Positions 1 through 64,000 of a stretch of DNA of 64,000 bases are shown piece after piece; the first letter of the stretch is position 1; the number at the start of each line of letters is the position of its first letter. Under the pieces are notes generated by a model. It was not told the origin of the DNA. It did no database searches and worked only from the letters and a program-made list of their open reading frames with translations. The position numbers were made by a program, and so were the translations under genes. The DNA comes from Labilibaculum euxinicum. Its GTDB lineage: Bacteria > Bacteroidota > Bacteroidia > Bacteroidales > Marinifilaceae. The DNA lies in NCBI RefSeq assembly GCF_009795715.1, contig NZ_WTCR01000007.1:1-64000 (forward strand), in the 5' to 3' direction.

Positions 1-1110
1 AAAATGGGAGAATTGTTACAATTGACCTTTTTCTCACAACAGCTAAAGCAGTTGGCAATACATCTATTCACAAAACCATAAAGCCACATGGCATTTAAAT
101 CAAATTTCACTCTTTGGACTCTTTGACTTTTCGACTTTTCAAGACTTTCGATCCCACACACCCCTCTCCCTGTCGGGATCTCCCCTCAAAATGGGAGAAT
201 TGTTACAATTGACCTTTTTCTCACAACAGCTAAAGCAGTTGGCAATACATGGCTTCACAAAACACCTATCTTCACAAACCATGCACTAAAGCCACATGGC
301 AACTAAATCAGATTTCACTTTTTGGACTCTTCGACTTTCAAGACACTTTTTCTCCAACGGCTAAATCCGAGAGATAACTCAATCCCATGCTTCTTTTTAC
401 ATTACATCTTGTGGCGCAGAATAATATCTTGTTTCAAAGAATTATTTTCACCTGCGCCAATTTGTAATGTCCCATTCTTATCCCGGGGTGGCATTCGCTT
501 CGCTCCTTTCCCCCGGGCTATTCATATTTGAGCCCTTCAGGCTCCGATAAAATGCAACTATTACTTTATCTATCTTACTCTTGTTGACCTTTTCACTTTT
601 GACCTTCGACTTTTCCAGACTTTTCATCTTCAGACAGCCCTCTCCCTGTCGGGATCTCTCCTGAAAATGGGAGAATTGTTACAATTGACCTTTTTCTCAC
701 AACAGCTAAAGCAGTTGGCAATACATCGATTCACAAAACACCTATCTTCACAAACCATGGACTAAAGCAACATGGCAACTAAATCAGATTTCACTCTTTG
801 GACTCTTCGACTTTTGGACTTTTCAAGACTCTTCCAGACATTTCATCTTCAGACAGCCCTCTCCCTGTCGGGATCTCTCCTGAAAATGGGAGAATTGTTA
901 CAATTGACCTTTTTCTCACAACAGCTAAAGCAGTTGGCAATACATCTATTCACAAAACCATAAAGCCACATGGCATTTAAATCAAATTTCACTCTTTGGA
1001 CTCTTTGACTTTTCGACTCTTCGACCTTTCGACTTTTGGACTTTTCCAGACTTTTCCAGACTTTTCCAGACTCTTCAAGACTTTTCCAGACTTTCACTGT
1101 ATCACAAAAA
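1..1110. repeat. Dispersed intergenic repeat block (left copy)
   Basis: This gene-free stretch is built from repeated modules. Unit A, about 90 bp, contains a short palindrome (TCTCC..GGGAGA) followed by a conserved tail ending in GGCAATACAT; copies lie at 1-63 (cut by the window), 161-250, 636-726 and 856-945. Between them are runs of degenerate 8-10 bp units of the type GACTTTTCCA, clearest at 1006-1102. Unit B (342-620) is described separately. Positions 1-136 and 883-1018 are identical. Short open frames here follow the repeats and are not credible genes. No transposase is present, so these look like non-autonomous palindromic repeats. Confidence 0.85.
342..620. repeat. Repeat unit B, copy 1
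   Basis: A roughly 280-bp module that recurs at about 6118-6404 and 6422-6712. It holds several short dyads: GGCGCAG pairing with CTGCGCC around 413-460, CCCGGG-type arms flanking a TTCGCTTCGC core near 482-515, and GAGCCC..GGCTC near 531-547. It ends in the GACTTTTC-type short repeats. The palindromic build is reminiscent of REP/MITE-type elements; that comparison is inference. Confidence 0.75.
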
Positions 1111-1153
1111 AGACCAACTCAATCGCGAGTCAGTCCATTTATGTTTAAAAAAA

Positions 1154-1497
1154 GGCAAACCTGTAAGCCGGGTCCTGTATTCTCCGAAAAGAATTTCTAT
1201 CATTTATCTAGAACATTTGTCACCAAATGTCTCGAGCAATCCACCCCCCGAACATCAGCCGAGTCAGCCTACATACGCCGGTGTACTTGATCTTGCAACA
1301 CATAAGGTACACAGCCACCAATGTCACCATTAGTGCTGGTGAGCTCTTACCTCACCTTTTCACCCTTACCCGAAGGCGGTTCTTTTCTGTTCTACTACTA
1401 AAGCCTTTCGACCTTCTTCCCGTTAGGAAGTATGTTACTCTATGTTGCCCGGACTTTCCTCTCCTTTTTACAAAGCAGCGATAGAACGGTTTGCCGG
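1154..1497 (-). ncRNA. rnpB: RNase P RNA (bacterial class A)
   Basis: The catalytic RNA of ribonuclease P, which removes 5' leaders from pre-tRNA. On the minus strand the RNA shows the universal 5' core GAGGAAAGTCCGGGC (about 1446-1462) and the 3' core ACCCGGCTTACAG (about 1161-1175). The terminal helix P1 is visible: GGCAAACC at the 5' end (1488-1495) pairs perfectly with GGTTTGCC at the 3' end (1154-1161). These fix the ends to within a few bases and give a length near 342 nt, normal for the family. The gene lies directly beside the repeat element at 1500-2175, which supplies its upstream region. Confidence 0.96.
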
Positions 1498-1499
1498 CG

Positions 1500-1530
1500 C
1501 GAAGATAAGGAGAAAGGAGAAAGGATACAA
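1500..1530 (-). promoter_or_regulatory. Probable rnpB promoter
   Basis: Read on the minus strand, TATCTTCG at 1500-1507 differs by one base from the Bacteroidota -7 box TAnnTTTG and ends 3-6 nt before the RNase P 5' end. A TTG at 1528-1530, 20 bp further upstream, fits the -33 element. Both the -33 base triplet and the spacer lie inside the short-repeat arm. Confidence 0.55.
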
Positions 1531-1650
1531 GGAGAAAGTAACAAGTTTCAAGGAATAAGAAATAAGGAACAAAGAACAAAGTTTAAGTAAAACCAAAGAG
1601 CCCGTTTTAAGTAGAAAGGAAACAAGGAATAAGGACAAAGGGTAAGGAAA
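1500..1650. repeat. Purine-rich degenerate short-repeat arm
   Basis: On the plus strand this is a run of loosely repeated units such as AAGGAGAA, AAGGAACAAAG and GGAATAAGG. It is roughly the reverse complement of the pyrimidine-rich arm at 2040-2175, so the two arms could pair and place the four-helix-bundle gene in the loop of a long imperfect hairpin. It begins only 3-5 bp upstream of rnpB. Confidence 0.65.
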
Positions 1651-1651
1651 G

Positions 1652-2023
1652 TCAAGGGGCAGGTTTTAAGGATTTATCATTTTTCTTCGCAGTCTTGTTA
1701 TAAATAGCGCCCAGTATTTTAATTAACTGACTAGATTCTTTTTCCAAGACAGCCCAATTCATTTTTTGATTATCAATGGCAATAATAATCCGGATCCAAT
1801 AATTGGTTTCACGGATTTCTTTCAGAGAGATACCCACTTTATTGGCAAAGTCAGCTTTTGAGACAGCCCCTTGAGCTTCTTCATAATTTGCCCCGACAGA
1901 AGTTGCAGATTTAAGAATTTGATAGGATATTACCTGATATTCTTTTGAATTTGGAAGATTTCGTACTTCTTGAATTACATCAATTGAAAACTGAAAAAGA
2001 CGTTTTTGTAAATTATTCTCCAT
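1652..2023 (-). CDS. Four-helix-bundle protein (S23 / bAvd-like)
   Basis: A 123-residue all-helical protein of the family that includes ORFs of 23S rRNA intervening sequences ('S23') and the accessory protein bAvd of diversity-generating retroelements. Family hallmarks visible are the LPNSKEYQV region, SATSVGANYEEA and the SLKEIRETNYW segment. The start chosen is the ATG giving MENNLQ, preceded by an A/G-rich ribosome site; the frame stays open 15 codons further upstream but only into repeat sequence. No reverse transcriptase or template repeat is nearby, so a retroelement role is unlikely. The gene is embedded between inverted degenerate repeat arms (1500-1650 and 2040-2175). The cellular role of stand-alone members is not known. 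Confidence 0.85.
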   Translation of the reverse strand: MENNLQKRLFQFSIDVIQEVRNLPNSKEYQVISYQILKSATSVGANYEEAQGAVSKADFANKVGISLKEIRETNYWIRIIIAIDNQKMNWAVLEKESSQLIKILGAIYNKTAKKNDKSLKPAP

Positions 2024-2039
2024 CTTCTTTCTTTCTATT

Positions 2040-2175
2040 TTTTTTCCTTGCTGCCCAACACTTGTCACTCATTCCTTGTTCCTTATTACTTGTTCCTTGG
2101 CTCTTGCTCCTTGTTACTTGTTACTTGTTACTTGTTACTTGTTACTTGTTACTTGTTACTTGTTACTTGAAACCT
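2040..2175. repeat. Pyrimidine-rich arm with 8 perfect heptamers
   Basis: Positions 2111-2169 contain eight perfect copies of the heptamer TTGTTAC plus a partial copy. The flanking 2040-2110 carries degenerate relatives (CCTTGTTCCTTATTACTTG-like). The same heptamer array occurs at 32463-32520. The tract abuts the end of the SPOR-like gene at 2187. Confidence 0.9.
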
Positions 2176-2186
2176 GTCCCTTGCTG

Positions 2187-3374
2187 CTACAACTTTACAA
2201 TAAACGCATCGTCGTAACCTTTTTTGCGAATTTCCCGCAATTCCCGGCGACAAACCCAATAATTGTCGTAATTCCCATAAAAATAACGATACAACTCGTC
2301 CTGCGGATCAAATGTCCGTGTAAGATCTTTAATCGTTATCCGCTTAAGGTTCATTTCAGATTTACTTGCAAATACCTGAATGGTAAAATGAGCATCTGCA
2401 GAAAGACTTTCCTGAACAGCTGCTGACTTTAAACCTGATGGAGTTTTAATTTTTGCCTGAGTAAAACCAAGGTCTTTTAATTTTTGAACCGCCTCATTTG
2501 CTAGCTTTTTATCGTTATAGTCTCCTATTTCAATAATATAAAGCGGCTTTTCAGATATCTTTAAATGCCCTAATTCATAATAGTAATCAACATATTCTTT
2601 TCCTCTCATTTTTCGCCCCATATTATAGGATCCTGTCTGATTCGAAGCCATTTTTACATCGTTTTTCCTTTCTGCCTCTACTCTAACTGCCGCCAACTCT
2701 CCTTTATTAATAACGGCAACACTTGCATGAGGAAAACCTGCCATCACTTTTTCCTGCAAATATTTCTTAGCATCACCCACATCCTCAAATCGCCCCAACA
2801 CATATTGAAACATTCCATCCGCCTCCAGTACTTTCACTGAGTTGAACGGAGAAAAACTTTCTGCATTTAGACTGTTTTTGCTTTTCTGAAGAAGAATGGT
2901 GTAGTAATAATCATTACCAATATTAGTCAGTTTACCAATTGCAGTTTCAGCATCCTGATTCTTTTTAGCGGTTTGACTGGTGATTTTCTGCGTCTGAGTT
3001 TTATCCTGACCACCCTTTCTATTCGTAAGAACTGCTGAAATCTGCTCCGACGTGAACTCCTGATTTAAATCCAAAACCTTGGCATCGGCATATCCAAAAG
3101 ACTTTATTTCTTCCACCCGAGTCTCGGCTTCACTCTTAGAATTGCTTAGACCGGATAAATAATGATACTCTCCATCTTTTCCACTCAACTCAACAACATC
3201 ATTCAATTCTTCGAAATAATCGGTATATACCGGATATTTAAACTTTGCAATTTCTACACCGTAGGTTGAACCTCCCGCTGTAGAGCCGGCAAAGTTAATA
3301 TCGAAAAAAGAAGAAAAGGAACCAATTGTCCCGGCGGTCAAGAAAAAACAGATTAAAAAGTAGATATTCCTCAT
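2187..3374 (-). CDS. Secreted protein with repeated SPOR-like domains
   Basis: A 395-residue exported protein with an N-terminal signal peptide (hydrophobic segment about residues 4-20). The rest can be read as about four SPOR-like units, each with a Y/F-hydrophobic strand, a run such as 'ANEAVQKLKDLGF' and a following strand, around residues 50-105, 155-230, 270-320 and 325-395. SPOR domains bind denuded peptidoglycan, so a periplasmic cell-wall role is likely. It lies downstream, on the same strand, of the OmpA/PD40 gene at 3937-5823, although 560 bp separate them. The middle (about residues 105-150) is low-complexity and rich in K, Q and T. Domain calls are by eye and the function is inferred. 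Confidence 0.65.
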   Translation of the reverse strand: MRNIYFLICFFLTAGTIGSFSSFFDINFAGSTAGGSTYGVEIAKFKYPVYTDYFEELNDVVELSGKDGEYHYLSGLSNSKSEAETRVEEIKSFGYADAKVLDLNQEFTSEQISAVLTNRKGGQDKTQTQKITSQTAKKNQDAETAIGKLTNIGNDYYYTILLQKSKNSLNAESFSPFNSVKVLEADGMFQYVLGRFEDVGDAKKYLQEKVMAGFPHASVAVINKGELAAVRVEAERKNDVKMASNQTGSYNMGRKMRGKEYVDYYYELGHLKISEKPLYIIEIGDYNDKKLANEAVQKLKDLGFTQAKIKTPSGLKSAAVQESLSADAHFTIQVFASKSEMNLKRITIKDLTRTFDPQDELYRYFYGNYDNYWVCRRELREIRKKGYDDAFIVKL

Positions 3375-3936
3375 AACAGATAGCAGAATAGAGTGTCAGA
3401 TTAATTCTTAAAAATAACAAAAATTAACAGTAGTAAATACAAGAAACTGTTTAAAAATTTATCCTCTAGCTTTTTTATAAGCCAAAAACCTCATAATTGC
3501 GTTAAATTATCTTTAAACAGAATCACTATTCGTATCAAATTTGTCTCATTCTGAGTCTTTTTTCTTCGATAAAAATTTCTAAAAATAGATTTAAACAGCT
3601 TCTAATAAAATCATTAATTAATGGAAACAAATATTACAAAAGACAATCCCTCTTCCCAAGCTACTCTTTATACACAAATATTCGCTTTCCCAGGCAATAG
3701 TTTAATCTATAAACCTAAGCACCCCTCTGTTCTTCGAACATCTTCCCTTCTTGAGGGTACCGTAACGCAGTGAAGATTGTGAACGCAATTTGAAAATAAT
3801 ATTGTGAACAAAGTGCCGACAAGCGAAAGAATGCTAATTCTTGATATAATCCTTTTTATACATCTTGTTGCTCTTGATTTTTTCAACCAACAAGATGTGT
3901 ATAAAGAGCAGCTTCCCAAGACGAATAACAATTGAT
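3375..3936. other. Intergenic stretch with one long hairpin
   Basis: No convincing gene is present; a 74-codon frame at 3707-3931 has no recognisable features. A long dyad is visible: TTTATACATCTTGTTG at 3855-3870 pairs with a 3' arm at 3888-3905, with a 2-nt bulge and a 17-nt loop. There is no adjacent run of T, so it is not a typical terminator. It may lie in the leader or spacer between the two minus-strand envelope genes. Confidence 0.6.
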
Positions 3937-5823
3937 TTACAATACAAAAATTAATTCTATCCTTCGATTCTCATGATGCTCATTTTCAGAACATCCCGAA
4001 TCATCAAAGCACCCATTCAAAATAAACTCCTCGCCCCACGCACCAACCTCTATATCTGAAGCTTCCACACCTTGTTTTACCAAATATGTTTTTGCTTTTT
4101 CAGCTTTTTGAAGGGAGATATCCAAATTCATTTGCGCCAATCCTTTCGAGTCTGAATGGCCGTTTATCTTAATTCCCAATTCCGGAAATTCTTTCCAAAA
4201 CCGGTACAAACGATCCAATATTTTTTTAGCTTCATCACTAAAATCATCCTCATTTTTATCGAAATAGATGTTTTTAAATGTAATCTTCTTCTTAGGATAA
4301 GCAATTGGCTCCAGTTCCGACACAAAAGCAAACTTAGGTTTTTCGCTGATTCGGCTCAAACTTACTTCAATATTCATATTTTGAGAGGATGGGTAATATT
4401 CAATCACCCGATCGATATATCCTGATTTTTGAACAGTAATCTCGTATAATATTCCCCGATCCAATTCAGATTCCGGTATGTCAAAAGAAGTTTCTCCCTC
4501 AATCATCCCTTTATCTGCAACAACCACTTTATTTTCCAGAGCTTTCAAAACTGCAAATTTCACATTTTTAATAATATCATTGGAATGTGCATCTTTCACA
4601 AAGATCTGAACGCATTTTTTGTCCTCTTTTTTCAATTCATAGATTCGGTCCCGCAAACCTCTATCTTCCCGGTCTGATACAAATAGCTGCATTCCTGTCT
4701 CAGGGATATCCTGAATTGAATACTCTGAAAATGCAGAATTATACGGCTCTCCCGGATTTATAACCGGAGCCCAACTGCCATCCTCATTTCTGGAAGTAAA
4801 AAACAGATCCAATTCTCCATAGCCTGCGTGTCCATCGGAAGAGAACCACAACTGATTATTCGACAGCACCCGTGGATAAATCTCGTTTTGTGCTGTATTG
4901 ATTGATTTTCCTAAATTTTGAGGTTCTGTCCACTTCCCGCCATCTTGTTTGCTAACATACAAATCCATTCCTCCGTATCCACCCTTCATATCTGAAGAAA
5001 AATACATTGTTTTCCCATCAGGGGATAAAAATGGATAGCAACAGGAATACTTTCGACTGCAAAATGCCAGACTTTCCTTAGAACGCCATTCCCCGTTTTT
5101 CTTTTCAGCAATCGCAATCTCCATTTGTTGTTTTCCCTTCCGAATGTACCAACGCGTGTAATAAAGTGTATTTCCATCAGGAGAAATACAAATGGCTCCA
5201 ATATCTGTTTTAGGTTCCAGTTTGCCGGCAAAAGATTTGGTTTCATTATACTCTGAATTTTCATCTGCAGCAAGCAACAATTTGTAATTTTTATCCGATC
5301 CTATTTTTCCGGCACCAGCTTCTGAGTATACAATTCCTTCGGGCAATAGGAAGATACCTAAGCACTTTCCCTGGGGCTGAACTTTAATCTTAGTGATTTT
5401 CAAATCTTGGTTTGCCTTTCGCACCTCAGTGAATTTACGAACAGCATCCAAGCGTATTTGAACTTCATTTGGATCCGCACCCAATTCACCGGCTCTTTCT
5501 GCCAGCAGAACAGCTGCGGTAAAATTATCATTAGCAAGGTTTATTTGAGAAAGGTGAAGTAAATCTGCAGAATTCTTCTCTTTTTCCTGAATACTGTTAT
5601 AAAAATTCTCTGATTGATCGTAGTTGCCCAAAACAAAATAGCACTCTGCAATCTTCCGGTTGACTTCAGCATTTTTATTCTTTATATTCTTGAATTGAAT
5701 AATGGCCTCCGGATAATCTCCTTTCAGAAGTGCTTTATCTCCTTTTTTTTCAAATTTACTTTGACTGAAAAGTGCAGCTGGAAGCATTAGGAATAAAACA
5801 AGCAGTTTTATCTTATAAATCAT
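3937..5823 (-). CDS. PorE-like OmpA / PD40 / TPR outer-membrane-associated protein
   Basis: A 628-residue protein with signal peptide (about 1-20), N-terminal TPR-like helices (25-130), PD40 beta-propeller repeats (motifs SPDGNTLYYT and SPDGKTMYFSSD, about 200-390), a carboxypeptidase-regulatory-like beta domain (about 405-490) and a C-terminal OmpA domain (about 510-628, with NGHSDSKG and the following ALxxA-type helix). This order matches PorE of the Porphyromonas gingivalis type IX secretion system, which binds peptidoglycan. Other gliding or secretion-linked OmpA proteins share the architecture, so the exact assignment is open. The OmpA domain should anchor it to peptidoglycan. It is the upstream partner of the SPOR-like gene. 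Confidence 0.8.
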   Translation of the reverse strand: MIYKIKLLVLFLMLPAALFSQSKFEKKGDKALLKGDYPEAIIQFKNIKNKNAEVNRKIAECYFVLGNYDQSENFYNSIQEKEKNSADLLHLSQINLANDNFTAAVLLAERAGELGADPNEVQIRLDAVRKFTEVRKANQDLKITKIKVQPQGKCLGIFLLPEGIVYSEAGAGKIGSDKNYKLLLAADENSEYNETKSFAGKLEPKTDIGAICISPDGNTLYYTRWYIRKGKQQMEIAIAEKKNGEWRSKESLAFCSRKYSCCYPFLSPDGKTMYFSSDMKGGYGGMDLYVSKQDGGKWTEPQNLGKSINTAQNEIYPRVLSNNQLWFSSDGHAGYGELDLFFTSRNEDGSWAPVINPGEPYNSAFSEYSIQDIPETGMQLFVSDREDRGLRDRIYELKKEDKKCVQIFVKDAHSNDIIKNVKFAVLKALENKVVVADKGMIEGETSFDIPESELDRGILYEITVQKSGYIDRVIEYYPSSQNMNIEVSLSRISEKPKFAFVSELEPIAYPKKKITFKNIYFDKNEDDFSDEAKKILDRLYRFWKEFPELGIKINGHSDSKGLAQMNLDISLQKAEKAKTYLVKQGVEASDIEVGAWGEEFILNGCFDDSGCSENEHHENRRIELIFVL

Positions 5824-5879
5824 ATTCGAATGGATTTAGAATGAACATAAACTAAAATTAAGGGTTTTAAGGACAATAA

Positions 5880-6730
5880 CAAACAGTGATTTATAAAAAC
5901 TTAACTTTTCAAGACTCTTTGATTATTTCACCTTTGACATTTGGACTTTTCGACTCTTCCAGACTCTTCCAGACTTCTACACAACAGCTAAAGAAGTTGG
6001 CAATGCATAGATTCAAAAACACGACAGAAATCATCTGAAAATCAAAATCTGTCCGGATTACCTATTACTTTTTGACTCTTCGACCTTTGGACTTTTTGAC
6101 TTTTCCAGACTTTCCGAGACACTTTTTCTCCTAAAGCCAAGTGGTAATTCAATACCTATGCTTCTTTTTACCTTACATCTTGCGGCGCAGAAATAAAATC
6201 CTGTTTCAAAAAAACATTTTCACCTGCGCCAACTTGTAATGTCGAATTCTTATCCCAGGGTGACATTCGCTTCGCTCATTTTCCCCGGGCTATTCCTATT
6301 TGAGCCCTTCAGGCTCCGATAAAATGAGCAATCACTTTATCTACCTTACTTTTGTTGATCTTTTCACTTTTGACCTTCGACTTTCTGACTTTTCAAGACT
6401 TTCCGACCTTTGGACTTTTCGAGACAGTTTTTCTCCACTGGCTAAACCCTTGAGGTAATTCAATACCTATACTTCTTTTTACCCTACATCTTGTGGCGCA
6501 GAAATAAAATCCTGTTTCGAGAAAACATTTTCACCTGCGCCAATTTGCAATGTCGAATTCTTATCCCAGGGTGACATTCGCTTCGCTCCTTTACCCCGGG
6601 CTATTCATATTTGAGCCCTTCAGGTTCCAGTAAAATGAGCAATCACTTTATCTACCTTACTTTTGTTGATCTTTTCACTTTTGACCTTCGACTTTCTGAC
6701 TTTTCAAGGCTCTTTGACTTTTAGGACTCT
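5880..6730. repeat. Dispersed intergenic repeat block (right copy)
   Basis: An 850-bp gene-free block between the PorE-like gene and queA. It begins with GACTTTTC-type short repeats, has a partial unit A at about 5979-6016, then two consecutive copies of unit B (about 6118-6404 and 6422-6712) that are close to each other and to the copy at 342-620. The unit B dyads (GGCGCAG/CTGCGCC and the CCCRGG arms around TTCGCTTCGC) are retained, which suggests the secondary structure matters. No transposase gene is present. Confidence 0.85.
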
Positions 6731-6731
6731 T

Positions 6732-7967
6732 CTATCCTCTCATCAGTAAGGAACTGTCTCCATAACTTAGGAAACGAAAATCATTATCCAACGCGTACTG
6801 ATATATCTCCCTCCAATTATCACCAACGAGTGCCGAAATTAAAAGAAGCAACGTACTTTGCGGCTGGTGAAAGTTTGTCACCAAACCCGAGATAACTTTA
6901 AATTCATATCCCGGAGCGATAATAATCTGAGTTGCGACATTAAATAAAGTCAAACCATTCTCCTGCATATAGCTGCAAATTGCCTGATACGATTCCTGCC
7001 TGCTGTAATTAGCCGGTAACTGATAAGCCTCCCACTGTTTCAGCAAATGAGGATTTTCCTTTTGGGTCAGAATTTTAACACCCATCCAATACAAACTCTC
7101 CAAACTTCGCACAGATGTTGTGCCCACCGCAATAATTTGTCCGCTAAGCTTTATGATATTCTGAAGACTCTCAAGGGTCACCTGAATATGCTCTGTGTGC
7201 ATTTCATGATCGCCTATCTGCTCCGATTTCACAGGCTTAAACGTTCCAGCTCCAACATGCAGTGTCAATTCTTCCCGATTTATTTTTTTTGCTTTCAAGC
7301 GGGAAAACACATCCTCAGTAAAATGCAGTCCTGCTGTTGGCGCAGCCACCGAACCTTCGTATTTTGAATAAACGGTCTGGTAACGAAGCAAATCTGTTGC
7401 TTCCGTATCCCGATTTAAATACGGAGGAATTGGAATTTTACCAGTTTGTTCCAATACCTCACTAAAACTCAGATCCGGATGATTCCAGGAAAAAAAGATT
7501 TCCTGAGCTCCTTCCAATGCCTCCTGCTTCTCTGCTTTCAGGAAATACTCCTTATCATCAACATAGAAAGGCATTTTTAACACCCCGGACTTCCATTTTC
7601 GTGCATTTCCTACGATACATTTCCAGGATGAAGAACCACAAGCCTGGAAAGCCAGGTTGTAATCAGCCGGCTTCAAAGGTTCCAGGCAGAATATTTCAAT
7701 TCGTGCTCCTGTTTCCTTATGAAATATCAATCGGGCCTGAATCACTTTGGTATTATTAAACACCATCGTAGTTCCAGAGGCAATCTCCGAAGGTAAATTC
7801 TCAAATACAGATTCCGAAATCAATCCGTTTTTGTAAATCAGTAATTTTGACAAATCCCTGTTCGCTAAAGGGTGTTTGGCAATTCTCTGATCGGGAAGAT
7901 CGTAGGTGAAATCTGAAATTTGAATTTGCTTGGCGTCCAAACTATTTATATTGATATTACAATCCAT
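6732..7967 (-). CDS. queA: S-adenosylmethionine:tRNA ribosyltransferase-isomerase QueA
   Basis: QueA transfers and isomerises the ribosyl part of SAM onto 7-aminomethyl-7-deazaguanine in tRNA, giving epoxyqueuosine at the wobble position. The protein shows the N-terminal LPxxRIA motif (residues 24-30), IPPYL (180-184) and the family signature PTAGLHFT (210-217), followed by LHVGAGTFKPV. At 411 residues it is longer than the roughly 350-residue proteobacterial form, as is usual in Bacteroidota. It stands alone between a repeat block and a divergent Smr-family gene; a minus-strand -7 box lies 60 bp upstream. Confidence 0.95.
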   Translation of the reverse strand: MDCNININSLDAKQIQISDFTYDLPDQRIAKHPLANRDLSKLLIYKNGLISESVFENLPSEIASGTTMVFNNTKVIQARLIFHKETGARIEIFCLEPLKPADYNLAFQACGSSSWKCIVGNARKWKSGVLKMPFYVDDKEYFLKAEKQEALEGAQEIFFSWNHPDLSFSEVLEQTGKIPIPPYLNRDTEATDLLRYQTVYSKYEGSVAAPTAGLHFTEDVFSRLKAKKINREELTLHVGAGTFKPVKSEQIGDHEMHTEHIQVTLESLQNIIKLSGQIIAVGTTSVRSLESLYWMGVKILTQKENPHLLKQWEAYQLPANYSRQESYQAICSYMQENGLTLFNVATQIIIAPGYEFKVISGLVTNFHQPQSTLLLLISALVGDNWREIYQYALDNDFRFLSYGDSSLLMRG

Positions 7968-8027
7968 CTATTTCTTAATTAATCAAGCTTTATTCCTAAT
8001 AAAGAAAGGGCTTTGCCTTTTGGTCGG

Positions 8028-8035
8028 CAAAAATA
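8028..8035 (-). promoter_or_regulatory. Candidate queA -7 promoter box
   Basis: On the minus strand this reads TATTTTTG, a perfect match to the Bacteroidota -7 consensus TAnnTTTG, about 60 bp upstream of the queA start. No strong -33 partner is seen. Confidence 0.4.
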
Positions 8036-8129
8036 GCTAACTTTGTCGGGAATAGAAAACCTGTTGACTGTTTTAGATTTTTGAAGTAGAAACGAATGCC
8101 AAAACAGCCAACCCAAATTAGATAATCCG

Positions 8130-9158
8130 ATGCAAATAAATATAGGAGATAAAGTCCGGTTTTTAAATGAAATTGGTGGTGGTATCGTGACCCGAATAAT
8201 TGATGCTAAAACTGTTATGGTTTTAAATGACGAGGATGAATTTGAGATTCCAAGTCTGAAAACCAATTTGGTTGTGATTGAATCGGTAAACACAGGAACT
8301 TCCCCTCAATCCAAACAAAGTAATTCTTCAAGTTCAGGTTCCTCATTACCATCAACAAAACAAGCACTATTTGTTGAAAAAGAGGAAGTTTACGTTGCTT
8401 TTGCTCCCAAGGAATCGGCCACCCAATCGGAAAGCCCGTTGGAACTGTTTTTAATTAACGATACCAATCAAATTCTTTTGTACACTTTTTGTGATGAAAA
8501 AGGAAATGGACTGGAAGGAATAACTGCAGGAACTCTTGATCCCAAATCAAAAATTCTTTTATCAGAATACGAAATGAAAGACCTGAACGAATTGACCTGC
8601 TGTCATTTTCAAATCATTTTTTATCAGCAAGGAAAATGCTCACCTAAAAGACCTTTGGATCGTACGCTCAAAATTCAGGCTGTAAAATTCCACAAATCTT
8701 CAAGCTATAAGGATACTGCATACTTTCATCAGGGCGTGATACTTTACAAACTTACAGGTGAAAATCTGGAGCAAAAAATAGAAGAACTAAGCAATAAAGA
8801 TTTCCAACAGGCAATTCGTGAAAAAGAAGATTCAGAAAAAGTAAAACCGACACCAAAAAACAATAATTCTGATGATAATTTAATCGAAGTTGACTTACAC
8901 ATTAATGCATTAATTGACTCTGTAACAGGATTATCAAATGCCGACATCCTTGAATTTCAACTTAATAAATTTCATGAGGTATTGCGTCAGAACCAATATG
9001 AGAAAGGCAAAAAAATTGTATTTATTCATGGTATCGGCAATGGCACATTAAAGCAGCATGTTCACAATGAACTCAAAAGAAAATATAGAAAACACTATTC
9101 TCAAGATGCCTCGTTTAAAGAATATGGATGGGGAGCAACCATGGTTACAATACGATAA
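8130..9158 (+). CDS. DUF2027 domain protein with C-terminal Smr domain
   Basis: A 342-residue protein. The N-terminus (about 1-60) has a small beta domain (VRFLNEIGGGIVTRI) like that in MutS2-associated proteins, the centre (about 85-215) fits DUF2027, and the C-terminus (about 250-342) is a Smr domain with the DLHINAL strand and the characteristic FIHGIGNGTLK motif. Smr domains are nucleases or RNA/DNA-binding modules. The family is widespread in Bacteroidota, but its biological role is not established. A serine/lysine-rich linker joins the domains. It is transcribed divergently from queA and ends before a bidirectional terminator. Confidence 0.85.
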   Translation: MQINIGDKVRFLNEIGGGIVTRIIDAKTVMVLNDEDEFEIPSLKTNLVVIESVNTGTSPQSKQSNSSSSGSSLPSTKQALFVEKEEVYVAFAPKESATQSESPLELFLINDTNQILLYTFCDEKGNGLEGITAGTLDPKSKILLSEYEMKDLNELTCCHFQIIFYQQGKCSPKRPLDRTLKIQAVKFHKSSSYKDTAYFHQGVILYKLTGENLEQKIEELSNKDFQQAIREKEDSEKVKPTPKNNNSDDNLIEVDLHINALIDSVTGLSNADILEFQLNKFHEVLRQNQYEKGKKIVFIHGIGNGTLKQHVHNELKRKYRKHYSQDASFKEYGWGATMVTIR

Positions 9159-9200
9159 AAAGTCTGGAAAATCCGAAAGATCGAAAAGTCTGGAATACAA
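9159..9200. repeat. Fragment of GACTTTTC-type short repeats, inverted
   Basis: Directly after the stop codon, the sequence AAAAGTCTGGAAAATCCGAA and its continuation are the reverse complement of the short repeats at 1-1110 and 5880-6730. It is a small, isolated instance of the family. Confidence 0.6.
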
Positions 9201-9320
9201 AAACTTATTGTAATAATGATCTCAGAATTAAATTGCCACGTGGCTTTAGCGGGTATAGTATTGAAAGGGAAAATATTTTTTGCAGCCTCTTTACCTGTGG
9301 ATTAAAAAAGAACTAAATAA

Positions 9321-9348
9321 AAAAAGACGCAAATGCGTCTTTTTTTTA
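9321..9348. terminator. Bidirectional intrinsic terminator
   Basis: A stem AAAAGACGC / GCGTCTTTT with a short loop, flanked by A and T runs on either side. It sits between convergent genes (Smr protein on plus, LysE exporter on minus) and can serve both. Confidence 0.85.
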
Positions 9349-9373
9349 TATCCTGATATCGCCTTGAGCAATT

Positions 9374-10024
9374 TTAAGTATGAATAAAGGATTTGATTGG
9401 CTCGAAACAGGCCAGAAAAGCAAGAAATCCTAATGCTGCAATTACAATTCCCGAAATTTTATTGATCCAAAATAATTGTTTTAATCTGAATTTCTTGCGG
9501 AATATATTAATAATGGTCGACAAGGTATACCACCATAAAGCTCCTCCCAACAGCACACCTAAAATCAAGAACAATTCAATTCTCAAAGTCGGATTGCTTC
9601 CAAAGATAGATGCTCCGGCAAAAACTGCAACAAAAACAAAAACTGCAATCGGGTTCGATGCAGTAAGAAAAAATATAGAAACGAAGTCACCCAGCATTCC
9701 CTTTTTACCCGTTTTCTTTGCTCCTCTAATCTGCTTTATAGGATTTGTAAGGAAGATTCGCAACCCTACATACACCAGAAAAATACTACCGATTAACTGC
9801 AGGTAGAATTCCTGTGTTTTAATAAAACTAAGCACCATTCCCAAACCAAAAGCGGCAACTGTAGCATAAAACATATCTGCAACAGCAGCACCCAGACCCG
9901 AAATAAAACCGGCCAAGCGACCTTTCTGAATGGTTTTTTGAATAATTAACACCCCTATCGGACCTAATGGTATCGAAACCATTAACCCCACAACTATTCC
10001 TTTAAATAAATATTGAAAATCCAA
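9374..10024 (-). CDS. LysE family amino-acid exporter
   Basis: A 216-residue integral membrane protein with about six hydrophobic segments and the LysE/RhtB hallmark SIPLGPIGVL near the N-terminus (about residues 17-26). Members export amino acids or related metabolites; the substrate cannot be read from sequence. The start appears to be TTG: two in-frame TAG codons immediately precede it and the next ATG would remove half of the first membrane segment. It is probably monocistronic, or read through from the acyltransferase gene 55 bp upstream. Confidence 0.85.
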   Translation of the reverse strand: MDFQYLFKGIVVGLMVSIPLGPIGVLIIQKTIQKGRLAGFISGLGAAVADMFYATVAAFGLGMVLSFIKTQEFYLQLIGSIFLVYVGLRIFLTNPIKQIRGAKKTGKKGMLGDFVSIFFLTASNPIAVFVFVAVFAGASIFGSNPTLRIELFLILGVLLGGALWWYTLSTIINIFRKKFRLKQLFWINKISGIVIAALGFLAFLACFEPIKSFIHT

Positions 10025-10078
10025 CTACTAAATCTTTTTCAGTTAACAAAATTGCTTGCAAAGGTGGTAAAATATATG

Positions 10079-11884
10079 CTAAAATCTGACATCTTCCGAT
10101 GAAAATCTTTTCATAATGGTGTCATCATTGAATTCCTTCGACAATGATTCAATCACTTTAATTGGCACATCAAACAAATCAACTACGATTAAACCATCCA
10201 GACAATCATTAAAATTTGGGTCTATATTAAACCCCACAATCCTCGCATTCAGAGAAATATATTTCTTAAGAAGCACCGGCAACTTATCATTAGTTATCTC
10301 AAAATCGCCAATTAACTTATCTAGTTTATTGATATCATTCTTAGCCATTTCCAATAAAATATCCACATCCAGATCTTTTATTTTGACCTTGAATTTCTTT
10401 CTTGATTTAATGTACTGTCCTAAATCGTAATTGAAATAATTCCGCATAATAAATTTAATGATCAAATCTTTCGACAAATCAGAATACTTATTACTGATAC
10501 TCACAGGTCCTATCAAATAACGCGACTGAGGATTCTTGAGTAAGAAATACAGAATCCCTTTCCAAAGCAAAAAGAGAGGCATTGGCTTTTTTTGATATTC
10601 CTTCACAATAAATGAACGCCCCAACTCCAATGATTCATGAAGAACAGGCTGGAATTTTTTGCTCATACGGAACAGGCTCTGCAAATAAAAGCCTTTCAAT
10701 CCGTACTCCGAAAGAATTTCATTTCCTTTGCCAACACGATAAGCACCTACTATCTTTTTCAGTTCCTCATCCCAAATAAAAAGCTGATGATAATACAAAT
10801 CATACTCATCAACATCAATCCCCAGATTTGTTCCTTCACCAACTTCCCGAAAGGTAATTTCCCTTAACCGACCAAGTTCGGTCAACACATGAGGCAACTT
10901 AGAAGAAGGTGCACAATACACAGTAAAATTACTGCTTTTAAACAGCAAATATTCCTGAGGAAGACTTTCCACCTCACTTTGAATAATCTCTGGGCTTACA
11001 GAAGGTACAATATCTTCAACCTTTGCAATTTTTTCCTTGCGTTTGAATTGATAAAACTTTTTTACCTCAATTGGAGTTCCCAGCATATAAGTCTTTGCGC
11101 GCAAAAACCGACCATACTGATTGATATCTGTGAAGCCTTTCTGATCTTTTACCGAAATTGGATTTCCAATACGGATCCGAACCGTTTTATTCTTTTTATT
11201 TAATAATTCTGATGGCAATTTCACTGTCCTAAGTGTAGGATGAATCATTCCCAGTAAATGGAATATCAAACTATTGCTTCCCTGAAAATAAATAGGCACA
11301 ACAGGTACATCAGCTTTCTTAATAAACTTAAGAATAGATGGCTGCCATTGCTTATCGGTAATATTATTTGTGTGGGACTGATAAGACGAAACCTCTCCCG
11401 CAGGAAATATTCCCAAGGGAAAACCACCGCTTAGATGACGAAGTCCTTCTTTAATGCCTCCTGTACTGGAAGCTACCCCCTTTCTTTCCTCAAAAGGATT
11501 TACACCCAAAAAATAATCTTTTATGGGCTCAATCTTTTTCAGTAAGAAATTAGCCATTGCCTTAAATTCAGGGCGCACCATACAAATCAGCTTAATCAGA
11601 ATTAAGCCGTCAATTCCTCCAAACGGATGATTTGATATTGTAATAAACGGACCTTCTTTGGGAATACGCTTTAATTCTTCCTCGTCAAATTCGAATTTAA
11701 TCCCTAAATCGTCTAGTAACGCATCAATAAAATCAATGCCATCCTTGCCACAATTTGCAGAATACAAATCATTCAATTTATTCAATCGAAGAATATACAT
11801 CAACAATTTGGCAAAACTTTCCCCACCAAACCAGCTAAGGCTCTCATTTGCCTTTAATAAATCTTTTGGATCAACCAACTTCAT
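10079..11884 (-). CDS. Fused PlsC-type acyltransferase / OlsB-type N-acyltransferase (aminolipid synthesis)
   Basis: A 601-residue two-domain enzyme. The N-terminal half (about 1-290) is an acylglycerol-phosphate-acyltransferase-like domain with the NHPFGGID variant of the NHxxxxD motif (85-92) and FPAGEVS (160-166). The C-terminal half (about 305-600) resembles hemolysin/OlsB-type GNAT N-acyltransferases (residues around EVGEGTNLGIDVDEYD and ELGRSFI). This two-domain arrangement is that of OlsF, which makes ornithine lipid by N- then O-acylation; in Bacteroides the related glycine lipid uses two separate proteins, GlsB and GlsA. Here both activities are likely in one chain, making ornithine, glycine or another amino-acid lipid. 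The substrate is inference. Confidence 0.8.
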   Translation of the reverse strand: MKLVDPKDLLKANESLSWFGGESFAKLLMYILRLNKLNDLYSANCGKDGIDFIDALLDDLGIKFEFDEEELKRIPKEGPFITISNHPFGGIDGLILIKLICMVRPEFKAMANFLLKKIEPIKDYFLGVNPFEERKGVASSTGGIKEGLRHLSGGFPLGIFPAGEVSSYQSHTNNITDKQWQPSILKFIKKADVPVVPIYFQGSNSLIFHLLGMIHPTLRTVKLPSELLNKKNKTVRIRIGNPISVKDQKGFTDINQYGRFLRAKTYMLGTPIEVKKFYQFKRKEKIAKVEDIVPSVSPEIIQSEVESLPQEYLLFKSSNFTVYCAPSSKLPHVLTELGRLREITFREVGEGTNLGIDVDEYDLYYHQLFIWDEELKKIVGAYRVGKGNEILSEYGLKGFYLQSLFRMSKKFQPVLHESLELGRSFIVKEYQKKPMPLFLLWKGILYFLLKNPQSRYLIGPVSISNKYSDLSKDLIIKFIMRNYFNYDLGQYIKSRKKFKVKIKDLDVDILLEMAKNDINKLDKLIGDFEITNDKLPVLLKKYISLNARIVGFNIDPNFNDCLDGLIVVDLFDVPIKVIESLSKEFNDDTIMKRFSSEDVRF

Positions 11885-12151
11885 ATGTCAATACGTTCTA
11901 AAAAGGTTGTCCCGACAAATATCGGGAGTGACAAACTAAATCAATTAACATCTGTATTTAAGACTGTATCATGAATCAGTATTTATCTATGTTTTTTGTT
12001 TCAAAGTCATTACTATTTTCGAAAAAGCCCAGATTATTCAGCCCCACTAACCAAACCAAAAGTATCAGACCTTTTCAACCGGATAAAAATAGTATTATTT
12101 ATCAATACTCCAGTCCAATATTCAATTAAAAAACTTAACAATTACTGTTAA

Positions 12152-12991
12152 TTACAAAGTCTGATCGAACCAGCCCCCATTATCAAAAACACGAACCGAC
12201 TCAAACCCAATATCTTTGAGCAGACTCACGGCGATATCGAATCCTGAAACTAATTCATCCACATGATGAGCATCGGTACTGATTGTAACAGGTACCGCAT
12301 ATTTTTTACATTCTCTCAAAAAATACAAACCGGGAAAAAATGAATCAGACTTTTTCTTGTAAATCCCTCTGGTATTGACTTCAACAATAGTACCGGAATT
12401 CTTAATCACTTTAATTGTCTCATCCAGTAAATCAATATACCATTTTTCATTTTCAGAAAAAAAACGGCCTTTATTGTTCATTTTCACCTTATCTACATGC
12501 CCAACAATGTCCGGTTTTTGAGTTTCAATCATTTCAATTACCTGATTGTAATAGGCAGTAACTGCTTTTTGCACATCCCCGTCAAACAAAACCTCAATAC
12601 CATGAATATAATTTGTATCCGGTCCATCGAGAAACCAATATTCCGAATCAGATTTAGCCTTCACCAAATGGACCGAACCGATTGTATAATCTAACCCAGC
12701 CTCTTTTTTCAACTCCTTAAAAGATTTTGTCACTTCAGGAATATAGTCAATCTCCAGGGAAAGGTAAATTTGTATTTTAGACCGGTACTTTAGCTTCAAC
12801 CCCTCCACTTCAGATGAATACTCCTTTAAGCTTTGCAATGGCATACTCCATGGTTCATTTTGCACCAATGGTGCATGAGAAGAGAAACCAACTGCACTCA
12901 ACCCAAGATCTATAGCTCTTTCAACAAACTCTTCCGCCGTGTTTTTACCATCGCAAAAGGTCGTATGAGTGTGATATGAAAAATAATTCAT
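12152..12991 (-). CDS. PHP-family histidinol-phosphatase-like protein
   Basis: A polymerase-and-histidinol-phosphatase (PHP) metallohydrolase of about 279 residues. The N-terminal HTHTTFCDG supplies the first metal ligands (His7 and His9 of the chosen start), followed by GFSSHAP, GSVHLV, VGHVDKVK and a C-terminal STDAHH motif, all typical. HisK-type members dephosphorylate histidinol phosphate, but no his genes are nearby. The start chosen is the ATG encoding MNYFSYHTH; an upstream ATG would add 30 residues with no family similarity. Confidence 0.8.
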   Translation of the reverse strand: MNYFSYHTHTTFCDGKNTAEEFVERAIDLGLSAVGFSSHAPLVQNEPWSMPLQSLKEYSSEVEGLKLKYRSKIQIYLSLEIDYIPEVTKSFKELKKEAGLDYTIGSVHLVKAKSDSEYWFLDGPDTNYIHGIEVLFDGDVQKAVTAYYNQVIEMIETQKPDIVGHVDKVKMNNKGRFFSENEKWYIDLLDETIKVIKNSGTIVEVNTRGIYKKKSDSFFPGLYFLRECKKYAVPVTISTDAHHVDELVSGFDIAVSLLKDIGFESVRVFDNGGWFDQTL

Positions 12992-13167
12992 TTGTCCGAT
13001 TTTAGTAAGGCAAAGATACTTCAAGACACCAATATCACAAAATCCTTTCTCAATATGCATCAATTGTCCGGCCTTAATCAAACAACAAAAGAAGCTTTTT
13101 ATTATCCGTTGAAAATTTATTATTTATTGGGATGATAATCCTTCTTTAAAATCTTTATAAATAATAC

Positions 13168-13175
13168 TATCTTTG
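13168..13175 (+). promoter_or_regulatory. -7 promoter box for the YgiQ gene
   Basis: TATCTTTG is a perfect TAnnTTTG match 16 bp before the ATG at 13192, giving a very short leader. The -33 region is weak. Confidence 0.5.
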
Positions 13176-13191
13176 CAATAATTTAAAACAT

Positions 13192-15027
13192 ATGACTGAG
13201 AGCAACAAATTACACATAGATAAATGGCTTCCTACATCGGCTAAGGAAGTAAAAGAAAGAGGTTGGGAAGAATTGGATGTAATTCTATTCAGCGGTGATG
13301 CCTATATTGATCATCCTTCGTTTGGAGCTTCTGTGATAGGAAGAGTTCTGGAAAACGAAGGCTTGAAAGTTGCCATTGTACCACAACCAAACTGGCGTGA
13401 TGATTTGCGCGACTTTAAAAAACTGGGACAGCCTAAATTATTCTTCGGTGTAACCGCGGGTAATATGGATTCGATGGTTAATCATTATACTGCCAACAGA
13501 AGATTACGGCATGATGATGCGTATACTCCCGATGGCAGACACGGCCAAAGGCCTGATCGTCCCACAATAGTTTATTCTCAGATTCTGAAAAAACTATACC
13601 CTGACACCCCCATACTAATTGGAGGAATTGAAGCTTCATTAAGAAGGGTAACTCATTACGATTATTGGGATAATGAACTGAAACCAAGCATCCTTTGCGA
13701 AAGCAATGCCGATTTATTGGTTTATGGAATGGGCGAAAAGCCATTAAAAGAAATTGTTCGCCTAACAAAAAAAGGAGTACCATTTTATTCTTTGACTAAT
13801 ATTCCACAAACGTCTTTTCTTGTTGCCCAAGATGAAGTTTATCCCACAAAGAAAACATGGCAGGATCAGAAACTCTATTCACATGAAGATTGCCTGAACG
13901 ACAAGAAAAAATTCGCAAGTAACTTTCGGTACATTGAGATGGAATCGAATGCAATGATGGCAAAGAAACTCACTCAAGACTATAAAGATCAGACCATTGT
14001 TGTGAATCCTCCGTACCCGGTGATGAACGAAAAGGAAATGGATGAAGTTTACGACCTTCCCTATACCCGATTGCCACATCCGCGATACAAAGACAAAAAG
14101 ATTCCTGCTTTCGATATGATTAAATTCTCGGTAAACATGCACAGAGGATGTTTTGGAGGCTGTTCATTCTGCACCATATCTGCCCATCAGGGAAAATTTA
14201 TTGCCAACCGATCTGAAAAATCGATATTGAAAGAGGTTGAAAACATTACAAAGATGCCCGATTTCAAAGGTTATCTTTCAGATTTAGGAGGCCCTTCTGC
14301 CAATATGTACCAAATGAAGGGGATTTTCGAATCTATTTGCAAAACCTGCAGAAGACCTTCGTGCATTCACCCGGATGTTTGTCCAAACCTGAACACAAAT
14401 CATCAGGCAATGCTTGACATTTACAAAAAAGTTGATCAAGTTCCAGGAGTTAAGAAATCGTTCGTTGGCAGCGGTATTCGTTATGACCTTATTCTACATC
14501 AGACTAAAGATGATAAAATAAATAAATCGAACCGGGAATATGCTACCGAATTGATTAAAAATCATGTGTCGGGAAGATTAAAAGTTGCTCCGGAGCATAC
14601 TTCCGATGACGTTTTGAATATGATGAGAAAACCATCCTTTAATTTATTTTACAAACTGAAGGCTTTGTTCGACGACATCAATAAAAAAGAAGGTTTGAAC
14701 CAACAATTAATTCCATACTTCATTTCAAGTCACCCGGGAAGTCAACCAACCGATATGGCCGACCTTGCTGTGAAAACAAAAGAACTTGATTTTAAGCTGG
14801 AACAAGTTCAGGATTTCACACCGACACCAATGACGGTTGCTACAGTAATCTACTACTCCGGCTATCACCCGTATACTTTAAAGAAAGTATTTACGGCAAA
14901 AAGTGAAAAGGAGAAGTTATCGCAGCGGAAATTTCTATTCTGGTATAAAAAAGAGTATCGGGAAGCTATAAAAACTGAATTAATAAAAATGGGCAAAAAA
15001 GATATGCTGACCAAACTTTTCAAATAG
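13192..15027 (+). CDS. YgiQ family radical SAM protein
   Basis: A 611-residue member of the YgiQ family. The N-terminal half is a B12-binding-like domain (DVILFSGDAYIDHPSFG at about 29-45, typical of the family), and the radical SAM core carries the 4Fe-4S motif CxxxCxxC at C320, C324 and C327 (GCFGGCSFC). A second cysteine group follows (CKTCRRPSCIHPDVCP, about 380-395), possibly another cluster. The motif PEHTSD and the final HPGS segment are family features. The reaction is unknown. The gene is complete, monocistronic, and followed by a strong terminator. Confidence 0.92.
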   Translation: MTESNKLHIDKWLPTSAKEVKERGWEELDVILFSGDAYIDHPSFGASVIGRVLENEGLKVAIVPQPNWRDDLRDFKKLGQPKLFFGVTAGNMDSMVNHYTANRRLRHDDAYTPDGRHGQRPDRPTIVYSQILKKLYPDTPILIGGIEASLRRVTHYDYWDNELKPSILCESNADLLVYGMGEKPLKEIVRLTKKGVPFYSLTNIPQTSFLVAQDEVYPTKKTWQDQKLYSHEDCLNDKKKFASNFRYIEMESNAMMAKKLTQDYKDQTIVVNPPYPVMNEKEMDEVYDLPYTRLPHPRYKDKKIPAFDMIKFSVNMHRGCFGGCSFCTISAHQGKFIANRSEKSILKEVENITKMPDFKGYLSDLGGPSANMYQMKGIFESICKTCRRPSCIHPDVCPNLNTNHQAMLDIYKKVDQVPGVKKSFVGSGIRYDLILHQTKDDKINKSNREYATELIKNHVSGRLKVAPEHTSDDVLNMMRKPSFNLFYKLKALFDDINKKEGLNQQLIPYFISSHPGSQPTDMADLAVKTKELDFKLEQVQDFTPTPMTVATVIYYSGYHPYTLKKVFTAKSEKEKLSQRKFLFWYKKEYREAIKTELIKMGKKDMLTKLFK

Positions 15028-15062
15028 TTAAGCAACTATTAACAGGTATTCATAACAAATAT

Positions 15063-15088
15063 GAAGAGGTTTGAAAACCTCTTCTATT
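15063..15088 (+). terminator. Intrinsic terminator after the YgiQ gene
   Basis: A nine-base stem GAAGAGGTT / AACCTCTTC with a four-base loop, followed by a T-rich tract. Confidence 0.8.
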
Positions 15089-15128
15089 TATTTGCGTATA
15101 TTGGAAAAACCAACTCTAACTACTTTGC

Positions 15129-15857
15129 ATGACTAAATTTTACCTACGAACTACTGCAGTTGTCATACTGATCATTCTCGTTTTTATTGTCTTCGGATGC
15201 AACAAAAACAGGAAAGACAGAGCTAATGAGAATGCCATTGAATTAATAGGAAAACAGAAATACGCCGAAGCAATTAAAGAATTTTCCACAATTGTTAAAG
15301 GCGATAAAAACTACCTTCCAGCCTATTACAACAGAGCAATATGTTACTCTTTTCTTAATAAGAACAGAGAAGCAATTAATGATTTGAATTTTGTAATCTC
15401 GAAACAAAAATTCGATGAAGAGGCCTATTTAAACAGAGCAATTCTCTTTGAAAATCAAAAGAAATATAAGGATGCTATTAAAGACTACACTCATCTACTC
15501 ACCATAAATCCCAGAAACATTCAGGCATTACATTTTCGTGGCATTTGCAAGTACTACATTAAAGATTACGCCGGAGCAGTAACTGACTATAGTCTAGCAA
15601 TAAAGTACGGACTAAACTCTTCGGGTGTTTACTACAACAAAGCAGTTGCGCTAGATTGCCTGGAACAATACCCCAAGGCAATAAAATATTACGACAAAGC
15701 AATAAAAATTGACGGAAAATTGGAACGGGCCTACTTCGCCCGGGGAATTGCCAATTTGAAAAACGGCAACAAAGAAGCAGCTATTGCAGACATTAAACAA
15801 GCCGAAAAATTAGGTTTCAAGAAAGCGACTCACGTACTCAAGGAAATTATTGGTTGA
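15129..15857 (+). CDS. TPR-repeat lipoprotein
   Basis: A 242-residue lipoprotein: the N-terminus has a hydrophobic segment ending in the lipobox VFGC (Cys near residue 24). The remainder is about six tetratricopeptide repeats (units such as YNRAICYSFLNKNREAINDL and AYLNRAILFENQKKYKDAI). TPRs are protein-binding scaffolds; the partner is unknown. It ends one base before the stop of the convergent YhcC-like gene, so the two transcripts overlap. Confidence 0.85.
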   Translation: MTKFYLRTTAVVILIILVFIVFGCNKNRKDRANENAIELIGKQKYAEAIKEFSTIVKGDKNYLPAYYNRAICYSFLNKNREAINDLNFVISKQKFDEEAYLNRAILFENQKKYKDAIKDYTHLLTINPRNIQALHFRGICKYYIKDYAGAVTDYSLAIKYGLNSSGVYYNKAVALDCLEQYPKAIKYYDKAIKIDGKLERAYFARGIANLKNGNKEAAIADIKQAEKLGFKKATHVLKEIIG

Positions 15858-16811
15858 TTATTCAATCTCTTTAAATAATTTTCCCTGCCAAGCATCTCTT
15901 TCCACCAATCTCTTGTCCAGTTTATCTACGAATTCGAAATTTTTGACTCCCCATTTCGGAGCGATCAACCATCCTTTTGGTGCCTGATTTATAAATCGTT
16001 CCAAACTCACCCTTGGGTTAATTCTCTCAATTACATCGACAATAAAATCCAAATACTCTTCCATTTCGAACAAGTGGAATTTCTCTGGTTCCGTTTCATA
16101 TTCTTTGGCCATTATGGTATTATTTAGAATTTGCAACTGATGCATTTTAAGCGTATCAACCGGTAAATTTGACAACTTCACAGCATGCTCAATCATCATC
16201 TGAGGTGTATCAAACGGAAGGCCGTTCACCAAATGGGCTCCAATATGAATTCCACGACCCGAAGTTCTCATTATGGTTTTCTCTGCCTCCTGATAAGAAT
16301 GCCCACGATTTATAGCTTCCAAAGCACGGTTATTCAATGATTCAACACCATACTCAATGCTGATATAATTATCTTTGGCCAATTCTTCCAAATAGCACAA
16401 AAGAGAATCAGAAACGCAATCGGGTCGGGTACCAATTACCAAACCAACTACTTTCTCGTGTGACAAAGCCTCCTCATAAATTTGTTTTAAATGATCAAGT
16501 GATCCGTAGGTATTTGAATAAGCCTGAAAATAAGCCAGATAATACTGAGCTTTATATTTGGTATTAAAGAAGTCTATTCCCAGTAAAATTTGCTCTGTAA
16601 CTGTTTTTTTAGGACTGCAGTAAGCTGGATTAAAACTATTGTTATTGCAATATGTACAACCACCTACACCTTTGCTCCCATCGCGGTTGGGACAAGTAAA
16701 ACCAGCATCGATTGATATTTTTTGAATTCGTTCCGAAAACCGTCTTTTAAATGAACTTGGAAAATCATTATATCTCTTATTGTTTCCCCACTGAAATTGC
16801 TTATCTGTCAT
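15858..16811 (-). CDS. TIGR01212 / YhcC family radical SAM protein
   Basis: A 317-residue radical SAM protein with an atypical cluster motif, C40 then CTYC (C52, C55), in the context CPNRDG..GGCTYCNNNSF, which is characteristic of the YhcC family. GTRPDC, EYGVESLN and GAHLVNGLPFDT are further family blocks. The biochemical function is not established (a tRNA or metabolic modification role is only conjecture). It starts at an ATG 309 bp from the divergent DUF4301 gene. Confidence 0.9.
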   Translation of the reverse strand: MTDKQFQWGNNKRYNDFPSSFKRRFSERIQKISIDAGFTCPNRDGSKGVGGCTYCNNNSFNPAYCSPKKTVTEQILLGIDFFNTKYKAQYYLAYFQAYSNTYGSLDHLKQIYEEALSHEKVVGLVIGTRPDCVSDSLLCYLEELAKDNYISIEYGVESLNNRALEAINRGHSYQEAEKTIMRTSGRGIHIGAHLVNGLPFDTPQMMIEHAVKLSNLPVDTLKMHQLQILNNTIMAKEYETEPEKFHLFEMEEYLDFIVDVIERINPRVSLERFINQAPKGWLIAPKWGVKNFEFVDKLDKRLVERDAWQGKLFKEIE

Positions 16812-17120
16812 ACCTCTTCTAATTTATCGTAAAAATACAAAAGAAATTGATTCCAGTAAATTGATTGACATTAATTGGAATTCATCAAGATAAGCTGCAG
16901 GCTTAAAAATCAAACAGAAGACAAAGTTAAAATGCAGCGGTATAGGTTTTTTACAAATATTACTATAATATTGAAACAGTAAATCTCCTACTATATTTGT
17001 ATTTTTACATGCAAAACTGCAAAGCATTGCATAAGTATTTTCTTTATTTAATAGAATGAGCGTTTCATTTATTGAAAGTATTCTTTATATTGCCTTTGAC
17101 ACTTTATTAAAACTTTAAAC
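16812..17120. other. Divergent promoter region, no gene
   Basis: A 309-bp AT-rich spacer between divergent genes. TGCCTTTG at 17091-17098 is one base off the TAnnTTTG box, with a TTG at 17072-17074, and could serve the DUF4301 gene. Nothing else is evident. Confidence 0.5.
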
Positions 17121-18677
17121 ATGTTTTCAAAACAAGACCAATCTCAATTCAAGGCCAAAGCCATTGATATTAAGACCATTGAAGAACAAATAAACAACTT
17201 CAAAACTGGTTTTCCTAAAATGAAATTGAAGAAGCCTGCCACAATTGATGACGGAATAATGCAAATTTGTGATAATGAACAGGATATTTATCAAGAAGTA
17301 TTTACGGCACATGCCAAAAGCCTTTCATTGCTAAAATTTGTTCCAGCTTCGGGCGCAGCAACAAGAATGTTTAAATCGCTGTACGATTTTTTGAACACTT
17401 ATCAGGACACGGAAGACGAATACCTAAAATTCCTTTGTAACAAGGGACCGGAAACCATGTTTAACTTCTTTGACAGAATTGAAGATTTTGCTTTCTATGG
17501 GGATCTTCGAAATATTGTTTCGGAAAACAATATGGATTTGGAAAAGATGATTGATAAAAATCAATTCAAACAAATCCTGGCCATGCTCCTAACAAAAAAA
17601 GGGCTTAATTATGCAAGTCTTCCTAAGGGACTGCTGAAATTCCACAGGTACAAACATTTTTCCAGAACAGCTTTTGAGGAACATTTGGTTGAGGCGCTAA
17701 ATTACGCTAAAAACTCCAAAGGAGATGCCCAAATTCATCTTACCGTATCAGAAGATCACAAAGAACTATTTGAGGATCGTTTAGACAAAACCAAGGAAAC
17801 TTTTGAAGAAAAATATAACGGCAAACTAAATGTTGCTTACTCTGTTCAGAAATCCTCTACCGACACCATTGCTGTTGATACAAACAATGAACCTTTCCGA
17901 AACGAAGATGGTACAATACTATTCCGTCCGGGTGGACATGGTGCTTTAATTGAGAATTTAAATGAGCTGAATGCTGATATTGTTTTCATTAAAAATATTG
18001 ATAATGTTGTTCCTGATCGTTTAAAGGAAATTACTTACAAATTCAAGAAGGTTTTAGCAGGCATTCTGTTGGAACGCCAGTCATTTATTTTTGACTATTT
18101 AAAAATTTTGGAAGAAGACAAAGACATTTCGCAAAATACCCTTGATGAAATGCTTGCCTTTTTAGAAGATAAACTTTGCACAAAAGCGCCTGCAAGTCTT
18201 AAAATTGAAGATCCTGAAAAACTGAAGAAATACCTGTTTTCCAAATTCAACCGTCCTATTCGTGTCTGCGGTATGGTTAAGAACGAAGGTGAACCTGGTG
18301 GAGGACCATTTTGGTCAAGAAATTCAGATGGATCTGTATCTCTTCAAATTGTTGAAGGATCGCAAATTGACAAACAAGACGTTCGACAAACAAATATTTT
18401 TGAACGTTCTACGCACTTTAATCCGGTAGATTTGATTTGCGGTATTAAAGACTATAAAGGAAATAAATTTGATCTTCCTTTGTTTGTTGATAAGCAAACC
18501 GGTTTTATCTCTCAAAAATCACACAATGGCAGTGATCTGAAAGCAATGGAATTACCAGGTTTGTGGAATGGTGCCATGTCTGATTGGAATTCTGTATTTG
18601 TAGAGGTTCCAATTGCCACTTTTAATCCTGTGAAAACAGTATTTGATTTACTTAGAATTGAACACCGCAATTTATAA
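17121..18677 (+). CDS. DUF4301 family protein
   Basis: A 518-residue soluble protein matching the Bacteroidota-restricted DUF4301 family. Notable conserved-looking blocks are FVPASGAATRMFKSL (about 72-86), FRPGGHGALIENLN (about 273-286), the VCGMVKNEGEPGGGPFW segment (about 382-398) and STHFNPVDL. The glycine-rich and RPGGHGAL blocks resemble nucleotide- or sugar-nucleotide-binding loops of UTP-glucose-1-phosphate uridylyltransferase-like folds, but that is only a suggestion. No function is established. It is monocistronic with a terminator directly after it. Confidence 0.85.
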   Translation: MFSKQDQSQFKAKAIDIKTIEEQINNFKTGFPKMKLKKPATIDDGIMQICDNEQDIYQEVFTAHAKSLSLLKFVPASGAATRMFKSLYDFLNTYQDTEDEYLKFLCNKGPETMFNFFDRIEDFAFYGDLRNIVSENNMDLEKMIDKNQFKQILAMLLTKKGLNYASLPKGLLKFHRYKHFSRTAFEEHLVEALNYAKNSKGDAQIHLTVSEDHKELFEDRLDKTKETFEEKYNGKLNVAYSVQKSSTDTIAVDTNNEPFRNEDGTILFRPGGHGALIENLNELNADIVFIKNIDNVVPDRLKEITYKFKKVLAGILLERQSFIFDYLKILEEDKDISQNTLDEMLAFLEDKLCTKAPASLKIEDPEKLKKYLFSKFNRPIRVCGMVKNEGEPGGGPFWSRNSDGSVSLQIVEGSQIDKQDVRQTNIFERSTHFNPVDLICGIKDYKGNKFDLPLFVDKQTGFISQKSHNGSDLKAMELPGLWNGAMSDWNSVFVEVPIATFNPVKTVFDLLRIEHRNL

Positions 18678-18682
18678 TTAAC

Positions 18683-18714
18683 AACGGCCTCCTTGCAAGA
18701 GGCCGTTTGTTTTG
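18683..18714 (+). terminator. Intrinsic terminator after the DUF4301 gene
   Basis: A stem AACGGCCTC / GAGGCCGTT with a seven-base loop, followed by TTGTTTT. Confidence 0.85.
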
Positions 18715-18769
18715 GGCAAAACCCCGTAAAAACAGAAATAAGGATTAACTTTTGTTAATATCTTACATC

Positions 18770-18799
18770 TTGAATATTTTAAAATTAATCCTATTTTTG
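18770..18799 (+). promoter_or_regulatory. Promoter of the TPR-DUF368-aroE row
   Basis: TATTTTTG at 18792-18799 matches the -7 box TAnnTTTG exactly, and TTG at 18770-18772 lies 19 bp upstream as the -33 element. The TPR gene starts 28 bp downstream. Confidence 0.6.
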
Positions 18800-18827
18800 C
18801 AGTGCAATAATCATTTTAATTTGATAG

Positions 18828-20231
18828 ATGATAGAGAATACAGAAAACTATCTTGATGATGATGCGCTTACTTTGGTAGGCCGGTTCGAAGAAATGATTA
18901 AAGCTGAGACGCTTTACTACTTCGATGTTCATGAATTTGAAAGCATTATTGATCACTATATTGAGAAGGGCAATCTGTTGGAAGCTGTTAAAGTTTCTAA
19001 CATTGCTAATAAACAGCACCCCGGTGCTATTTCTCTCCAAATTAAAAAAGCTCAGATTTTAGTTGATCGGGAACAGCATCTCGAAGCACTTTCCATTTTA
19101 AAGGATATACAGGGTATTGAATCTTCGAACAAGGAGATTCTTCTACTTAAAGGGAACATATATAACCATATAGGAAAACCTGAGCTTGCAAAAAAACAAT
19201 TCGATAAAGCTCTGCAGGTCAGTTACGAGAATCGTGAAGATTTACTTTTCAGAATTGCACTTGCTTTCGAGCAATTGAGTCAATTCAGCCTTGCGGTTGA
19301 ATATCTGGAAGAAGCACTGGAATTAGACGAAGAAGATTCGGAAGTTCTTTTTGAATTGGGTTATTGTTATGAGAAAATTGGGGAGGATGATCAAAGTATC
19401 ATGGCTTATGAGCAATTTTTAGAGCTAAACCCATTCTCCGACAACGCCTGGTACAATCTGGGAATCATTTTTAACCGCATGGGGAATTTCCCAAAAGCTG
19501 TTGAAGCCTACGAATTCACACTGGCGGTAAATGATCAACATAGTAAAGCCTATTTTAACAAAGCCAATGCTCTGGCTAATCAGGGACTTTTCGAAAAAGC
19601 GATAAAATGCTACACCGAATATCTGGAATTTGATGATGATCACGCTTCAACCTATTCCTATATTGGCGAATGTTTTGAGAAAATGGACGAATACGAACAA
19701 GCCTTAATCAATTACGAAACAGCCATTAAAACGGATGAGAATTTAGCGGATCCCTGGTTTGGAATGGGATTAATTCTCATGTATCAGGATAAAATTGATG
19801 AGTGTTTGGTTTATCTTGAAAAAGCTAAAAATCTGGATGATACAAATTCAGACTATTGGTTTGCCTTGGGATCGGCTTACGCCAGAGCCAATTCACCTCA
19901 AAAAGCAGTTCAGGCATTCAGAGAGGCTATTGATCTGGATCCTTACGATACCACTTATCCAATAACTCTCGCTGAATATTATCATCAAAATGAAAATGAA
20001 GAAACCGCTATTGATGTGTTGTTGGAAAGTCTTGTTCAGACTCCAAACTGTCCTCAATTACTAAGTAATTTAGCTGCTTACTATGCAATTACGGGAGACA
20101 TCAAGTCTTCGGAACATTATATCAGACAAGCGATCGATATCGATTCTGAAAACATTAATGACATCTTTATTCAGTTTCCTGAATTGAAGAAAAATAAAAT
20201 CTTCACCAAACTAATCAAAGCAAACCAATAA
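18828..20231 (+). CDS. Cytoplasmic TPR-repeat protein
   Basis: A 467-residue protein made almost entirely of tetratricopeptide repeats (about 11 units, from residue 40 to the end), with no signal peptide or membrane segment. Typical units are AWYNLGIIFNRMGNFPKAVEAYEF and AYFNKANALANQGLFEKAIKCY. It is probably a protein-interaction scaffold; the partner is unknown. It leads a compact row with the DUF368 transporter (42 bp later) and aroE. Confidence 0.85.
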   Translation: MIENTENYLDDDALTLVGRFEEMIKAETLYYFDVHEFESIIDHYIEKGNLLEAVKVSNIANKQHPGAISLQIKKAQILVDREQHLEALSILKDIQGIESSNKEILLLKGNIYNHIGKPELAKKQFDKALQVSYENREDLLFRIALAFEQLSQFSLAVEYLEEALELDEEDSEVLFELGYCYEKIGEDDQSIMAYEQFLELNPFSDNAWYNLGIIFNRMGNFPKAVEAYEFTLAVNDQHSKAYFNKANALANQGLFEKAIKCYTEYLEFDDDHASTYSYIGECFEKMDEYEQALINYETAIKTDENLADPWFGMGLILMYQDKIDECLVYLEKAKNLDDTNSDYWFALGSAYARANSPQKAVQAFREAIDLDPYDTTYPITLAEYYHQNENEETAIDVLLESLVQTPNCPQLLSNLAAYYAITGDIKSSEHYIRQAIDIDSENINDIFIQFPELKKNKIFTKLIKANQ

Positions 20232-20273
20232 TTGCATTTGAAACCAGTAAAGTAAGCGCAACAAAATTATACT

Positions 20274-21212
20274 ATGCCCAGAAAAATGAAAGACTACCTT
20301 CTTATTGCCTTTAAAGGAATGGGAATGGGAGCAGCAGATGTTGTACCGGGAGTTTCCGGTGGCACAATCGCATTTATTACCGGTATTTACGAGGAATTAA
20401 TTAACAGCATAAAATCCATTAACGGAAATGCGGTAAAACTTCTCTTTCAATTCAAATTCAAAGAATTCTGGCAGGCAGTTAACGGAAACTTTCTATTGGC
20501 ATTGATCTTCGGAATTTTCCTAAGTTTTTTGTCATTGGCTAAGCTGATTAAGTATTTTCTCTCTGAACAGCCTATTTTAATCTGGTCTTTCTTCTTTGGG
20601 TTGATTGTTGCATCTGCAATTGTTATTGCCCGTAAAATAACGGAGTGGAAACTACGCACTATTATAGCAATGCTTATTGGTATCGGAATTGCCTATATGG
20701 TAACTGTTGTTACCCCGGCAGAAACCCCTACCTCCTACTGGTTTCTCTTTCTTTCGGGAGCATTGGCAATTTGTGCGATGATTTTACCTGGAATATCAGG
20801 CGCCTTCATATTGCTCCTTTTGGGCAAATATGAATACATCCTAAATGCCATCAGTTCTTTTAAACTGGATGTTGTTGCTGTAGTTGGTGCCGGAGCTGTA
20901 ATAGGCCTCTTAAGTTTCTCAAATCTGCTAAGCTGGCTGTTAAAAAAATACCACAACATGACTATCGGTTTGCTTTCCGGATTCATGATCGGATCTTTAA
21001 ATAAAGTTTGGCCCTGGAAAAACACAATCTCAACCTTTATTGACCGGCACGGAGTTGAAAAACCATTGCTGCAGGAAAATATACTGCCAAATACTTTCAC
21101 TAATATTCTTGGGCAGGATTCACAATTGATATTTGCAATTCTTTTGGCCATTGCCGGATTTCTATTAATTTGGATGATGGAAAAATTTTCTCCGGAATCA
21201 AAAACAGAATAA
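20274..21212 (+). CDS. DUF368 membrane protein (polyprenyl-phosphate transporter type)
   Basis: A 312-residue polytopic membrane protein with two related halves, each marked by the DUF368 motif: VVPGVSGGTIAFITGIYEEL near the N-terminus and LPGISGAFILLLLGKYEYIL near residue 175. DUF368 proteins (PopT) have been shown in other bacteria to recycle undecaprenyl phosphate across the membrane. The duplicated motif suggests inverted structural repeats. Specific function here is inferred by family. It sits between the TPR gene and aroE, with only one base before the aroE start. Confidence 0.88.
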   Translation: MPRKMKDYLLIAFKGMGMGAADVVPGVSGGTIAFITGIYEELINSIKSINGNAVKLLFQFKFKEFWQAVNGNFLLALIFGIFLSFLSLAKLIKYFLSEQPILIWSFFFGLIVASAIVIARKITEWKLRTIIAMLIGIGIAYMVTVVTPAETPTSYWFLFLSGALAICAMILPGISGAFILLLLGKYEYILNAISSFKLDVVAVVGAGAVIGLLSFSNLLSWLLKKYHNMTIGLLSGFMIGSLNKVWPWKNTISTFIDRHGVEKPLLQENILPNTFTNILGQDSQLIFAILLAIAGFLLIWMMEKFSPESKTE

Positions 21213-21213
21213 A

Positions 21214-21954
21214 ATGGATACATTCGGAATTCTTGGTTTCCCTCTGGGACACTCTTTTTCAAAAAAATTCTTTACAGATAAGTTTACCAAAGAAAATATA
21301 GACGCTTCTTTTTTAAATTTCGAACTTTCCAATATTCAGGATTTCCCTACTATATTGGAGCAACATCCCGACTTAAAAGGATTCTGTGTTACCATTCCTT
21401 ACAAACAGGATGTAATTCAATTTCTCGATGATATTGATCCTTTGGCAGAAAGAATTGGTGCTGTAAATTCCGTACAGATTATCCGTGAAAATGAACAATT
21501 TAAATTAGTCGGATACAACACCGATATTCATGGATTTACCGAATCGCTGCGTGTTTTTTTGGACGGAGCGAAACCAAAAGCATTAATATTAGGAACTGGC
21601 GGGGTTTCAAAAGCTGTAGCCACAGCATTTGAAGAAATGGAGATTGAATACCAATTTGTATCCAGAGCTGCTTCTGACAAATGCATCAGCTACGAGATGC
21701 TTTCCTCTGAGGTTATTAGCAATTACCATTTGATTGTGAATTGTACTCCGTTGGGAACTTTCCCTAAAGATGATACCTGTCCGGATATCCCATACGAACA
21801 CCTTACAAAAGATCATTTTCTGTACGATGTTGTTTATAATCCTGCAGAAACTCTCTTCATGAAAAAAGGAGCAGAAAAAGGAGCTAAAACTCATAATGGT
21901 CTAAAGATGCTTCACTTACAGGCCGAGAGAAACTGGGAGATTTGGAATAGATAA
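21214..21954 (+). CDS. aroE: Shikimate dehydrogenase
   Basis: A 246-residue NADPH-dependent enzyme that reduces 3-dehydroshikimate to shikimate in aromatic amino-acid synthesis. The N-terminal substrate site shows GFPLGHSFSKKFF (SxS motif region) and TIPYKQD with the catalytic lysine; NTDIHGF carries the catalytic aspartate; the dinucleotide fold begins at LGTGGVSKA. It is somewhat shorter than the E. coli protein (272 residues), as is common in Bacteroidota. The start follows the DUF368 stop by one base, indicating translational coupling. Confidence 0.93.
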   Translation: MDTFGILGFPLGHSFSKKFFTDKFTKENIDASFLNFELSNIQDFPTILEQHPDLKGFCVTIPYKQDVIQFLDDIDPLAERIGAVNSVQIIRENEQFKLVGYNTDIHGFTESLRVFLDGAKPKALILGTGGVSKAVATAFEEMEIEYQFVSRAASDKCISYEMLSSEVISNYHLIVNCTPLGTFPKDDTCPDIPYEHLTKDHFLYDVVYNPAETLFMKKGAEKGAKTHNGLKMLHLQAERNWEIWNR

Positions 21955-22206
21955 CTCAAAAAAATCTCACATTCCAATCCTTGGTATTGTAAATTCACAA
22001 TACAATTCGTCATAATATTATTTGATCAAATGTTGGGTTGGTGCGACAGCAGCATTAAAACATACATTTTGTTTATGTAGAATGCTTTTCATAAATTCAC
22101 GAGCTAAAGTAAACAATTCCTTAATCAGGCAAACCAAAGATTTCCAATTTTGGATATTTACAATTCAACAAGGAATTACATTTGCAATACTTAGTAAGCA
22201 GATCAT

Positions 22207-24567
22207 ATGTCAGACAATAAAGACAAAATAAATCAGCTTTTCGAGATACAAGAAAAGCTTCATAAAAAACAAGAGGCTCTGTCGAATGAGATTAGTGAAT
22301 TACGACATGAAATAATTCGTCTGAAGAACAGCGAAACCAAACCTCTTGCAGATAAAGAAGAGACGCAGATTTTGAATAAAAATCTTCTTGATGATCTGAA
22401 AAACATAGCATCTCCAGCAGATCAGGAAAAACCCAAAATTGAAACTGCAAAAACAATTGTAACTCCTCCTGTAACCAATCAACCTCCAAAATCGAAATCC
22501 GATCTTGAGAAATTTATTGGTGAAAATCTGATCAATAAAATTGGGATTGCCATTACCATTATTGGTGTGGCGATAGGTGCCAAGTACTCCATCGACAATG
22601 ATCTTATCAGTCCTTTAACCAGAATAATCCTAGCTTATTTAACGGGAATTAGTCTGTTGGGTTTTGGAATAAAACTAAAAGCGAAATATGAAAATTACAG
22701 CGCCGTTCTGGTGAGTGGTGCCATAGCAATTCTATATTTCATTACCTATATGGCCTACAGTCTGTACGATCTGTTTCCGCAGGCATTTGCTTTTATTCTG
22801 ATGCTGATTTTCACCGTATTCACTGTTGTTGCTGCGATCAATTACAACAAGCAGGTAATTGCTCATATCGGTTTGGTGGGAGCATACGCAGTTCCCTTCC
22901 TGCTAAGTGACGGCTCAGGAAAAGTGGCTGTACTTTTTACCTACATGACTATTATTAACATTGGCATTCTTTTCATTGCATTCAAGAAATACTGGAAGGC
23001 ATTGCATTATTCTTCTTTCGTGCTTACCTGGTTGATTTTCTATTCCTGGTTCCTGGGAAAATACGAAACCAGCGAACACTTTGTACTGGGAAGCAGCTTT
23101 CTAATCGTATTCTTCACGATCTTTTATTTGCTGTTCCTTGCTTACAAATTGGTTCGAAAAGAGAAATTCAACAAAGGCAATTCTCTGCTTATCGTATCCA
23201 ACTCCCTTATCTTTTTTGGTCTGGGATATTCTATATTATCCCTTCACGAAACAGGACAACATTTATTAGGATTATTCACCCTTATCAATGCTTTTATTCA
23301 CAGTATTGTCAGTGTAATTATCTACAAACAAAAGCTTGCCGACAAAAATGTTTTCTATTTGATATCAGGTTTAGTTCTCATATTTATCACCATCGCATTT
23401 CCTATTCAACTAGACGGAAATTGGGTAACTTTATTATGGGTCAGTGAAGCCGCTCTGCTCTTCTGGATTGGCCGAACTAAAAAAGTTTCCATTTACGAAG
23501 CAATGTCTTACCCTTTAATGGTACTTGCTTTCTGTAGTATTTTGCAGGATTGGACCACCATGTATAACACCTACCTTGTGGATGATCCTGAAACCAAAAT
23601 CACTCTATTTCTTAATGTTAATTTTTTAAGTTCATTACTATTCATTTTTTCTTTTGGACTCATCAACAGATTGAACAGCAATATCAAATATCCTACTTTA
23701 TTAGGCTCATGGCTAAAGGTCACAAAACTATTATCCTATGCCATTCCTGTTATTCTCGTATTTACGCTTTACTATTCAATCCGATTGGAAATTGGCAATT
23801 ACTGGAATCAACTAATTAAGGAGTCGGCATTAAGCATTCAGGCAACCGGAGAGGAATATGCCAGCTACTATAACAACTACGATTTAAAAGAATTTAAAAC
23901 GATCTGGATCATCAATTATTCATTACTGTTTTTTTCAATTCTTTCTTATGCAAATATCCGGAAATTAAAAAACAAAAATTTAGCTTATGCCGGTATTGGA
24001 TTAACAACGATAACTTTGGTCGTATTTTTAACCCAAGGATTGTACTCCCTAAGTGAATTAAGAGAAAGTTATCTTACTCAAAGTTTATCTGAATATTATC
24101 ACCGGGGAACATTCAATATCATTATCAGATACATCTCATTAGCCTTTGCTGCGATTGCACTTACAAGTATATTTCTTCATGTAAAAGAAGAATTTAATAC
24201 AAAAAGGTACAGAATAGCATTCGAATACCTGCTTAGTACCTCCATTCTATGGATATTTAGCAGCGAGTTGCTTAATTGGATGGACATAAGCGGATCGACA
24301 CAATCTTACAAGCTGGGATTAAGCATACTTTGGGGTTCCTATTCATTACTCCTGATTGCTTACGGCATATGGAAAAACAAGAAACATTTGCGGATTGGTG
24401 CAATTGGATTATTTGCACTTACATTGGCAAAACTCTTCTTTTACGACATCTCGCAATTGAGTACAATCGCAAAAACCATCACATTTGTTTTATTGGGAAT
24501 ACTTCTTTTGATTATTTCGTTCCTGTACAACAAATACAAGAGCAATATGACTGAGGAAGAAATCTAA
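22207..24567 (+). CDS. DUF2339 polytopic membrane protein
   Basis: A 786-residue protein: an N-terminal soluble coiled coil (about residues 5-45), a proline/lysine-rich linker, then about 20 hydrophobic segments from residue 105 onward. The junction block FIGENLINKIGIAITIIGV and the glycine-rich helix GAIAILYFITYMA are DUF2339 hallmarks. The family is a large predicted membrane protein of unknown function. The gene is directly followed by a DUF3999 gene, the usual partner, which supports a joint membrane complex. Confidence 0.88.
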   Translation: MSDNKDKINQLFEIQEKLHKKQEALSNEISELRHEIIRLKNSETKPLADKEETQILNKNLLDDLKNIASPADQEKPKIETAKTIVTPPVTNQPPKSKSDLEKFIGENLINKIGIAITIIGVAIGAKYSIDNDLISPLTRIILAYLTGISLLGFGIKLKAKYENYSAVLVSGAIAILYFITYMAYSLYDLFPQAFAFILMLIFTVFTVVAAINYNKQVIAHIGLVGAYAVPFLLSDGSGKVAVLFTYMTIINIGILFIAFKKYWKALHYSSFVLTWLIFYSWFLGKYETSEHFVLGSSFLIVFFTIFYLLFLAYKLVRKEKFNKGNSLLIVSNSLIFFGLGYSILSLHETGQHLLGLFTLINAFIHSIVSVIIYKQKLADKNVFYLISGLVLIFITIAFPIQLDGNWVTLLWVSEAALLFWIGRTKKVSIYEAMSYPLMVLAFCSILQDWTTMYNTYLVDDPETKITLFLNVNFLSSLLFIFSFGLINRLNSNIKYPTLLGSWLKVTKLLSYAIPVILVFTLYYSIRLEIGNYWNQLIKESALSIQATGEEYASYYNNYDLKEFKTIWIINYSLLFFSILSYANIRKLKNKNLAYAGIGLTTITLVVFLTQGLYSLSELRESYLTQSLSEYYHRGTFNIIIRYISLAFAAIALTSIFLHVKEEFNTKRYRIAFEYLLSTSILWIFSSELLNWMDISGSTQSYKLGLSILWGSYSLLLIAYGIWKNKKHLRIGAIGLFALTLAKLFFYDISQLSTIAKTITFVLLGILLLIISFLYNKYKSNMTEEEI

Positions 24568-24627
24568 AACAAAAAACACAATTTATTTTAGCTGGTTTCG
24601 CATAAATGTACTATTAAACTTACTCTC

Positions 24628-25869
24628 ATGAAAAATAAGGCCTGTTTCATACTATTGCTTTTTGCATTTACCAATTCCTTTGCCCAGCAGAATAATTTCA
24701 ACTTCAAAAGAGAAATTATTGGTACAAGCAATCAATGGCACAAACTGGAACTACCGAATGAAATTCTAGCGAAGCTTTCCCCGAACCTGAACGATATTAG
24801 AATTATTGGCATCTCTGAGCAAAATGACACGCTTGAAGCACCCTACATTCTGCATTCTACCGAAGATCAAACAAGAAATTTAAACATTGATTTTACATTA
24901 TTGAATCAATCGAGGGATAAAAACGGCTATTACTTCACCTTTAAAGTTCCCACCTCAAATTCAATAAATCAAATTCAGTTGAATTTTGAACAAGAGAATT
25001 TCGACTGGAAAACAAGTCTTGAAGGAAGTCAGGATCAACAAAATTGGTATACTCTTGTCGAGGATTACAGAATACTATCCATTAACAATGCACACACCAA
25101 TTATCAGTTTTCGAAACTTAATTTTCCGAATGCCAATTATGCTTTTTACAGAATAGGAATCAAAAGCGCAGAAAAACCGAAGCTGGAAAGTGCAGCATTA
25201 TCTCTTAAGGAGATTGTAAAAGGAAAATCCCGCAATTACAAAATAAAGAAAATCAACACCATTGAGAATAAAAAGCGCAAACAGACTGAGCTTGATATCG
25301 ATTTGGGTTCTCCTGTTGTGATAAATGATCTTAAAATCAACATTCGCGAATCATTTGATTATTACAGGCCGGTTCACATTCAGTATGTAACTGATAGTAC
25401 CAAAACCGAACTGGGATGGAAATACAACTATCAAACCCTTGCTTCGGGCACGCTCAACTCCATCGAAAAAAATGAGTTCAAATTCAGCAATACCATTGCT
25501 CAGCATGTAAAAATCATCATCAAAAATTCGGACAATGAAGCGCTTACCATTAGCAATGTTGAGATAGAAGGCTCCATTTATGAGTTACTGGTCCGATTTT
25601 CGAAACCCGCGAAGTATTTCCTTTATTATGGAAATACCAATACCCGCAAACCAAATTATGACATCTCCCGATTTTCAGACAACATCCCTGAATCGATTAC
25701 AACACTTGCCCTTGGTGATGAAGAAACAATTAGAAAATCAGAATCACCTAAATCGGAACCCCTTTTTGCCAATGAAAATTGGCTGTGGGCGGTTATGGCT
25801 CTCATCATACTAATTCTTGGAGGCTTCACTCTAAAAATGATTAAAAAAACGGACGAAAGAGAAGTTTAA
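24628..25869 (+). CDS. DUF3999 family membrane-anchored protein
   Basis: A 413-residue protein with signal peptide (about 1-19, ending FAQ), a mostly beta extracytoplasmic region with galactose-binding-like segments (for example 'FDWKTSLEGSQDQQNW'), and a single C-terminal membrane helix (about 385-405, WLWAVMALIILILGG) followed by a short positive tail. This arrangement and its place 60 bp after the DUF2339 gene match DUF3999. The function is unknown; it presumably acts at the outer face of the membrane with the DUF2339 protein. Confidence 0.82.
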   Translation: MKNKACFILLLFAFTNSFAQQNNFNFKREIIGTSNQWHKLELPNEILAKLSPNLNDIRIIGISEQNDTLEAPYILHSTEDQTRNLNIDFTLLNQSRDKNGYYFTFKVPTSNSINQIQLNFEQENFDWKTSLEGSQDQQNWYTLVEDYRILSINNAHTNYQFSKLNFPNANYAFYRIGIKSAEKPKLESAALSLKEIVKGKSRNYKIKKINTIENKKRKQTELDIDLGSPVVINDLKINIRESFDYYRPVHIQYVTDSTKTELGWKYNYQTLASGTLNSIEKNEFKFSNTIAQHVKIIIKNSDNEALTISNVEIEGSIYELLVRFSKPAKYFLYYGNTNTRKPNYDISRFSDNIPESITTLALGDEETIRKSESPKSEPLFANENWLWAVMALIILILGGFTLKMIKKTDEREV

Positions 25870-25957
25870 ATTTCACTTGACAGCTTACTAATAGAAAAAA
25901 TTACAATTGAACGGAAAGAAAACCACAATACCTGCGAAACGTTTTTAAAACAACAGA

Positions 25958-26533
25958 ATGTCCAAACTTAAAAGCATAAGAGAACAACAAAATCTGACTC
26001 AAGAAGAATTGTCGAAGAAATCTGGTATTTCAGTAAGGACAATTCAGAGGATTGAAGCAGGAACAGATCCAAAAGGATACACGCTTCGAGTTTTGGGAGA
26101 AGCATTAGGCGTCCAGGAAAAAGAATTGCGAAGCAAACAACCCGAAATTGAAAATAAAGAAGACAGCAACGAAAAAACCTCACCAAAAGCAGAAGACAAT
26201 TTATTAAATTACTCATCAATAAAGTTAATCAACCTTTCTTCCTTGCCATTCATAATTCTTCCTCCTTTAAATATTCTTATTCCGCTTATATTAATGTTTG
26301 CAATGAAATTGAAGAACCCCATAACAAAACAAATTATTTCATTACAAATAATGTGGACAATCATAGCCCCCATTGTATTTATGTTAGGTATTTTCACAAA
26401 GTCCGGACATAACTTTACTTTAATACTTATGATACTTTTGATTCTTTCAAATGTTTATTTCGTTCTTAGAAATGCAATTGAAATAGACAAAAGAAAAAAG
26501 CTGTATTACAGCCTGCATTTCAATATGATATAA
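25958..26533 (+). CDS. XRE-type HTH regulator with membrane tail
   Basis: A 191-residue protein with an N-terminal XRE helix-turn-helix (residues 1-60; IREQQNLTQEELSKKSGISVRTIQRIEAG) and three predicted membrane helices in the C-terminal half (about 95-117, 125-150, 157-175), resembling the short membrane domain of DUF4870-like proteins. A polar linker rich in N, E and K joins them. Such proteins may sense membrane state or ligand and regulate nearby genes; the target is unknown. It lies between the DUF3999 gene and the serine hydrolase gene. Confidence 0.8.
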   Translation: MSKLKSIREQQNLTQEELSKKSGISVRTIQRIEAGTDPKGYTLRVLGEALGVQEKELRSKQPEIENKEDSNEKTSPKAEDNLLNYSSIKLINLSSLPFIILPPLNILIPLILMFAMKLKNPITKQIISLQIMWTIIAPIVFMLGIFTKSGHNFTLILMILLILSNVYFVLRNAIEIDKRKKLYYSLHFNMI

Positions 26534-26619
26534 AATTGTCGGGTTTTTGACAGGTTATTGTCGGGGAGATTTTAATGACAGAATAAATTTGCTTTTGATC
26601 TTTGTGATAAAAAACAGAC

Positions 26620-28107
26620 ATGGCAAAATATATTTTATTAAGCTTCATTTTTACGATCACTTTCATTGTAAAGCCCCAGGCACAGGTTGCTAAAAATTCA
26701 GACCTATACAAAATCATCCTCTCAAAGGACAGTTTACTTTTTAATGCAGGCTTCAACACTTGCGACATTTCACAGTTTGAAAACCTGCTAAGTGAAAAGT
26801 TTGAATTCTTCCACGATAAAGACGGGATTTCAGATAAAAAGAAATTTCTCAATGATTTACAAAATGGATTGTGTGGAAATCCATCCAACTATCAGGCAAG
26901 AAGAGAACTCTTGCCCAAAAGCACTGAAATTTATGCTCTTTACAACAAAGGAAATCTTTATGGCGCAATTCAAGAGGGAGTGCATCAGTTCTTTGAAAAG
27001 CAACTAAATAAACCTGAGCAATTTGGGAGTTCGGCCAAGTTTACTCACGTTTGGCTTATAGAAAATGGCGAATGGAAACTCACAAAATCGTTGAGTTACG
27101 AACATCAAGTTAAACATCTTTCTTCTTCAAAATCAATTTTTGATAATGACGAAGAAATAGAAAAATGCTTAGCAGAAAACAAAGTTCCTACCCTGGGGAT
27201 TGGCGTAATTAAAAACGGAAAACTTCAACAGGTAAGAGTGTTTGGAGAACTCAAAAAAGGAACAACTGCACCATACAATACTATATTTAATGTGGCATCA
27301 CTGACCAAACCTATAACTGCAATGGTTACTTTAAAATTAGTGAGTTTAGGCAAGTGGAATTTAGATGAACCGATTCATATATACTGGACAGACCCAGATG
27401 TTTCAAAAGACCCAAATAGCAAATTACTTACTACCAGACATATTTTAAGCCACCAAACAGGTTTTACCAATTGGCGTGGAAATAACAAGGACGGGAAATT
27501 ACATTTTGAATTTACACCTGGAGCGAAATACCAATATTCAGGAGAAGGTTTTGAATATTTGAGAAAAGCCTTAGAAGCAAAATTCCATAAATCACTTAAC
27601 CAATTAGCAAGCGAATTAATTTTTACCCCTTTACAAATGACCGACACCAAATATTTTTGGGACAATAAAACAGACAGTTTAAGATATGCAACAGGTTATA
27701 ACAATAAAGGAATTGCTTATGAAACAGAAAAAAATAAAACTGCAAATGGTGCAGACAATTTATTGACAACCATTGAAGATTATGGAAAGTTTTTGACCAG
27801 TGTAATGAATCGCGAAGGATTGACCCAAAAAGTTTTTGACGATATGACTGCAAATCAAGTCGAAACCAAAAACGGTAAGCATTTTGGTTTGGGTTTTGAA
27901 ATTTATGATTTAGGAAATGGAGAATATGCTTTGTCTCACGGAGGTGCTGATAAAGGTGTTCAAACTATTGTGTTTATCTTTCCTAAAACAAAACAAGGTC
28001 TTTTAATTTTTACGAATGTGGATGATGGTTATAAAATTTATGAAAAACTCTTAACTCATTATTTAGGTAAAAACGGACAAAAAATAATTGATATCGAAAC
28101 AAAATAA
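26620..28107 (+). CDS. Exported NTF2-like / beta-lactamase-family serine hydrolase
   Basis: A 495-residue protein with signal peptide (about 1-21), an N-terminal SnoaL/DUF4440-like (NTF2-fold) domain (about 25-160) and a class C beta-lactamase / penicillin-binding-type serine hydrolase domain (about 175-490). The catalytic SxxK is SLTK at S227-K230, and the second motif is YSG at 306-308 where many members have YxN. A late SHGG stands at the position of the KTG triad. The family hydrolyses peptides or esters; the natural substrate is unknown. The next gene is a paralog of the N-terminal domain alone, and a remnant of this gene's C-terminal region follows that. Confidence 0.85.
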   Translation: MAKYILLSFIFTITFIVKPQAQVAKNSDLYKIILSKDSLLFNAGFNTCDISQFENLLSEKFEFFHDKDGISDKKKFLNDLQNGLCGNPSNYQARRELLPKSTEIYALYNKGNLYGAIQEGVHQFFEKQLNKPEQFGSSAKFTHVWLIENGEWKLTKSLSYEHQVKHLSSSKSIFDNDEEIEKCLAENKVPTLGIGVIKNGKLQQVRVFGELKKGTTAPYNTIFNVASLTKPITAMVTLKLVSLGKWNLDEPIHIYWTDPDVSKDPNSKLLTTRHILSHQTGFTNWRGNNKDGKLHFEFTPGAKYQYSGEGFEYLRKALEAKFHKSLNQLASELIFTPLQMTDTKYFWDNKTDSLRYATGYNNKGIAYETEKNKTANGADNLLTTIEDYGKFLTSVMNREGLTQKVFDDMTANQVETKNGKHFGLGFEIYDLGNGEYALSHGGADKGVQTIVFIFPKTKQGLLIFTNVDDGYKIYEKLLTHYLGKNGQKIIDIETK

Positions 28108-28130
28108 AATTATAACAAACATAAAAAATA

Positions 28131-28631
28131 ATGAAATACTTTAAGACTATAGTTATACCGCTGTTAACACTTATCACTCTATTGGCAAGTTGTAGTACAA
28201 CAAAAAACACAATGTATCGTTTGACAAAAAATTATAAGCCAGACAACCAACAACTATACGACACTATAGTTAAATTAGACAGTATATTTTTTGAGGCTTA
28301 TAATACCTGCAATTTGAATCTTGACAAGTATGGTACTTTCTTTTCAGAAAATATTGAATTTTATCACGACCAAGGAGGAGTAATGACATCAAAACAGGAC
28401 ATAATTTCTGCAACTCAAAAAAATATTTGTGGAAAAGTAACAAGAGAACTAGTTAAAGGAAGCATAGAAGTTTATCCTATTAAAGACTTTGGAGCAATTG
28501 AAATAGGTTTGCAAAAATTTCATAATAATCAAGAACCAATTGGGACACCTTCAAAAGTTGGACGATTTTTAATTGTGTGGGAAAACAAAAATAATGAATG
28601 GAAAATAAAGCGGGTTGTAAGCTTGCATTAG
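28131..28631 (+). CDS. NTF2-like (DUF4440) lipoprotein
   Basis: A 166-residue lipoprotein with lipobox LASC (Cys at about residue 21) and an NTF2-like domain. Its residues 37-166 align with residues 28-160 of the preceding hydrolase, for example FNTCD / YNTCN, EFFHDKDG / EFYHDQGG and the ENGEWKLTKSLS / NNEWKIKRVVS end. It thus looks like a duplicate of that gene which has lost the catalytic domain (see the remnant at 28637-28690). The function is unknown; as a whole the gene is intact and could be expressed. Confidence 0.8.
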   Translation: MKYFKTIVIPLLTLITLLASCSTTKNTMYRLTKNYKPDNQQLYDTIVKLDSIFFEAYNTCNLNLDKYGTFFSENIEFYHDQGGVMTSKQDIISATQKNICGKVTRELVKGSIEVYPIKDFGAIEIGLQKFHNNQEPIGTPSKVGRFLIVWENKNNEWKIKRVVSLH

Positions 28632-28636
28632 GTTTG

Positions 28637-28690
28637 AAAATGGAGAATATGCTTTATCTCACGGAGGTGCTGACAAAGGTTGTCAAACAA
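28637..28690 (+). pseudogene. Remnant of the serine hydrolase C-terminal region
   Basis: This stretch just beyond the lipoprotein stop reads GEYALSHGGADKGCQT in one frame and is nearly identical in DNA to about 27917-27970 in the intact hydrolase gene. It is out of frame with the lipoprotein. It is best explained as what is left after an internal deletion in a tandem copy of the hydrolase gene. Confidence 0.8.
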
Positions 28691-28757
28691 AACAGCACCC
28701 CGACATTCAAAAATTTGTTGGCTCCTATAAATGAAGAGGACGATAAGGACAGAATTA

Positions 28758-28880
28758 TTAATTTTCACGCAACGCAACTCTCGAAGCTCTATTCACCAAT
28801 GCAAACAATTGATTAACCTGATCTTTCTTACCCGAAACTTTGTATCCTTTCACCCTTACAAATTTGCTGAGCATGCTGTT
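28758..28880 (-). pseudogene. Truncated RNase HI 3' end
   Basis: Read on the minus strand the segment encodes a C-terminus ending NRASRVALREN and stop, preceded by VRVKGYKVSG. The intact RNase HI gene at 31115-31591 ends DRASRVALREN with VKVKGHKVSN. The N-terminal two thirds, including the catalytic residues, are absent and similarity fades above about 28880. DNA identity is only moderate, so this is not a very recent copy. Confidence 0.8.
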
Positions 28881-29077
28881 ACCCCTTCTCTCCTTTCGGG
28901 ATTGCAACAAAAAAATAAGCTCCTTCCTCAGCACAACGGCTTACTCATTCTTTTCTGAGAGTAAACATTACTGCAGGTATTTTTTGCTAATCTGTTTGCT
29001 TTTCATAACTTCGGAATCGCTTTTAATTTGCCCTTGCAGTGAATCAATATCTCCCCTAAAAAATTACTTTTAGCAAA

Positions 29078-29893
29078 ATGAAAACCTTTCCAAAAGAAAA
29101 AATTTTAAAGAACGAAAATCTATTGTTCGCTAAATGGAAAACGAATACTATTTCAACAAAACAATCAATTTTAATGCAGGAAAATGCATTCGTTTTTATT
29201 CTGAAAGGCAAAAAGCTTATCATCCAAGACAACAATACGATCGAAGTCGATCAGCATCAATTATTGTTATTGAAAAAAGGCATTCATGAAATGACCGAAT
29301 ACATTCCTAAAAACGGAGAATTCGAGGCATTGGTCATTTATTTTAAGAACACTTTTATTAAATATCCCAAGGATAGTTCGCTGGGGAAACATCCACAAAT
29401 GCCCTTTGTGATCCTCAACAGGGATAAAATGATTGATGACTACATATTGCATTATCTTTCCTACATCAATGCAAATGAAAACAACCCTGCTTTAATGGAG
29501 CTAAAAATAAACGAATTGGTTATTTTACTTACCGAAAGATCAGTACAGGCAAAAGTTTTTTTCAACTCGCTATCGGACAATTACAATGATCTGAAACTAT
29601 TAATGGAAAAAACCTTCAAAGAAAACCATACGGTAGAGCAATTAGCAAGATTATCAAATAGAAGTGTTTCCAAATTCAAACGGGATTTCATGCTCTTATT
29701 CAAAAACACGCCCGCCAAATGGATACTTCAAAAAAAACTGGATTGTGCCCGATTTCAACTTGTCAATTCAGACAAATACATATCAGATATTGCTTTTAAC
29801 TGTGGCTTCGAAAGTGTTTCTCACTTCAACAAAGCTTTTAAGAAAAACTATAACATCACCCCTGCAGCCTTCAGAAAATTCAATATGGACTAA
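29078..29893 (+). CDS. AraC family transcriptional regulator
   Basis: A 271-residue regulator. The C-terminal 90 residues (about 180-271) hold the double helix-turn-helix of the AraC family: the first around HTVEQLARLSNRSVSKFKRDF, the second around ISDIAFNCGFESVSHFNKAFKK, with the usual ITPAAFRK end. The N-terminal part (about 1-150) is a cupin-like or ligand-sensing domain with no obvious identity. It is 90 bp upstream of, and on the same strand as, the alpha/beta hydrolase gene, which it may control; the ligand is unknown. Confidence 0.88.
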   Translation: MKTFPKEKILKNENLLFAKWKTNTISTKQSILMQENAFVFILKGKKLIIQDNNTIEVDQHQLLLLKKGIHEMTEYIPKNGEFEALVIYFKNTFIKYPKDSSLGKHPQMPFVILNRDKMIDDYILHYLSYINANENNPALMELKINELVILLTERSVQAKVFFNSLSDNYNDLKLLMEKTFKENHTVEQLARLSNRSVSKFKRDFMLLFKNTPAKWILQKKLDCARFQLVNSDKYISDIAFNCGFESVSHFNKAFKKNYNITPAAFRKFNMD

Positions 29894-29983
29894 ATGGACA
29901 ATCAATAGAACTTATTGAACAATCCGGCTTTACACCTGAATACTACATTTGTCCTTTTAATTTAAAACGATGAAAGGAGAAAT

Positions 29984-30880
29984 ATGAAAAATTACAGTCT
30001 AACGAAAGTAAATTATTTAAGTGATGGTTTAAAAATCTGTGCATTGCAATACATTCCTCACAAAAACAGCAAATGTCCGGCTATTGTTATGGCGCATGGA
30101 TTTGGCCTTCCCAAAGAAGCTTATATAAACAAGTTTGCCGAATTATTTGCAGAAAACGGCTTTGCTGTGATTCTGTTCGATTACAGAAATCTTGGCGAAA
30201 GCGAAGGTACACCAAGAGGAGAAATCAATCCCTTTATGCAAATAGATGATTACAAAAACAGCATTAGCTATGCTGCTTCATTAGAAAAAGTGGATGCCAA
30301 TAGAATCGGAATATGGGGAACAAGTTATTCTGGTGGCCATGTTATTGTTACAGCAGCAACCGACAGGAGAGTTAAATGTGTCGTATCTCAAGTTCCTACC
30401 ATTAGCGGATCTCAAAGCAGCTCGAGAAGAATGCCTGCCCAAAAAGATGACGGGTATTGGAAACTAGTAAGTAAAGACCGAATAAACCGCCTCAAAGGAA
30501 AAGACCCGATGATGAAAAAATTGGTTGGCGAAGCTAATCTTAACCCACTATATCCCATGGAAGAAGCCAGGGAATACTATACAAAAGCACAAGCATTATC
30601 AACATCAGCCAGTAATGAGGTTACCTTCCGAAGCACCGAATACGCCAGAATGTATGAACCAGGCGTTTATGCAAGCCTGGTAAGCCCTACTCCTATTTTA
30701 TTTGTAGTCGCTTTAAAAGACATTGTTACCCCCACAGACCTTTGCCTAAAAAGCTATCAGGAAAGTCTGCATCCCAAAGAGCTAATCACCCTACCAGGCG
30801 GACATTTCACACCTTATATTGAACAGTTCGATATCGCGGCAAAAGCAGCATTAAATTGGTTCTTGAATCATTTGTATTAA
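29984..30880 (+). CDS. Alpha/beta hydrolase (S15 / DUF-type)
   Basis: A 298-residue cytoplasmic hydrolase. HGFG near residues 38-41 supplies the oxyanion-hole region, the nucleophile elbow is GTSYSG with Ser114, and the final PGGHF (about 272-276) carries the likely catalytic His; the acid is probably the Asp in the LKDIVTPTD segment. This combination resembles the X-Pro dipeptidyl-peptidase/esterase group. The start has a clear AAAGGAG ribosome site. Substrate is unknown. It follows the AraC gene and ends in a terminator. Confidence 0.85.
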   Translation: MKNYSLTKVNYLSDGLKICALQYIPHKNSKCPAIVMAHGFGLPKEAYINKFAELFAENGFAVILFDYRNLGESEGTPRGEINPFMQIDDYKNSISYAASLEKVDANRIGIWGTSYSGGHVIVTAATDRRVKCVVSQVPTISGSQSSSRRMPAQKDDGYWKLVSKDRINRLKGKDPMMKKLVGEANLNPLYPMEEAREYYTKAQALSTSASNEVTFRSTEYARMYEPGVYASLVSPTPILFVVALKDIVTPTDLCLKSYQESLHPKELITLPGGHFTPYIEQFDIAAKAALNWFLNHLY

Positions 30881-30894
30881 AACAACACAAGACA

Positions 30895-30934
30895 AAAATG
30901 CCAGCGAATTCGAAAGAAGAACTGGCATTTTTTT
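30895..30934 (+). terminator. Intrinsic terminator after the alpha/beta hydrolase
   Basis: A ten-base stem AAAATGCCAG / CTGGCATTTT with a 17-base loop, followed by a T run. Confidence 0.8.
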
Positions 30935-31114
30935 ATACGAGCTTAATTATTGCTGTCTGTTCCAATGCATCATGAAAAATACAATTGCAGCAGCTATTTT
31001 ACAGGTGATATACACAATTTCTGGCTATCACCAAAAAAACTGAGCATTCGCCCGCCAATAAGTACAGCTGTCTCAAATAAAAACACAGTCGATTTAATTA
31101 GTAATTGCTAATTA

Positions 31115-31591
31115 TTAATTCTCACGCAATGCAACTCTCGAAGCTCTATCTACCAAAGTAAATAACTTGTCGATATCATTTTTACAGTTGGAGACTTTGT
31201 GTCCTTTCACCTTCACAAATTCACATTTTAAAGTATCGGTCAGTCTGTAAAATTCCTGATACAATTTGTGGTTGGCGATCAATTTTCCATTTTTGGAACA
31301 ATAGCCGTTTTTTTCAAAACGCTCTCTCCTCGCAGGCAAACCAATAATATTCTGAGAATCGGTGTATACAATTACATGGCAATTGTCCGAATCAATTTCA
31401 TTCAGAGCCAACAGTAAAACCTGCAGCTCCAGTTTTGTAGAAGAAGTATTTTCGAAACGATTCAGTTTTACCAGAGTTTTAGCTTCATCCAGTGAGACAT
31501 TCAAATCCTGTAAAAGAAGAACAGCTCCAAAACCAATTTTAGATTGCGGATTTACACTTCCATCGGTAAATAAAAACAGCTGATTACTCAT
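31115..31591 (-). CDS. Ribonuclease HI family protein
   Basis: A 158-residue RNase H fold enzyme that cleaves the RNA strand of RNA-DNA hybrids. The catalytic acids are visible: Asp in FTDGSVNPQ (about residue 10), Glu in STKLELQVLL, Asp in VIVYTDSQNI, and a late Asp near NDIDKLF. It is more divergent than classical RnhA, so no gene symbol is given. Its start overlaps the truA stop by eight bases, so the two are translationally coupled with truA first. A decayed second copy of its end lies at 28758-28880. Confidence 0.85.
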   Translation of the reverse strand: MSNQLFLFTDGSVNPQSKIGFGAVLLLQDLNVSLDEAKTLVKLNRFENTSSTKLELQVLLLALNEIDSDNCHVIVYTDSQNIIGLPARRERFEKNGYCSKNGKLIANHKLYQEFYRLTDTLKCEFVKVKGHKVSNCKNDIDKLFTLVDRASRVALREN

Positions 31592-32387
31592 CTTCTATTC
31601 TTAAACCATCCGGATACTCAATTTTGGCGAGAAACAAGCCATGACCAGGCACCGAAGAACCTGCATTCGATCGGTTCTTGCTTTCAATCACCTCACGAAA
31701 ACCAGCCAAATCCATTTTTCCCCGTCCAACTTCAATCAAAGTCCCAACAATGGCACGAACCATATTACGAAGAAAGCGGTCGGCCTTAATCGTAAATACC
31801 AATTCATCATCAGTTTCAGTCCATTCTGCTTTCGATATCCTGCAGTTATTGGTTTTCACATCGGTATGCAATTTACTAAAGCTTGTAAAATCGATGTATT
31901 CGAACAAAATTTTAGCCGCCTCGTTCATTTTCGAAACATTCAGCTCATGCTGATTTTTCCAGTGCGACTCCATTCGAAATGGATTTTTATGCTTGGTAAT
32001 TTTATAATGATAAGTTCTGGAAATGGCATCGAAACGGGTATGTGCATCAGCTTTCACCCGAAACACTTCACGAATGGCAATATCATGAGGCAAAAAGCGA
32101 TTCAGCTTAAAAGTCAGTTTTCCGCAATCGAACCGACAGTTTTCATCCACCTCGAAATGAGCCATAAAATCGCTGGCATGCACACCTGTATCCGTTCTTC
32201 CACAGCCAACCACATTTATTGGCTGATTTAAAATAGTAGACAAGGCCTTATTTAACTCCTCCTGAACAGAACTTGCATTTGGCTGAATCTGCCAACCATG
32301 ATAGTTTGTTCCTTTATAACTTAGGCGAATAAAATATCGTTTCTTCAATTCAAATAGTATTTTCTGATTCACCCCAAAAGTAAGCAT
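31584..32387 (-). CDS. truA: tRNA pseudouridine synthase A
   Basis: TruA isomerises uridines 38-40 of tRNA anticodon stems to pseudouridine. The catalytic aspartate is in GCGRTDTGVHASDF, with SYKGTNYHGWQIQ before it and RFLRNMVRAIVGTL near the C-terminus, all family signatures. Length about 267 residues is normal. The start is set at the ATG at 32387; the codon three residues upstream is TTG. The gene is co-transcribed with the RNase HI gene. Confidence 0.94.
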   Translation of the reverse strand: MLTFGVNQKILFELKKRYFIRLSYKGTNYHGWQIQPNASSVQEELNKALSTILNQPINVVGCGRTDTGVHASDFMAHFEVDENCRFDCGKLTFKLNRFLPHDIAIREVFRVKADAHTRFDAISRTYHYKITKHKNPFRMESHWKNQHELNVSKMNEAAKILFEYIDFTSFSKLHTDVKTNNCRISKAEWTETDDELVFTIKADRFLRNMVRAIVGTLIEVGRGKMDLAGFREVIESKNRSNAGSSVPGHGLFLAKIEYPDGLRIEDE

Positions 32388-32405
32388 TTTTACCAAGTCC
32401 GAAAA

Positions 32406-32547
32406 TGAAAGAACAAAGGAACGGAATAATGAACAATTGGATTCCTTGTCCCTTGGAGCTTGCTACTTGTTACTTGTTACTTGTCACTTGTCACTTGTTA
32501 CTTGTCACTTGTCACTTGATACTTGTTCCTTGAAACTTGTTCCTTGC
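32406..32547. repeat. Heptamer repeat array without a gene
   Basis: A short purine-rich arm (about 32406-32438, AAAGAACAAAGGAAC-like) is directly followed by a pyrimidine-rich arm (32442-32547) with heptamers TTGTTAC and TTGTCAC at 32463-32520. It copies both arms of the element at 1500-2175 but has no gene between them. Confidence 0.75.
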
Positions 32548-32602
32548 TAAAACCATTAACAATTTTTAACGGGCATGCATTTTCATAAAACGCTCAAAGG
32601 TT

Positions 32603-32610
32603 TATCTTTG
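32603..32610 (+). promoter_or_regulatory. -7 promoter box of the Bat operon
   Basis: TATCTTTG, a perfect TAnnTTTG match, lies 66 bp upstream of the moxR start and downstream of the repeat array. Confidence 0.5.
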
Positions 32611-32675
32611 TAAAGGTTTTCTGAAAAATCAGATTCTTTTTATGTAAATTTTTCAAGTAATTAAATATATTTCTA

Positions 32676-33671
32676 ATGATCCAAACAGTTGATATCAAAG
32701 AACTAAATGAACGTATCCAAAGAGAAAGTTCCTTTGTGGATATGATTTCTATGGAAATGAACAAAGTTATTGTTGGTCAAAAGCACCTTGTTGAAAGCTT
32801 ATTGATAGGATTACTTTCGAATGGTCATATATTACTGGAAGGGGTTCCCGGACTGGCAAAAACACTTGCAATCAGCACACTTGCAACTACCATAGAAGCT
32901 GAATTTAGTCGTATTCAGTTTACTCCTGACCTGTTACCTGCCGATTTGTTGGGTACCATGATTTACAGTCAGAAAAAAGAAGAATTTGTAGTAAAAAAAG
33001 GACCTCTTTTCGCCAACTTTATTCTTGCTGATGAGATTAACCGTGCTCCGGCAAAAGTACAGGCTGCTTTATTGGAAGCCATGCAGGAGCGGCAAATCAC
33101 CATTGGTGACACCACCTATAAATTAAAAGAACCGTTTTTGGTTATGGCCACTCAAAATCCGATTGAGCAGGAAGGAACTTATCCTCTGCCGGAAGCACAG
33201 GTTGACCGTTTTATGCTGAAAGTGGTGATCAATTACCCTAAAAAAGATGAAGAGCAGCTAATTATGCGTCAGAATCTTTTGAAGGTATTTCCAAAAGCAG
33301 CCCAAATCTTAAAACCGGAAGACATCAACAAGGCGCGTGACGTAGTGAAAGATGTTTATATGGATGAAAAGATTGAAAAATACATTGTAGACATCATTTT
33401 TGCAACCCGTTTCCCTGCCGATTACGGATTGGAGCAATTCAAGGATATGATCGCATTTGGCGGATCGCCCCGTGCCAGTATCAGTTTGGCATCAGCAGCT
33501 AAAGCTTATGCTTTTATTAAACGAAGAGGTTACGTAATTCCTGAAGATATCCGTGCAGTTTGTCATGATGTACTGCGTCACAGAATTGGATTGACTTACG
33601 AAGCTGAGGCAAATAATATTACTAGTGAGAATATTATTAGTGAAATACTGAATACCGTTGAAGTACCGTAA
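32676..33671 (+). CDS. MoxR family AAA+ ATPase
   Basis: A 331-residue AAA+ ATPase, thought to act as a chaperone for metal-cofactor or von Willebrand A-domain proteins. Walker A is GVPGLAKT (56-63), Walker B is ILADEINRAP (about 111-120), and the sensor ATQNPIEQEGTYPLPEAQ block is typical of MoxR. It is the first gene of the operon with the DUF58 and Bat proteins, its usual partners. A near-perfect hairpin lies directly after its stop. Confidence 0.95.
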   Translation: MIQTVDIKELNERIQRESSFVDMISMEMNKVIVGQKHLVESLLIGLLSNGHILLEGVPGLAKTLAISTLATTIEAEFSRIQFTPDLLPADLLGTMIYSQKKEEFVVKKGPLFANFILADEINRAPAKVQAALLEAMQERQITIGDTTYKLKEPFLVMATQNPIEQEGTYPLPEAQVDRFMLKVVINYPKKDEEQLIMRQNLLKVFPKAAQILKPEDINKARDVVKDVYMDEKIEKYIVDIIFATRFPADYGLEQFKDMIAFGGSPRASISLASAAKAYAFIKRRGYVIPEDIRAVCHDVLRHRIGLTYEAEANNITSENIISEILNTVEVP

Positions 33672-33680
33672 CAATTATGA

Positions 33681-33724
33681 ATTATGAATTACAAATTAGG
33701 TTCTCAATTTGTAATTCATAATTA
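33681..33724. repeat. Perfect 18-bp inverted repeat between moxR and DUF58 gene
   Basis: The arms at 33681-33698 and 33707-33724 are perfect reverse complements with the eight-base loop AGGTTCTC. There is no T run after it. The following 33725-33765 holds further AATTCGTAATT-type repeats. It lies inside an operon, so it may moderate read-through or mRNA stability. Confidence 0.8.
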
Positions 33725-33769
33725 CCACGATTTAATTATTAATTCGTAATTATCAATTCGTAATTAGCT

Positions 33770-34639
33770 ATGGAAACTAGTGAATTATTAAAACGCGTTA
33801 GGCAAATAGAGATCAAAACCAGAGGTCTTTCCCGAAATATTTTTGCCGGCGAGTATCATTCTGCGTTCAAAGGACGAGGTATGACCTTCAGTGAAGTTCG
33901 GGAATACCAATATGGTGATGACATCAGAAATATTGACTGGAATGTAACCGCCCGCTACAATCAACCTTACGTAAAACTTTTCGAAGAAGAGCGTGAACTG
34001 ACCGTAATGCTGATGATTGATGTGAGTGGTTCCCGTGAATTTGGAACCATCTCCAAACTAAAGAAAAATCAGATTACAGAAATTGCCGCTGTGCTTGCCT
34101 TTTCGGCCATTCAAAACAACGATAAAATTGGGATGATCTTCTTTTCAGATAAAATTGAAAAGTTTATTCCGCCTAAAAAAGGTAAATCTCATATACTAAG
34201 AATCATTCGTGAACTAATCGATTTTAAACCGGAACATCGGAATACTGATATTGGCAATGCTTTACGTTACCTTACACAGGTTATTAAAAAACGCTGTACC
34301 ACTTTCGTGATATCAGATTTTATTGATGAAGATTTTGAAAATGCATTAACGATTGCCAATAAAAAACATGATCTTGTAGCTCTTAAAATATTCGATAAAC
34401 GCGAACAGGAAATCCCCTCAATTGGATTGATTAAAATTAAGGATGCGGAAACAGGCGAATACAGTTGGATAGACACTTCGAATAAAAAGGTAAGAGAAAA
34501 CTACGCAAAATGGTGGCATGAGAAAGACAATCTGCTTACCGAAACATTTAAAAAATCTGGTGTTGATGTAGCAAATATTCGAACCGATCAGGATTATGTG
34601 AGATCGTTAATTGCCTTATTTAAACGAAGAGGACAATAA
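33770..34639 (+). CDS. DUF58 domain protein
   Basis: A 289-residue cytoplasmic protein with the DUF58 signature RNIDWNVTARYNQPYVKLFEEERE (about 62-85; only part quoted by role) followed by a degenerate von Willebrand A-like domain with MLMIDVSGSREFG. DUF58 proteins act with MoxR ATPases. Here it is the second gene of the operon, preceding the membrane Bat proteins. The MIDAS-like DVSGS is retained, suggesting metal binding. Confidence 0.9.
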   Translation: METSELLKRVRQIEIKTRGLSRNIFAGEYHSAFKGRGMTFSEVREYQYGDDIRNIDWNVTARYNQPYVKLFEEERELTVMLMIDVSGSREFGTISKLKKNQITEIAAVLAFSAIQNNDKIGMIFFSDKIEKFIPPKKGKSHILRIIRELIDFKPEHRNTDIGNALRYLTQVIKKRCTTFVISDFIDEDFENALTIANKKHDLVALKIFDKREQEIPSIGLIKIKDAETGEYSWIDTSNKKVRENYAKWWHEKDNLLTETFKKSGVDVANIRTDQDYVRSLIALFKRRGQ

Positions 34640-34657
34640 TTTTAGAAGCAGACGACT

Positions 34658-35689
34658 ATGACAAATAGAATGAACATCCCAAATAAACTGTTCGCAAAAG
34701 CACTTGTCGCATTTGCAATTGTATTGGGAGCTACTTTTTCCTCCTTCTCGTCTTTTGCTCAGGAAGAAGAAAAAGGGATTAACTACAGCGCACAACTCGA
34801 TACCAATGTTATTGTTATTGGTGATCAAATAAACCTTTTACTTTCCATAGAACAGCCAAAAAGTCTTCGGGTAGAGTTTCCGGTATTTATGGACAGCATT
34901 GGTTCGGGAGTCGAGATCATAAAACAATCTCCTCAGGATACTATCCCGTTAGAAAATGGAAACATTAAAGTGAATAAAAACTTTTTGATTACGTCTTTTG
35001 ATGATGGTGTTCACAAAATGAATCCTTTTGAATTCAAGATTCACGACGAAAATCTGATGAATATCATTCGAACGGATACAATGTTATTGGGCGTAAAAAC
35101 CTTCGACATTGATACCAGCAAGGCTAATTTTGACATTGTTATGCCAATACATACACCAATCGCTTTTGCCGAAATTGCTCCCTGGGTATTTGGTGGATTG
35201 ATTGTTGCAGCATTAATTGTTTTATTGATTTTATATTTGCGCAAGCGGAAGAAAAACCAACCTTTATTCGTTAAAGCAAAACCAGCCGAACCGGCTCATA
35301 TTATTGCCTTACGTAAGTTGGATGAGATCAAAAAACAAAAGCTTTGGGAAACCGGAAAGGTGAAACAGTTTCATTCTGACCTTACAGATACAATCCGCTA
35401 TTATTTGGATGAACGTTTCCAACTATCAACTCAGGAATCAACTACTGATGAGATATTAAAAGCAGTAAATGCTGTGGAGGTAAATTCAGACTGGCATGCC
35501 AAACTGAAGGACATTCTTGAACGTGCCGATTTAGCCAAATTCGCTAAATTCACCCCTCTTCAGGATGAAAATGAACTAAGTTTGAAATTTGCCTACAAAA
35601 TTATTGAGACCACCATTGTTGAAGAAGCTCCTGCTAAAGAGGAAAAAGAATCTATTGCAGTGGAAGAGACAAAAAAGGAAGAAAAGTAA
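34658..35689 (+). CDS. Bat-operon membrane protein (BatD-like / DUF4381-like)
   Basis: A 343-residue protein with a signal peptide (about 1-35, ending SFAQ), a beta-rich extracytoplasmic region (about 40-165), one membrane helix (about 170-190, WVFGGLIVAALIVLLILYL) and a helical cytoplasmic region rich in lysine and glutamate. Such a protein regularly lies between DUF58 and BatA in Bacteroidota; it resembles the N- and C-terminal parts of BatD. The role is inferred to be a membrane platform for the complex. It starts 18 bp after the DUF58 stop. Confidence 0.75.
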   Translation: MTNRMNIPNKLFAKALVAFAIVLGATFSSFSSFAQEEEKGINYSAQLDTNVIVIGDQINLLLSIEQPKSLRVEFPVFMDSIGSGVEIIKQSPQDTIPLENGNIKVNKNFLITSFDDGVHKMNPFEFKIHDENLMNIIRTDTMLLGVKTFDIDTSKANFDIVMPIHTPIAFAEIAPWVFGGLIVAALIVLLILYLRKRKKNQPLFVKAKPAEPAHIIALRKLDEIKKQKLWETGKVKQFHSDLTDTIRYYLDERFQLSTQESTTDEILKAVNAVEVNSDWHAKLKDILERADLAKFAKFTPLQDENELSLKFAYKIIETTIVEEAPAKEEKESIAVEETKKEEK

Positions 35690-35707
35690 ACTTTGAAAAT
35701 ACAAAGT

Positions 35708-36700
35708 ATGAGTTCTATAGAATTTGCAAATCCTGAATATTTTTACTTGCTGATCCTTTTGATACCATTAATTGCATGGTACATCTTAAAGGACAAGAAT
35801 GCTCATGCAAGTATTCAGGTGTCAACATTAAAAAGCTTTCATTCAAGTGCCAAAACCTACAAATACTACTTGCGGCATGCTTTATTTGTATTTCGGGTTT
35901 TAGCAATAGTATTTTTAGTGCTTGCTGTTGCCCGCCCGCAATCGAGCAATAGCCGAAGAGATGTAACTACGGAAGGAATTGACATCGTTATGTCGCTTGA
36001 TATTTCGAGTAGTATGCTTGCCCGCGATTTTGAACCGGACAGATTGGAAGCGGCAAAGGAAGTGGCAGTGAACTTTATTTCCGGCCGCGAAGATGATAAA
36101 ATTGGATTGGTAATTTTTAGCGGCGAGAGTTTCACTCAATGTCCTTTAACAACCGATCATGCTGTTTTAATCAACCTTTTCAACGACATCCAAAGTGGAA
36201 TGATTGAAGATGGTACAGCAATCGGGCTTGGATTAGCAAATGCGGTGAATCGTTTAAAGGACAGCAAATCAAAATCGAAAGTTGTTATTCTCTTAACCGA
36301 CGGAGTAAACAATCAGGGAGAGATTGCTCCTATTACGGCAGCAGAATTGGCAAAAACCTTTGGAATAAGAGTTTACACAATTGGTATCGGCACCATGGGA
36401 ATGGCTCCCTACCCTATTCAAACGGCTTTTGGTATTAGTATGAGAAACATGCCTGTAAAAATTGACGAAGAAGTATTGCAGCAAATTGCTGATATGACAG
36501 GTGGTCAATACTTTCGGGCAACTGACAATAATAAATTAAAAGCAATTTACGAACAAATTGATAAGTTGGAGAAAAGTAAAATTGAGGTGAAACAATACAT
36601 TACAAAAAGCGAGGAATACTTAATTTTTGCATTGCTTGCCGCTTTATTTTTACTTCTTGAAATTGCTTTACGTAATTCAATATTGCGGAACATTCCGTAA
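35708..36700 (+). CDS. batA: BatA, membrane von Willebrand A-domain protein
   Basis: A 330-residue protein with two N-terminal membrane helices (about 8-25 and 55-75), a vWA domain and a C-terminal membrane helix (about 300-320). The MIDAS DISSS is at 98-102, with TDGVNNQ later. Bat proteins contribute to aerotolerance in Bacteroides. The ATG start at 35708 is preferred over the TTG five codons upstream because it gives the usual N-terminus SIEFANPEYF. It is followed by batB after 34 bp. Confidence 0.9.
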   Translation: MSSIEFANPEYFYLLILLIPLIAWYILKDKNAHASIQVSTLKSFHSSAKTYKYYLRHALFVFRVLAIVFLVLAVARPQSSNSRRDVTTEGIDIVMSLDISSSMLARDFEPDRLEAAKEVAVNFISGREDDKIGLVIFSGESFTQCPLTTDHAVLINLFNDIQSGMIEDGTAIGLGLANAVNRLKDSKSKSKVVILLTDGVNNQGEIAPITAAELAKTFGIRVYTIGIGTMGMAPYPIQTAFGISMRNMPVKIDEEVLQQIADMTGGQYFRATDNNKLKAIYEQIDKLEKSKIEVKQYITKSEEYLIFALLAALFLLLEIALRNSILRNIP

Positions 36701-36734
36701 TTGATATTAATTGAACACAGAAAATCATTGAACA

Positions 36735-37772
36735 ATGAATCAATTTCGACTTGATCATCCGGATCTTCTATACTTATTTCTGATACTTCCAATTCTTGTA
36801 ATTATATATTGGATCAGTTATTCAAGGAAAAAGAAAGCTCTTGAAGAGTTTGGTGAGATGAATATCATCTCGCAGCTAATGCCATACGCTTCCTTTACCC
36901 GACCGTTTTACAAGTTCGGTATTCTATTGCTGGCTTTAAGTTTTATCATTTTTGGTCTTGCAGGACCTCAATTTGGTTCAAAACTCCAAACCATTAAAAG
37001 AAAAGGAGTAGAAATTATCATTGCGCTGGATGTATCCAATTCGATGATGGCACAAGACATTCAACCCAATAGATTGGAACGGGCAAAACGAGCTGTTTCT
37101 AAAATGGTTGACAAACTGAATAATGATAAAATTGGCTTGGTCGTTTTTGCCGGCGAGGCATATACTCAATTACCGATAACAACAGATTATGCATCTGCAA
37201 AATTGTTCTTGTCCTCCATTAGTACTGATATTGTTCCCATACAAGGAACTGCAATTGGTGCTGCAATAAACTTAGCGGCAAAAAGTTTTACTCCCGATAG
37301 TGAGGCCAGCAAAGCTATTATTGTAATTACCGATGGTGAAAACCATGAGGATGATGCAATTTCGGCAGCAAAAGCAGCTTTTGATAAAGGAATTATAGTA
37401 CATACTATTGCCATGGGATTACCGGAAGGTGCTCCAATTCCTGTAAGTCCCGGATCCCGGGATTTCAGACGGGATGAAAAGGGCAATATTGTAATATCAA
37501 AATTGGATCAGCAAATGGTTGAACAAATTGCTACTGCCGGAGGGGGAAAACCGGTGATAGCCAACAATACTACAACTGGTTTAAATGCCCTTTTTAATGA
37601 AATAAATAAAATGAACAAAACGGAACTGGAGCAGAGAGTATATGCTGCTTACGACGAAAAATTCCAATTGTTTATTGCCATAGGATTGTTGTTGCTCTTT
37701 CTGGAATTTTTAGTTCTGGAACGTAAAAACCGCCATTTAAAAGATATCAATTTGTTTAAACCATCGAAATAG
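36735..37772 (+). CDS. batB: BatB, membrane von Willebrand A-domain protein
   Basis: A 345-residue paralog of BatA with the same plan: N-terminal membrane helices (about 10-28 and 60-77), vWA domain with MIDAS DVSNS at 99-103 and TDGEN, and a C-terminal membrane helix (about 315-333). It is the second vWA protein of the Bat complex and lies directly between batA and batC. Confidence 0.92.
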   Translation: MNQFRLDHPDLLYLFLILPILVIIYWISYSRKKKALEEFGEMNIISQLMPYASFTRPFYKFGILLLALSFIIFGLAGPQFGSKLQTIKRKGVEIIIALDVSNSMMAQDIQPNRLERAKRAVSKMVDKLNNDKIGLVVFAGEAYTQLPITTDYASAKLFLSSISTDIVPIQGTAIGAAINLAAKSFTPDSEASKAIIVITDGENHEDDAISAAKAAFDKGIIVHTIAMGLPEGAPIPVSPGSRDFRRDEKGNIVISKLDQQMVEQIATAGGGKPVIANNTTTGLNALFNEINKMNKTELEQRVYAAYDEKFQLFIAIGLLLLFLEFLVLERKNRHLKDINLFKPSK

Positions 37773-37790
37773 AACTCAATTCTGATTATT

Positions 37791-38585
37791 ATGAACAAAT
37801 ATATAGCATTATTCATCGGTCTGCTTTGCCTCTTTAGTTTAGATGCATTGGCACAAAAGGAGCGAAAATTTATTCGCAAGGGCAATGGATTGTTTGAGGG
37901 GAATGAATATGAAAACTCGGAAGTAGAATATCGAAAAGCACTTGATAAAAAAATCAATTCGTATGAAGCCGGCTTTAATTTGGGAGATGCCTTGTACAAG
38001 CAAAAGAAGTATGATGAAGCATTAAAGCAGTACCAAGCTCTAACGGCCACTGAAAAGGATCCTAAAAAACTCGGGGAAATCTACCACAACATTGGAAACA
38101 CTCTTCTGATGAACCGGAAAATTGATGAAAGTATTGAGGCTTACAAAGAATCCCTTCGTAACTTTCCAAATTCGAAAGAAACCAAATACAATTTGGAATA
38201 TGCAAAAAAAATGAAACAGAAAGAGGAAGAAAAGAAGAAGAAACAGGATCAAAATAAAGACCAGAACAAGAATCAGGATAAAAAAGACCAGAATAAGGAT
38301 CAAAACAAAAAAGATCAAAATAAAAAGGATCAAAATAAAAAGGATCAGGATAAAAAAGATCAGGACAAGAAAGATCAGGACAAGAAAGATCAGAAAGATA
38401 AACCTGAAAATCAGGATAAAAAGAAAGGTGATCCTGAGGAACAGCAAAATAAGATATCTGAACAGGATGCCAAGCGCTTGCTAGAAGCTCTTGAAAATGA
38501 TGAAAAGAAGGTTCAGGAAAAGGTACAAAAAGCCAAAGCGGTTGCTCAAAAAGCAAAAAGATCCAAAATCAAAAAGGATTGGTAA
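37791..38585 (+). CDS. batC: BatC, TPR protein with charged repeat tail
   Basis: A 264-residue secreted protein with signal peptide (cleavage after about residue 21), TPR helices (about 25-140; GFNLGDALYKQKKYDEALKQY) and an extremely polar segment of K, D, Q and N (about 145-215) made of five-residue KKDQ units. It then ends in a basic helical region. BatC interacts with the membrane Bat proteins through its TPRs; the low-complexity segment is a likely flexible spacer. Confidence 0.9.
   Translation: MNKYIALFIGLLCLFSLDALAQKERKFIRKGNGLFEGNEYENSEVEYRKALDKKINSYEAGFNLGDALYKQKKYDEALKQYQALTATEKDPKKLGEIYHNIGNTLLMNRKIDESIEAYKESLRNFPNSKETKYNLEYAKKMKQKEEEKKKKQDQNKDQNKNQDKKDQNKDQNKKDQNKKDQNKKDQDKKDQDKKDQDKKDQKDKPENQDKKKGDPEEQQNKISEQDAKRLLEALENDEKKVQEKVQKAKAVAQKAKRSKIKKDW
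38244..38420 (+). repeat. In-frame 15-bp repeats within batC
   Basis: Coding repeats for residues about 152-210, units of KKDQN or KKDQD. They are close to identical at the DNA level and so could vary in copy number by slippage without breaking the frame. Confidence 0.85.
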
Positions 38586-38611
38586 TTGATATTTCCTAAT
38601 TGATTAATCAG

Positions 38612-38619
38612 TAAATTTG
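38612..38619 (+). promoter_or_regulatory. Candidate internal -7 box before batD
   Basis: TAAATTTG, a perfect TAnnTTTG match, sits in the 94-bp gap between batC and batD, the largest gap between the batA-batD genes. It could give extra transcription of batD. Confidence 0.4.
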
Positions 38620-38679
38620 CGAAAGAATTACCGGACAAATTAATTGCATTTATAACATCTGAAACACAAATATATACAG

Positions 38680-40491
38680 ATGAAGAAAATACTTCTCTCA
38701 TTAGTAACAGTCATTTTAATTGCTACATCAGTATTTGCTGATGAAATTAAATTTACTGCTTCGGCTCCAAATGTTGTGGAACTTGGCGAACAATTTCGTT
38801 TAACCTATTCCCTTAACAACAAAGGAAAAAATATTAAAATTCCAGCTCTTGATGGATTTAGGGTTCTTATGGGGCCTTCCACATCAAGCAGTATGAGTAC
38901 GCAAATTATTAATGGAAAAGTTACTTCCAGCTCATCCTACTCGTACACCTATGTTCTTTTGGCCGAAAAGGAAGGAAAATTTGACATTAAGCCTGCAACA
39001 ATTACTGTTGATGGTGAAACTAAAACATCAAATTCACTTACGATTGAAGTTGTTAAGGTGAATAAAACCCAGCAGGATACAGGTTCGAAACAATCACAAA
39101 ACTCTGCATCAAGCCAAAAAATCACAGAAGACAATTTATTTGTTAAGGTAAAATTAGATCGGAATAATGTTTATATGGGTGAGCACGTTGTTGCAACCAT
39201 TAAAGTATATACACGACTTACCATTGCTGGATTTGGCGATTCAAAATTCCCTTCGTTTGACGGTTTTTTAAGTCAGGAAGTACCAACCCCCGGACAAATT
39301 TCTTTAGAAAGAGAAAATATAAACGGAACCATTTACAATACTGGAATTATTCGGAAATTAATTCTTTTTCCACAACACACGGGGGAAATTACAATTGATC
39401 CTTTTGAATTAGAGGTGATCATTCGTCAGCGTCAGGCAAACAAACGAAGTGGTTTCTTTGATGATTTCTTTGATAATTATCAGGACATTAGAGTGCCCCG
39501 TAAAAGCAAACCTATAAAAATTAGGGTGAAAGACTTTCCATCAAATAAACCAGCAAGTTTTGACGGTGCCGTTGGAAATTTCACTTTGTCTACAACTATC
39601 GATAAAGATTCAGTGAAGGCAAATGATGCGATTACCATGCGGGTAAAAGTAGAAGGTAACGGAAATCTGAAGTTGATTAAACCTTTGGAATTTAACTTTC
39701 CTGCCGATTTTGAAGTTTACGACCCAAAAACATCGCAGAATTTAAAAAGCTCAGAAGCAGGAATGAGTGGCTCAACCACATTTGAATATTTAATTATTCC
39801 CCGGCATGCTGGTGAATATGAGATTCCGTCGGTTGACTTCAGCTTCTTCGATCCGAAAGCTAAAATATTCAGAACTCGTTCTACCAAAAAATTTACCGTT
39901 AAAGTAGCAAAGGGAGATGGAGATAATTCAGGAACTATCATTAGCTCCTTTACTAAAGAGAAGGTGAAATTTCTAGGAAAAGATATCCGCTATATTAAAA
40001 CCAACGATTTCACACCTCAATTAAAAGGCGAGGTTTTCTTTGGAACCACAAATTTCTATTTGGCGTATATTATTCCCTTCTTCCTGTTTGTTTTAGCATT
40101 TGTATTCAACAGAAAACGAATAAAAGAAAATGCCGACACCGCTAAATTAAAAAACAAACGTGCCAACCGCATTGCGATGAAAAGATTAAAAATGGCTTCG
40201 GCAAGTCTAAAAGCAAAACAGAAGGATCAGTTTTACGATGAGATTCTTAAAGCAATTTGGGGATATACATCGGATAAGTTGAATTTACCTTTGGAGAATC
40301 TGAATAAAGAAAATATTAGTGAGATTTTGCTTAGCAAAGGAGTTGAATTGGAACTTAAGGATGAATTTCTAAGCATATTGGACACCTGCGAGTTTGCCAG
40401 ATACTCTCCATCGGCCGGATCGTCGGAAATGGATGAGTTGTATCAGACAAGCATGGATACAATCACCAAGTTGGAGAAAAATATAAAATAG
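38680..40491 (+). CDS. batD: BatD, membrane-anchored oxygen-tolerance protein
   Basis: A 603-residue protein with signal peptide (about 1-20), several extracytoplasmic beta-sandwich domains (about 25-440), one membrane helix (about 453-472, NFYLAYIIPFFLFVLAF) and a helical cytoplasmic tail. The 'SSMSTQIINGKVTSS' and 'TVDGETKTSN' regions are family-like. BatD is the large surface component of the Bat complex. It is preceded by a possible internal promoter and followed by the repeated leader element and batE. Confidence 0.9.
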   Translation: MKKILLSLVTVILIATSVFADEIKFTASAPNVVELGEQFRLTYSLNNKGKNIKIPALDGFRVLMGPSTSSSMSTQIINGKVTSSSSYSYTYVLLAEKEGKFDIKPATITVDGETKTSNSLTIEVVKVNKTQQDTGSKQSQNSASSQKITEDNLFVKVKLDRNNVYMGEHVVATIKVYTRLTIAGFGDSKFPSFDGFLSQEVPTPGQISLERENINGTIYNTGIIRKLILFPQHTGEITIDPFELEVIIRQRQANKRSGFFDDFFDNYQDIRVPRKSKPIKIRVKDFPSNKPASFDGAVGNFTLSTTIDKDSVKANDAITMRVKVEGNGNLKLIKPLEFNFPADFEVYDPKTSQNLKSSEAGMSGSTTFEYLIIPRHAGEYEIPSVDFSFFDPKAKIFRTRSTKKFTVKVAKGDGDNSGTIISSFTKEKVKFLGKDIRYIKTNDFTPQLKGEVFFGTTNFYLAYIIPFFLFVLAFVFNRKRIKENADTAKLKNKRANRIAMKRLKMASASLKAKQKDQFYDEILKAIWGYTSDKLNLPLENLNKENISEILLSKGVELELKDEFLSILDTCEFARYSPSAGSSEMDELYQTSMDTITKLEKNIK

Positions 40492-40521
40492 ATTAATTGA
40501 TTGTGTAATATCGAATTAAAC

Positions 40522-40598
40522 ATGAAACGTACATGATTAAATAATTATTAACTCATACATGAGCATGATTATTTAATCAAGGTAAGTTCCATCTGACA
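40522..40598 (+). promoter_or_regulatory. 77-bp palindromic leader element, copy 1
   Basis: This element is 69/77 identical to 46498-46574. An 11-bp outer dyad GATTAAATAAT (40535-40545) pairs with its complement (40568-40578), enclosing an inner dyad CTCAT / ATGAG (40552-40556 and 40559-40563). Its end is 23 bp before the batE start. It could be a hairpin in the leader, a regulator-binding site, or a small mobile palindrome. Confidence 0.8.
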
Positions 40599-40620
40599 AT
40601 TGCATAAAAATTATAAACAG

Positions 40621-41370
40621 ATGAAAAAAGCATTACAATTTATACTCGCCATATTTATCAGCACTCAAACATGGGCTCAAGTTAACCCAATTGCTGAGGC
40701 CAATGAGATGTATAAAAAAGGAGAATACGAGAAAGCAATTCAAGCTTACGAATTTGTTTTAGATACTCATTTAGAAGCACCGGAAATTTATTTTAATCTG
40801 GGAAATGCTTACTACAAAACAGGAGAAATCTCTTCTTCCATTTTAAACTATGAGCGTGCCTTACTATTCTCTCCTAACGACAAAGATATTCAGTACAATT
40901 TAGACTTAGCCCGTAAACATGTTTTGGATAAGTTTGATGTTTTGCCCGAAATATTTATAAAAAGATGGTTTTCTGGAATTCGAAATAGTTTTTCGGCTGA
41001 TATATGGTCTTACTTTTCAATTCTATTTTTCTTACTGACGCTTACTTTTGCCTGTTTTTATCTGTACAGCAACAAATCGGGACTAAAAAAGTTGGGTTTT
41101 TTCTTCGCTTTTTTTGCCTTTGGCATTTCAATCATGACTTATTCTTTTGCATCAAAAAAAACAGATGAAATCAATATTCGCGAGCATGCAATTATTGTTA
41201 GCCCTAGTGTTACTATTAAAGGTTCTCCGGATAAAAGCGGTACCGAATTGTTCTTACTGCACGAAGGCACAAAAGTTAAAGTGATTGGTGAACTGCAGGA
41301 TTGGCGAAACATTCTTCTTAGCGATGGCAATGAAGGTTGGCTGAAAAAAGAAGACATTGAAATGATATAA
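40621..41370 (+). CDS. batE: BatE, TPR and SH3-like domain protein
   Basis: A 249-residue protein with signal peptide (about 1-19, ending TWAQ), TPRs (about 25-95), two membrane helices (about 122-145 and 153-170) and a C-terminal SH3b-like domain (about 180-249; LHEGTKVKVIGELQDWRNI). This is the standard BatE arrangement. The start is the ATG at 40621; the open frame extends seven codons upstream only to a TTG. It lies 130 bp after batD with the repeated leader element between, so it may be separately controlled. Confidence 0.9.
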   Translation: MKKALQFILAIFISTQTWAQVNPIAEANEMYKKGEYEKAIQAYEFVLDTHLEAPEIYFNLGNAYYKTGEISSSILNYERALLFSPNDKDIQYNLDLARKHVLDKFDVLPEIFIKRWFSGIRNSFSADIWSYFSILFFLLTLTFACFYLYSNKSGLKKLGFFFAFFAFGISIMTYSFASKKTDEINIREHAIIVSPSVTIKGSPDKSGTELFLLHEGTKVKVIGELQDWRNILLSDGNEGWLKKEDIEMI

Positions 41371-41385
41371 TTAACTCAATAACGT

Positions 41386-41415
41386 AAAAGGATTTCGGCT
41401 TCGAAATCCTTTTTA
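41386..41415 (+). terminator. Terminator of the Bat operon
   Basis: A stem AAAAGGATTTCG / CGAAATCCTTTT with a four-base loop and trailing Ts, 15 bp after the batE stop. Confidence 0.85.
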
Positions 41416-41444
41416 TTCATACAACAAGCTTATTAAACAGCAAT

Positions 41445-42323
41445 ATGAAATACAGCATACAAAACGAATTCTTCCAAATTGAGGTTCTTGAAAAAGGAGC
41501 TGAACTTTGCAGTATTAAATCGAGACTTACCAATCAGGAATTTATATGGCAAGCCGATCCTGAAATTTGGGGAAGCCATGCTCCCAACCTATTCCCGGTA
41601 ATTGGCTGTTTAAAAGATGATGGATTTATTCATGAAGGCAAAGAATATGCAATGCCCAAACATGGATTTATTCGCAACAATAAAGATATTCAATTGCACA
41701 GCAAATCAGAGAATGAGCTTTGTTTTGTATTAAAATCAAATGAAAACACGCGCAAACTTTATCCTTTCAAGTTTGAATTCTACATTCATTATATATTGGA
41801 TGGTAAGAAATTACATGTAAAACATGATGTTGTAAACACAGGCTCGAAGGATATGCTTTTCTGTCTGGGAGGACATCCCGCTTTTGCATGTCCGTTAAAG
41901 GAAGGTGAAAAGTACTCCGATTATTATCTGGAATTTGAGCAAAAAGAAACTGCACACACCTGGATGATTGTTGACAATGGACTTATTGGCCAGGAAGGAA
42001 AATTGATTTTAGATGAAAATGATCGAATTGAACTTGCACCAGATCTTTTCGCAAAGGATGCTCTGATTTTTAAAAATCTAAAATCCTCCTTTGTGAAATT
42101 AAGGAGTAAGAATTCAAATTTCTCCTTAAAAGTCAGCCTTGATGATTTCCCATATCTTGGACTTTGGGCCAAACCAAATGCACCCTATGTTTGCATTGAA
42201 CCATGGATTGGAATCGCTGACAGCTATGATTCGAGCCGGGAATTTTCTGAAAAAGAAATCATTCAATCTCTTGATTCGGGCCAAACATTTAGTGCTGCAT
42301 ATTCGATAGAAATCACAGAATAA
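41445..42323 (+). CDS. Aldose 1-epimerase family protein
   Basis: A 292-residue protein of the galactose mutarotase-like fold. PKHGFIRN (about 67-74) holds a likely active-site His, GGHPAFACP (about 145-153) a second, and a late EPWIG carries the catalytic Glu. It belongs to the 'LacX/aldose epimerase' subgroup rather than to GalM proper, acting on anomers of a hexose or hexose phosphate. It is alone between two terminators. Confidence 0.88.
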   Translation: MKYSIQNEFFQIEVLEKGAELCSIKSRLTNQEFIWQADPEIWGSHAPNLFPVIGCLKDDGFIHEGKEYAMPKHGFIRNNKDIQLHSKSENELCFVLKSNENTRKLYPFKFEFYIHYILDGKKLHVKHDVVNTGSKDMLFCLGGHPAFACPLKEGEKYSDYYLEFEQKETAHTWMIVDNGLIGQEGKLILDENDRIELAPDLFAKDALIFKNLKSSFVKLRSKNSNFSLKVSLDDFPYLGLWAKPNAPYVCIEPWIGIADSYDSSREFSEKEIIQSLDSGQTFSAAYSIEITE

Positions 42324-42329
42324 AACAGA

Positions 42330-42352
42330 AGAGCCCAAAGGCTCTTTTTTTA
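42330..42352 (+). terminator. Intrinsic terminator after the epimerase gene
   Basis: A six-base stem AGAGCC / GGCTCT with an AAA-type loop and a run of Ts. Confidence 0.85.
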
Positions 42353-42422
42353 TCTCCAATCAAAATTAAAGACAAACACATCTTTTTTTTGCTTTTCAGA
42401 AGCAATTCTTCATCCGAAAAGT

Positions 42423-42430
42423 TAAATTTG
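42423..42430 (+). promoter_or_regulatory. -7 promoter box before the PLP-enzyme pair
   Basis: TAAATTTG is a perfect TAnnTTTG match about 94 bp upstream of the start at 42524. No known riboswitch consensus is recognised in the leader. Confidence 0.45.
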
Positions 42431-42523
42431 TAATAAGCTTTAAATTTTCTGCTGCAACCACAGTAAAAACGAGCAAGTTAATTTGAATAAAAAGCTGATA
42501 ATTATTTAATCAATTTTTCGAGA

Positions 42524-43669
42524 ATGCATATTGAAACTTTACTTGCTCATTTGGCTGAGGAAGGTGGCGTATACGATCCATATGGAGCGTCGCACCTGCC
42601 CATTTATCAAACAGCTACCTTTGATCTGAAAAAACAATCGGGATCTAAAATATACGATTATACCCGCTCCGATAACCCAACCAGAGATGCTTTGGAAACG
42701 GTTTTTGCCAAGGCTGAAAATGGTGCATCTTGTTCGTGCACTCATACCGGAATTGGAGCAATTGCCTTGCTTTTCGAAACTGTATTAAAAGCAAACAGTA
42801 AAATTTTGGTTGAAAAAGATTGTTATGGCGGCACTTACCGACTTTTACAAGTGTATAAAGACAAATACAATGTAGAAGTTTTCTTTGCTGATTTTACTGA
42901 TCTTTTGGAAATTCAAAACTTATTGGAAACCGACAACTTTGATTTAGTTCTTTGTGAATCTCCCACCAATCCGGGAATGAAAATTATTGATTTAAGAGAA
43001 TTGGTAATGCTTGCCAAAAACAATGGAAGCAAATTTGCCGTTGATAACAGTCTCGCTACATTTGCATCTCAGAAACCGCTTGATTTGGGAGCTGATTTTT
43101 CTGTTTTCAGCGCTACAAAGTACATTTCAGGACATGGAAGTACTGTGGCTGGTGCATTGGTCTCTAAATGGGAGGAAGATGGCGAAAAGGTTGCCTATTT
43201 TGCCAATGCCGAAGGTCGTTCCCAAAATCCCTTTGATGTATTTTTAATTTCACTGGGAATACCTACTCTCCCCTTACGACTCAAGCATCATGAACAAAGT
43301 GCAATTCAGGTTGCTGAATATTTGGAGAAACACCCAAAAGTGAATAAGCTGGTGTATCCAGGTTCCAAAAATCATCCGCAACATGAGTTGGCAAAATCTC
43401 AAATGAAAATTTTCCCCGGCGTACTCACTGTTCACATGCAGAATGTCGAAACGGCTGAAAAATTGGTAGCAGCCACTCGCTGGTTTGGAGAAAAAGCCTC
43501 GTTCGGAACTGCTGATTCACGAATTGAAATTCCCGCTAAAATTAGTCACGCGTCCTTTTCTAAAGAGGATCTGCAAGCGATTGGAATCTTCCCATCTACG
43601 GTTCGATTGTCCATCGGACTGGAACACATCGATGATCTGCTTGAAGATTTAGAAAACGCGCTTAAATAA
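42524..43669 (+). CDS. PLP-dependent trans-sulfuration enzyme (cystathionine gamma-synthase/lyase or methionine gamma-lyase type)
   Basis: A 381-residue enzyme of the Cys/Met metabolism PLP family. The cofactor lysine is in SATKYISGHG (about residues 201-210), with YGGTYRL, CESPTNPG (about 146-153) and a C-terminal RLSIGLEH that contacts substrate carboxylate. Alternatives within the family (CGS, CBL, CGL, MGL) are not separable here. It is followed after four bases by a second, divergent member, so the two form an operon. Confidence 0.88.
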   Translation: MHIETLLAHLAEEGGVYDPYGASHLPIYQTATFDLKKQSGSKIYDYTRSDNPTRDALETVFAKAENGASCSCTHTGIGAIALLFETVLKANSKILVEKDCYGGTYRLLQVYKDKYNVEVFFADFTDLLEIQNLLETDNFDLVLCESPTNPGMKIIDLRELVMLAKNNGSKFAVDNSLATFASQKPLDLGADFSVFSATKYISGHGSTVAGALVSKWEEDGEKVAYFANAEGRSQNPFDVFLISLGIPTLPLRLKHHEQSAIQVAEYLEKHPKVNKLVYPGSKNHPQHELAKSQMKIFPGVLTVHMQNVETAEKLVAATRWFGEKASFGTADSRIEIPAKISHASFSKEDLQAIGIFPSTVRLSIGLEHIDDLLEDLENALK

Positions 43670-43673
43670 TTTA

Positions 43674-45191
43674 ATGGAAAAATGCATGGTTAAAACCCCA
43701 TACCGAAACATAACTTGCGGAAAATCGATTCCACCGCACAATGTTCACGCTATTTCTGTTAGTCTTCCAACTATTCAGGATGTATATTCCTATGAAGAAA
43801 ATAAGAATAACTGGCGGAATTGCATGGAAACAGGCTATCCCCGCTTTTTCTGTCATCCTTACGAAAAAAAGGTTATTGAATATTTTAAGGCTCATTTTTC
43901 AATTAGCGAAGAGAAACATCTCTTCCTGTTTCCATCAAAATCCTCCTGTCAACTTGTAAGTAGTTTTTTTGAACTTAATTTCAAAGAATATGAATTAAAC
44001 GGAATCTTCACCATTTCTGTTGATTCGCAAAATCCTGCTCTCAAAAAAGCATGCGACTTTATTCAGCATACCGGACACAAAGTTTTTTCGAGACAATTAG
44101 AGGATTTCTTACTCAAGCTAAAACTCATAAACAATCCCCATCAAGAGGAAATGCTTTCTACTAATCCGGAACAGCACGTTAAACAAGAACTCCAAAAACA
44201 GTTCCTGCTAGATAAGAATCAAAATATTGAACTATTTTCGAGTGGAATGAATGCGATATATTCTCTTTTTGAGGGCATTAATCAAATTCAAAAGCTAAAA
44301 AAAGCCATTGTTTTTATTCAATATGGTTGGTTATACACCGATACCATAGATATTTTGAGAAAGTACAGTGAATCTTATTTGGAGCTAATCTCTGTTTATG
44401 ACGAGAAAGAATTACTATTGGTAATTGAAGCTAACAAAGAGAAAATTGCCGCAGTATTTACCGAAATTCCAACCAATCCTTTTCTTCATACTCCTAATTT
44501 GCCTTTTCTATATTCGCATTTAAGCAAGCTCGATATCCCATTAATTGTGGATGGAACCATTGGAACATGCGTGAATATGAATTATCTGCCTTATTGTGAT
44601 TTTGCGGTGGAAAGCCTCACAAAATTTGCATCTGGAATGGCTGATGTTATGGCTGGTTGTATTGTTCCAAATCCTAATTCGAACTGGACAAAGAACAATT
44701 TGGTTGATTTAAAACCCTACCAACAAGAATTATACAGAAGAGATTTGGAAAGAATTGCATTTCAAATTTCAGGTATGGAATCGAGAGTTAAATCCATTCG
44801 AAAAAATGCATTCGAATTGGCTCTTTTTTTCGAATCCCATCCTGCAGTAAAAACCGTTAATTGGTCGCACAATAAAAAAAACACAGCAAACTATTCGAAA
44901 ATTGAGAAAGAGGAAAACAACTATGCCGGATTAATTTCTATTGAATTTAATGGCTCCATTGAAAAATTTTATAATGCTCTTGAACTTCCCAAAGGTCCAA
45001 GTCTTGGCACAGAATTCACATTGGTAATGCCTTATTTTTATTTGGCTCATTACGATTTGATTAAGACCAAAGAAGGACGAAAACTACTTGCCGAAAAGGG
45101 AATCAACTGGGAATTGGTTCGGATATCAGTCGGCACTGAGCCAATCGAAGAATTAATCAGCATTTTCGAAAAAGCCTTGAATCAAATCTAA
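43674..45191 (+). CDS. Divergent PLP-dependent enzyme of the cystathionine gamma-synthase fold
   Basis: A 505-residue PLP enzyme whose C-terminal 350 residues match the Cys/Met metabolism family: SSGMNAIYS near 190, EIPTNPFLHTPN near 265, the probable cofactor lysine in ESLTKFASG near 318, and VRISVGTEP at the end. The first roughly 150 residues hold an additional segment. It is probably the partner of the preceding enzyme, either a heteromeric subunit or the second trans-sulfuration step. The catalytic lysine is retained, so it is unlikely to be dead. Confidence 0.78.
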   Translation: MEKCMVKTPYRNITCGKSIPPHNVHAISVSLPTIQDVYSYEENKNNWRNCMETGYPRFFCHPYEKKVIEYFKAHFSISEEKHLFLFPSKSSCQLVSSFFELNFKEYELNGIFTISVDSQNPALKKACDFIQHTGHKVFSRQLEDFLLKLKLINNPHQEEMLSTNPEQHVKQELQKQFLLDKNQNIELFSSGMNAIYSLFEGINQIQKLKKAIVFIQYGWLYTDTIDILRKYSESYLELISVYDEKELLLVIEANKEKIAAVFTEIPTNPFLHTPNLPFLYSHLSKLDIPLIVDGTIGTCVNMNYLPYCDFAVESLTKFASGMADVMAGCIVPNPNSNWTKNNLVDLKPYQQELYRRDLERIAFQISGMESRVKSIRKNAFELALFFESHPAVKTVNWSHNKKNTANYSKIEKEENNYAGLISIEFNGSIEKFYNALELPKGPSLGTEFTLVMPYFYLAHYDLIKTKEGRKLLAEKGINWELVRISVGTEPIEELISIFEKALNQI

Positions 45192-45218
45192 AGAACTCCG
45201 AATCTCATTCGGAGTTCT
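45192..45218. terminator. Bidirectional intrinsic terminator
   Basis: A 12-base stem AGAACTCCGAAT / ATTCGGAGTTCT with a three-base loop and T/A-rich flanks, placed between the convergent PLP-enzyme and Old Yellow Enzyme genes. Confidence 0.85.
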
Positions 45219-45230
45219 TAATTTTAAAAT

Positions 45231-46313
45231 CTATGAAAGAGCCGGATAGTCGGTATATCCAACTTCATTACCTCCATAAAAAGTTTCTTTATTAGCTGCA
45301 TTCAATTCAGCTCCTTGTTCAAATCGTTTTTCTAAATCAGGATTGGCTAAATAGGGTACTCCGAAAGAAACCAATTCTGCTTTTTTAGAAGCAATAACTT
45401 TATGACCTGTCTCTTTCGTAAATCCTCCATTCACCATTCGAACGCCTTTGTACTGTTTTCCGTAATAATCAACCACATCCTTTATCAATTGAGGGTGATC
45501 ATCAAGAGGCATCAATGGTTCAATCAAATGCAAATAAGAAAGATCATATGCATTCAATTTATCAATCACATAATTAAAAATTGATGTTGGATCCGAATCT
45601 CCCATATCATTAAACAAACCACTGGGCGAAAGACGAATACCTACCGATGAAGAATCCCAAACCTGCAGTGTTGCGTCTAAAACTTCAAACAAAAAACGAG
45701 CTCGATTCTCTACTGTTCCACCATATTTATCGGTTCGATGATTTGTTTTATCTTCTAAAAACTGATCGATTAAGTAACCATTTGCTGCATGAATTTCAAC
45801 GCCGTCAAAACCTGCATCCTTCGCATGTTTCGCTGCTTTTTTATAATCTTCCACAATGGCTGCAATCTCCTCTGTTTCCAAAGCTCTGGGAGTCACAAAA
45901 TCTTTTAATCCTTCATAAGTAAATGCTTGTCCTGCAGGACGAACAGCAGAAGGTGATACCGGCAATTCTCCATTGTGAAAATCGGGATGCGAAATCCGCC
46001 CAACATGCCATAGTTGAATAAATATCTTCCCGCCTTTATCATGAACAGCTTTTGTAATTTGTTTCCAACCATCAACCTGTTCTTTACTATAAATCCCAGG
46101 CGTTGCCGGATAACCCATTCCCTGAGGTGATATTTGACTCGCCTCTGATATGATTAAACCTGCTCCTGCTCTTTGTTTGTAGTACTCTGCCATCAATTTT
46201 GTCGGAATATTTCCTTCTCCGGCTCTGTTTCTGGTCATTGGAGCCATTACCATTCTATTTCCCAATTCGATTTTACCAATCGCAAAAGGAGTCAATAATG
46301 TATTTTTATTCAT
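45231..46313 (-). CDS. Alkene reductase, Old Yellow Enzyme family
   Basis: A 360-residue FMN-dependent ene-reductase with a TIM barrel. Family blocks visible are MVMAPMTRNRA near the N-terminus, IQLWHVGRISHP, GFDGVEIHAANGYLIDQFL (about 170-188) with the His-Ala-Asn substrate motif, and MVNGGFTKETG near the C-terminus. It reduces activated C=C bonds or nitro compounds with NAD(P)H. Probably NemA-like. It is monocistronic. Confidence 0.94.
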   Translation of the reverse strand: MNKNTLLTPFAIGKIELGNRMVMAPMTRNRAGEGNIPTKLMAEYYKQRAGAGLIISEASQISPQGMGYPATPGIYSKEQVDGWKQITKAVHDKGGKIFIQLWHVGRISHPDFHNGELPVSPSAVRPAGQAFTYEGLKDFVTPRALETEEIAAIVEDYKKAAKHAKDAGFDGVEIHAANGYLIDQFLEDKTNHRTDKYGGTVENRARFLFEVLDATLQVWDSSSVGIRLSPSGLFNDMGDSDPTSIFNYVIDKLNAYDLSYLHLIEPLMPLDDHPQLIKDVVDYYGKQYKGVRMVNGGFTKETGHKVIASKKAELVSFGVPYLANPDLEKRFEQGAELNAANKETFYGGNEVGYTDYPALS

Positions 46314-46497
46314 CTTCTTTTTCGTTATTTTTATTTAATCAAGATATAAATAAGATTCTGATTTCTAAAAAAAGAAATATTAGAGATAAGTATAAATGAA
46401 TTTATAGTTGCTATTTATTATTGAGCAAGAAAACAATCAAGTTGAATTTCTATTGATCTCAAGATTGGTTTGTATCTTCGCTAAAAATTTGAAAAGA

Positions 46498-46574
46498 ATG
46501 AAACGTCTGTGATTTAATAATTATTAACTCATACATGAGCATGATTGTTTAATCAAGATAAATTCCTTCTGACA
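46498..46574 (+). promoter_or_regulatory. 77-bp palindromic leader element, copy 2
   Basis: The partner of 40522-40598. The inner dyad CTCAT / ATGAG and most of the outer dyad are unchanged; eight substitutions separate the copies, and one in the outer dyad (A to G) would give a G-T pair. It ends 22 bp before the U32-family start, nearly the same spacing as at batE. A TATCTTCG at 46473-46480, one base off the -7 box, is just upstream. Confidence 0.8.
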
Positions 46575-46595
46575 TCTTTAAACAATTTCAGACAC

Positions 46596-48416
46596 ATGAA
46601 ACAAATAGAACTATTAGCTCCAGCCAAAAATCTGGAAACAGGAATGGCTGCCATTAATTACGGAGCTGATGCTATATATATTGGTGCACCTAAATTTGGT
46701 GCCCGATCAGCCGCAGGAAATACTCTCGAAGATATTGGGGAGTTGATTAAATATGCTCATAAATACTGGGCGAAAGTATTCATCACGATGAATACGATTC
46801 TATATGACCATGAATTAAAAGAAGCTGAAGAGCTGATTCATCAACTTTATAAACTTGGGGCTGATGCTCTGATTGTTCAGGATATGGGAGTTCTGGAAAT
46901 GAATCTTCCTCCTATCGAACTTCATGCCAGCACCCAAACTCATAATTACGATCTCGATCGGATTAAATTTTTGGAACAAGTAGGATTTAAACGAATTATT
47001 CTTGCCCGGGAGCTTTCTCTGGATCAGATTAAAGAAATAAGAAAAAACACCACGGCAGAGCTTGAATATTTTATTCACGGCGCATTATGTGTTTCACTTA
47101 GTGGGCAGTGCTATTTCTCTCATGCTGTTGGCGGACGCTCTGCAAATCGCGGAGAATGCAGTCAGGCTTGCCGGATGAAATACGATTTAGTTGACGGAGA
47201 AGGAAAAGTAATTGCGAAAGACAAGCACCTGCTCTCTTTAAAAGACCTGAATCTATCCGGTCATATGAAAGAATTGGTGGAAAGCGGCATTTGCTCTCTG
47301 AAAATTGAGGGACGTTTAAAAGACAGTTCCTATCTAAAGAATGTTACAAACTATTACAGAAAAGAATTAGATGATGTTTTTACAAAGAAAAAAGAATTTG
47401 AAAAAGCATCGTCAGGGACAGTTAAACCAAACTTTGAACCGGATTTAGAGAGAACTTTTAACCGCGGTTTCACCAACTATTTTTTTACAGGTAGAATTCC
47501 CGAAATCGCAAATTTCCACACGCCAAAATCATTAGGAAAAGAAATTGGTAAGATTGTTGACATCCGAAAAGATCATTTTATAATTGATACCAAATTTGAA
47601 ATTCACAATGGTGATGGTCTTTGCTTTTTTAATCACAATAAGCTGTTAAAAGGAATTCTGGTGAATGGAGTAAAAGGGAAACAGGTTTTCCCAAATGATA
47701 TGAGCATGCTGGTTAAAGGTGCTGTTTTGTATCGTAATAACGATCACGAATTTGCCAAAACGCTTAAAAGAGACAACTCTATCAGAAGAATTTCAGCGGA
47801 TCTTTTTCTGGAATTTAAAGAAAATATTCTGACCTTATTTGCTGCAGATGAAGACGGCATTAGTGCTTCGGTTCAACTTAAGGAAAAGTTTGAATTGGCC
47901 CGCAATGCTGAAATGGCAATTACTAATCTTAAAAATCAATTATCAAAATCGGGAGATTCAATCTACTCGATCAATTCCATTGAAACCAACTTTACTAAAG
48001 CACCCTTTGTTCAGGCCAAAGTGCTGAATGAGCTGCGCCGACAGGTTCTTGATTCTTTAACTGAAAATCGGCTTAATGCATTTCAACAGCCCAAAACGAA
48101 AGCGCTAATCTCGCATCCCCAATATCATACAAAAAACCTGAATTATATGGGTAATGTAGTCAATTGTAAGGCCGAAGAGTTTTATCACAAGTGTGGGGTC
48201 GAAAAAATCGAAAAAGGTTTTGAACTACAATCCAATTTCAAAGGGAAAACAATCATGACCACAAAGCATTGTTTGCGTCATGAATTTGGTATGTGCAACA
48301 AGGAGGTTAGTACCGGACAAAAAACAAATCAACCATTGTATCTTGTTGATAATAAAAATCGTTACAAACTTGAATTTCAGTGCCAGCGATGCGAAATGAA
48401 AATCATTTTTGAATAG
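46596..48416 (+). CDS. Peptidase U32 family protein (RlhA/TrhP-like)
   Basis: A 606-residue U32 protein. The signature EYFIHGALCVSLSGQC (about 158-173) and a further GRSANRGECSQACR give a cysteine group, and the C-terminal CLRHEFGMCN and CQRCEMK give more cysteines. E. coli relatives RlhA and TrhP hydroxylate 23S rRNA C2501 and tRNA U34; the cysteines likely bind iron-sulfur. The start is set at ATG 46596 where the conserved MKQIELLAPA begins; the frame is open upstream through the repeated leader element. An RNA hydroxylase role is inferred from the family. Confidence 0.9.
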   Translation: MKQIELLAPAKNLETGMAAINYGADAIYIGAPKFGARSAAGNTLEDIGELIKYAHKYWAKVFITMNTILYDHELKEAEELIHQLYKLGADALIVQDMGVLEMNLPPIELHASTQTHNYDLDRIKFLEQVGFKRIILARELSLDQIKEIRKNTTAELEYFIHGALCVSLSGQCYFSHAVGGRSANRGECSQACRMKYDLVDGEGKVIAKDKHLLSLKDLNLSGHMKELVESGICSLKIEGRLKDSSYLKNVTNYYRKELDDVFTKKKEFEKASSGTVKPNFEPDLERTFNRGFTNYFFTGRIPEIANFHTPKSLGKEIGKIVDIRKDHFIIDTKFEIHNGDGLCFFNHNKLLKGILVNGVKGKQVFPNDMSMLVKGAVLYRNNDHEFAKTLKRDNSIRRISADLFLEFKENILTLFAADEDGISASVQLKEKFELARNAEMAITNLKNQLSKSGDSIYSINSIETNFTKAPFVQAKVLNELRRQVLDSLTENRLNAFQQPKTKALISHPQYHTKNLNYMGNVVNCKAEEFYHKCGVEKIEKGFELQSNFKGKTIMTTKHCLRHEFGMCNKEVSTGQKTNQPLYLVDNKNRYKLEFQCQRCEMKIIFE

Positions 48417-48455
48417 AACAAACCGAAATTCGAACCCTATTTAAGAATATTAGCT

Positions 48456-49103
48456 ATGGTTCACTATATAGAAGAATTAATTCGTGAGGGAGAACATCAG
48501 CAACAGGATTTTAAATTCTGTATTACTGATTCCCGAAAAATTGCCAGATCATTATCTGCTTTTGCCAATACCGATGGTGGGAAATTACTTATTGGTGTAA
48601 AAGACAATGGGAAAATTGCCGGAGCAAAAGTAGAAGAAGAATTCCACATGATAAAAGCTGCGGCTGATATGTACAGTCGTCCTAAAATTGCTTTCGAGAG
48701 CAAAGTCTGGCAAATAAGCGGTAAAAATGTTTTGGAAATCACTGTACCACCTTCCAAAAAAATGCCTCATTATGCCGAAAATGAAAAAGGAAAATGGTTG
48801 GCGTACCTACGAAAAGACGATGAAAATATTCTGGCAAACAAAGTTCTTCTTGAAGTTTGGAAACGAAAGTCAAAACCAATCGGCACCTATTTAAAATACA
48901 CCGAAACAGAAGCCGTTTTAATGGAATACCTTAATCGTAATCAAGAGATTAGTCTCAATCAATATTGCAGAATTGCAAAAATTAGTCGCTACAAGGCAGA
49001 ACGGATATTAGTGAAACTAATTTGCTGGAATGTTATTGAATTAAACTTTTATGCAGGAGGTACCAAATACCTCATAAAACGAGAAAAAATTTCAAGAATA
49101 TAA
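48456..49103 (+). CDS. AlbA_2 (Schlafen-type) domain protein
   Basis: A 215-residue protein with an N-terminal AlbA_2 domain (about 5-125): EGEHQQQDFKF, then FANTDGGKLLIGVKDNGKI, and a VPPSKKMPHY segment. The C-terminus (about 145-205) is a winged-helix-like region. AlbA_2 domains bind nucleic acids or nucleotides and occur in regulators; the function here is unknown. It starts 40 bp after the U32 gene, probably in one transcript. Confidence 0.82.
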   Translation: MVHYIEELIREGEHQQQDFKFCITDSRKIARSLSAFANTDGGKLLIGVKDNGKIAGAKVEEEFHMIKAAADMYSRPKIAFESKVWQISGKNVLEITVPPSKKMPHYAENEKGKWLAYLRKDDENILANKVLLEVWKRKSKPIGTYLKYTETEAVLMEYLNRNQEISLNQYCRIAKISRYKAERILVKLICWNVIELNFYAGGTKYLIKREKISRI

Positions 49104-49190
49104 AACACGTCAGTCAAAGACTATTTAGTTCCATCGACTTGATTATGTGTGGATTTGTACAATTAGAACATAAAAAAAAAGCACAAAAAA

Positions 49191-49361
49191 ACCGCACTAA
49201 TTAATAGGATTTTAAACTCCTAAATGACAGGATTTGAGTGCCAGCCTGATCAAGTATCCCCTGTGCCGAAACAACCCGAAGGTTGGGGCCCGCTTTAGCA
49301 AGCATGTAGCTTTCTCGGTATCTTATAAATGTTGAGTTTAACAATCGATAATTAATGCGGT
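49191..49361 (+). ncRNA. ssrS: 6S RNA (RNA polymerase regulator)
   Basis: A 171-nt RNA that fits 6S RNA, which binds the RNA polymerase holoenzyme by imitating an open promoter. CCCCTGTGCCGA (about 49258-49269) resembles the 5' side of the E. coli 6S central region (CCCCUGAGCCGA), and AGCAAGCATG..CTCGGT resembles the opposite strand. The fold is supported: the closing stem pairs ACCGCACTAATTA at 49191 with its near-complement ending at 49361, an inner stem pairs TAAACTC with GAGTTTA, and a small hairpin CAACCC-GAA-GGTTG is at the apex. It lies between the AlbA_2 gene and tatD-like gene. The ends are set from pairing. Confidence 0.8.
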
Positions 49362-49567
49362 ATGCTATTATCTTATTTCCAAAGAACGTTCTCTTATTAC
49401 TTGCAAGCTAATGAAGAATCTCTGCTTTTGCAAGGCTTACGGTGTATTTTTTATACAAAATTAAACAAATTCACATTTCCAATTACTCAATGCACAAGTT
49501 ATTAAAACGTTATACAGTCAAGACCACCTGCTTAAATCACGAAATTTGGATCAATCAGCAATATTTG

Positions 49568-49575
49568 TATTTTTG
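49568..49575 (+). promoter_or_regulatory. -7 promoter box before the TatD gene
   Basis: TATTTTTG, a perfect TAnnTTTG match, ends only eight bases before the ATG at 49584. This implies an extremely short or absent 5' leader. Confidence 0.45.
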
Positions 49576-49583
49576 CCAAAAAA

Positions 49584-50252
49584 ATGACTTTGTCGGTGGC
49601 ACCCTATATCAATATTCATACACATAACTTTAGTTCTCAGTCCAATGTTCGTTCTATTCGATCAATTCAGCCGGAAGAACAACTGTTGGATAGTCAAACT
49701 ATGTATTATTCTGTAGGAATTCATCCATGGACAATTAAGTCCGTAAACATTCCTTCGGCATTGAATAAAATGAGAAATAGGGCTTCATACAAGTCAGTTT
49801 TAGCCATAGGAGAAATAGGGCTCGATCGAATCATCGAAACTCCTCTTTCCATTCAGAAAGAAATATTTTTGAAACAATTGCAGATAGCCGATCAGTTTAA
49901 TAAGCCTGTAATTATCCATTGCGTAAAATGTTATTCAGAAATAATCAGCATTCGTAAAAAAACAAATACTAAGCTGCCATGGATTATTCATGGATTTGTT
50001 AAGAACTTGCAAATTGCCGAAGATTTAATAGAATTGGGATGTTACATTTCATTTGGAAAGGCTTTACTGATTAATAAGAATTTACAACACATTTTCAAAA
50101 CACTTCCTGTAAAAAAAATATTTCTCGAAACGGATGACAGTGATACAGATATTGAAGAAATATACAAAAAGGCAGCTACTATAAAAGATCTTAAAATAGA
50201 GGATCTACAAAAAGAATTACTATCAAATTTTACGACCTGTTTTAATAAATGA
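49584..50252 (+). CDS. TatD family hydrolase
   Basis: A 222-residue TIM-barrel metal hydrolase, a little short for the family (about 255-265). The N-terminal INIHTHNF supplies two His ligands; GEIGLDRI carries the metal-bridging Glu; VIIHCVK and WIIHGFV the other His; and LETDDSD the Asp. TatD proteins have 3'-5' DNase or related activity. Its stop overlaps the start of tcdA by four bases. Confidence 0.88.
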   Translation: MTLSVAPYINIHTHNFSSQSNVRSIRSIQPEEQLLDSQTMYYSVGIHPWTIKSVNIPSALNKMRNRASYKSVLAIGEIGLDRIIETPLSIQKEIFLKQLQIADQFNKPVIIHCVKCYSEIISIRKKTNTKLPWIIHGFVKNLQIAEDLIELGCYISFGKALLINKNLQHIFKTLPVKKIFLETDDSDTDIEEIYKKAATIKDLKIEDLQKELLSNFTTCFNK

Positions 50253-50971
50253 TGAATACAGAATGGCTAAGCAGAACAGAACTGCTTCTGGGGAATGATA
50301 AATTGGACAAACTAAAAAATGCACATGTTCTTGTTGTTGGACTAGGTGGTGTTGGAGCTTACGCGGCAGAACAAATATGTCGTGCCGGTGTTGGAGAAAT
50401 GACCATTGTTGATGGCGACGATATTGAAATTACAAATATCAATCGTCAACTCCCCGCAAGTATCAGCAATCTGGGAAAAGATAAGGCAAAAGTAATGGGC
50501 GAACGTCTTTTGGATATCAATCCTAATTTAAAGCTCAACATCCTTAACGAATACCTTCGCGACGAGAGAATAATTGAAGTTTTACGAGAAAAAAAGTACG
50601 ACTATGTTTTAGATGCAATAGATACCTTAGCTCCAAAAATCTTTCTCATCTACCATAGCTTACAAAACAATCTGAAAATTGTGAGTGCAATGGGTGCAGG
50701 AGGTAAAATGGATCCAACGAAAATTCAGATTACTGATATATCAAAATCATATAACTGCAAATTGGCTAGAATGCTTCGTAAAAAACTTCACCAATTAGGA
50801 GTGCACGAAGGCGTACAGGTCGTTTTTTCTCCGGAAGATGTATCTAAAAATGCAGTAATACTCGCTGAAAGCAAAAATAAAAAATCAAATGTTGGTACTA
50901 TTTCATATATGCCTCCTCTATTCGGGTGCTTCTGCTCTTCGGTAGTAATAAATGGATTGCTATCAGATTAA
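50249..50971 (+). CDS. tcdA: tRNA threonylcarbamoyladenosine dehydratase
   Basis: A 240-residue ThiF/E1-like enzyme that cyclises t6A in tRNA to the hydantoin form ct6A. The nucleotide loop is LGGVGAYAAEQICRAGVG (about 31-48), with NINRQLPA and a later RMLRKKLHQLGV. The FVDAIDTLAPK-like block (YVLDAIDTLAPK) marks TcdA (YgdL). ATGATG gives two possible starts three bases apart, overlapping the TatD stop. Together they form an operon. Confidence 0.9.
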   Translation: MMNTEWLSRTELLLGNDKLDKLKNAHVLVVGLGGVGAYAAEQICRAGVGEMTIVDGDDIEITNINRQLPASISNLGKDKAKVMGERLLDINPNLKLNILNEYLRDERIIEVLREKKYDYVLDAIDTLAPKIFLIYHSLQNNLKIVSAMGAGGKMDPTKIQITDISKSYNCKLARMLRKKLHQLGVHEGVQVVFSPEDVSKNAVILAESKNKKSNVGTISYMPPLFGCFCSSVVINGLLSD

Positions 50972-51070
50972 TTATTTTTACAGCACAGAAAGCAACATTC
51001 CATGTTATTCTTTATAATATTTAGTACATTGACAAGAACTTACACATCATTATTTTCTAAATTAACTGAT

Positions 51071-51577
51071 ATGATCTACTACGATATTCTTCCTTCTCCC
51101 GTGGGTAATTTGTTGCTTGTAGCAGATGACAGTGGTTTAAAACAGATTCAGTTTGATGAAGGGAATCAATCAAATGGAATAAAACCAAATTGGATTAAAG
51201 ATTCCAATAAATTGAAAACGGTTGCCGATCAGTTAATTTCCTACTTTGCCAATGAGCGAACCACATTTGATGTGAAACTCTCACCTGACGGAACCGCTTT
51301 TCAAAAACAAATATGGAATCAACTTCTGAAGATTCCATATGGGAAAACATGTTCTTATCTGGATATTGCCTTAGCTATAAATAAACCTTCTGCGTGCAGA
51401 GCAATCGGAATGGCTAATTCTAAAAACCCAATTCCTATAATAATTCCTTGTCATCGGGTTATCGGAAAAAACGGGAAACTTACCGGTTATGCCGGAGGAC
51501 TATCCAATAAGGCTAAACTGCTGGAAATAGAAAACATTGATCTTACGCCCTCGAAAGATCAATATCTGCTGTTTTAA
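51071..51577 (+). CDS. ogt: Methylated-DNA-[protein]-cysteine S-methyltransferase
   Basis: A 168-residue DNA repair protein that transfers O6-alkyl groups from guanine to its own cysteine. The active site is IPCHRVIG with Cys at about 132, and FQKQIWNQLLKIPYGKT is the helix-turn-helix. The start is placed at ATG 51071 where the conserved YYDILPSPVG begins; a further upstream ATG would add 23 residues of no similarity. No Ada-type regulatory domain is present, hence Ogt. Confidence 0.92.
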   Translation: MIYYDILPSPVGNLLLVADDSGLKQIQFDEGNQSNGIKPNWIKDSNKLKTVADQLISYFANERTTFDVKLSPDGTAFQKQIWNQLLKIPYGKTCSYLDIALAINKPSACRAIGMANSKNPIPIIIPCHRVIGKNGKLTGYAGGLSNKAKLLEIENIDLTPSKDQYLLF

Positions 51578-51780
51578 ATGCTGTTTACCCTTTATCTATC
51601 AAGCTTTTCTATCTTATTCATGTTTTATGCGTTTTTCCTGAATAAGAAATATAAATACCCAAAATAGCTTTGATATCATTGACAAATAGGCTAACTTGCG
51701 CAAGGCAATTTTATAGCTAAATGCTATTGATTTAGCTTGTGAAATTTGCCAAAAAAATCATAAAATCAATATCCAATTAC

Positions 51781-53577
51781 ATGAGTAAAATTTTAGGACA
51801 TAGTTTCCATATCCCAGTTATGGGAACCGGATATACGGTGGACACTCCTGTAAAAGTGGCTCATTTAGGAATTTCATCTGTTGTTTCAATTGTTGATGAT
51901 ATTCTACTTGAGAAAATGAGAGAATTGTATTGCAATAAACTCAGCTTGCCATTTTTACCAATTTCGGAGAAAACTAAAGATTTTCGTGCAGAAAGAATCA
52001 CCTCTTACCTCAATTTAATAGATAAGATCGTAAAAGATAAATTTGAGAATCTAAAAGCATCCGTACAAGAAAAGAAAGAAAATCTAGAGGAATATCTTGA
52101 TTTACTTCCTGATTTTTCAGAAGTAAAAAAAGAATTTAAAGAAAAATTTGAAGGCAATTCTTACGTAAAAGAAGCGAAAGAATGGTTGGTGAAAAACCTT
52201 CCTCTTGGTTCTATTGATGTAAACATCATGACCAAGCTAGACAAAGACAACTTTTATGAAGGTGAGCAATTACCTGCAGAATATAACGATGCACATGCAG
52301 CTCTTCGTGGATTTGCCATGAGTAACCTGGAGAGCTCCATGGTTTTATCTGCCGGAATGAACCCACGCTTATATGGTTATTTAGAGCAATTTGAAGACTT
52401 TTATCCGGATGAAAACGGCTATATAAAGAAGAAAATTGTTCTGAAAGTCAGTGATTACCGCTCTGCCTTAATACAAGGTAAATTCCTTGCAAAAAAAGGA
52501 ATCTGGATTTCGGAGTTCCGAATTGAATCCGGTTTGAATTGCGGCGGTCATGCTTTTGCAACCGAAGGCTTTTTAATGGGTCCGATTCTTGAAGAATTCA
52601 AGAATAACAGAGAGGAGCTAAGAGTAACTCTTAGCGAGATTTTATTTCAAGCTCTAAAGGGAAAAGAAAGAGTCTGCCCAAAATCAAATTTAGACATAAG
52701 AATCACCGCTCAAGGTGGAGTTGGTACAGCTGAAGAACAAGAGTTTCTGATGAACCATTACAATCTTGATTCTATTGGCTGGGGAACTCCCTTTCTTTTG
52801 GTTCCTGAAGCCTGCGACGTTGATGAAAATACCTTGCACCTACTTGAGGAAGCTCAGGAAAAGGATTTAAAGCTTAGTCATGCTTCTCCTTTAGGTGTTC
52901 GTTACAACAACCTTGTTGCAAACACCAGAGACAGAGATGTTCTTAAGAAATTTGCAGAAAACAAGCCAGGAAGCGCATGTACAAAAAAATACATGTTAGC
53001 CAATACTGAGTTTACTGAAAAACCAATTTGTACCGCGTCAGTTCAATACCAAAAGTTAAAACTGGCTGATTTAAAAGAGAAAAATCTTTCGGAAAAAGAA
53101 TATGAAAAAGAAGTTAGTTTACTTCTAGAAAAAACATGTTTGTGTAAAGGTTTGTCGGCATCTTCTTTTTTGGTAAATCATATCGATACAAAAGCAGATG
53201 GTGATGGAGTATCGATTTGCCCTGGGCCAAATCTGGCATATTTTTCGAAAAAGGCTAAATTGAAGGAAATGGTTGATCACATTTACAATCGAACAAATTT
53301 GATTGTTAGAACAGACCGGCCTCACATGTTCATAAAAGAAATGAGTCTGTATATTGACTATTTAAAAGAACAAATTGATGAGCTTCATAATCCTGTAACG
53401 AAACAACTTAAATCTCTTGAAAAGTACAAAAACAATCTTTTAAACGGGGTTGACTACTATAAAAATTTATCGAATAATATAACCGGTAAATTTAAAAATA
53501 TGAAAAACCAGGTTGGTAAAGATCTGGAGAAATTAGAACTCGAAATTCGGGGGTTGCTTATTTCCTCTGAAAAATAA
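51781..53577 (+). CDS. Uncharacterised protein, possible FMN-binding TIM barrel
   Basis: A 598-residue soluble protein not assigned to a known family. The block AQGGVGTAEE (310-319) followed by DSIGWGTPFLLVPEA (330-344) resembles the phosphate-binding region of nitronate monooxygenase-like or glutamate synthase-like FMN barrels, and the N-terminal HIPVMGTGYTVDTPVKVAHLG resembles a barrel start. A later part has cysteines at 400, 417, 453, 455 and 480 (SACTKKY, ICTAS, TCLCKG, SICPGPN), possibly a metal or iron-sulfur site. A lysine-rich helical insert spans about 80-140. The start is ATG 51781; upstream is only a GTG. It is alone with its own terminator. Function unknown. Confidence 0.7.
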   Translation: MSKILGHSFHIPVMGTGYTVDTPVKVAHLGISSVVSIVDDILLEKMRELYCNKLSLPFLPISEKTKDFRAERITSYLNLIDKIVKDKFENLKASVQEKKENLEEYLDLLPDFSEVKKEFKEKFEGNSYVKEAKEWLVKNLPLGSIDVNIMTKLDKDNFYEGEQLPAEYNDAHAALRGFAMSNLESSMVLSAGMNPRLYGYLEQFEDFYPDENGYIKKKIVLKVSDYRSALIQGKFLAKKGIWISEFRIESGLNCGGHAFATEGFLMGPILEEFKNNREELRVTLSEILFQALKGKERVCPKSNLDIRITAQGGVGTAEEQEFLMNHYNLDSIGWGTPFLLVPEACDVDENTLHLLEEAQEKDLKLSHASPLGVRYNNLVANTRDRDVLKKFAENKPGSACTKKYMLANTEFTEKPICTASVQYQKLKLADLKEKNLSEKEYEKEVSLLLEKTCLCKGLSASSFLVNHIDTKADGDGVSICPGPNLAYFSKKAKLKEMVDHIYNRTNLIVRTDRPHMFIKEMSLYIDYLKEQIDELHNPVTKQLKSLEKYKNNLLNGVDYYKNLSNNITGKFKNMKNQVGKDLEKLELEIRGLLISSEK

Positions 53578-53586
53578 TCAACATGT

Positions 53587-53615
53587 AAAGCCAATCGATA
53601 TTCGATTGGCTTTTC
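53587..53615 (+). terminator. Intrinsic terminator of the uncharacterised gene
   Basis: A stem AAAGCCAATCGA / TCGATTGGCTTT with a three-base loop, followed by Ts. Confidence 0.85.
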
Positions 53616-53689
53616 TCTTCCTATTCTACCCGCCATCAATTCATTACGTAATACAGGTAATTAAAATGGCGTAAATCACCCATTTTTTT

Positions 53690-54014
53690 TGAGTATTTCC
53701 ATCCTTCACATTGGGTAAAACCAATGATTTTTCTCTCTTAAAAAACATCCATATTTGTAAGGTGAAAGGGATATCACAATAAGGTTACTGACCAAATTGT
53801 GAAATGAGACGGATTAGCAGCATGTGCTTCTGCTGCGAGGATACTTTAAATCCTGCATTGGTTTAGGTTAGGGTTAGAATTGTGTAGCAGGATTTAAAGT
53901 GATTCTCTTTTCTTTCAAAATTAAGTTAGAATTCATTGGAACGTTTTCCATATTGTTAGTTTTTGCGCAAAACTGTATAAAAGTCTTCACCAACTTTTAT
54001 GCAGTTTTTTTTTG
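53690..54014 (+). ncRNA. Candidate structured non-coding RNA
   Basis: A gap of about 460 bp between convergent genes holds ordered structure on the plus strand: CACAAT / ATTGTG (53775-53801), AGCAG / CTGCT (53816-53834), a perfect 14-bp inverted repeat (53843-53856 with 53887-53900, 30-nt loop) and a strong terminator at 53971-54014. CATATTTG at about 53750 is one base off a -7 box. No open frame explains it. Exact ends are not known and no RNA family is recognised. Confidence 0.4.
53971..54014 (+). terminator. Strong plus-strand terminator
   Basis: A 14-base stem AACTGTATAAAAGT / ACTTTTATGCAGTT (one G-T pair), eight-base loop, then nine Ts. The nearest plus-strand gene already has its own terminator 350 bp earlier, so this one implies another transcript. 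Confidence 0.85.
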
Positions 54015-54016
54015 CT

Positions 54017-54050
54017 GTAAAAAAAGCTGATTTCCTTTCAGAAATCAGCT
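54017..54050 (-). terminator. Citrate synthase terminator
   Basis: A ten-base stem AGCTGATTTC / GAAATCAGCT, followed on the minus strand by a run of Ts, 26 bp after the gltA stop. Confidence 0.85.
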
Positions 54051-54076
54051 CAGTCTTATTATATCACAAATTGTTT

Positions 54077-55405
54077 TTACTCTTCAGCTTCCACCATTTT
54101 CTTAATACCCGCAATTTTCTCCAGCATATCAGTTGTGATTGATTTTGGTCTTTCCAAAGGATAGCCTAATGCCCTATCCCAAATCACATTAGCACAAATA
54201 CCAATTGAACGGCCAATCCCGAACAGAACGGTATAAAAATCATATTCCGTAACTCCGTAATGCCACTGAATTACACCAGATTGTGCATCAACGTTTGGCC
54301 AGGGATTCTTCGCCTTTCCATGCTCTTTAAGAATCTCAGGCACTACTTGATACAGCATATCCGCATATTTAAAAATAGGATCCTCAGGCAGATGCTTCAA
54401 ACTAAATTCGCGCTGAAGCATATATCTTGGATCAGTCTTACGCAATACAGCATGACCAAAACCTGGAATCACCTGACCCGAGTTTAATGTATCCCATACG
54501 AACTGGGTCATCTCCTCTTTAGTAGGAATCCGATTGTCCATTTTATCCATTACCTCTTGCAGCCATCTTAAAACTTCCTGATTGGCAAGACCATGCAATG
54601 GGCCGGCCAAACCATTAATCATTGCAGACGTAGAAAGATAAATGTCTGATAATGAACTGGCTACCAAGTGACCTGTATGCGCACTCACATTACCACTTTC
54701 ATGATCACTATGAATGATGAAATGCAAACGGGACACATCGTCATAAGGCTTTGCAACGCCCATCATGTGAGCAAAATTAGCACCCATATCCAAATTAGGA
54801 TTGGATTGAATTCTTGGTCCCTGACGATACAATTTATTATAAATGTAAGAAGCTATCTCGGGAAGTTTAGCAAGCAAATTTAATGCATCTTCATAAGTTG
54901 CATCCCAATACTCCTTCTTATTTAATCCGGCATGGTATTGTCTGTTAAAAACAGATTCCCTGTTTAATGTAAGAATAGCCGTTGAAAAAATGGCCATTGG
55001 ATGACTGCAGCATGGAAATGAATCAATTACCTCGTAAACATAGCGAGGTACAATTCTACGCTTGCTAAATTCATCAACAACCTGCATTACCTCTTCCTGA
55101 TTTGGGAAATCTCCGGTAAGGAGTAAATAAAACAATCCCTCAACGTAGGGCATGTCGCCCCCTTTAGGTTTCGGTAAGCCTTTAATTACTTCATTCAATG
55201 TAAATCCTCTGTAACGTATCCCTTCATCCGGATCAAGATAAGAGATATCTGTAACCAAAGATTTCAGTCCCCTCATTCCTCCAATTATCTGGGATATTGT
55301 AACCTGATCAACAACTACATCCCCGTATTCTTCCAATAATCTTTTTGTTCTAGGTCTATGTTCCTTAATTTTTTTGAACAAAGTTTGTTTTAGTGTTTTT
55401 TTCAT
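54077..55405 (-). CDS. gltA: Citrate synthase (eukaryote-like type)
   Basis: A 442-residue enzyme of the TCA cycle condensing acetyl-CoA and oxaloacetate. It resembles the mitochondrial form: HSDHESGNVSAHT (about 232-243), GPLHGLANQEVL with the catalytic His271, GFGHAVLRKTDPRY with His318, and VDAQSGVIQWHYG with the catalytic Asp near 394. The start is an ATG with a lysine-rich N-terminus. It lies downstream of aconitase, 67 bp apart, on the same strand, so the first two TCA steps are linked. Confidence 0.95.
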   Translation of the reverse strand: MKKTLKQTLFKKIKEHRPRTKRLLEEYGDVVVDQVTISQIIGGMRGLKSLVTDISYLDPDEGIRYRGFTLNEVIKGLPKPKGGDMPYVEGLFYLLLTGDFPNQEEVMQVVDEFSKRRIVPRYVYEVIDSFPCCSHPMAIFSTAILTLNRESVFNRQYHAGLNKKEYWDATYEDALNLLAKLPEIASYIYNKLYRQGPRIQSNPNLDMGANFAHMMGVAKPYDDVSRLHFIIHSDHESGNVSAHTGHLVASSLSDIYLSTSAMINGLAGPLHGLANQEVLRWLQEVMDKMDNRIPTKEEMTQFVWDTLNSGQVIPGFGHAVLRKTDPRYMLQREFSLKHLPEDPIFKYADMLYQVVPEILKEHGKAKNPWPNVDAQSGVIQWHYGVTEYDFYTVLFGIGRSIGICANVIWDRALGYPLERPKSITTDMLEKIAGIKKMVEAEE

Positions 55406-55472
55406 ATGGTCTAAACTTTATGTTTGGAAACCAACCGGGGAGACTGATTTCACGTTAGGAAATGTTTATTGT

Positions 55473-57740
55473 TTATTTTGCGTTTTGTATTCTGATTAAA
55501 TTTAAAGCACTTCCTGCTTTAAACCACTCAATTTGAACATCGTTATAGGTATGGTTCGCTACAATTGTGTCTTTTGACCCATCTTCATGCGTAACAATTA
55601 ATTTCAATGGTTTTCCAGGAGCGAAATCTGTTAATCCGGTAACATCAAATTTATCCTTCTCCTGAATTTTATCGTAATCAGCTTTGTTTGCAAATGTCAA
55701 CCCCAAAACACCTTGTTTTTTTAGGTTTGTTTCATGAATTCTGGCGAAAGAACGAACGATTACCACTTTAACACCTAAATGTCGTGGTTCCATTGCCGCA
55801 TGTTCTCTTGATGAGCCTTCTCCGTAATTTTCATCTCCTACCACAACAGAGCCCAATCCGCTGGCTTTTAAATCTCTTGCTGTAACAGGCACTTCTTCAT
55901 ATTTGCCGTTTACCGGATTAAATATAGAATTGGTTTCCCCATTGAAATAATTAACGGCACCAATCAACATGTTATTAGAGATATTATCCAAATGTCCTCT
56001 GTATCTTAACCATGGTCCTGCCATAGAAATATGATCGGTTGTACATTTTCCTTTTGCCTTAATCAATAAATTCAACCCAGTCCAGTCTTTACCATCCCAG
56101 GCTTGAAATGGGGCAAGCAACTGCAGGCGCTCCGAACTCTCATTCACATTAATGGCAATCGCACTTCCATCAGTGCCGGGAGCCAAATAACCGGAATCCT
56201 TCATATCGAATCCGTTCGGTGGAAACTCCAAACCTTTTGGTTCATCCAATCTCACTTCAACACCATCTTCATTAATCAAAGTATCGGTCATCGGATTAAA
56301 ACAAAGATCTCCCGCGATAGCCAAGGCAGTAACCAATTCCGGTGACGCTACAAAACCATGAGTATTTGGATTGCCGTCATTTCGTTTGGCAAAATTTCTA
56401 TTGAATGAAGTTATAATAGAATTTTTACGGGTTGGATCCTCTGTATGACGTTTCCACTGTCCGATACAAGGTCCGCAGGCATTGGCCATAATTACTCCGC
56501 CGATCTCTTCAAACTCCTTTAAAATACCATCCCGTTCCGTTGTATATCTTACCAATTCAGAACCCGGAGTCACCACAAATTCTGCTTTTACTTTCAGGTT
56601 TTTATCCTTAGCCTGTTTTGCCAAAGATGCTGCTCTTGAAAGATCTTCGTAAGAAGAATTGGTACACGATCCAATTAGGCCAACCTCCAATTTTTGAGGG
56701 TAATTATTTTCTTTAACAGCCTTTCCAAATTCACTTAAACTATGAGCCAAATCAGGAGTAAAAGGACCGTTAATATATGGCTGCATTTCCGATAAGTTGA
56801 TTTCGATTACCTGATCGTAATACTTTTCAGGATTCTCATACACTTCCTCATCCGAACGAAGATGATCCATTACCACATCTGCTAAATCAGCAACATCTTC
56901 ACGTCCTGTGTGACGAAGATAATTGCTCATGTTTTGATCGTAACCAAAAATAGAGGTAGTTGCTCCAATTTCAGCACCCATATTACAGATGGTTCCTTTG
57001 CCGGTACAAGACATCGCATCAGCACCTTCGCCAAAATATTCAACAATAGCGCCTGTTCCTCCTTTAACGGTAAGAATTCCGGCAACTTTTAATATTACAT
57101 CTTTAGGAGAAACCCAACCACTTAATTTTCCGGTCAACTTCACTCCTATTAATTTAGGCATTTTCAATTCCCAGGGCATTCCCGCCATCACATCAACAGC
57201 ATCGGCACCACCAACACCAATTGCAATCATTCCCAGTCCTCCTGCATTTACAGTGTGAGAATCGGTTCCAATCATCATTCCTCCAGGGAATGCATAATTT
57301 TCAAGAACCACCTGATGAATGATACCTGCACCTGGTTTCCAAAAACCAATGCCATATTTCTGAGAAACAGACTCTAAGAAATCATACACTTCGTTGTTTT
57401 GTTGTTTTGCATCAGCCAAATCTTTCTCTGCACCAATTGATGCTTGAATTAAATGGTCGCAATGAACCGTTGATGGCACAGCAACTTTAGTCTTCCCTGC
57501 ATTCATAAATTGCAAAAGTGCCATTTGCGCTGTCGCATCCTGCATGGCAACTCTATCCGGAGCAAAATTCACGTAATCTTCTCCTCTTGTAAACTTATTC
57601 CCTTTTTCCTCAACAGATAAATGGGAGTATAAAATTTTCTCGCTTAAGGTAAGCGGTTTGCCTAAGTTTTTACGGGCATTTTTCACCCTTTCAGGCATTT
57701 GTTCGTAAACAGATTTTATCAATTTAAAATCAAATAGCAT
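55473..57740 (-). CDS. acn: Aconitate hydratase (mitochondrial type)
   Basis: A 755-residue 4Fe-4S enzyme converting citrate to isocitrate. The cluster cysteines are C359 (GSCTNSS), C422 and C425 (ACGPCIGQ). [13 protein letters not shown] (158-170) and the C-terminal swivel domain with [10 protein letters not shown] are typical. The length and sequence fit the mitochondrial aconitase group rather than AcnA or AcnB of E. coli. Together with gltA it forms a TCA cycle pair; no isocitrate dehydrogenase gene is in the window. Confidence 0.95.
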
Positions 57741-58116
57741 AGTTTGATGAAGTTTTGATTTATATATATTTTCACTTGGTATTTATTTCGAATTCGAAAA
57801 AGTCTACAAAATAAATAAATTATTATCGGATTTCCCGATCTTTTTATGCATTTTATTGTACATTTCACTCAAATACCTGCATTCTGACTTACAGCTGTTT
57901 ATAAGGCTTTCAGTAAAAAACTGATCTGCTAAGTATAATTAAATTTAAATATCTAAATATAACAAAAACTTGGTATATTAAAAAGCATGTACTAAAAATC
58001 TTCATGAGCTTTCAGACAGCTTAAAAAGGAGCATAATTACCCCTTCCTTCCAATAAATTCCCCCTTGATAAAACAGACTTTTCAGGTATTTCTGAACTTC
58101 GGTAAGTTAAGTGCTT
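57741..58116. other. Intergenic region upstream of acn
   Basis: A 376-bp AT-rich stretch between the acn start and the stop of the phosphoesterase gene, both on the minus strand. No gene, clear promoter box or terminator was found; the acn promoter must lie in it. Confidence 0.5.
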
Positions 58117-58617
58117 TTACTTGCCCTTACTCCCAAATTCCACAACTTGAAGATCTTTAATTTCCTTTGCTTCAATTGTGAATTTCACTATTGTTTGCAC
58201 TTTGTGGAAACCATGAACTCCAGATGCTCCCGGATTTATATGCAAAAGATTCAATTCTTTATCGAAAATAACCTTAAGAATATGCGAATGACCTGAAATA
58301 AATAATTGCGGAGCATTCTCAAAAATTTCGGGTTTTACATTCCGATCGTAATTTTTGGGATAACCACCAATGTGTGTGATCCAGACATCAACCTCCTCGC
58401 AAACGAAGCGTTGGTGTTTTGGGTAAACCATGCGAACATTATGGTCATCTATATTTCCATGAACGGCTCTAAGTGGTGCAATTTCAGCTAATTTATCAGC
58501 AATTTCAATTCCTCCGATATCTCCGGCATGCCATATTTCATCGCATTCTTTAAGATGCTTTACCACAACCGGGTCAAGCCATCCATGAGTATCAGAAAGT
58601 AATCCTATTCGCTTCAT
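58117..58617 (-). CDS. YfcE/MJ0936-type metallophosphoesterase
   Basis: A 166-residue calcineurin-like phosphodiesterase. The metal-binding motifs appear in order: SDTHGW (Asp8, His10), IWHAGDIGG, VHGNIDDH and SGHSH (about 104-108), then HINPGASG. Relatives hydrolyse small phosphodiesters. The start is ATG 58617 where MKRIGLLSDTHG begins; the frame is open 37 codons further upstream but without similarity. Confidence 0.88.
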   Translation of the reverse strand: MKRIGLLSDTHGWLDPVVVKHLKECDEIWHAGDIGGIEIADKLAEIAPLRAVHGNIDDHNVRMVYPKHQRFVCEEVDVWITHIGGYPKNYDRNVKPEIFENAPQLFISGHSHILKVIFDKELNLLHINPGASGVHGFHKVQTIVKFTIEAKEIKDLQVVEFGSKGK

Positions 58618-58824
58618 AAATTTTTTATTATCCGCAATTTTGACGCGTAAATCTACAAAAAGAAAATGAAAGAAAATGCAGAAATAATCAAATTGAATTA
58701 AGCAATCGTTAGCGCTTGAAAGCAGCATATACCTAGGCTGTCACCCTTGCATGGGGTTCATCAGGCTACTAAAGGACAAGCTATTTAATCGGCAGATAAA
58801 CACCTATAATCAGTAAAAAATGAT

Positions 58825-58832
58825 TACTTTTG
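58825..58832 (+). promoter_or_regulatory. prfC -7 promoter box
   Basis: TACTTTTG is a perfect TAnnTTTG match. Transcription starting 4-8 bp later (about 58836-58840) would exclude the ATG at 58834 and favours the ATG at 58864 as start. Confidence 0.6.
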
Positions 58833-58863
58833 CATGCTTTTATTTTTAAAGAAAATACTATCA

Positions 58864-60438
58864 ATGGGGTTTAAAGACGAGATAAAAAGACGAAGAACAT
58901 TTGGGATTATTTCTCATCCGGATGCGGGAAAAACAACACTAACTGAAAAATTACTTTTATTTGGTGGTGCTATTCATGTTGCTGGTGCTGTAAAATCCAA
59001 CAAAATAAAAAAAACGGCTACTTCTGATTTCATGGAAATTGAACGACAAAGAGGAATCTCTGTTGCAACTTCCGTTATGGGATTTGAATACAAGGGCCAC
59101 AAAATAAATATTCTTGACACACCAGGTCACCAGGATTTTGCTGAAGATACTTTCCGTACACTTACAGCATGCGATAGTGTAATTATCGTTATTGATGTTG
59201 CAAAAGGGGTTGAGGCACAAACCAGAAAATTAATGCAGGTTTGCCGGATGCGAAAAACGCCGGTTATTGTTTTCATTAACAAAATGGACCGAAGCGGAAA
59301 AGATGCGTTTGATTTGCTTGATGAAATTGAAACCGAATTACAAATTAGTGTGAATCCTTTGAGCTGGCCAATTAACATGGGGCCTGAATTTAAAGGAGTT
59401 TACAATATCTATCAAAAGAATTTGAGTTTGTTTACTCCGGCAACTCAAACAATTCAGGAGACCATTGAATTTGACGATCTCTCCAACCCTAAATTGGAAG
59501 AATACATAGGGGATGATGCTGAAATTCTCAGAGAAGAGCTTGATCTAGTTTCAGGTGTTTATCCTGAATTGAATATTCAGGAATATCTGGATGCAAAAAT
59601 TGCTCCTGTTTTCTTCGGTTCAGCTTTAAATAATTTTGGTGTTCGGGAACTTTTGGATGCTTTTATTCAGATTGCACCTTCTCCCCTTCCTTGCCAAACT
59701 GTTGAGCGTGTAATTGAACCTACAGAAGAAAAATTCTCAGGCTTTGTTTTTAAGATTCATGCGAATATGGATCCAAATCACCGCGACCGTATTGCCTTTG
59801 TGAAAATTGTATCGGGTGTATTTAGAAGAAATACGGCCTATTTACATGTTCGGAATGGCAAAAAAATAAAATTCTCGAGTCCTACAGCATTTATGGCCGA
59901 GAAAAAATCGATTATTGAAGAGGCGTACCCCGGCGACATTGTTGGTTTGCACGATACTGGAAATTTTAAAATTGGTGATACTTTAACTGAAGGTGAAAAA
60001 ATCCACTTCAAAGGAATTCCGAGTTTCTCTCCTGAGCTGTTTAAATACATCGAGAATGCTGATCCGATGAAATCGAAACAACTGGCAAAAGGTGTTGACC
60101 AATTAATGGATGAAGGGGTTGCCCAGCTTTTCACTTCTGAATTTAATGGCCGCAAGGTAATTGGTACCGTTGGTGCACTTCAGTTCGAAGTAATTGAATA
60201 CCGTCTGCTGCACGAATATACTGCCTCATGCCGTTGGGAACACATCAACCTTCACAAGGCTTGCTGGATCAAATCCAATGATGATGAACAGCTGAAAGAG
60301 TTTAAAAAAGCCAAATATCAATACATCGCAAAAGATAAACACGGAAGAGATGTTTTCCTTGCTGATTCTGGCTATATGCTGCAAATGGCACAAAGCAATT
60401 ACCCTAAATTGGAATTCCATTTCACATCGGAATTTTAA
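58864..60438 (+). CDS. prfC: Peptide chain release factor 3
   Basis: A 524-residue translational GTPase that recycles RF1/RF2 from the ribosome after termination. G1 is SHPDAGKTT (about 18-26), G2 is in RQRGISV, G3 is DTPGHQDF and G4 is NKMD; domain II and III follow, and the ending matches RF3. The start is the ATG giving [14 protein letters not shown], since an ATG ten codons upstream precedes the likely transcription start. Confidence 0.95.
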
Positions 60439-60468
60439 TCATCTAACTACGATATAAACAATTTTTAT

Positions 60469-60843
60469 ATGGCATTAAAAGAAGGATTATCTGTAACACA
60501 AACAATGACTGTCAGCAAAACAGATACAGCAATACATCATGGTTCCGGTAAACTGGAAGTGTTTGCCACACCGGCCATGGTGGCTTTCATGGAAAATACG
60601 GCCGTTGCCTGTATCGATCCGGAAATGGAAACAGGAACAGATAGTGTTGGTATTCAGATTGACACCAAACACAACAAAGCCAGTAAAGTTGGAGCTGTTA
60701 TTACCTGCACCGCTAAATTAGTGAAAGTAGATGGCAAGAAACTAAGTTTCGAAATTGAAGCTTCAGACGAGGGCGGAAAAATCGGAAACGCGTTTCATAT
60801 TCGATACATCATCGATCCTGTAAAATTTATGAGCAGACTCTAA
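60469..60843 (+). CDS. FlK-like hotdog thioesterase
   Basis: A 124-residue hotdog-fold protein resembling fluoroacetyl-CoA thioesterase FlK and related acyl-CoA thioesterases. The helix block FATPAMVAFMENTAV carries a Thr and Glu corresponding to the FlK catalytic pair, and the strand with VGIQIDTKHNKAS contributes a His. Natural substrates of the bacterial relatives outside Streptomyces are mostly unknown. It is 30 bp after prfC, so probably co-transcribed, and followed by a bidirectional terminator. Confidence 0.85.
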   Translation: MALKEGLSVTQTMTVSKTDTAIHHGSGKLEVFATPAMVAFMENTAVACIDPEMETGTDSVGIQIDTKHNKASKVGAVITCTAKLVKVDGKKLSFEIEASDEGGKIGNAFHIRYIIDPVKFMSRL

Positions 60844-60863
60844 ACCCTGCTTTCAAAATATGA

Positions 60864-60905
60864 GAAAAGCCTGCAAACCAAATCGATTTGCAGGCTTTTC
60901 CCTTT
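60864..60905. terminator. Bidirectional intrinsic terminator
   Basis: A 14-base stem GAAAAGCCTGCAAA / TTTGCAGGCTTTTC with a nine-base loop, between the convergent thioesterase and hemerythrin genes. Confidence 0.85.
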
Positions 60906-60919
60906 TTCTCCTTTATATC

Positions 60920-62161
60920 TTAATCCATCAAGCGTTTTTCGCCATTCAGTTTTCGGATATCAGTTACATCCTGACTGACTTCAATACAGCCTTTGTAAGC
61001 ATTATCCTCATCGCGTAAAGCGAAATACTGAATCAAAACAAATCTCCCCTTCATCTGAATCCAAAACGATTCGCTGCCCTTTTCACCACTTTTAAACGCT
61101 TTCACCAAATCGTCAACTACATGAACACTCTCGGGTGGATGACAATTCTGTACTGTTCTTCCAATGATCGCTTTCGAGCGGGAGAAAAAACGCTCCTTCG
61201 GATTGGAAAAGAAACACACCCGGTCATTTTCATCAATCATGGTAATATCAACCGGCAAATGATTCAGCAACATCATCGCTTGTTTCAAAGTCATTAGTCC
61301 CGTTTCAAAGTTAAGTACTGCATCTCCCAATTGATCCATATCTAATTTATCTCCTGCCATTTCGCGCTTGTTTGTTTCTTGTTTTTTTTCCTTTTTCACC
61401 AGTTTGGGGGCTTCGATAAAACTGAAGCCAATTTCATGACTTTGTGCGTTCATTTCCTCCCACAATTCTTCCGAAACAGCATTCAAAGCCACTGGAAACA
61501 GCAGGTATTCTTCTCTGGAAATAATTGCATACATGAAAAAGAACAAGTCTCCCAACAAACGGTTAATCAATCTTAAATCGATAAAACCGGATGTAAGTTC
61601 TGCTGTCAATTGCTTTTGAACTCTTCGGATATCATCGTGAATGGACCACATTACACCCAAACATTTGTAATCGGGAAACTGATTTTCGAAATAAGGAAAG
61701 AAAATATTTTCTTTGCGCCGGTAATGCTTATCCATCTCAGCCAATGCTTCTATCTTAGTTTTCAGGAAAGACAATTCATCAGCCAATTTAGCCTCATCTT
61801 TAATTGTGTTGATTCTTTTTGCCAAAGGTTTAATCTCCTTCAGTCGAGTATCCAGCTCAGCATTTTCCTGCATCATGATGCCCAAAAAATGAGTTGAATC
61901 CACATCAGGCTTTGGATGATTATGTATCTGCCTGTGAAATACGTTGAGTGCTTTATTGATCCCTATCTTAAGATCTTCCATCGGGAGTTTTGCCTCAACC
62001 AAACGATGCACTACCAAAACAATATCGTTTGGTGTTAATTGGTCGATAGCCGCCTGATGCTTTTTGATTAATTCGGTACCCTTCGCTCCATTTATCAGAT
62101 GAAAACAAAAGTCATACAACGAATTAACTCTTGCCTGATTGTTATTTATAAATTCGGACAT
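60920..62161 (-). CDS. DUF438 / hemerythrin / PAS domain protein
   Basis: A 413-residue protein with an N-terminal DUF438 (about 1-70), a hemerythrin-like helical domain (about 75-240; NHPKPD region, EMDKHYRRKENIFFPYFE, WSIHDDIR supplying metal ligands), and a C-terminal PAS domain (about 280-400; MIDENDRVCFFSNPKERFFSRS, then CHPPESV). Such proteins sense oxygen, nitric oxide or redox state; the output is unknown as there is no enzymatic domain. The start is the ATG at 62161 beginning MSEFINN; the upstream extension is unlike the family. Confidence 0.85.
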   Translation of the reverse strand: MSEFINNNQARVNSLYDFCFHLINGAKGTELIKKHQAAIDQLTPNDIVLVVHRLVEAKLPMEDLKIGINKALNVFHRQIHNHPKPDVDSTHFLGIMMQENAELDTRLKEIKPLAKRINTIKDEAKLADELSFLKTKIEALAEMDKHYRRKENIFFPYFENQFPDYKCLGVMWSIHDDIRRVQKQLTAELTSGFIDLRLINRLLGDLFFFMYAIISREEYLLFPVALNAVSEELWEEMNAQSHEIGFSFIEAPKLVKKEKKQETNKREMAGDKLDMDQLGDAVLNFETGLMTLKQAMMLLNHLPVDITMIDENDRVCFFSNPKERFFSRSKAIIGRTVQNCHPPESVHVVDDLVKAFKSGEKGSESFWIQMKGRFVLIQYFALRDEDNAYKGCIEVSQDVTDIRKLNGEKRLMD

Positions 62162-62284
62162 ATGGTAATTTTTATCGTTCCTATATTCAGGGAAAATACA
62201 ATAAAAAGCCCATGAAACCAACATATATGAAAGTTCCGTTCTATCAGTTAAACAGAATTTAAATGCATAATATGCACAGAAAAC

Positions 62285-63283
62285 CTAAATCTTTACTGTG
62301 AAATTATTTATAAGATCCTTGATCACATTTCGTGCGTTATCGGGGTAATTTATGTGAACTGACTTTTCCTTTTGTTTTAACCAATGCCCGATTAGCTCAA
62401 TGCTGTATTCTTCCAAATCATAAAAAACGGGAACACCTAATTCTTCCAATGCATGAGCATTACAAACCTGCTCGAATTGATTCTTCATCGGAATTACCGC
62501 CAACTTCTTACCCAAATGCATGGTTTCGGCTGGTGTTTCGAAACCGGCACCACAAAGAACACCTTCACAATCTTTTAGCCCTTCGATAAATTCTTCGGAA
62601 TTTACAGGCCGAATGCTGACATTATTTTTCTGATATGCCTGCTTGCTGTGTTTTGAGAAAACCAACCACTTTGTAGATGAAAACTGCGACAGCACTGAGG
62701 TTATTTTTTCATCGGAATAAGCCGGCAAATACACCACATAAAAGCCCTTGTTCTGCACCTCCAATTTGCGGATTTCCCTTCGTATTATCGGTGTAAACAT
62801 GTTGTGCCCGTATTCTTTAAAATGAAAACTTAAATTTTGTGAGCATGGAGCATAGTATTTTAATATTTTAAATCCGAATGCATCTATGTTTCCGGGCAAA
62901 GGGGTTCTGCTGTTCAGCATTGCTGACTGATGGCTCAGTCCTAAACAAAACACCTTTTTCAGTTTGCAGGCCCATGCTGTAACCGGTTCAAAATCGCTGA
63001 TTACCAAATCGTACTCTTCAACCGGAAGTGATTTTATGTCCCGGATAAAACGGTAAACATTAAATTTTCGAATGGTTTTCCAAATATCAACACCTCCGCT
63101 TTTACCAAAAAAGAAGCCCAGGCCCTGCTTTTTATATTTAATTGGATGTTTAAATTCCAAATCGTGATGCAGACCGGAAATTAAAATATCGACTTCGGCC
63201 TCTTCCTTTAAATGAGGTATTAATTCAATTGCCCGGCTTAAATGACCATTGCCGGTACCTTGAATTCCGTATAGTATTTTCAT
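62285..63283 (-). CDS. MurG-like glycosyltransferase family protein
   Basis: A 332-residue GT-B glycosyltransferase. The N-terminus has KILYGIQGTGNGHLSRA with the glycine-rich acceptor loop, and the C-terminal half has CGAGFETPAETMHLGKKLAVIPM typical of family 28-like enzymes. The substrate is unknown. The start is the ATG at 63283; 13 upstream codons lack similarity. It lies just downstream of the LpxH-like gene on the same strand (58 bp), so the two may act together on an envelope glycolipid. Confidence 0.85.
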   Translation of the reverse strand: MKILYGIQGTGNGHLSRAIELIPHLKEEAEVDILISGLHHDLEFKHPIKYKKQGLGFFFGKSGGVDIWKTIRKFNVYRFIRDIKSLPVEEYDLVISDFEPVTAWACKLKKVFCLGLSHQSAMLNSRTPLPGNIDAFGFKILKYYAPCSQNLSFHFKEYGHNMFTPIIRREIRKLEVQNKGFYVVYLPAYSDEKITSVLSQFSSTKWLVFSKHSKQAYQKNNVSIRPVNSEEFIEGLKDCEGVLCGAGFETPAETMHLGKKLAVIPMKNQFEQVCNAHALEELGVPVFYDLEEYSIELIGHWLKQKEKSVHINYPDNARNVIKDLINNFTVKI

Positions 63284-63340
63284 TGATTCAGTATTATATG
63301 GAAAGGAGAAAGCTTGTAACAACTCGATTTTAGCTTTGCA

Positions 63341-64000
63341 CTAGGATGCAATAAGCTTATTATTGGATGTAAATTCAGTAAGCATCTCCTTGAATATTTT
63401 ATCGTAATCATCCAGCTTGTAACTCTCCAAATCGGGAACTATATCTCTGGCATTTTCATCTTCATTATACTCATAAATACTCCATTTTCCCTGGTGATAT
63501 TCCAAAGCACTCAAACTCTCAATCCAATCTCCTGAATTAAGATACATTGTTGCCCCCTCTTTATTACTTATTTCCTTCATTTCAGGGTGATGAATGTGCC
63601 CGCAAACTACATAATCGTAGCCTTTTGTTATGGCAATATCTCCGGCAATTTCCTCGAAATTATTAATGTATTTCACTGCCGACTTCACACTGTTCTTGAT
63701 CTTCTTAGATAGAGACACCTTCTCCTTGCCCAACATTTTAGCAAAAAAATTAACAGCCGAATTAATCAGAATCAGCAGATCATAACCAATAGATCCTAAC
63801 TTGGTCAGCCATTTGGCATACTGCATGGTAACATCGAAAACATCGCCATGAAATATCCACGCCTTTTTTCCATCGAGATTCAAAACGATTTTATTCACGA
63901 TACTTAAACCTCCCAAGGTAAAGCCTTCAAATTTCCGAAGCAATTCATCATGATTTCCGGTAACGTAATAAACAGGAATCCCTTTCGATAAAAAAGAGGT
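63341..64000 (-). CDS. LpxH-like UDP-2,3-diacylglucosamine diphosphatase family protein (partial)
   Basis: The N-terminal part lies beyond the window end; 220 codons are seen, and the frame is still open at position 64000. TGNHDE near the cut and CGHIHHPE followed by NSGDWIES are calcineurin-like metal motifs in the arrangement of Bacteroidota LpxH-type hydrolases. LpxH removes UMP from UDP-2,3-diacylglucosamine in lipid A synthesis. Other members of this group may act elsewhere, so the reaction is inferred. It is upstream of the glycosyltransferase. Confidence 0.82.
   Translation of the reverse strand, partial: TSFLSKGIPVYYVTGNHDELLRKFEGFTLGGLSIVNKIVLNLDGKKAWIFHGDVFDVTMQYAKWLTKLGSIGYDLLILINSAVNFFAKMLGKEKVSLSKKIKNSVKSAVKYINNFEEIAGDIAITKGYDYVVCGHIHHPEMKEISNKEGATMYLNSGDWIESLSALEYHQGKWSIYEYNEDENARDIVPDLESYKLDDYDKIFKEMLTEFTSNNKLIAS

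Follow-up and report, generated by a model that had tools for sequence, protein, structure and literature searches.

Mobile elements usually limit damage by intergenic landing or by the use of fixed attachment sites. IS200/IS605 elements recognise a short target of fixed sequence and insert on its 3' side without duplicating it, carry an internal guide and a subterminal hairpin, and show a lagging-strand-template bias. Among small dispersed repeats, the portions of PMC3733652 used here plot REPs near gene 3' ends in two species and describe families bearing GTAG or CGTC tags. The BrickBuilt MITE of Porphyromonas gingivalis is placed at 49-591 nt from coding sequences and has terminal inverted repeats (TIRs) in the passages drawn from PMC4596501, while the terms 'start codon' and 'initiation codon' are absent from the main text of a review of prokaryotic MITEs (PMC10969869). 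IS605-type stem-loops dispersed without a transposase are described for Borrelia plasmids (excerpts of PMC2775950), and direct repeats of the heptamer TAACTGA upstream of start codons for Beggiatoaceae, Cyanobacteria and five Bacteroidetes (excerpts of PMC4679880). No description of a start-codon-inserting element was found in titles and abstract openings, with much subscription literature beyond the reach of this survey.

The window analysed was a stretch of 64,000 nt from Labilibaculum euxinicum (contig NZ_WTCR01000007.1). Direct comparison of 40522-40598 with 46498-46574 showed 69 of 77 identical positions in the same orientation, as an earlier note on this DNA had reported, and a whole-genome search with 40500-40610 retrieved the second copy at E 2.8e-23. 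The resemblance of the two copies is far above chance level. The inner CTCAT/ATGAG dyad was identical in both copies and the outer dyad was present, also as previously described. However, the true repeat unit was longer than the 77 bp first given, at 104 and 103 bp, and reached into the start codons (Table 1). The distance from the end of the 77-bp match to the ATG was 22 bp for batE, within the 22-23 bp stated before, but 21 bp for the U32 gene. The U32 copy seems shorter because its final ~25 bp look like the tail of a different subtype, which by eye stands in tandem at the U32 site in a congener (L159). The name 'batE' depends on reading the preceding ORFs as bat-like.

Table 1. Positions of the two element copies, their parts and the genes that follow them in the window.
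Feature	Position	Strand	Description
Element copy 1	40522..40625 (104 bp)	+	Left ATGAA to right ATGAA holding the batE start codon; covariance model 105.3 bits, E 1.0e-15
Left ATGAA, copy 1	40522..40526	+	Putative former start-codon site, judged from empty sites at other genes; TGA now at codon 5
Hairpin H1, copy 1	40526..40588	+	RNA MFE -24.3 kcal/mol, z -4.8; covariation of the stem seen outside the genus
Stem P2, copy 1	40590..40623	+	CATCTG (40590-40595) with CAGATG (40618-40623); 3' strand includes the batE start codon
batE-like TPR/SH3 protein	40621..41370	+	249 aa counted from the element's ATG
Element copy 2	46498..46600 (103 bp)	+	Terminates in the U32 start codon; 80 bits; fold z -1.9
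Copy 2 tail	46568-46572 / 46588-46592	+	P2 replaced by TCTGA / TCAGA, like the other subtype's tail
Peptidase U32 family protein	46596..48416	+	606 aa; U32 + DUF3656

A covariance-model search, of the kind proposed in the earlier note, gave 99 matches in the genome (150 of 4538 candidates were scored and the E-values are rough). Excluding tandems, 67 of 89 matches had their end precisely at the ATG of an ORF at least 60 aa long and were oriented along the gene, 10 had such an ATG at the match end or within 70 nt and 12 were without such an ORF, a class that may be undercounted because the covariance models include the ATGAA columns and favour two-ended copies. In the class of 10, one copy was at the exact place with ATGCA, one was 64 nt off and one 6 nt off, while the remaining copies were cut at a hairpin insert. 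Indifferent use of non-coding ATGAA would place 91/427 (21%) at starts, with 91 start and 336 non-start pentamers in the congener G007, the only genome used for this background, which depends on simple ORF calls made for the analysis (binomial p 2e-27 for 67/89). The first query, which stopped 10 bases short of the start codon and was thus blind to it, found 28 distinct copies, with 23 located where a long ORF begins, 2 in tandem and 3 neither. Among the 13 youngest copies, defined by an identity of 95% or more to a copy elsewhere, 11 were located at a start and the other 2 in tandem onto one at a start, and 3 of 22 copies with 90-95% identity were not at starts; location labels in this ranking were set by hand and one copy differs from its census label, with the 13 youngest unaffected. 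A T was favoured at -1 of the insertion site (55/85 copies against 31/91 in the background) after removal of 14 of the 99 copies with a tandem-like upstream tail. Copies were thus many, as a passive repeat was expected to be in the earlier note, but their position and orientation were far from random. That the window holds two recently copied palindromes without a wider family, for which the 69/77 match and nothing further speaks, is refuted by the 99 matches and the presence in other genera and families, and its probability is close to nil.

Overall, the copies of this genome lie between left and right start sites and are high-copy, short, hairpin-forming and mostly extragenic. They probably belong to a family of non-autonomous miniature mobile elements, mostly 80-120 bp, that targets start codons and would be moved in trans. 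A search for an autonomous copy with the left-end pattern TGAAACGNNCATG found none among 44 of its 45 exact matches, which all lie within copies already found, the remaining match being at C32:153435.

Comparison with congeners showed filled and empty sites. The hdrA-like gene reads SD-GCCTCGTT-ATGAAAAAG when empty and ATGAA-[element]-ATGAA-AAAG when filled, which would make the left ATGAA the former start codon and the right ATGAA its replacement. Its orthologues were filled in 4 of 5 cases and empty in one, while close orthologues of ispD were filled in 5 of 8 and empty in 3, a count that omits the distant paralogues L183 and L184 (55-60% identity, without the element), L171, L172 and L174 from distant organisms and the incomplete match L243. 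The nucleotidyltransferase gene was empty in four genomes, and G000 and G002 carry two different subtypes there; one copy in G002 has a right-hand ATGCA in place of ATGAA. Tandem copies share the junction ATGAA and some tandems mix subtypes, with at least four near-identical tandem units at G003:C2:341025-341409. These patterns suggest that the filled/empty difference reflects insertion and not loss, and that tandems come from re-insertion. The earlier suggestion of a mobile palindrome settled in promoters comes close in its mobile part, given the 99 matches, presence and absence between congeners and precise empty sites, but the site is the start codon and not the promoter.

The predicted single-strand fold, made up of the hairpin H1 and the stem P2, which encloses the new start codon, is conserved. 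In an alignment of 67 of the 99 own copies with 11 others, from which exact duplicates and copies that bear the TCCCGAA-type insert or lack a terminal ATGAA had been removed, the variable pair of P2 was AU in 33, CG in 28, GC in 9, GU in 1, unpaired in 5 and a gap in 2. Outside the genus, the alignment held 46 of 48 listed loci (L074, L195, L065 and L083 are absent from the list) and had 64 cells changed on both sides, a number reached by none of 500 shuffles, for structures that were named from the same sequences and are favoured by this. Two of five covariation measures were not above the shuffles there (pairs changed on both sides, 334/500; further pair types, 69/500), and two H1 pairs fail in 24/46 and 21/46 of the sequences. 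RNAalifold by itself yielded P2 alone. Between the stems, the majority sequence ACACACAAGGnAATGATTAT was shared with sequences outside the genus. TTCCAT(NTG) and the fixed ATGAA were present, and by inspection pairing of TTCCAT is possible with each of the two ATGAA ends when one bulge is allowed. No Rfam match was found over the window elements at the gathering threshold or in 8 loci at E up to 1. One weak Rfam match, to V_AS7, was located outside the element.

A start codon within a covarying stem, the common ACACACAAGGnAATGATTAT and the strict position and orientation are what a cis-acting translational leader would show, riboswitch-like or protein-bound, kept at chosen genes with a fold that toggles access to the start and spread by rare transfer and selection. 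The genes downstream were unrelated, however, as the earlier note had said of its two: 104 Pfam families were found among 77 downstream proteins and no family had more than 4 members (77 of 78 listed proteins were scanned, the longer duplicate being left out, cut at 400 aa). Congener orthologues lack the element or carry another subtype, copies decay internally at one and the same site as in ispD, several near-identical copies occur per genome and tandem units are repeated as at G003. Such a leader is therefore improbable. A regulon leader for batE and U32, joining aerotolerance and RNA hydroxylation as the earlier note had offered, does not stand, with no functional coherence among the genes and copies polymorphic between congeners. 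A conserved leader peptide was also rejected because the ORF beginning ATGAAACGTCCATGC..., readable as ~30 aa in some copies, hits a stop at codon 5 in many.

Of 58 copies tested for the gene upstream, 26 had one on the same strand no more than 50 nt away, against 23 of 87 ordinary ATGAA genes, and these copies probably sit inside operons. Promoter-proximal insertion was unsupported given this proportion.

The ATGAA on both sides resembles a target duplication, as would be left by a DDE-type DNA miniature transposon with a 5-bp duplication whose survivors are found mainly at start codons because the duplication is harmless there. Operon junctions, with four -4 overlaps with the upstream gene among the operon-tested copies, agree with such harmlessness. 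However, the element has no classical terminal inverted repeats, its orientation is fixed and the non-start ATGAA (336 against 91), which should be equally harmless, are little used, by 12/89 copies without an ORF and by none of the 13 youngest. A DDE transposon thus seems quite unlikely.

Under the preferred start-codon-targeting family, the element would enter the sense strand directly 3' of an ATGAA pentamer serving as translation start and would bring or regenerate its own ...CANATGAA at the 3' end, so that the gene would retain an intact start and second codon. An overlapping upstream stop codon (ATGA) would likewise be preserved. Movement would occur in trans, through an enzyme that works on the element folded as a single strand. 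The old start codon would become a short upstream ORF and the A/T-rich tail of the element a new ribosome-binding region, with a probably mild effect on expression of the host gene. The preference for starts may also arise by selection after insertion.

As a mobiliser, an HUH/Y1 transposase (REP- or IS200/IS605-like) is the likeliest candidate, although we hold it only tentatively. PF01797 (Y1 transposase) had 7 matches in the own genome. Y1 genes were present in 16/16 bearing genomes tested (from 29 known besides the own) and in 1/10 element-free genomes, a co-occurrence confounded by the mostly larger size of the bearing genomes. Only 1 of 47 stretches (L258) had a significant copy no more than 300 bp from the Y1 gene; these stretches comprised 40 of 70 matches in the tested genomes and the 7 own; the L282 stretch had a sub-threshold copy (E 0.62). 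No shared ends were seen at Y1 gene flanks, and by eye the own-genome Y1 genes sit among other repeats. Replication direction agreed with the element at 54 of 73 sites against a rough gene background of ~0.56 from 20 windows (p 0.002), and a bias of 0.95, a yardstick set by us, was rejected (p 2e-9). A strict lagging-strand insertion target does not agree with these 54/73 sites.

Ranking next as a means of movement is insertion at the RNA level, in which element RNA would join an mRNA at an unstructured A-rich start, guided by TTCCAT and ATGAA, and be copied back to DNA. The sense orientation at starts, the use of operon-internal starts no less than by ordinary ATGAA genes (26/58 against 23/87), the ability of TTCCAT to pair with both ATGAA ends with one bulge and the modest replication strand bias are consistent with this route, but the preference for T at -1 (55/85 against 31/91) is equally compatible with DNA targeting. 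We know of no precedent for it with a 95-nt element and consider it unlikely.

The family is not limited to this genome. Elements built in this way, with stems that covary and one of them around the new start codon, occurred in at least 14 of 395 sampled Bacteroidota genomes (own included), and the element was present in other genera and families. The alternative in the earlier note of only two copies by recent copying thus fell away. One element copy used as query gave no match in plasmid records and none in phage records, and a single exact-pattern scan of viral contigs yielded one stretch, in which a shortened copy lay at an ORF start.

Like REP/REPIN-RAYT systems, the element is small, folded, high-copy, non-autonomous and dispersed and Y1 genes accompany it in the bearing genomes tested, but it is ~95 nt long with a different fold and occupies start codons, not the flanks of Y1 genes. 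The own genome's commonest subtype has CGTC near its left end (within ACGTCC) and GTAAG at a more internal position, but neither is kept outside the genus. Unlike in IS608, one guide seems to serve both element ends. It resembles MITEs in being non-coding, mobile and short and may similarly affect neighbouring expression; unlike BrickBuilt and classical MITEs, it sits on the start codon without classical TIRs, its ends being direct ATGAA repeats with the inverted parts internal. The TAACTGA repeats share the forward orientation, most commonly end 1 nt before the start codon and show no gene-function pattern, but are plain 7-nt tandems without the fold and do not contain the start codon; ATGAA targeting and empty sites are not seen for them in those passages (PMC4679880). 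The Borrelia stem-loops are likewise free-standing and gene-linked with structure kept by compensatory changes, but are linked to lipoprotein gene 3' ends and derive from recognisable IS605 ends, and start-codon insertion is not seen in the passages concerned (PMC2775950).

It is conceivable, though we judge it short of probable, that a phylum-wide selfish class recognises the start codon as such, via mRNA or a gene-start DNA state, inserts in the sense strand and gives a new start in its own hairpin. Such a class would be self-concealing because operon after operon could be loaded without breaking genes. The element seems to insert at the start codon itself and to restore it, at a handful to ~100 genes per bearing genome, operon-internal ones included. 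In a single step, many host genes would thereby acquire an upstream mini-ORF and a different 5' leader in which a hairpin covers the start codon, and start-codon annotation in Bacteroidota would be affected. Filled and empty sites offer natural before/after pairs for how 5' leaders set translation. Finally, finding the mobiliser would yield an enzyme or RNA system that is specific for start codons.

Comparison of the two window segments confirmed the 69/77 identity in the same orientation claimed by the earlier note, and the dyads described inside both segments were present. The 77 bp held as the length of the match and not as the full length of the repeated unit, since an alignment of genome copies showed a longer repeat. 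The whole-genome search, with window positions 40500-40610 as a query that stops 10 bases short of the batE start codon, produced many further copies in the own genome. The aligned copies had ATGAAACG at the left end and CATATGAA, CAGATGAA or CACATGAA at the right end, and in most of them the right-end ATG served as start codon for the gene that follows. Among 28 distinct search copies, 23 were located where a long ORF begins, 2 were in tandem and 3 fell in neither class.

A covariance model built from 25 copies was searched against the own genome (cut-off E ≤0.1) and produced at least 99 matches among the best 150 of 4538 candidates; further copies may exist. Another copy directly followed 10 of the 99 matches. 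The 89 non-tandem matches comprised 67 that ended exactly on an ATG opening an ORF of ≥60 aa, 10 with such an ATG at or ≤70 nt from the match end (most of these matches being cut at a hairpin insert) and 12 without one at or near the end. ATGAA pentamers in 400 kb sampled from the complete genome of a congener were found at 91 gene starts and 336 other non-coding positions, thus 21% at starts would be expected under indifferent non-coding landing. The window held 14 at gene starts and 36 at other non-coding positions, 2 of which were the left ends of the elements. Copies ≥95% identical to one elsewhere (n = 13) were at starts in 11 cases and in tandem onto one at a start in 2; 3/22 copies with 90-95% identity to another were away from starts. 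This start bias of the most similar copies is compatible with targeting of starts; selection may also account for the start-codon bias.

Filled and empty sites were found among the congeners (genomes G000, G002, G004, G005, G007 and G008). At an hdrA-like gene, the empty site in G004 was TTTAAGGAGGGCCTCGTT-ATGAAAAAGAAA, and the filled site in G000, G002, G007 and G008 had the element between TTTAAGGAGGGCATCGTT-ATGAA on the left and ATGAAAAAGAAA on the right. The left ATG was taken as the former start because the old Shine-Dalgarno-like sequence now precedes it. For ispD, 5 of 8 close orthologues were filled and 3 empty, with two different subtypes in tandem in G002. A nucleotidyltransferase gene was empty in G004, G005, G007 and G008 and held different subtypes in G000 and G002; G004 carried another copy at a second gene. 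At the U32 site, the element was matched in the extracted loci L156, L157, L159 (two copies), L160 and L173 and weakly in L158 (E 0.047), with no match in L161, seven Marinifilum loci and two Ancylomarina loci. The batE site carried it in the own genome, L156, L157, L159 and L173, with a degenerate match in L158 and absence from L160 and L161. At four insertion sites the start shares a 4-nt overlap with the stop codon of the gene upstream, and both genes were intact at each. From these sequences we infer whether a given site would have gained or lost the element.

The proposed search of relatives showed matches in 17/40 near relatives and, in a phylum-wide draw, in at least 14/395 genomes (best 10 candidates scored per genome), own genome included in both. 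Fuller searches in six bearing genomes of the draw produced 61, 29, 19, 17, 12 and 9 matches. The best-scoring 28 near-relative loci included 25 opening an ORF of ≥118 aa in the printed frame and 2 in tandem; the remaining locus had come out reversed and opened an ORF of ≥100 aa once turned. An ORF of ≥60 aa was opened by 22 of 27 phylum-draw loci and not by the other 5. A shortened copy was also found at an ORF start on a viral contig.

Coordinates of the element copies and other features
Feature	Sequence	Position	Strand	Remark
Element copy 1	window	40522-40625		batE start
Element copy 2	window	46498-46600		U32 gene start
RNase P RNA	window	1148-1497	minus	above Rfam gathering score
6S-like Bacteroidales-1 RNA	window	49184-49362	minus	above Rfam gathering score
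Copy with hairpin insert	L097	801-917		own genome
Copy with hairpin insert	L108	801-886		own genome
Shortened viral copy	L298 (IMGVR_UViG_3300010430_006947)	2971-3010		ORF start
Copy and partial second copy	L258 (G233)	2051-2180	opposite to Y1 gene	just downstream of Y1 gene
Weak match to Vibrio antisense RNA V_AS7	L031 (Labilibaculum genome)	385-553		62.7 bits (cut-off 90)

The stem of the left hairpin, H1, begins directly after the left ATGAA, and the stem P2 (CATNTG paired with CANATG) encloses the new start codon; the majority sequence linking them was ACACACAAGGnAATGATTAT. Across 78 sequences, the variable pair of P2 was AU in 33, CG in 28, GC in 9 and GU in a single one; it was left unpaired in 5 sequences and had a gap in 2. 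Together, H1 and P2 showed 64 cells changed on both sides in a set of 46 sequences from outside the genus, compared to a mean of 21.8 in shuffles that ignore relatedness, and pairing decreased from 85.9% in register to 18-40% when slid. Two of five covariation measures were not above the 500 shuffles in this set; 334/500 shuffles were as high for pairs changed on both sides and 69/500 for further pair types. H1, which was defined by hand from the sequences, was paired in only 73.9% of cells, with two positions often mismatched (G-A in 20/46, A-G in 16/46), and RNAalifold alone returned P2 as the sole structure. Seven copies folded singly produced z-scores of -4.8 (copy 1), -3.1 (locus L003), -1.9 (copy 2) and -1.4 to 0.2 (others), and the predicted folds of copy 1 and L003 stand out. 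In own-genome copies of several subtypes, a single fixed position between H1 and P2 was occupied by a hairpin of one of two types, TCCCGAAAGCTTTCGGGA or TCCCGAAACAAGTTCGGGACAGGC. The ispD copy had an insert in G007 (L178) and none in G008, and together these observations suggest that a second REP-like repeat may land in the element.

HUH/Y1 transposase genes were found in 16/16 element-bearing genomes tested versus 1/10 element-free genomes of the same family (Fisher p = 3e-6), a comparison in which the element-bearing genomes were mostly larger. This co-occurrence is consistent with mobilisation in trans, acting on a folded single strand. Only 1 of 47 Y1 stretches had a significant element copy ≤300 bp from the Y1 gene. 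The copies at L258 were not located at an obvious gene start and were the sole physical link to a possible mobiliser. By eye, each Y1 gene at the own-genome loci L149, L150, L151, L153 and L154 was among its own, different short hairpin repeats. REPs (PMC3733652), MITEs (PMC4596501), IS605 stem-loops (PMC2775950) and TAACTGA repeats (PMC4679880) each share one or two traits with the element; start-codon insertion and renewal are not described for them in the available portions of these papers. The element was filed with small non-autonomous mobile elements and kept outside the REP/RAYT family because flanking of a Y1 gene did not hold when tested.

A lagging-strand rule for insertion was not supported (54/73 sites co-directional). 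In the complete genome of G007, sites were commoner towards the terminus, with 13, 14, 19 and 27 of 73 in successive quartiles from the origin. Promoter proximity does not explain the start bias, since element-bearing starts were operon-internal at least as often (26/58) as ordinary ATGAA starts (23/87). The remaining candidate explanations are recognition of the start region itself, either in DNA or in RNA, and selection.
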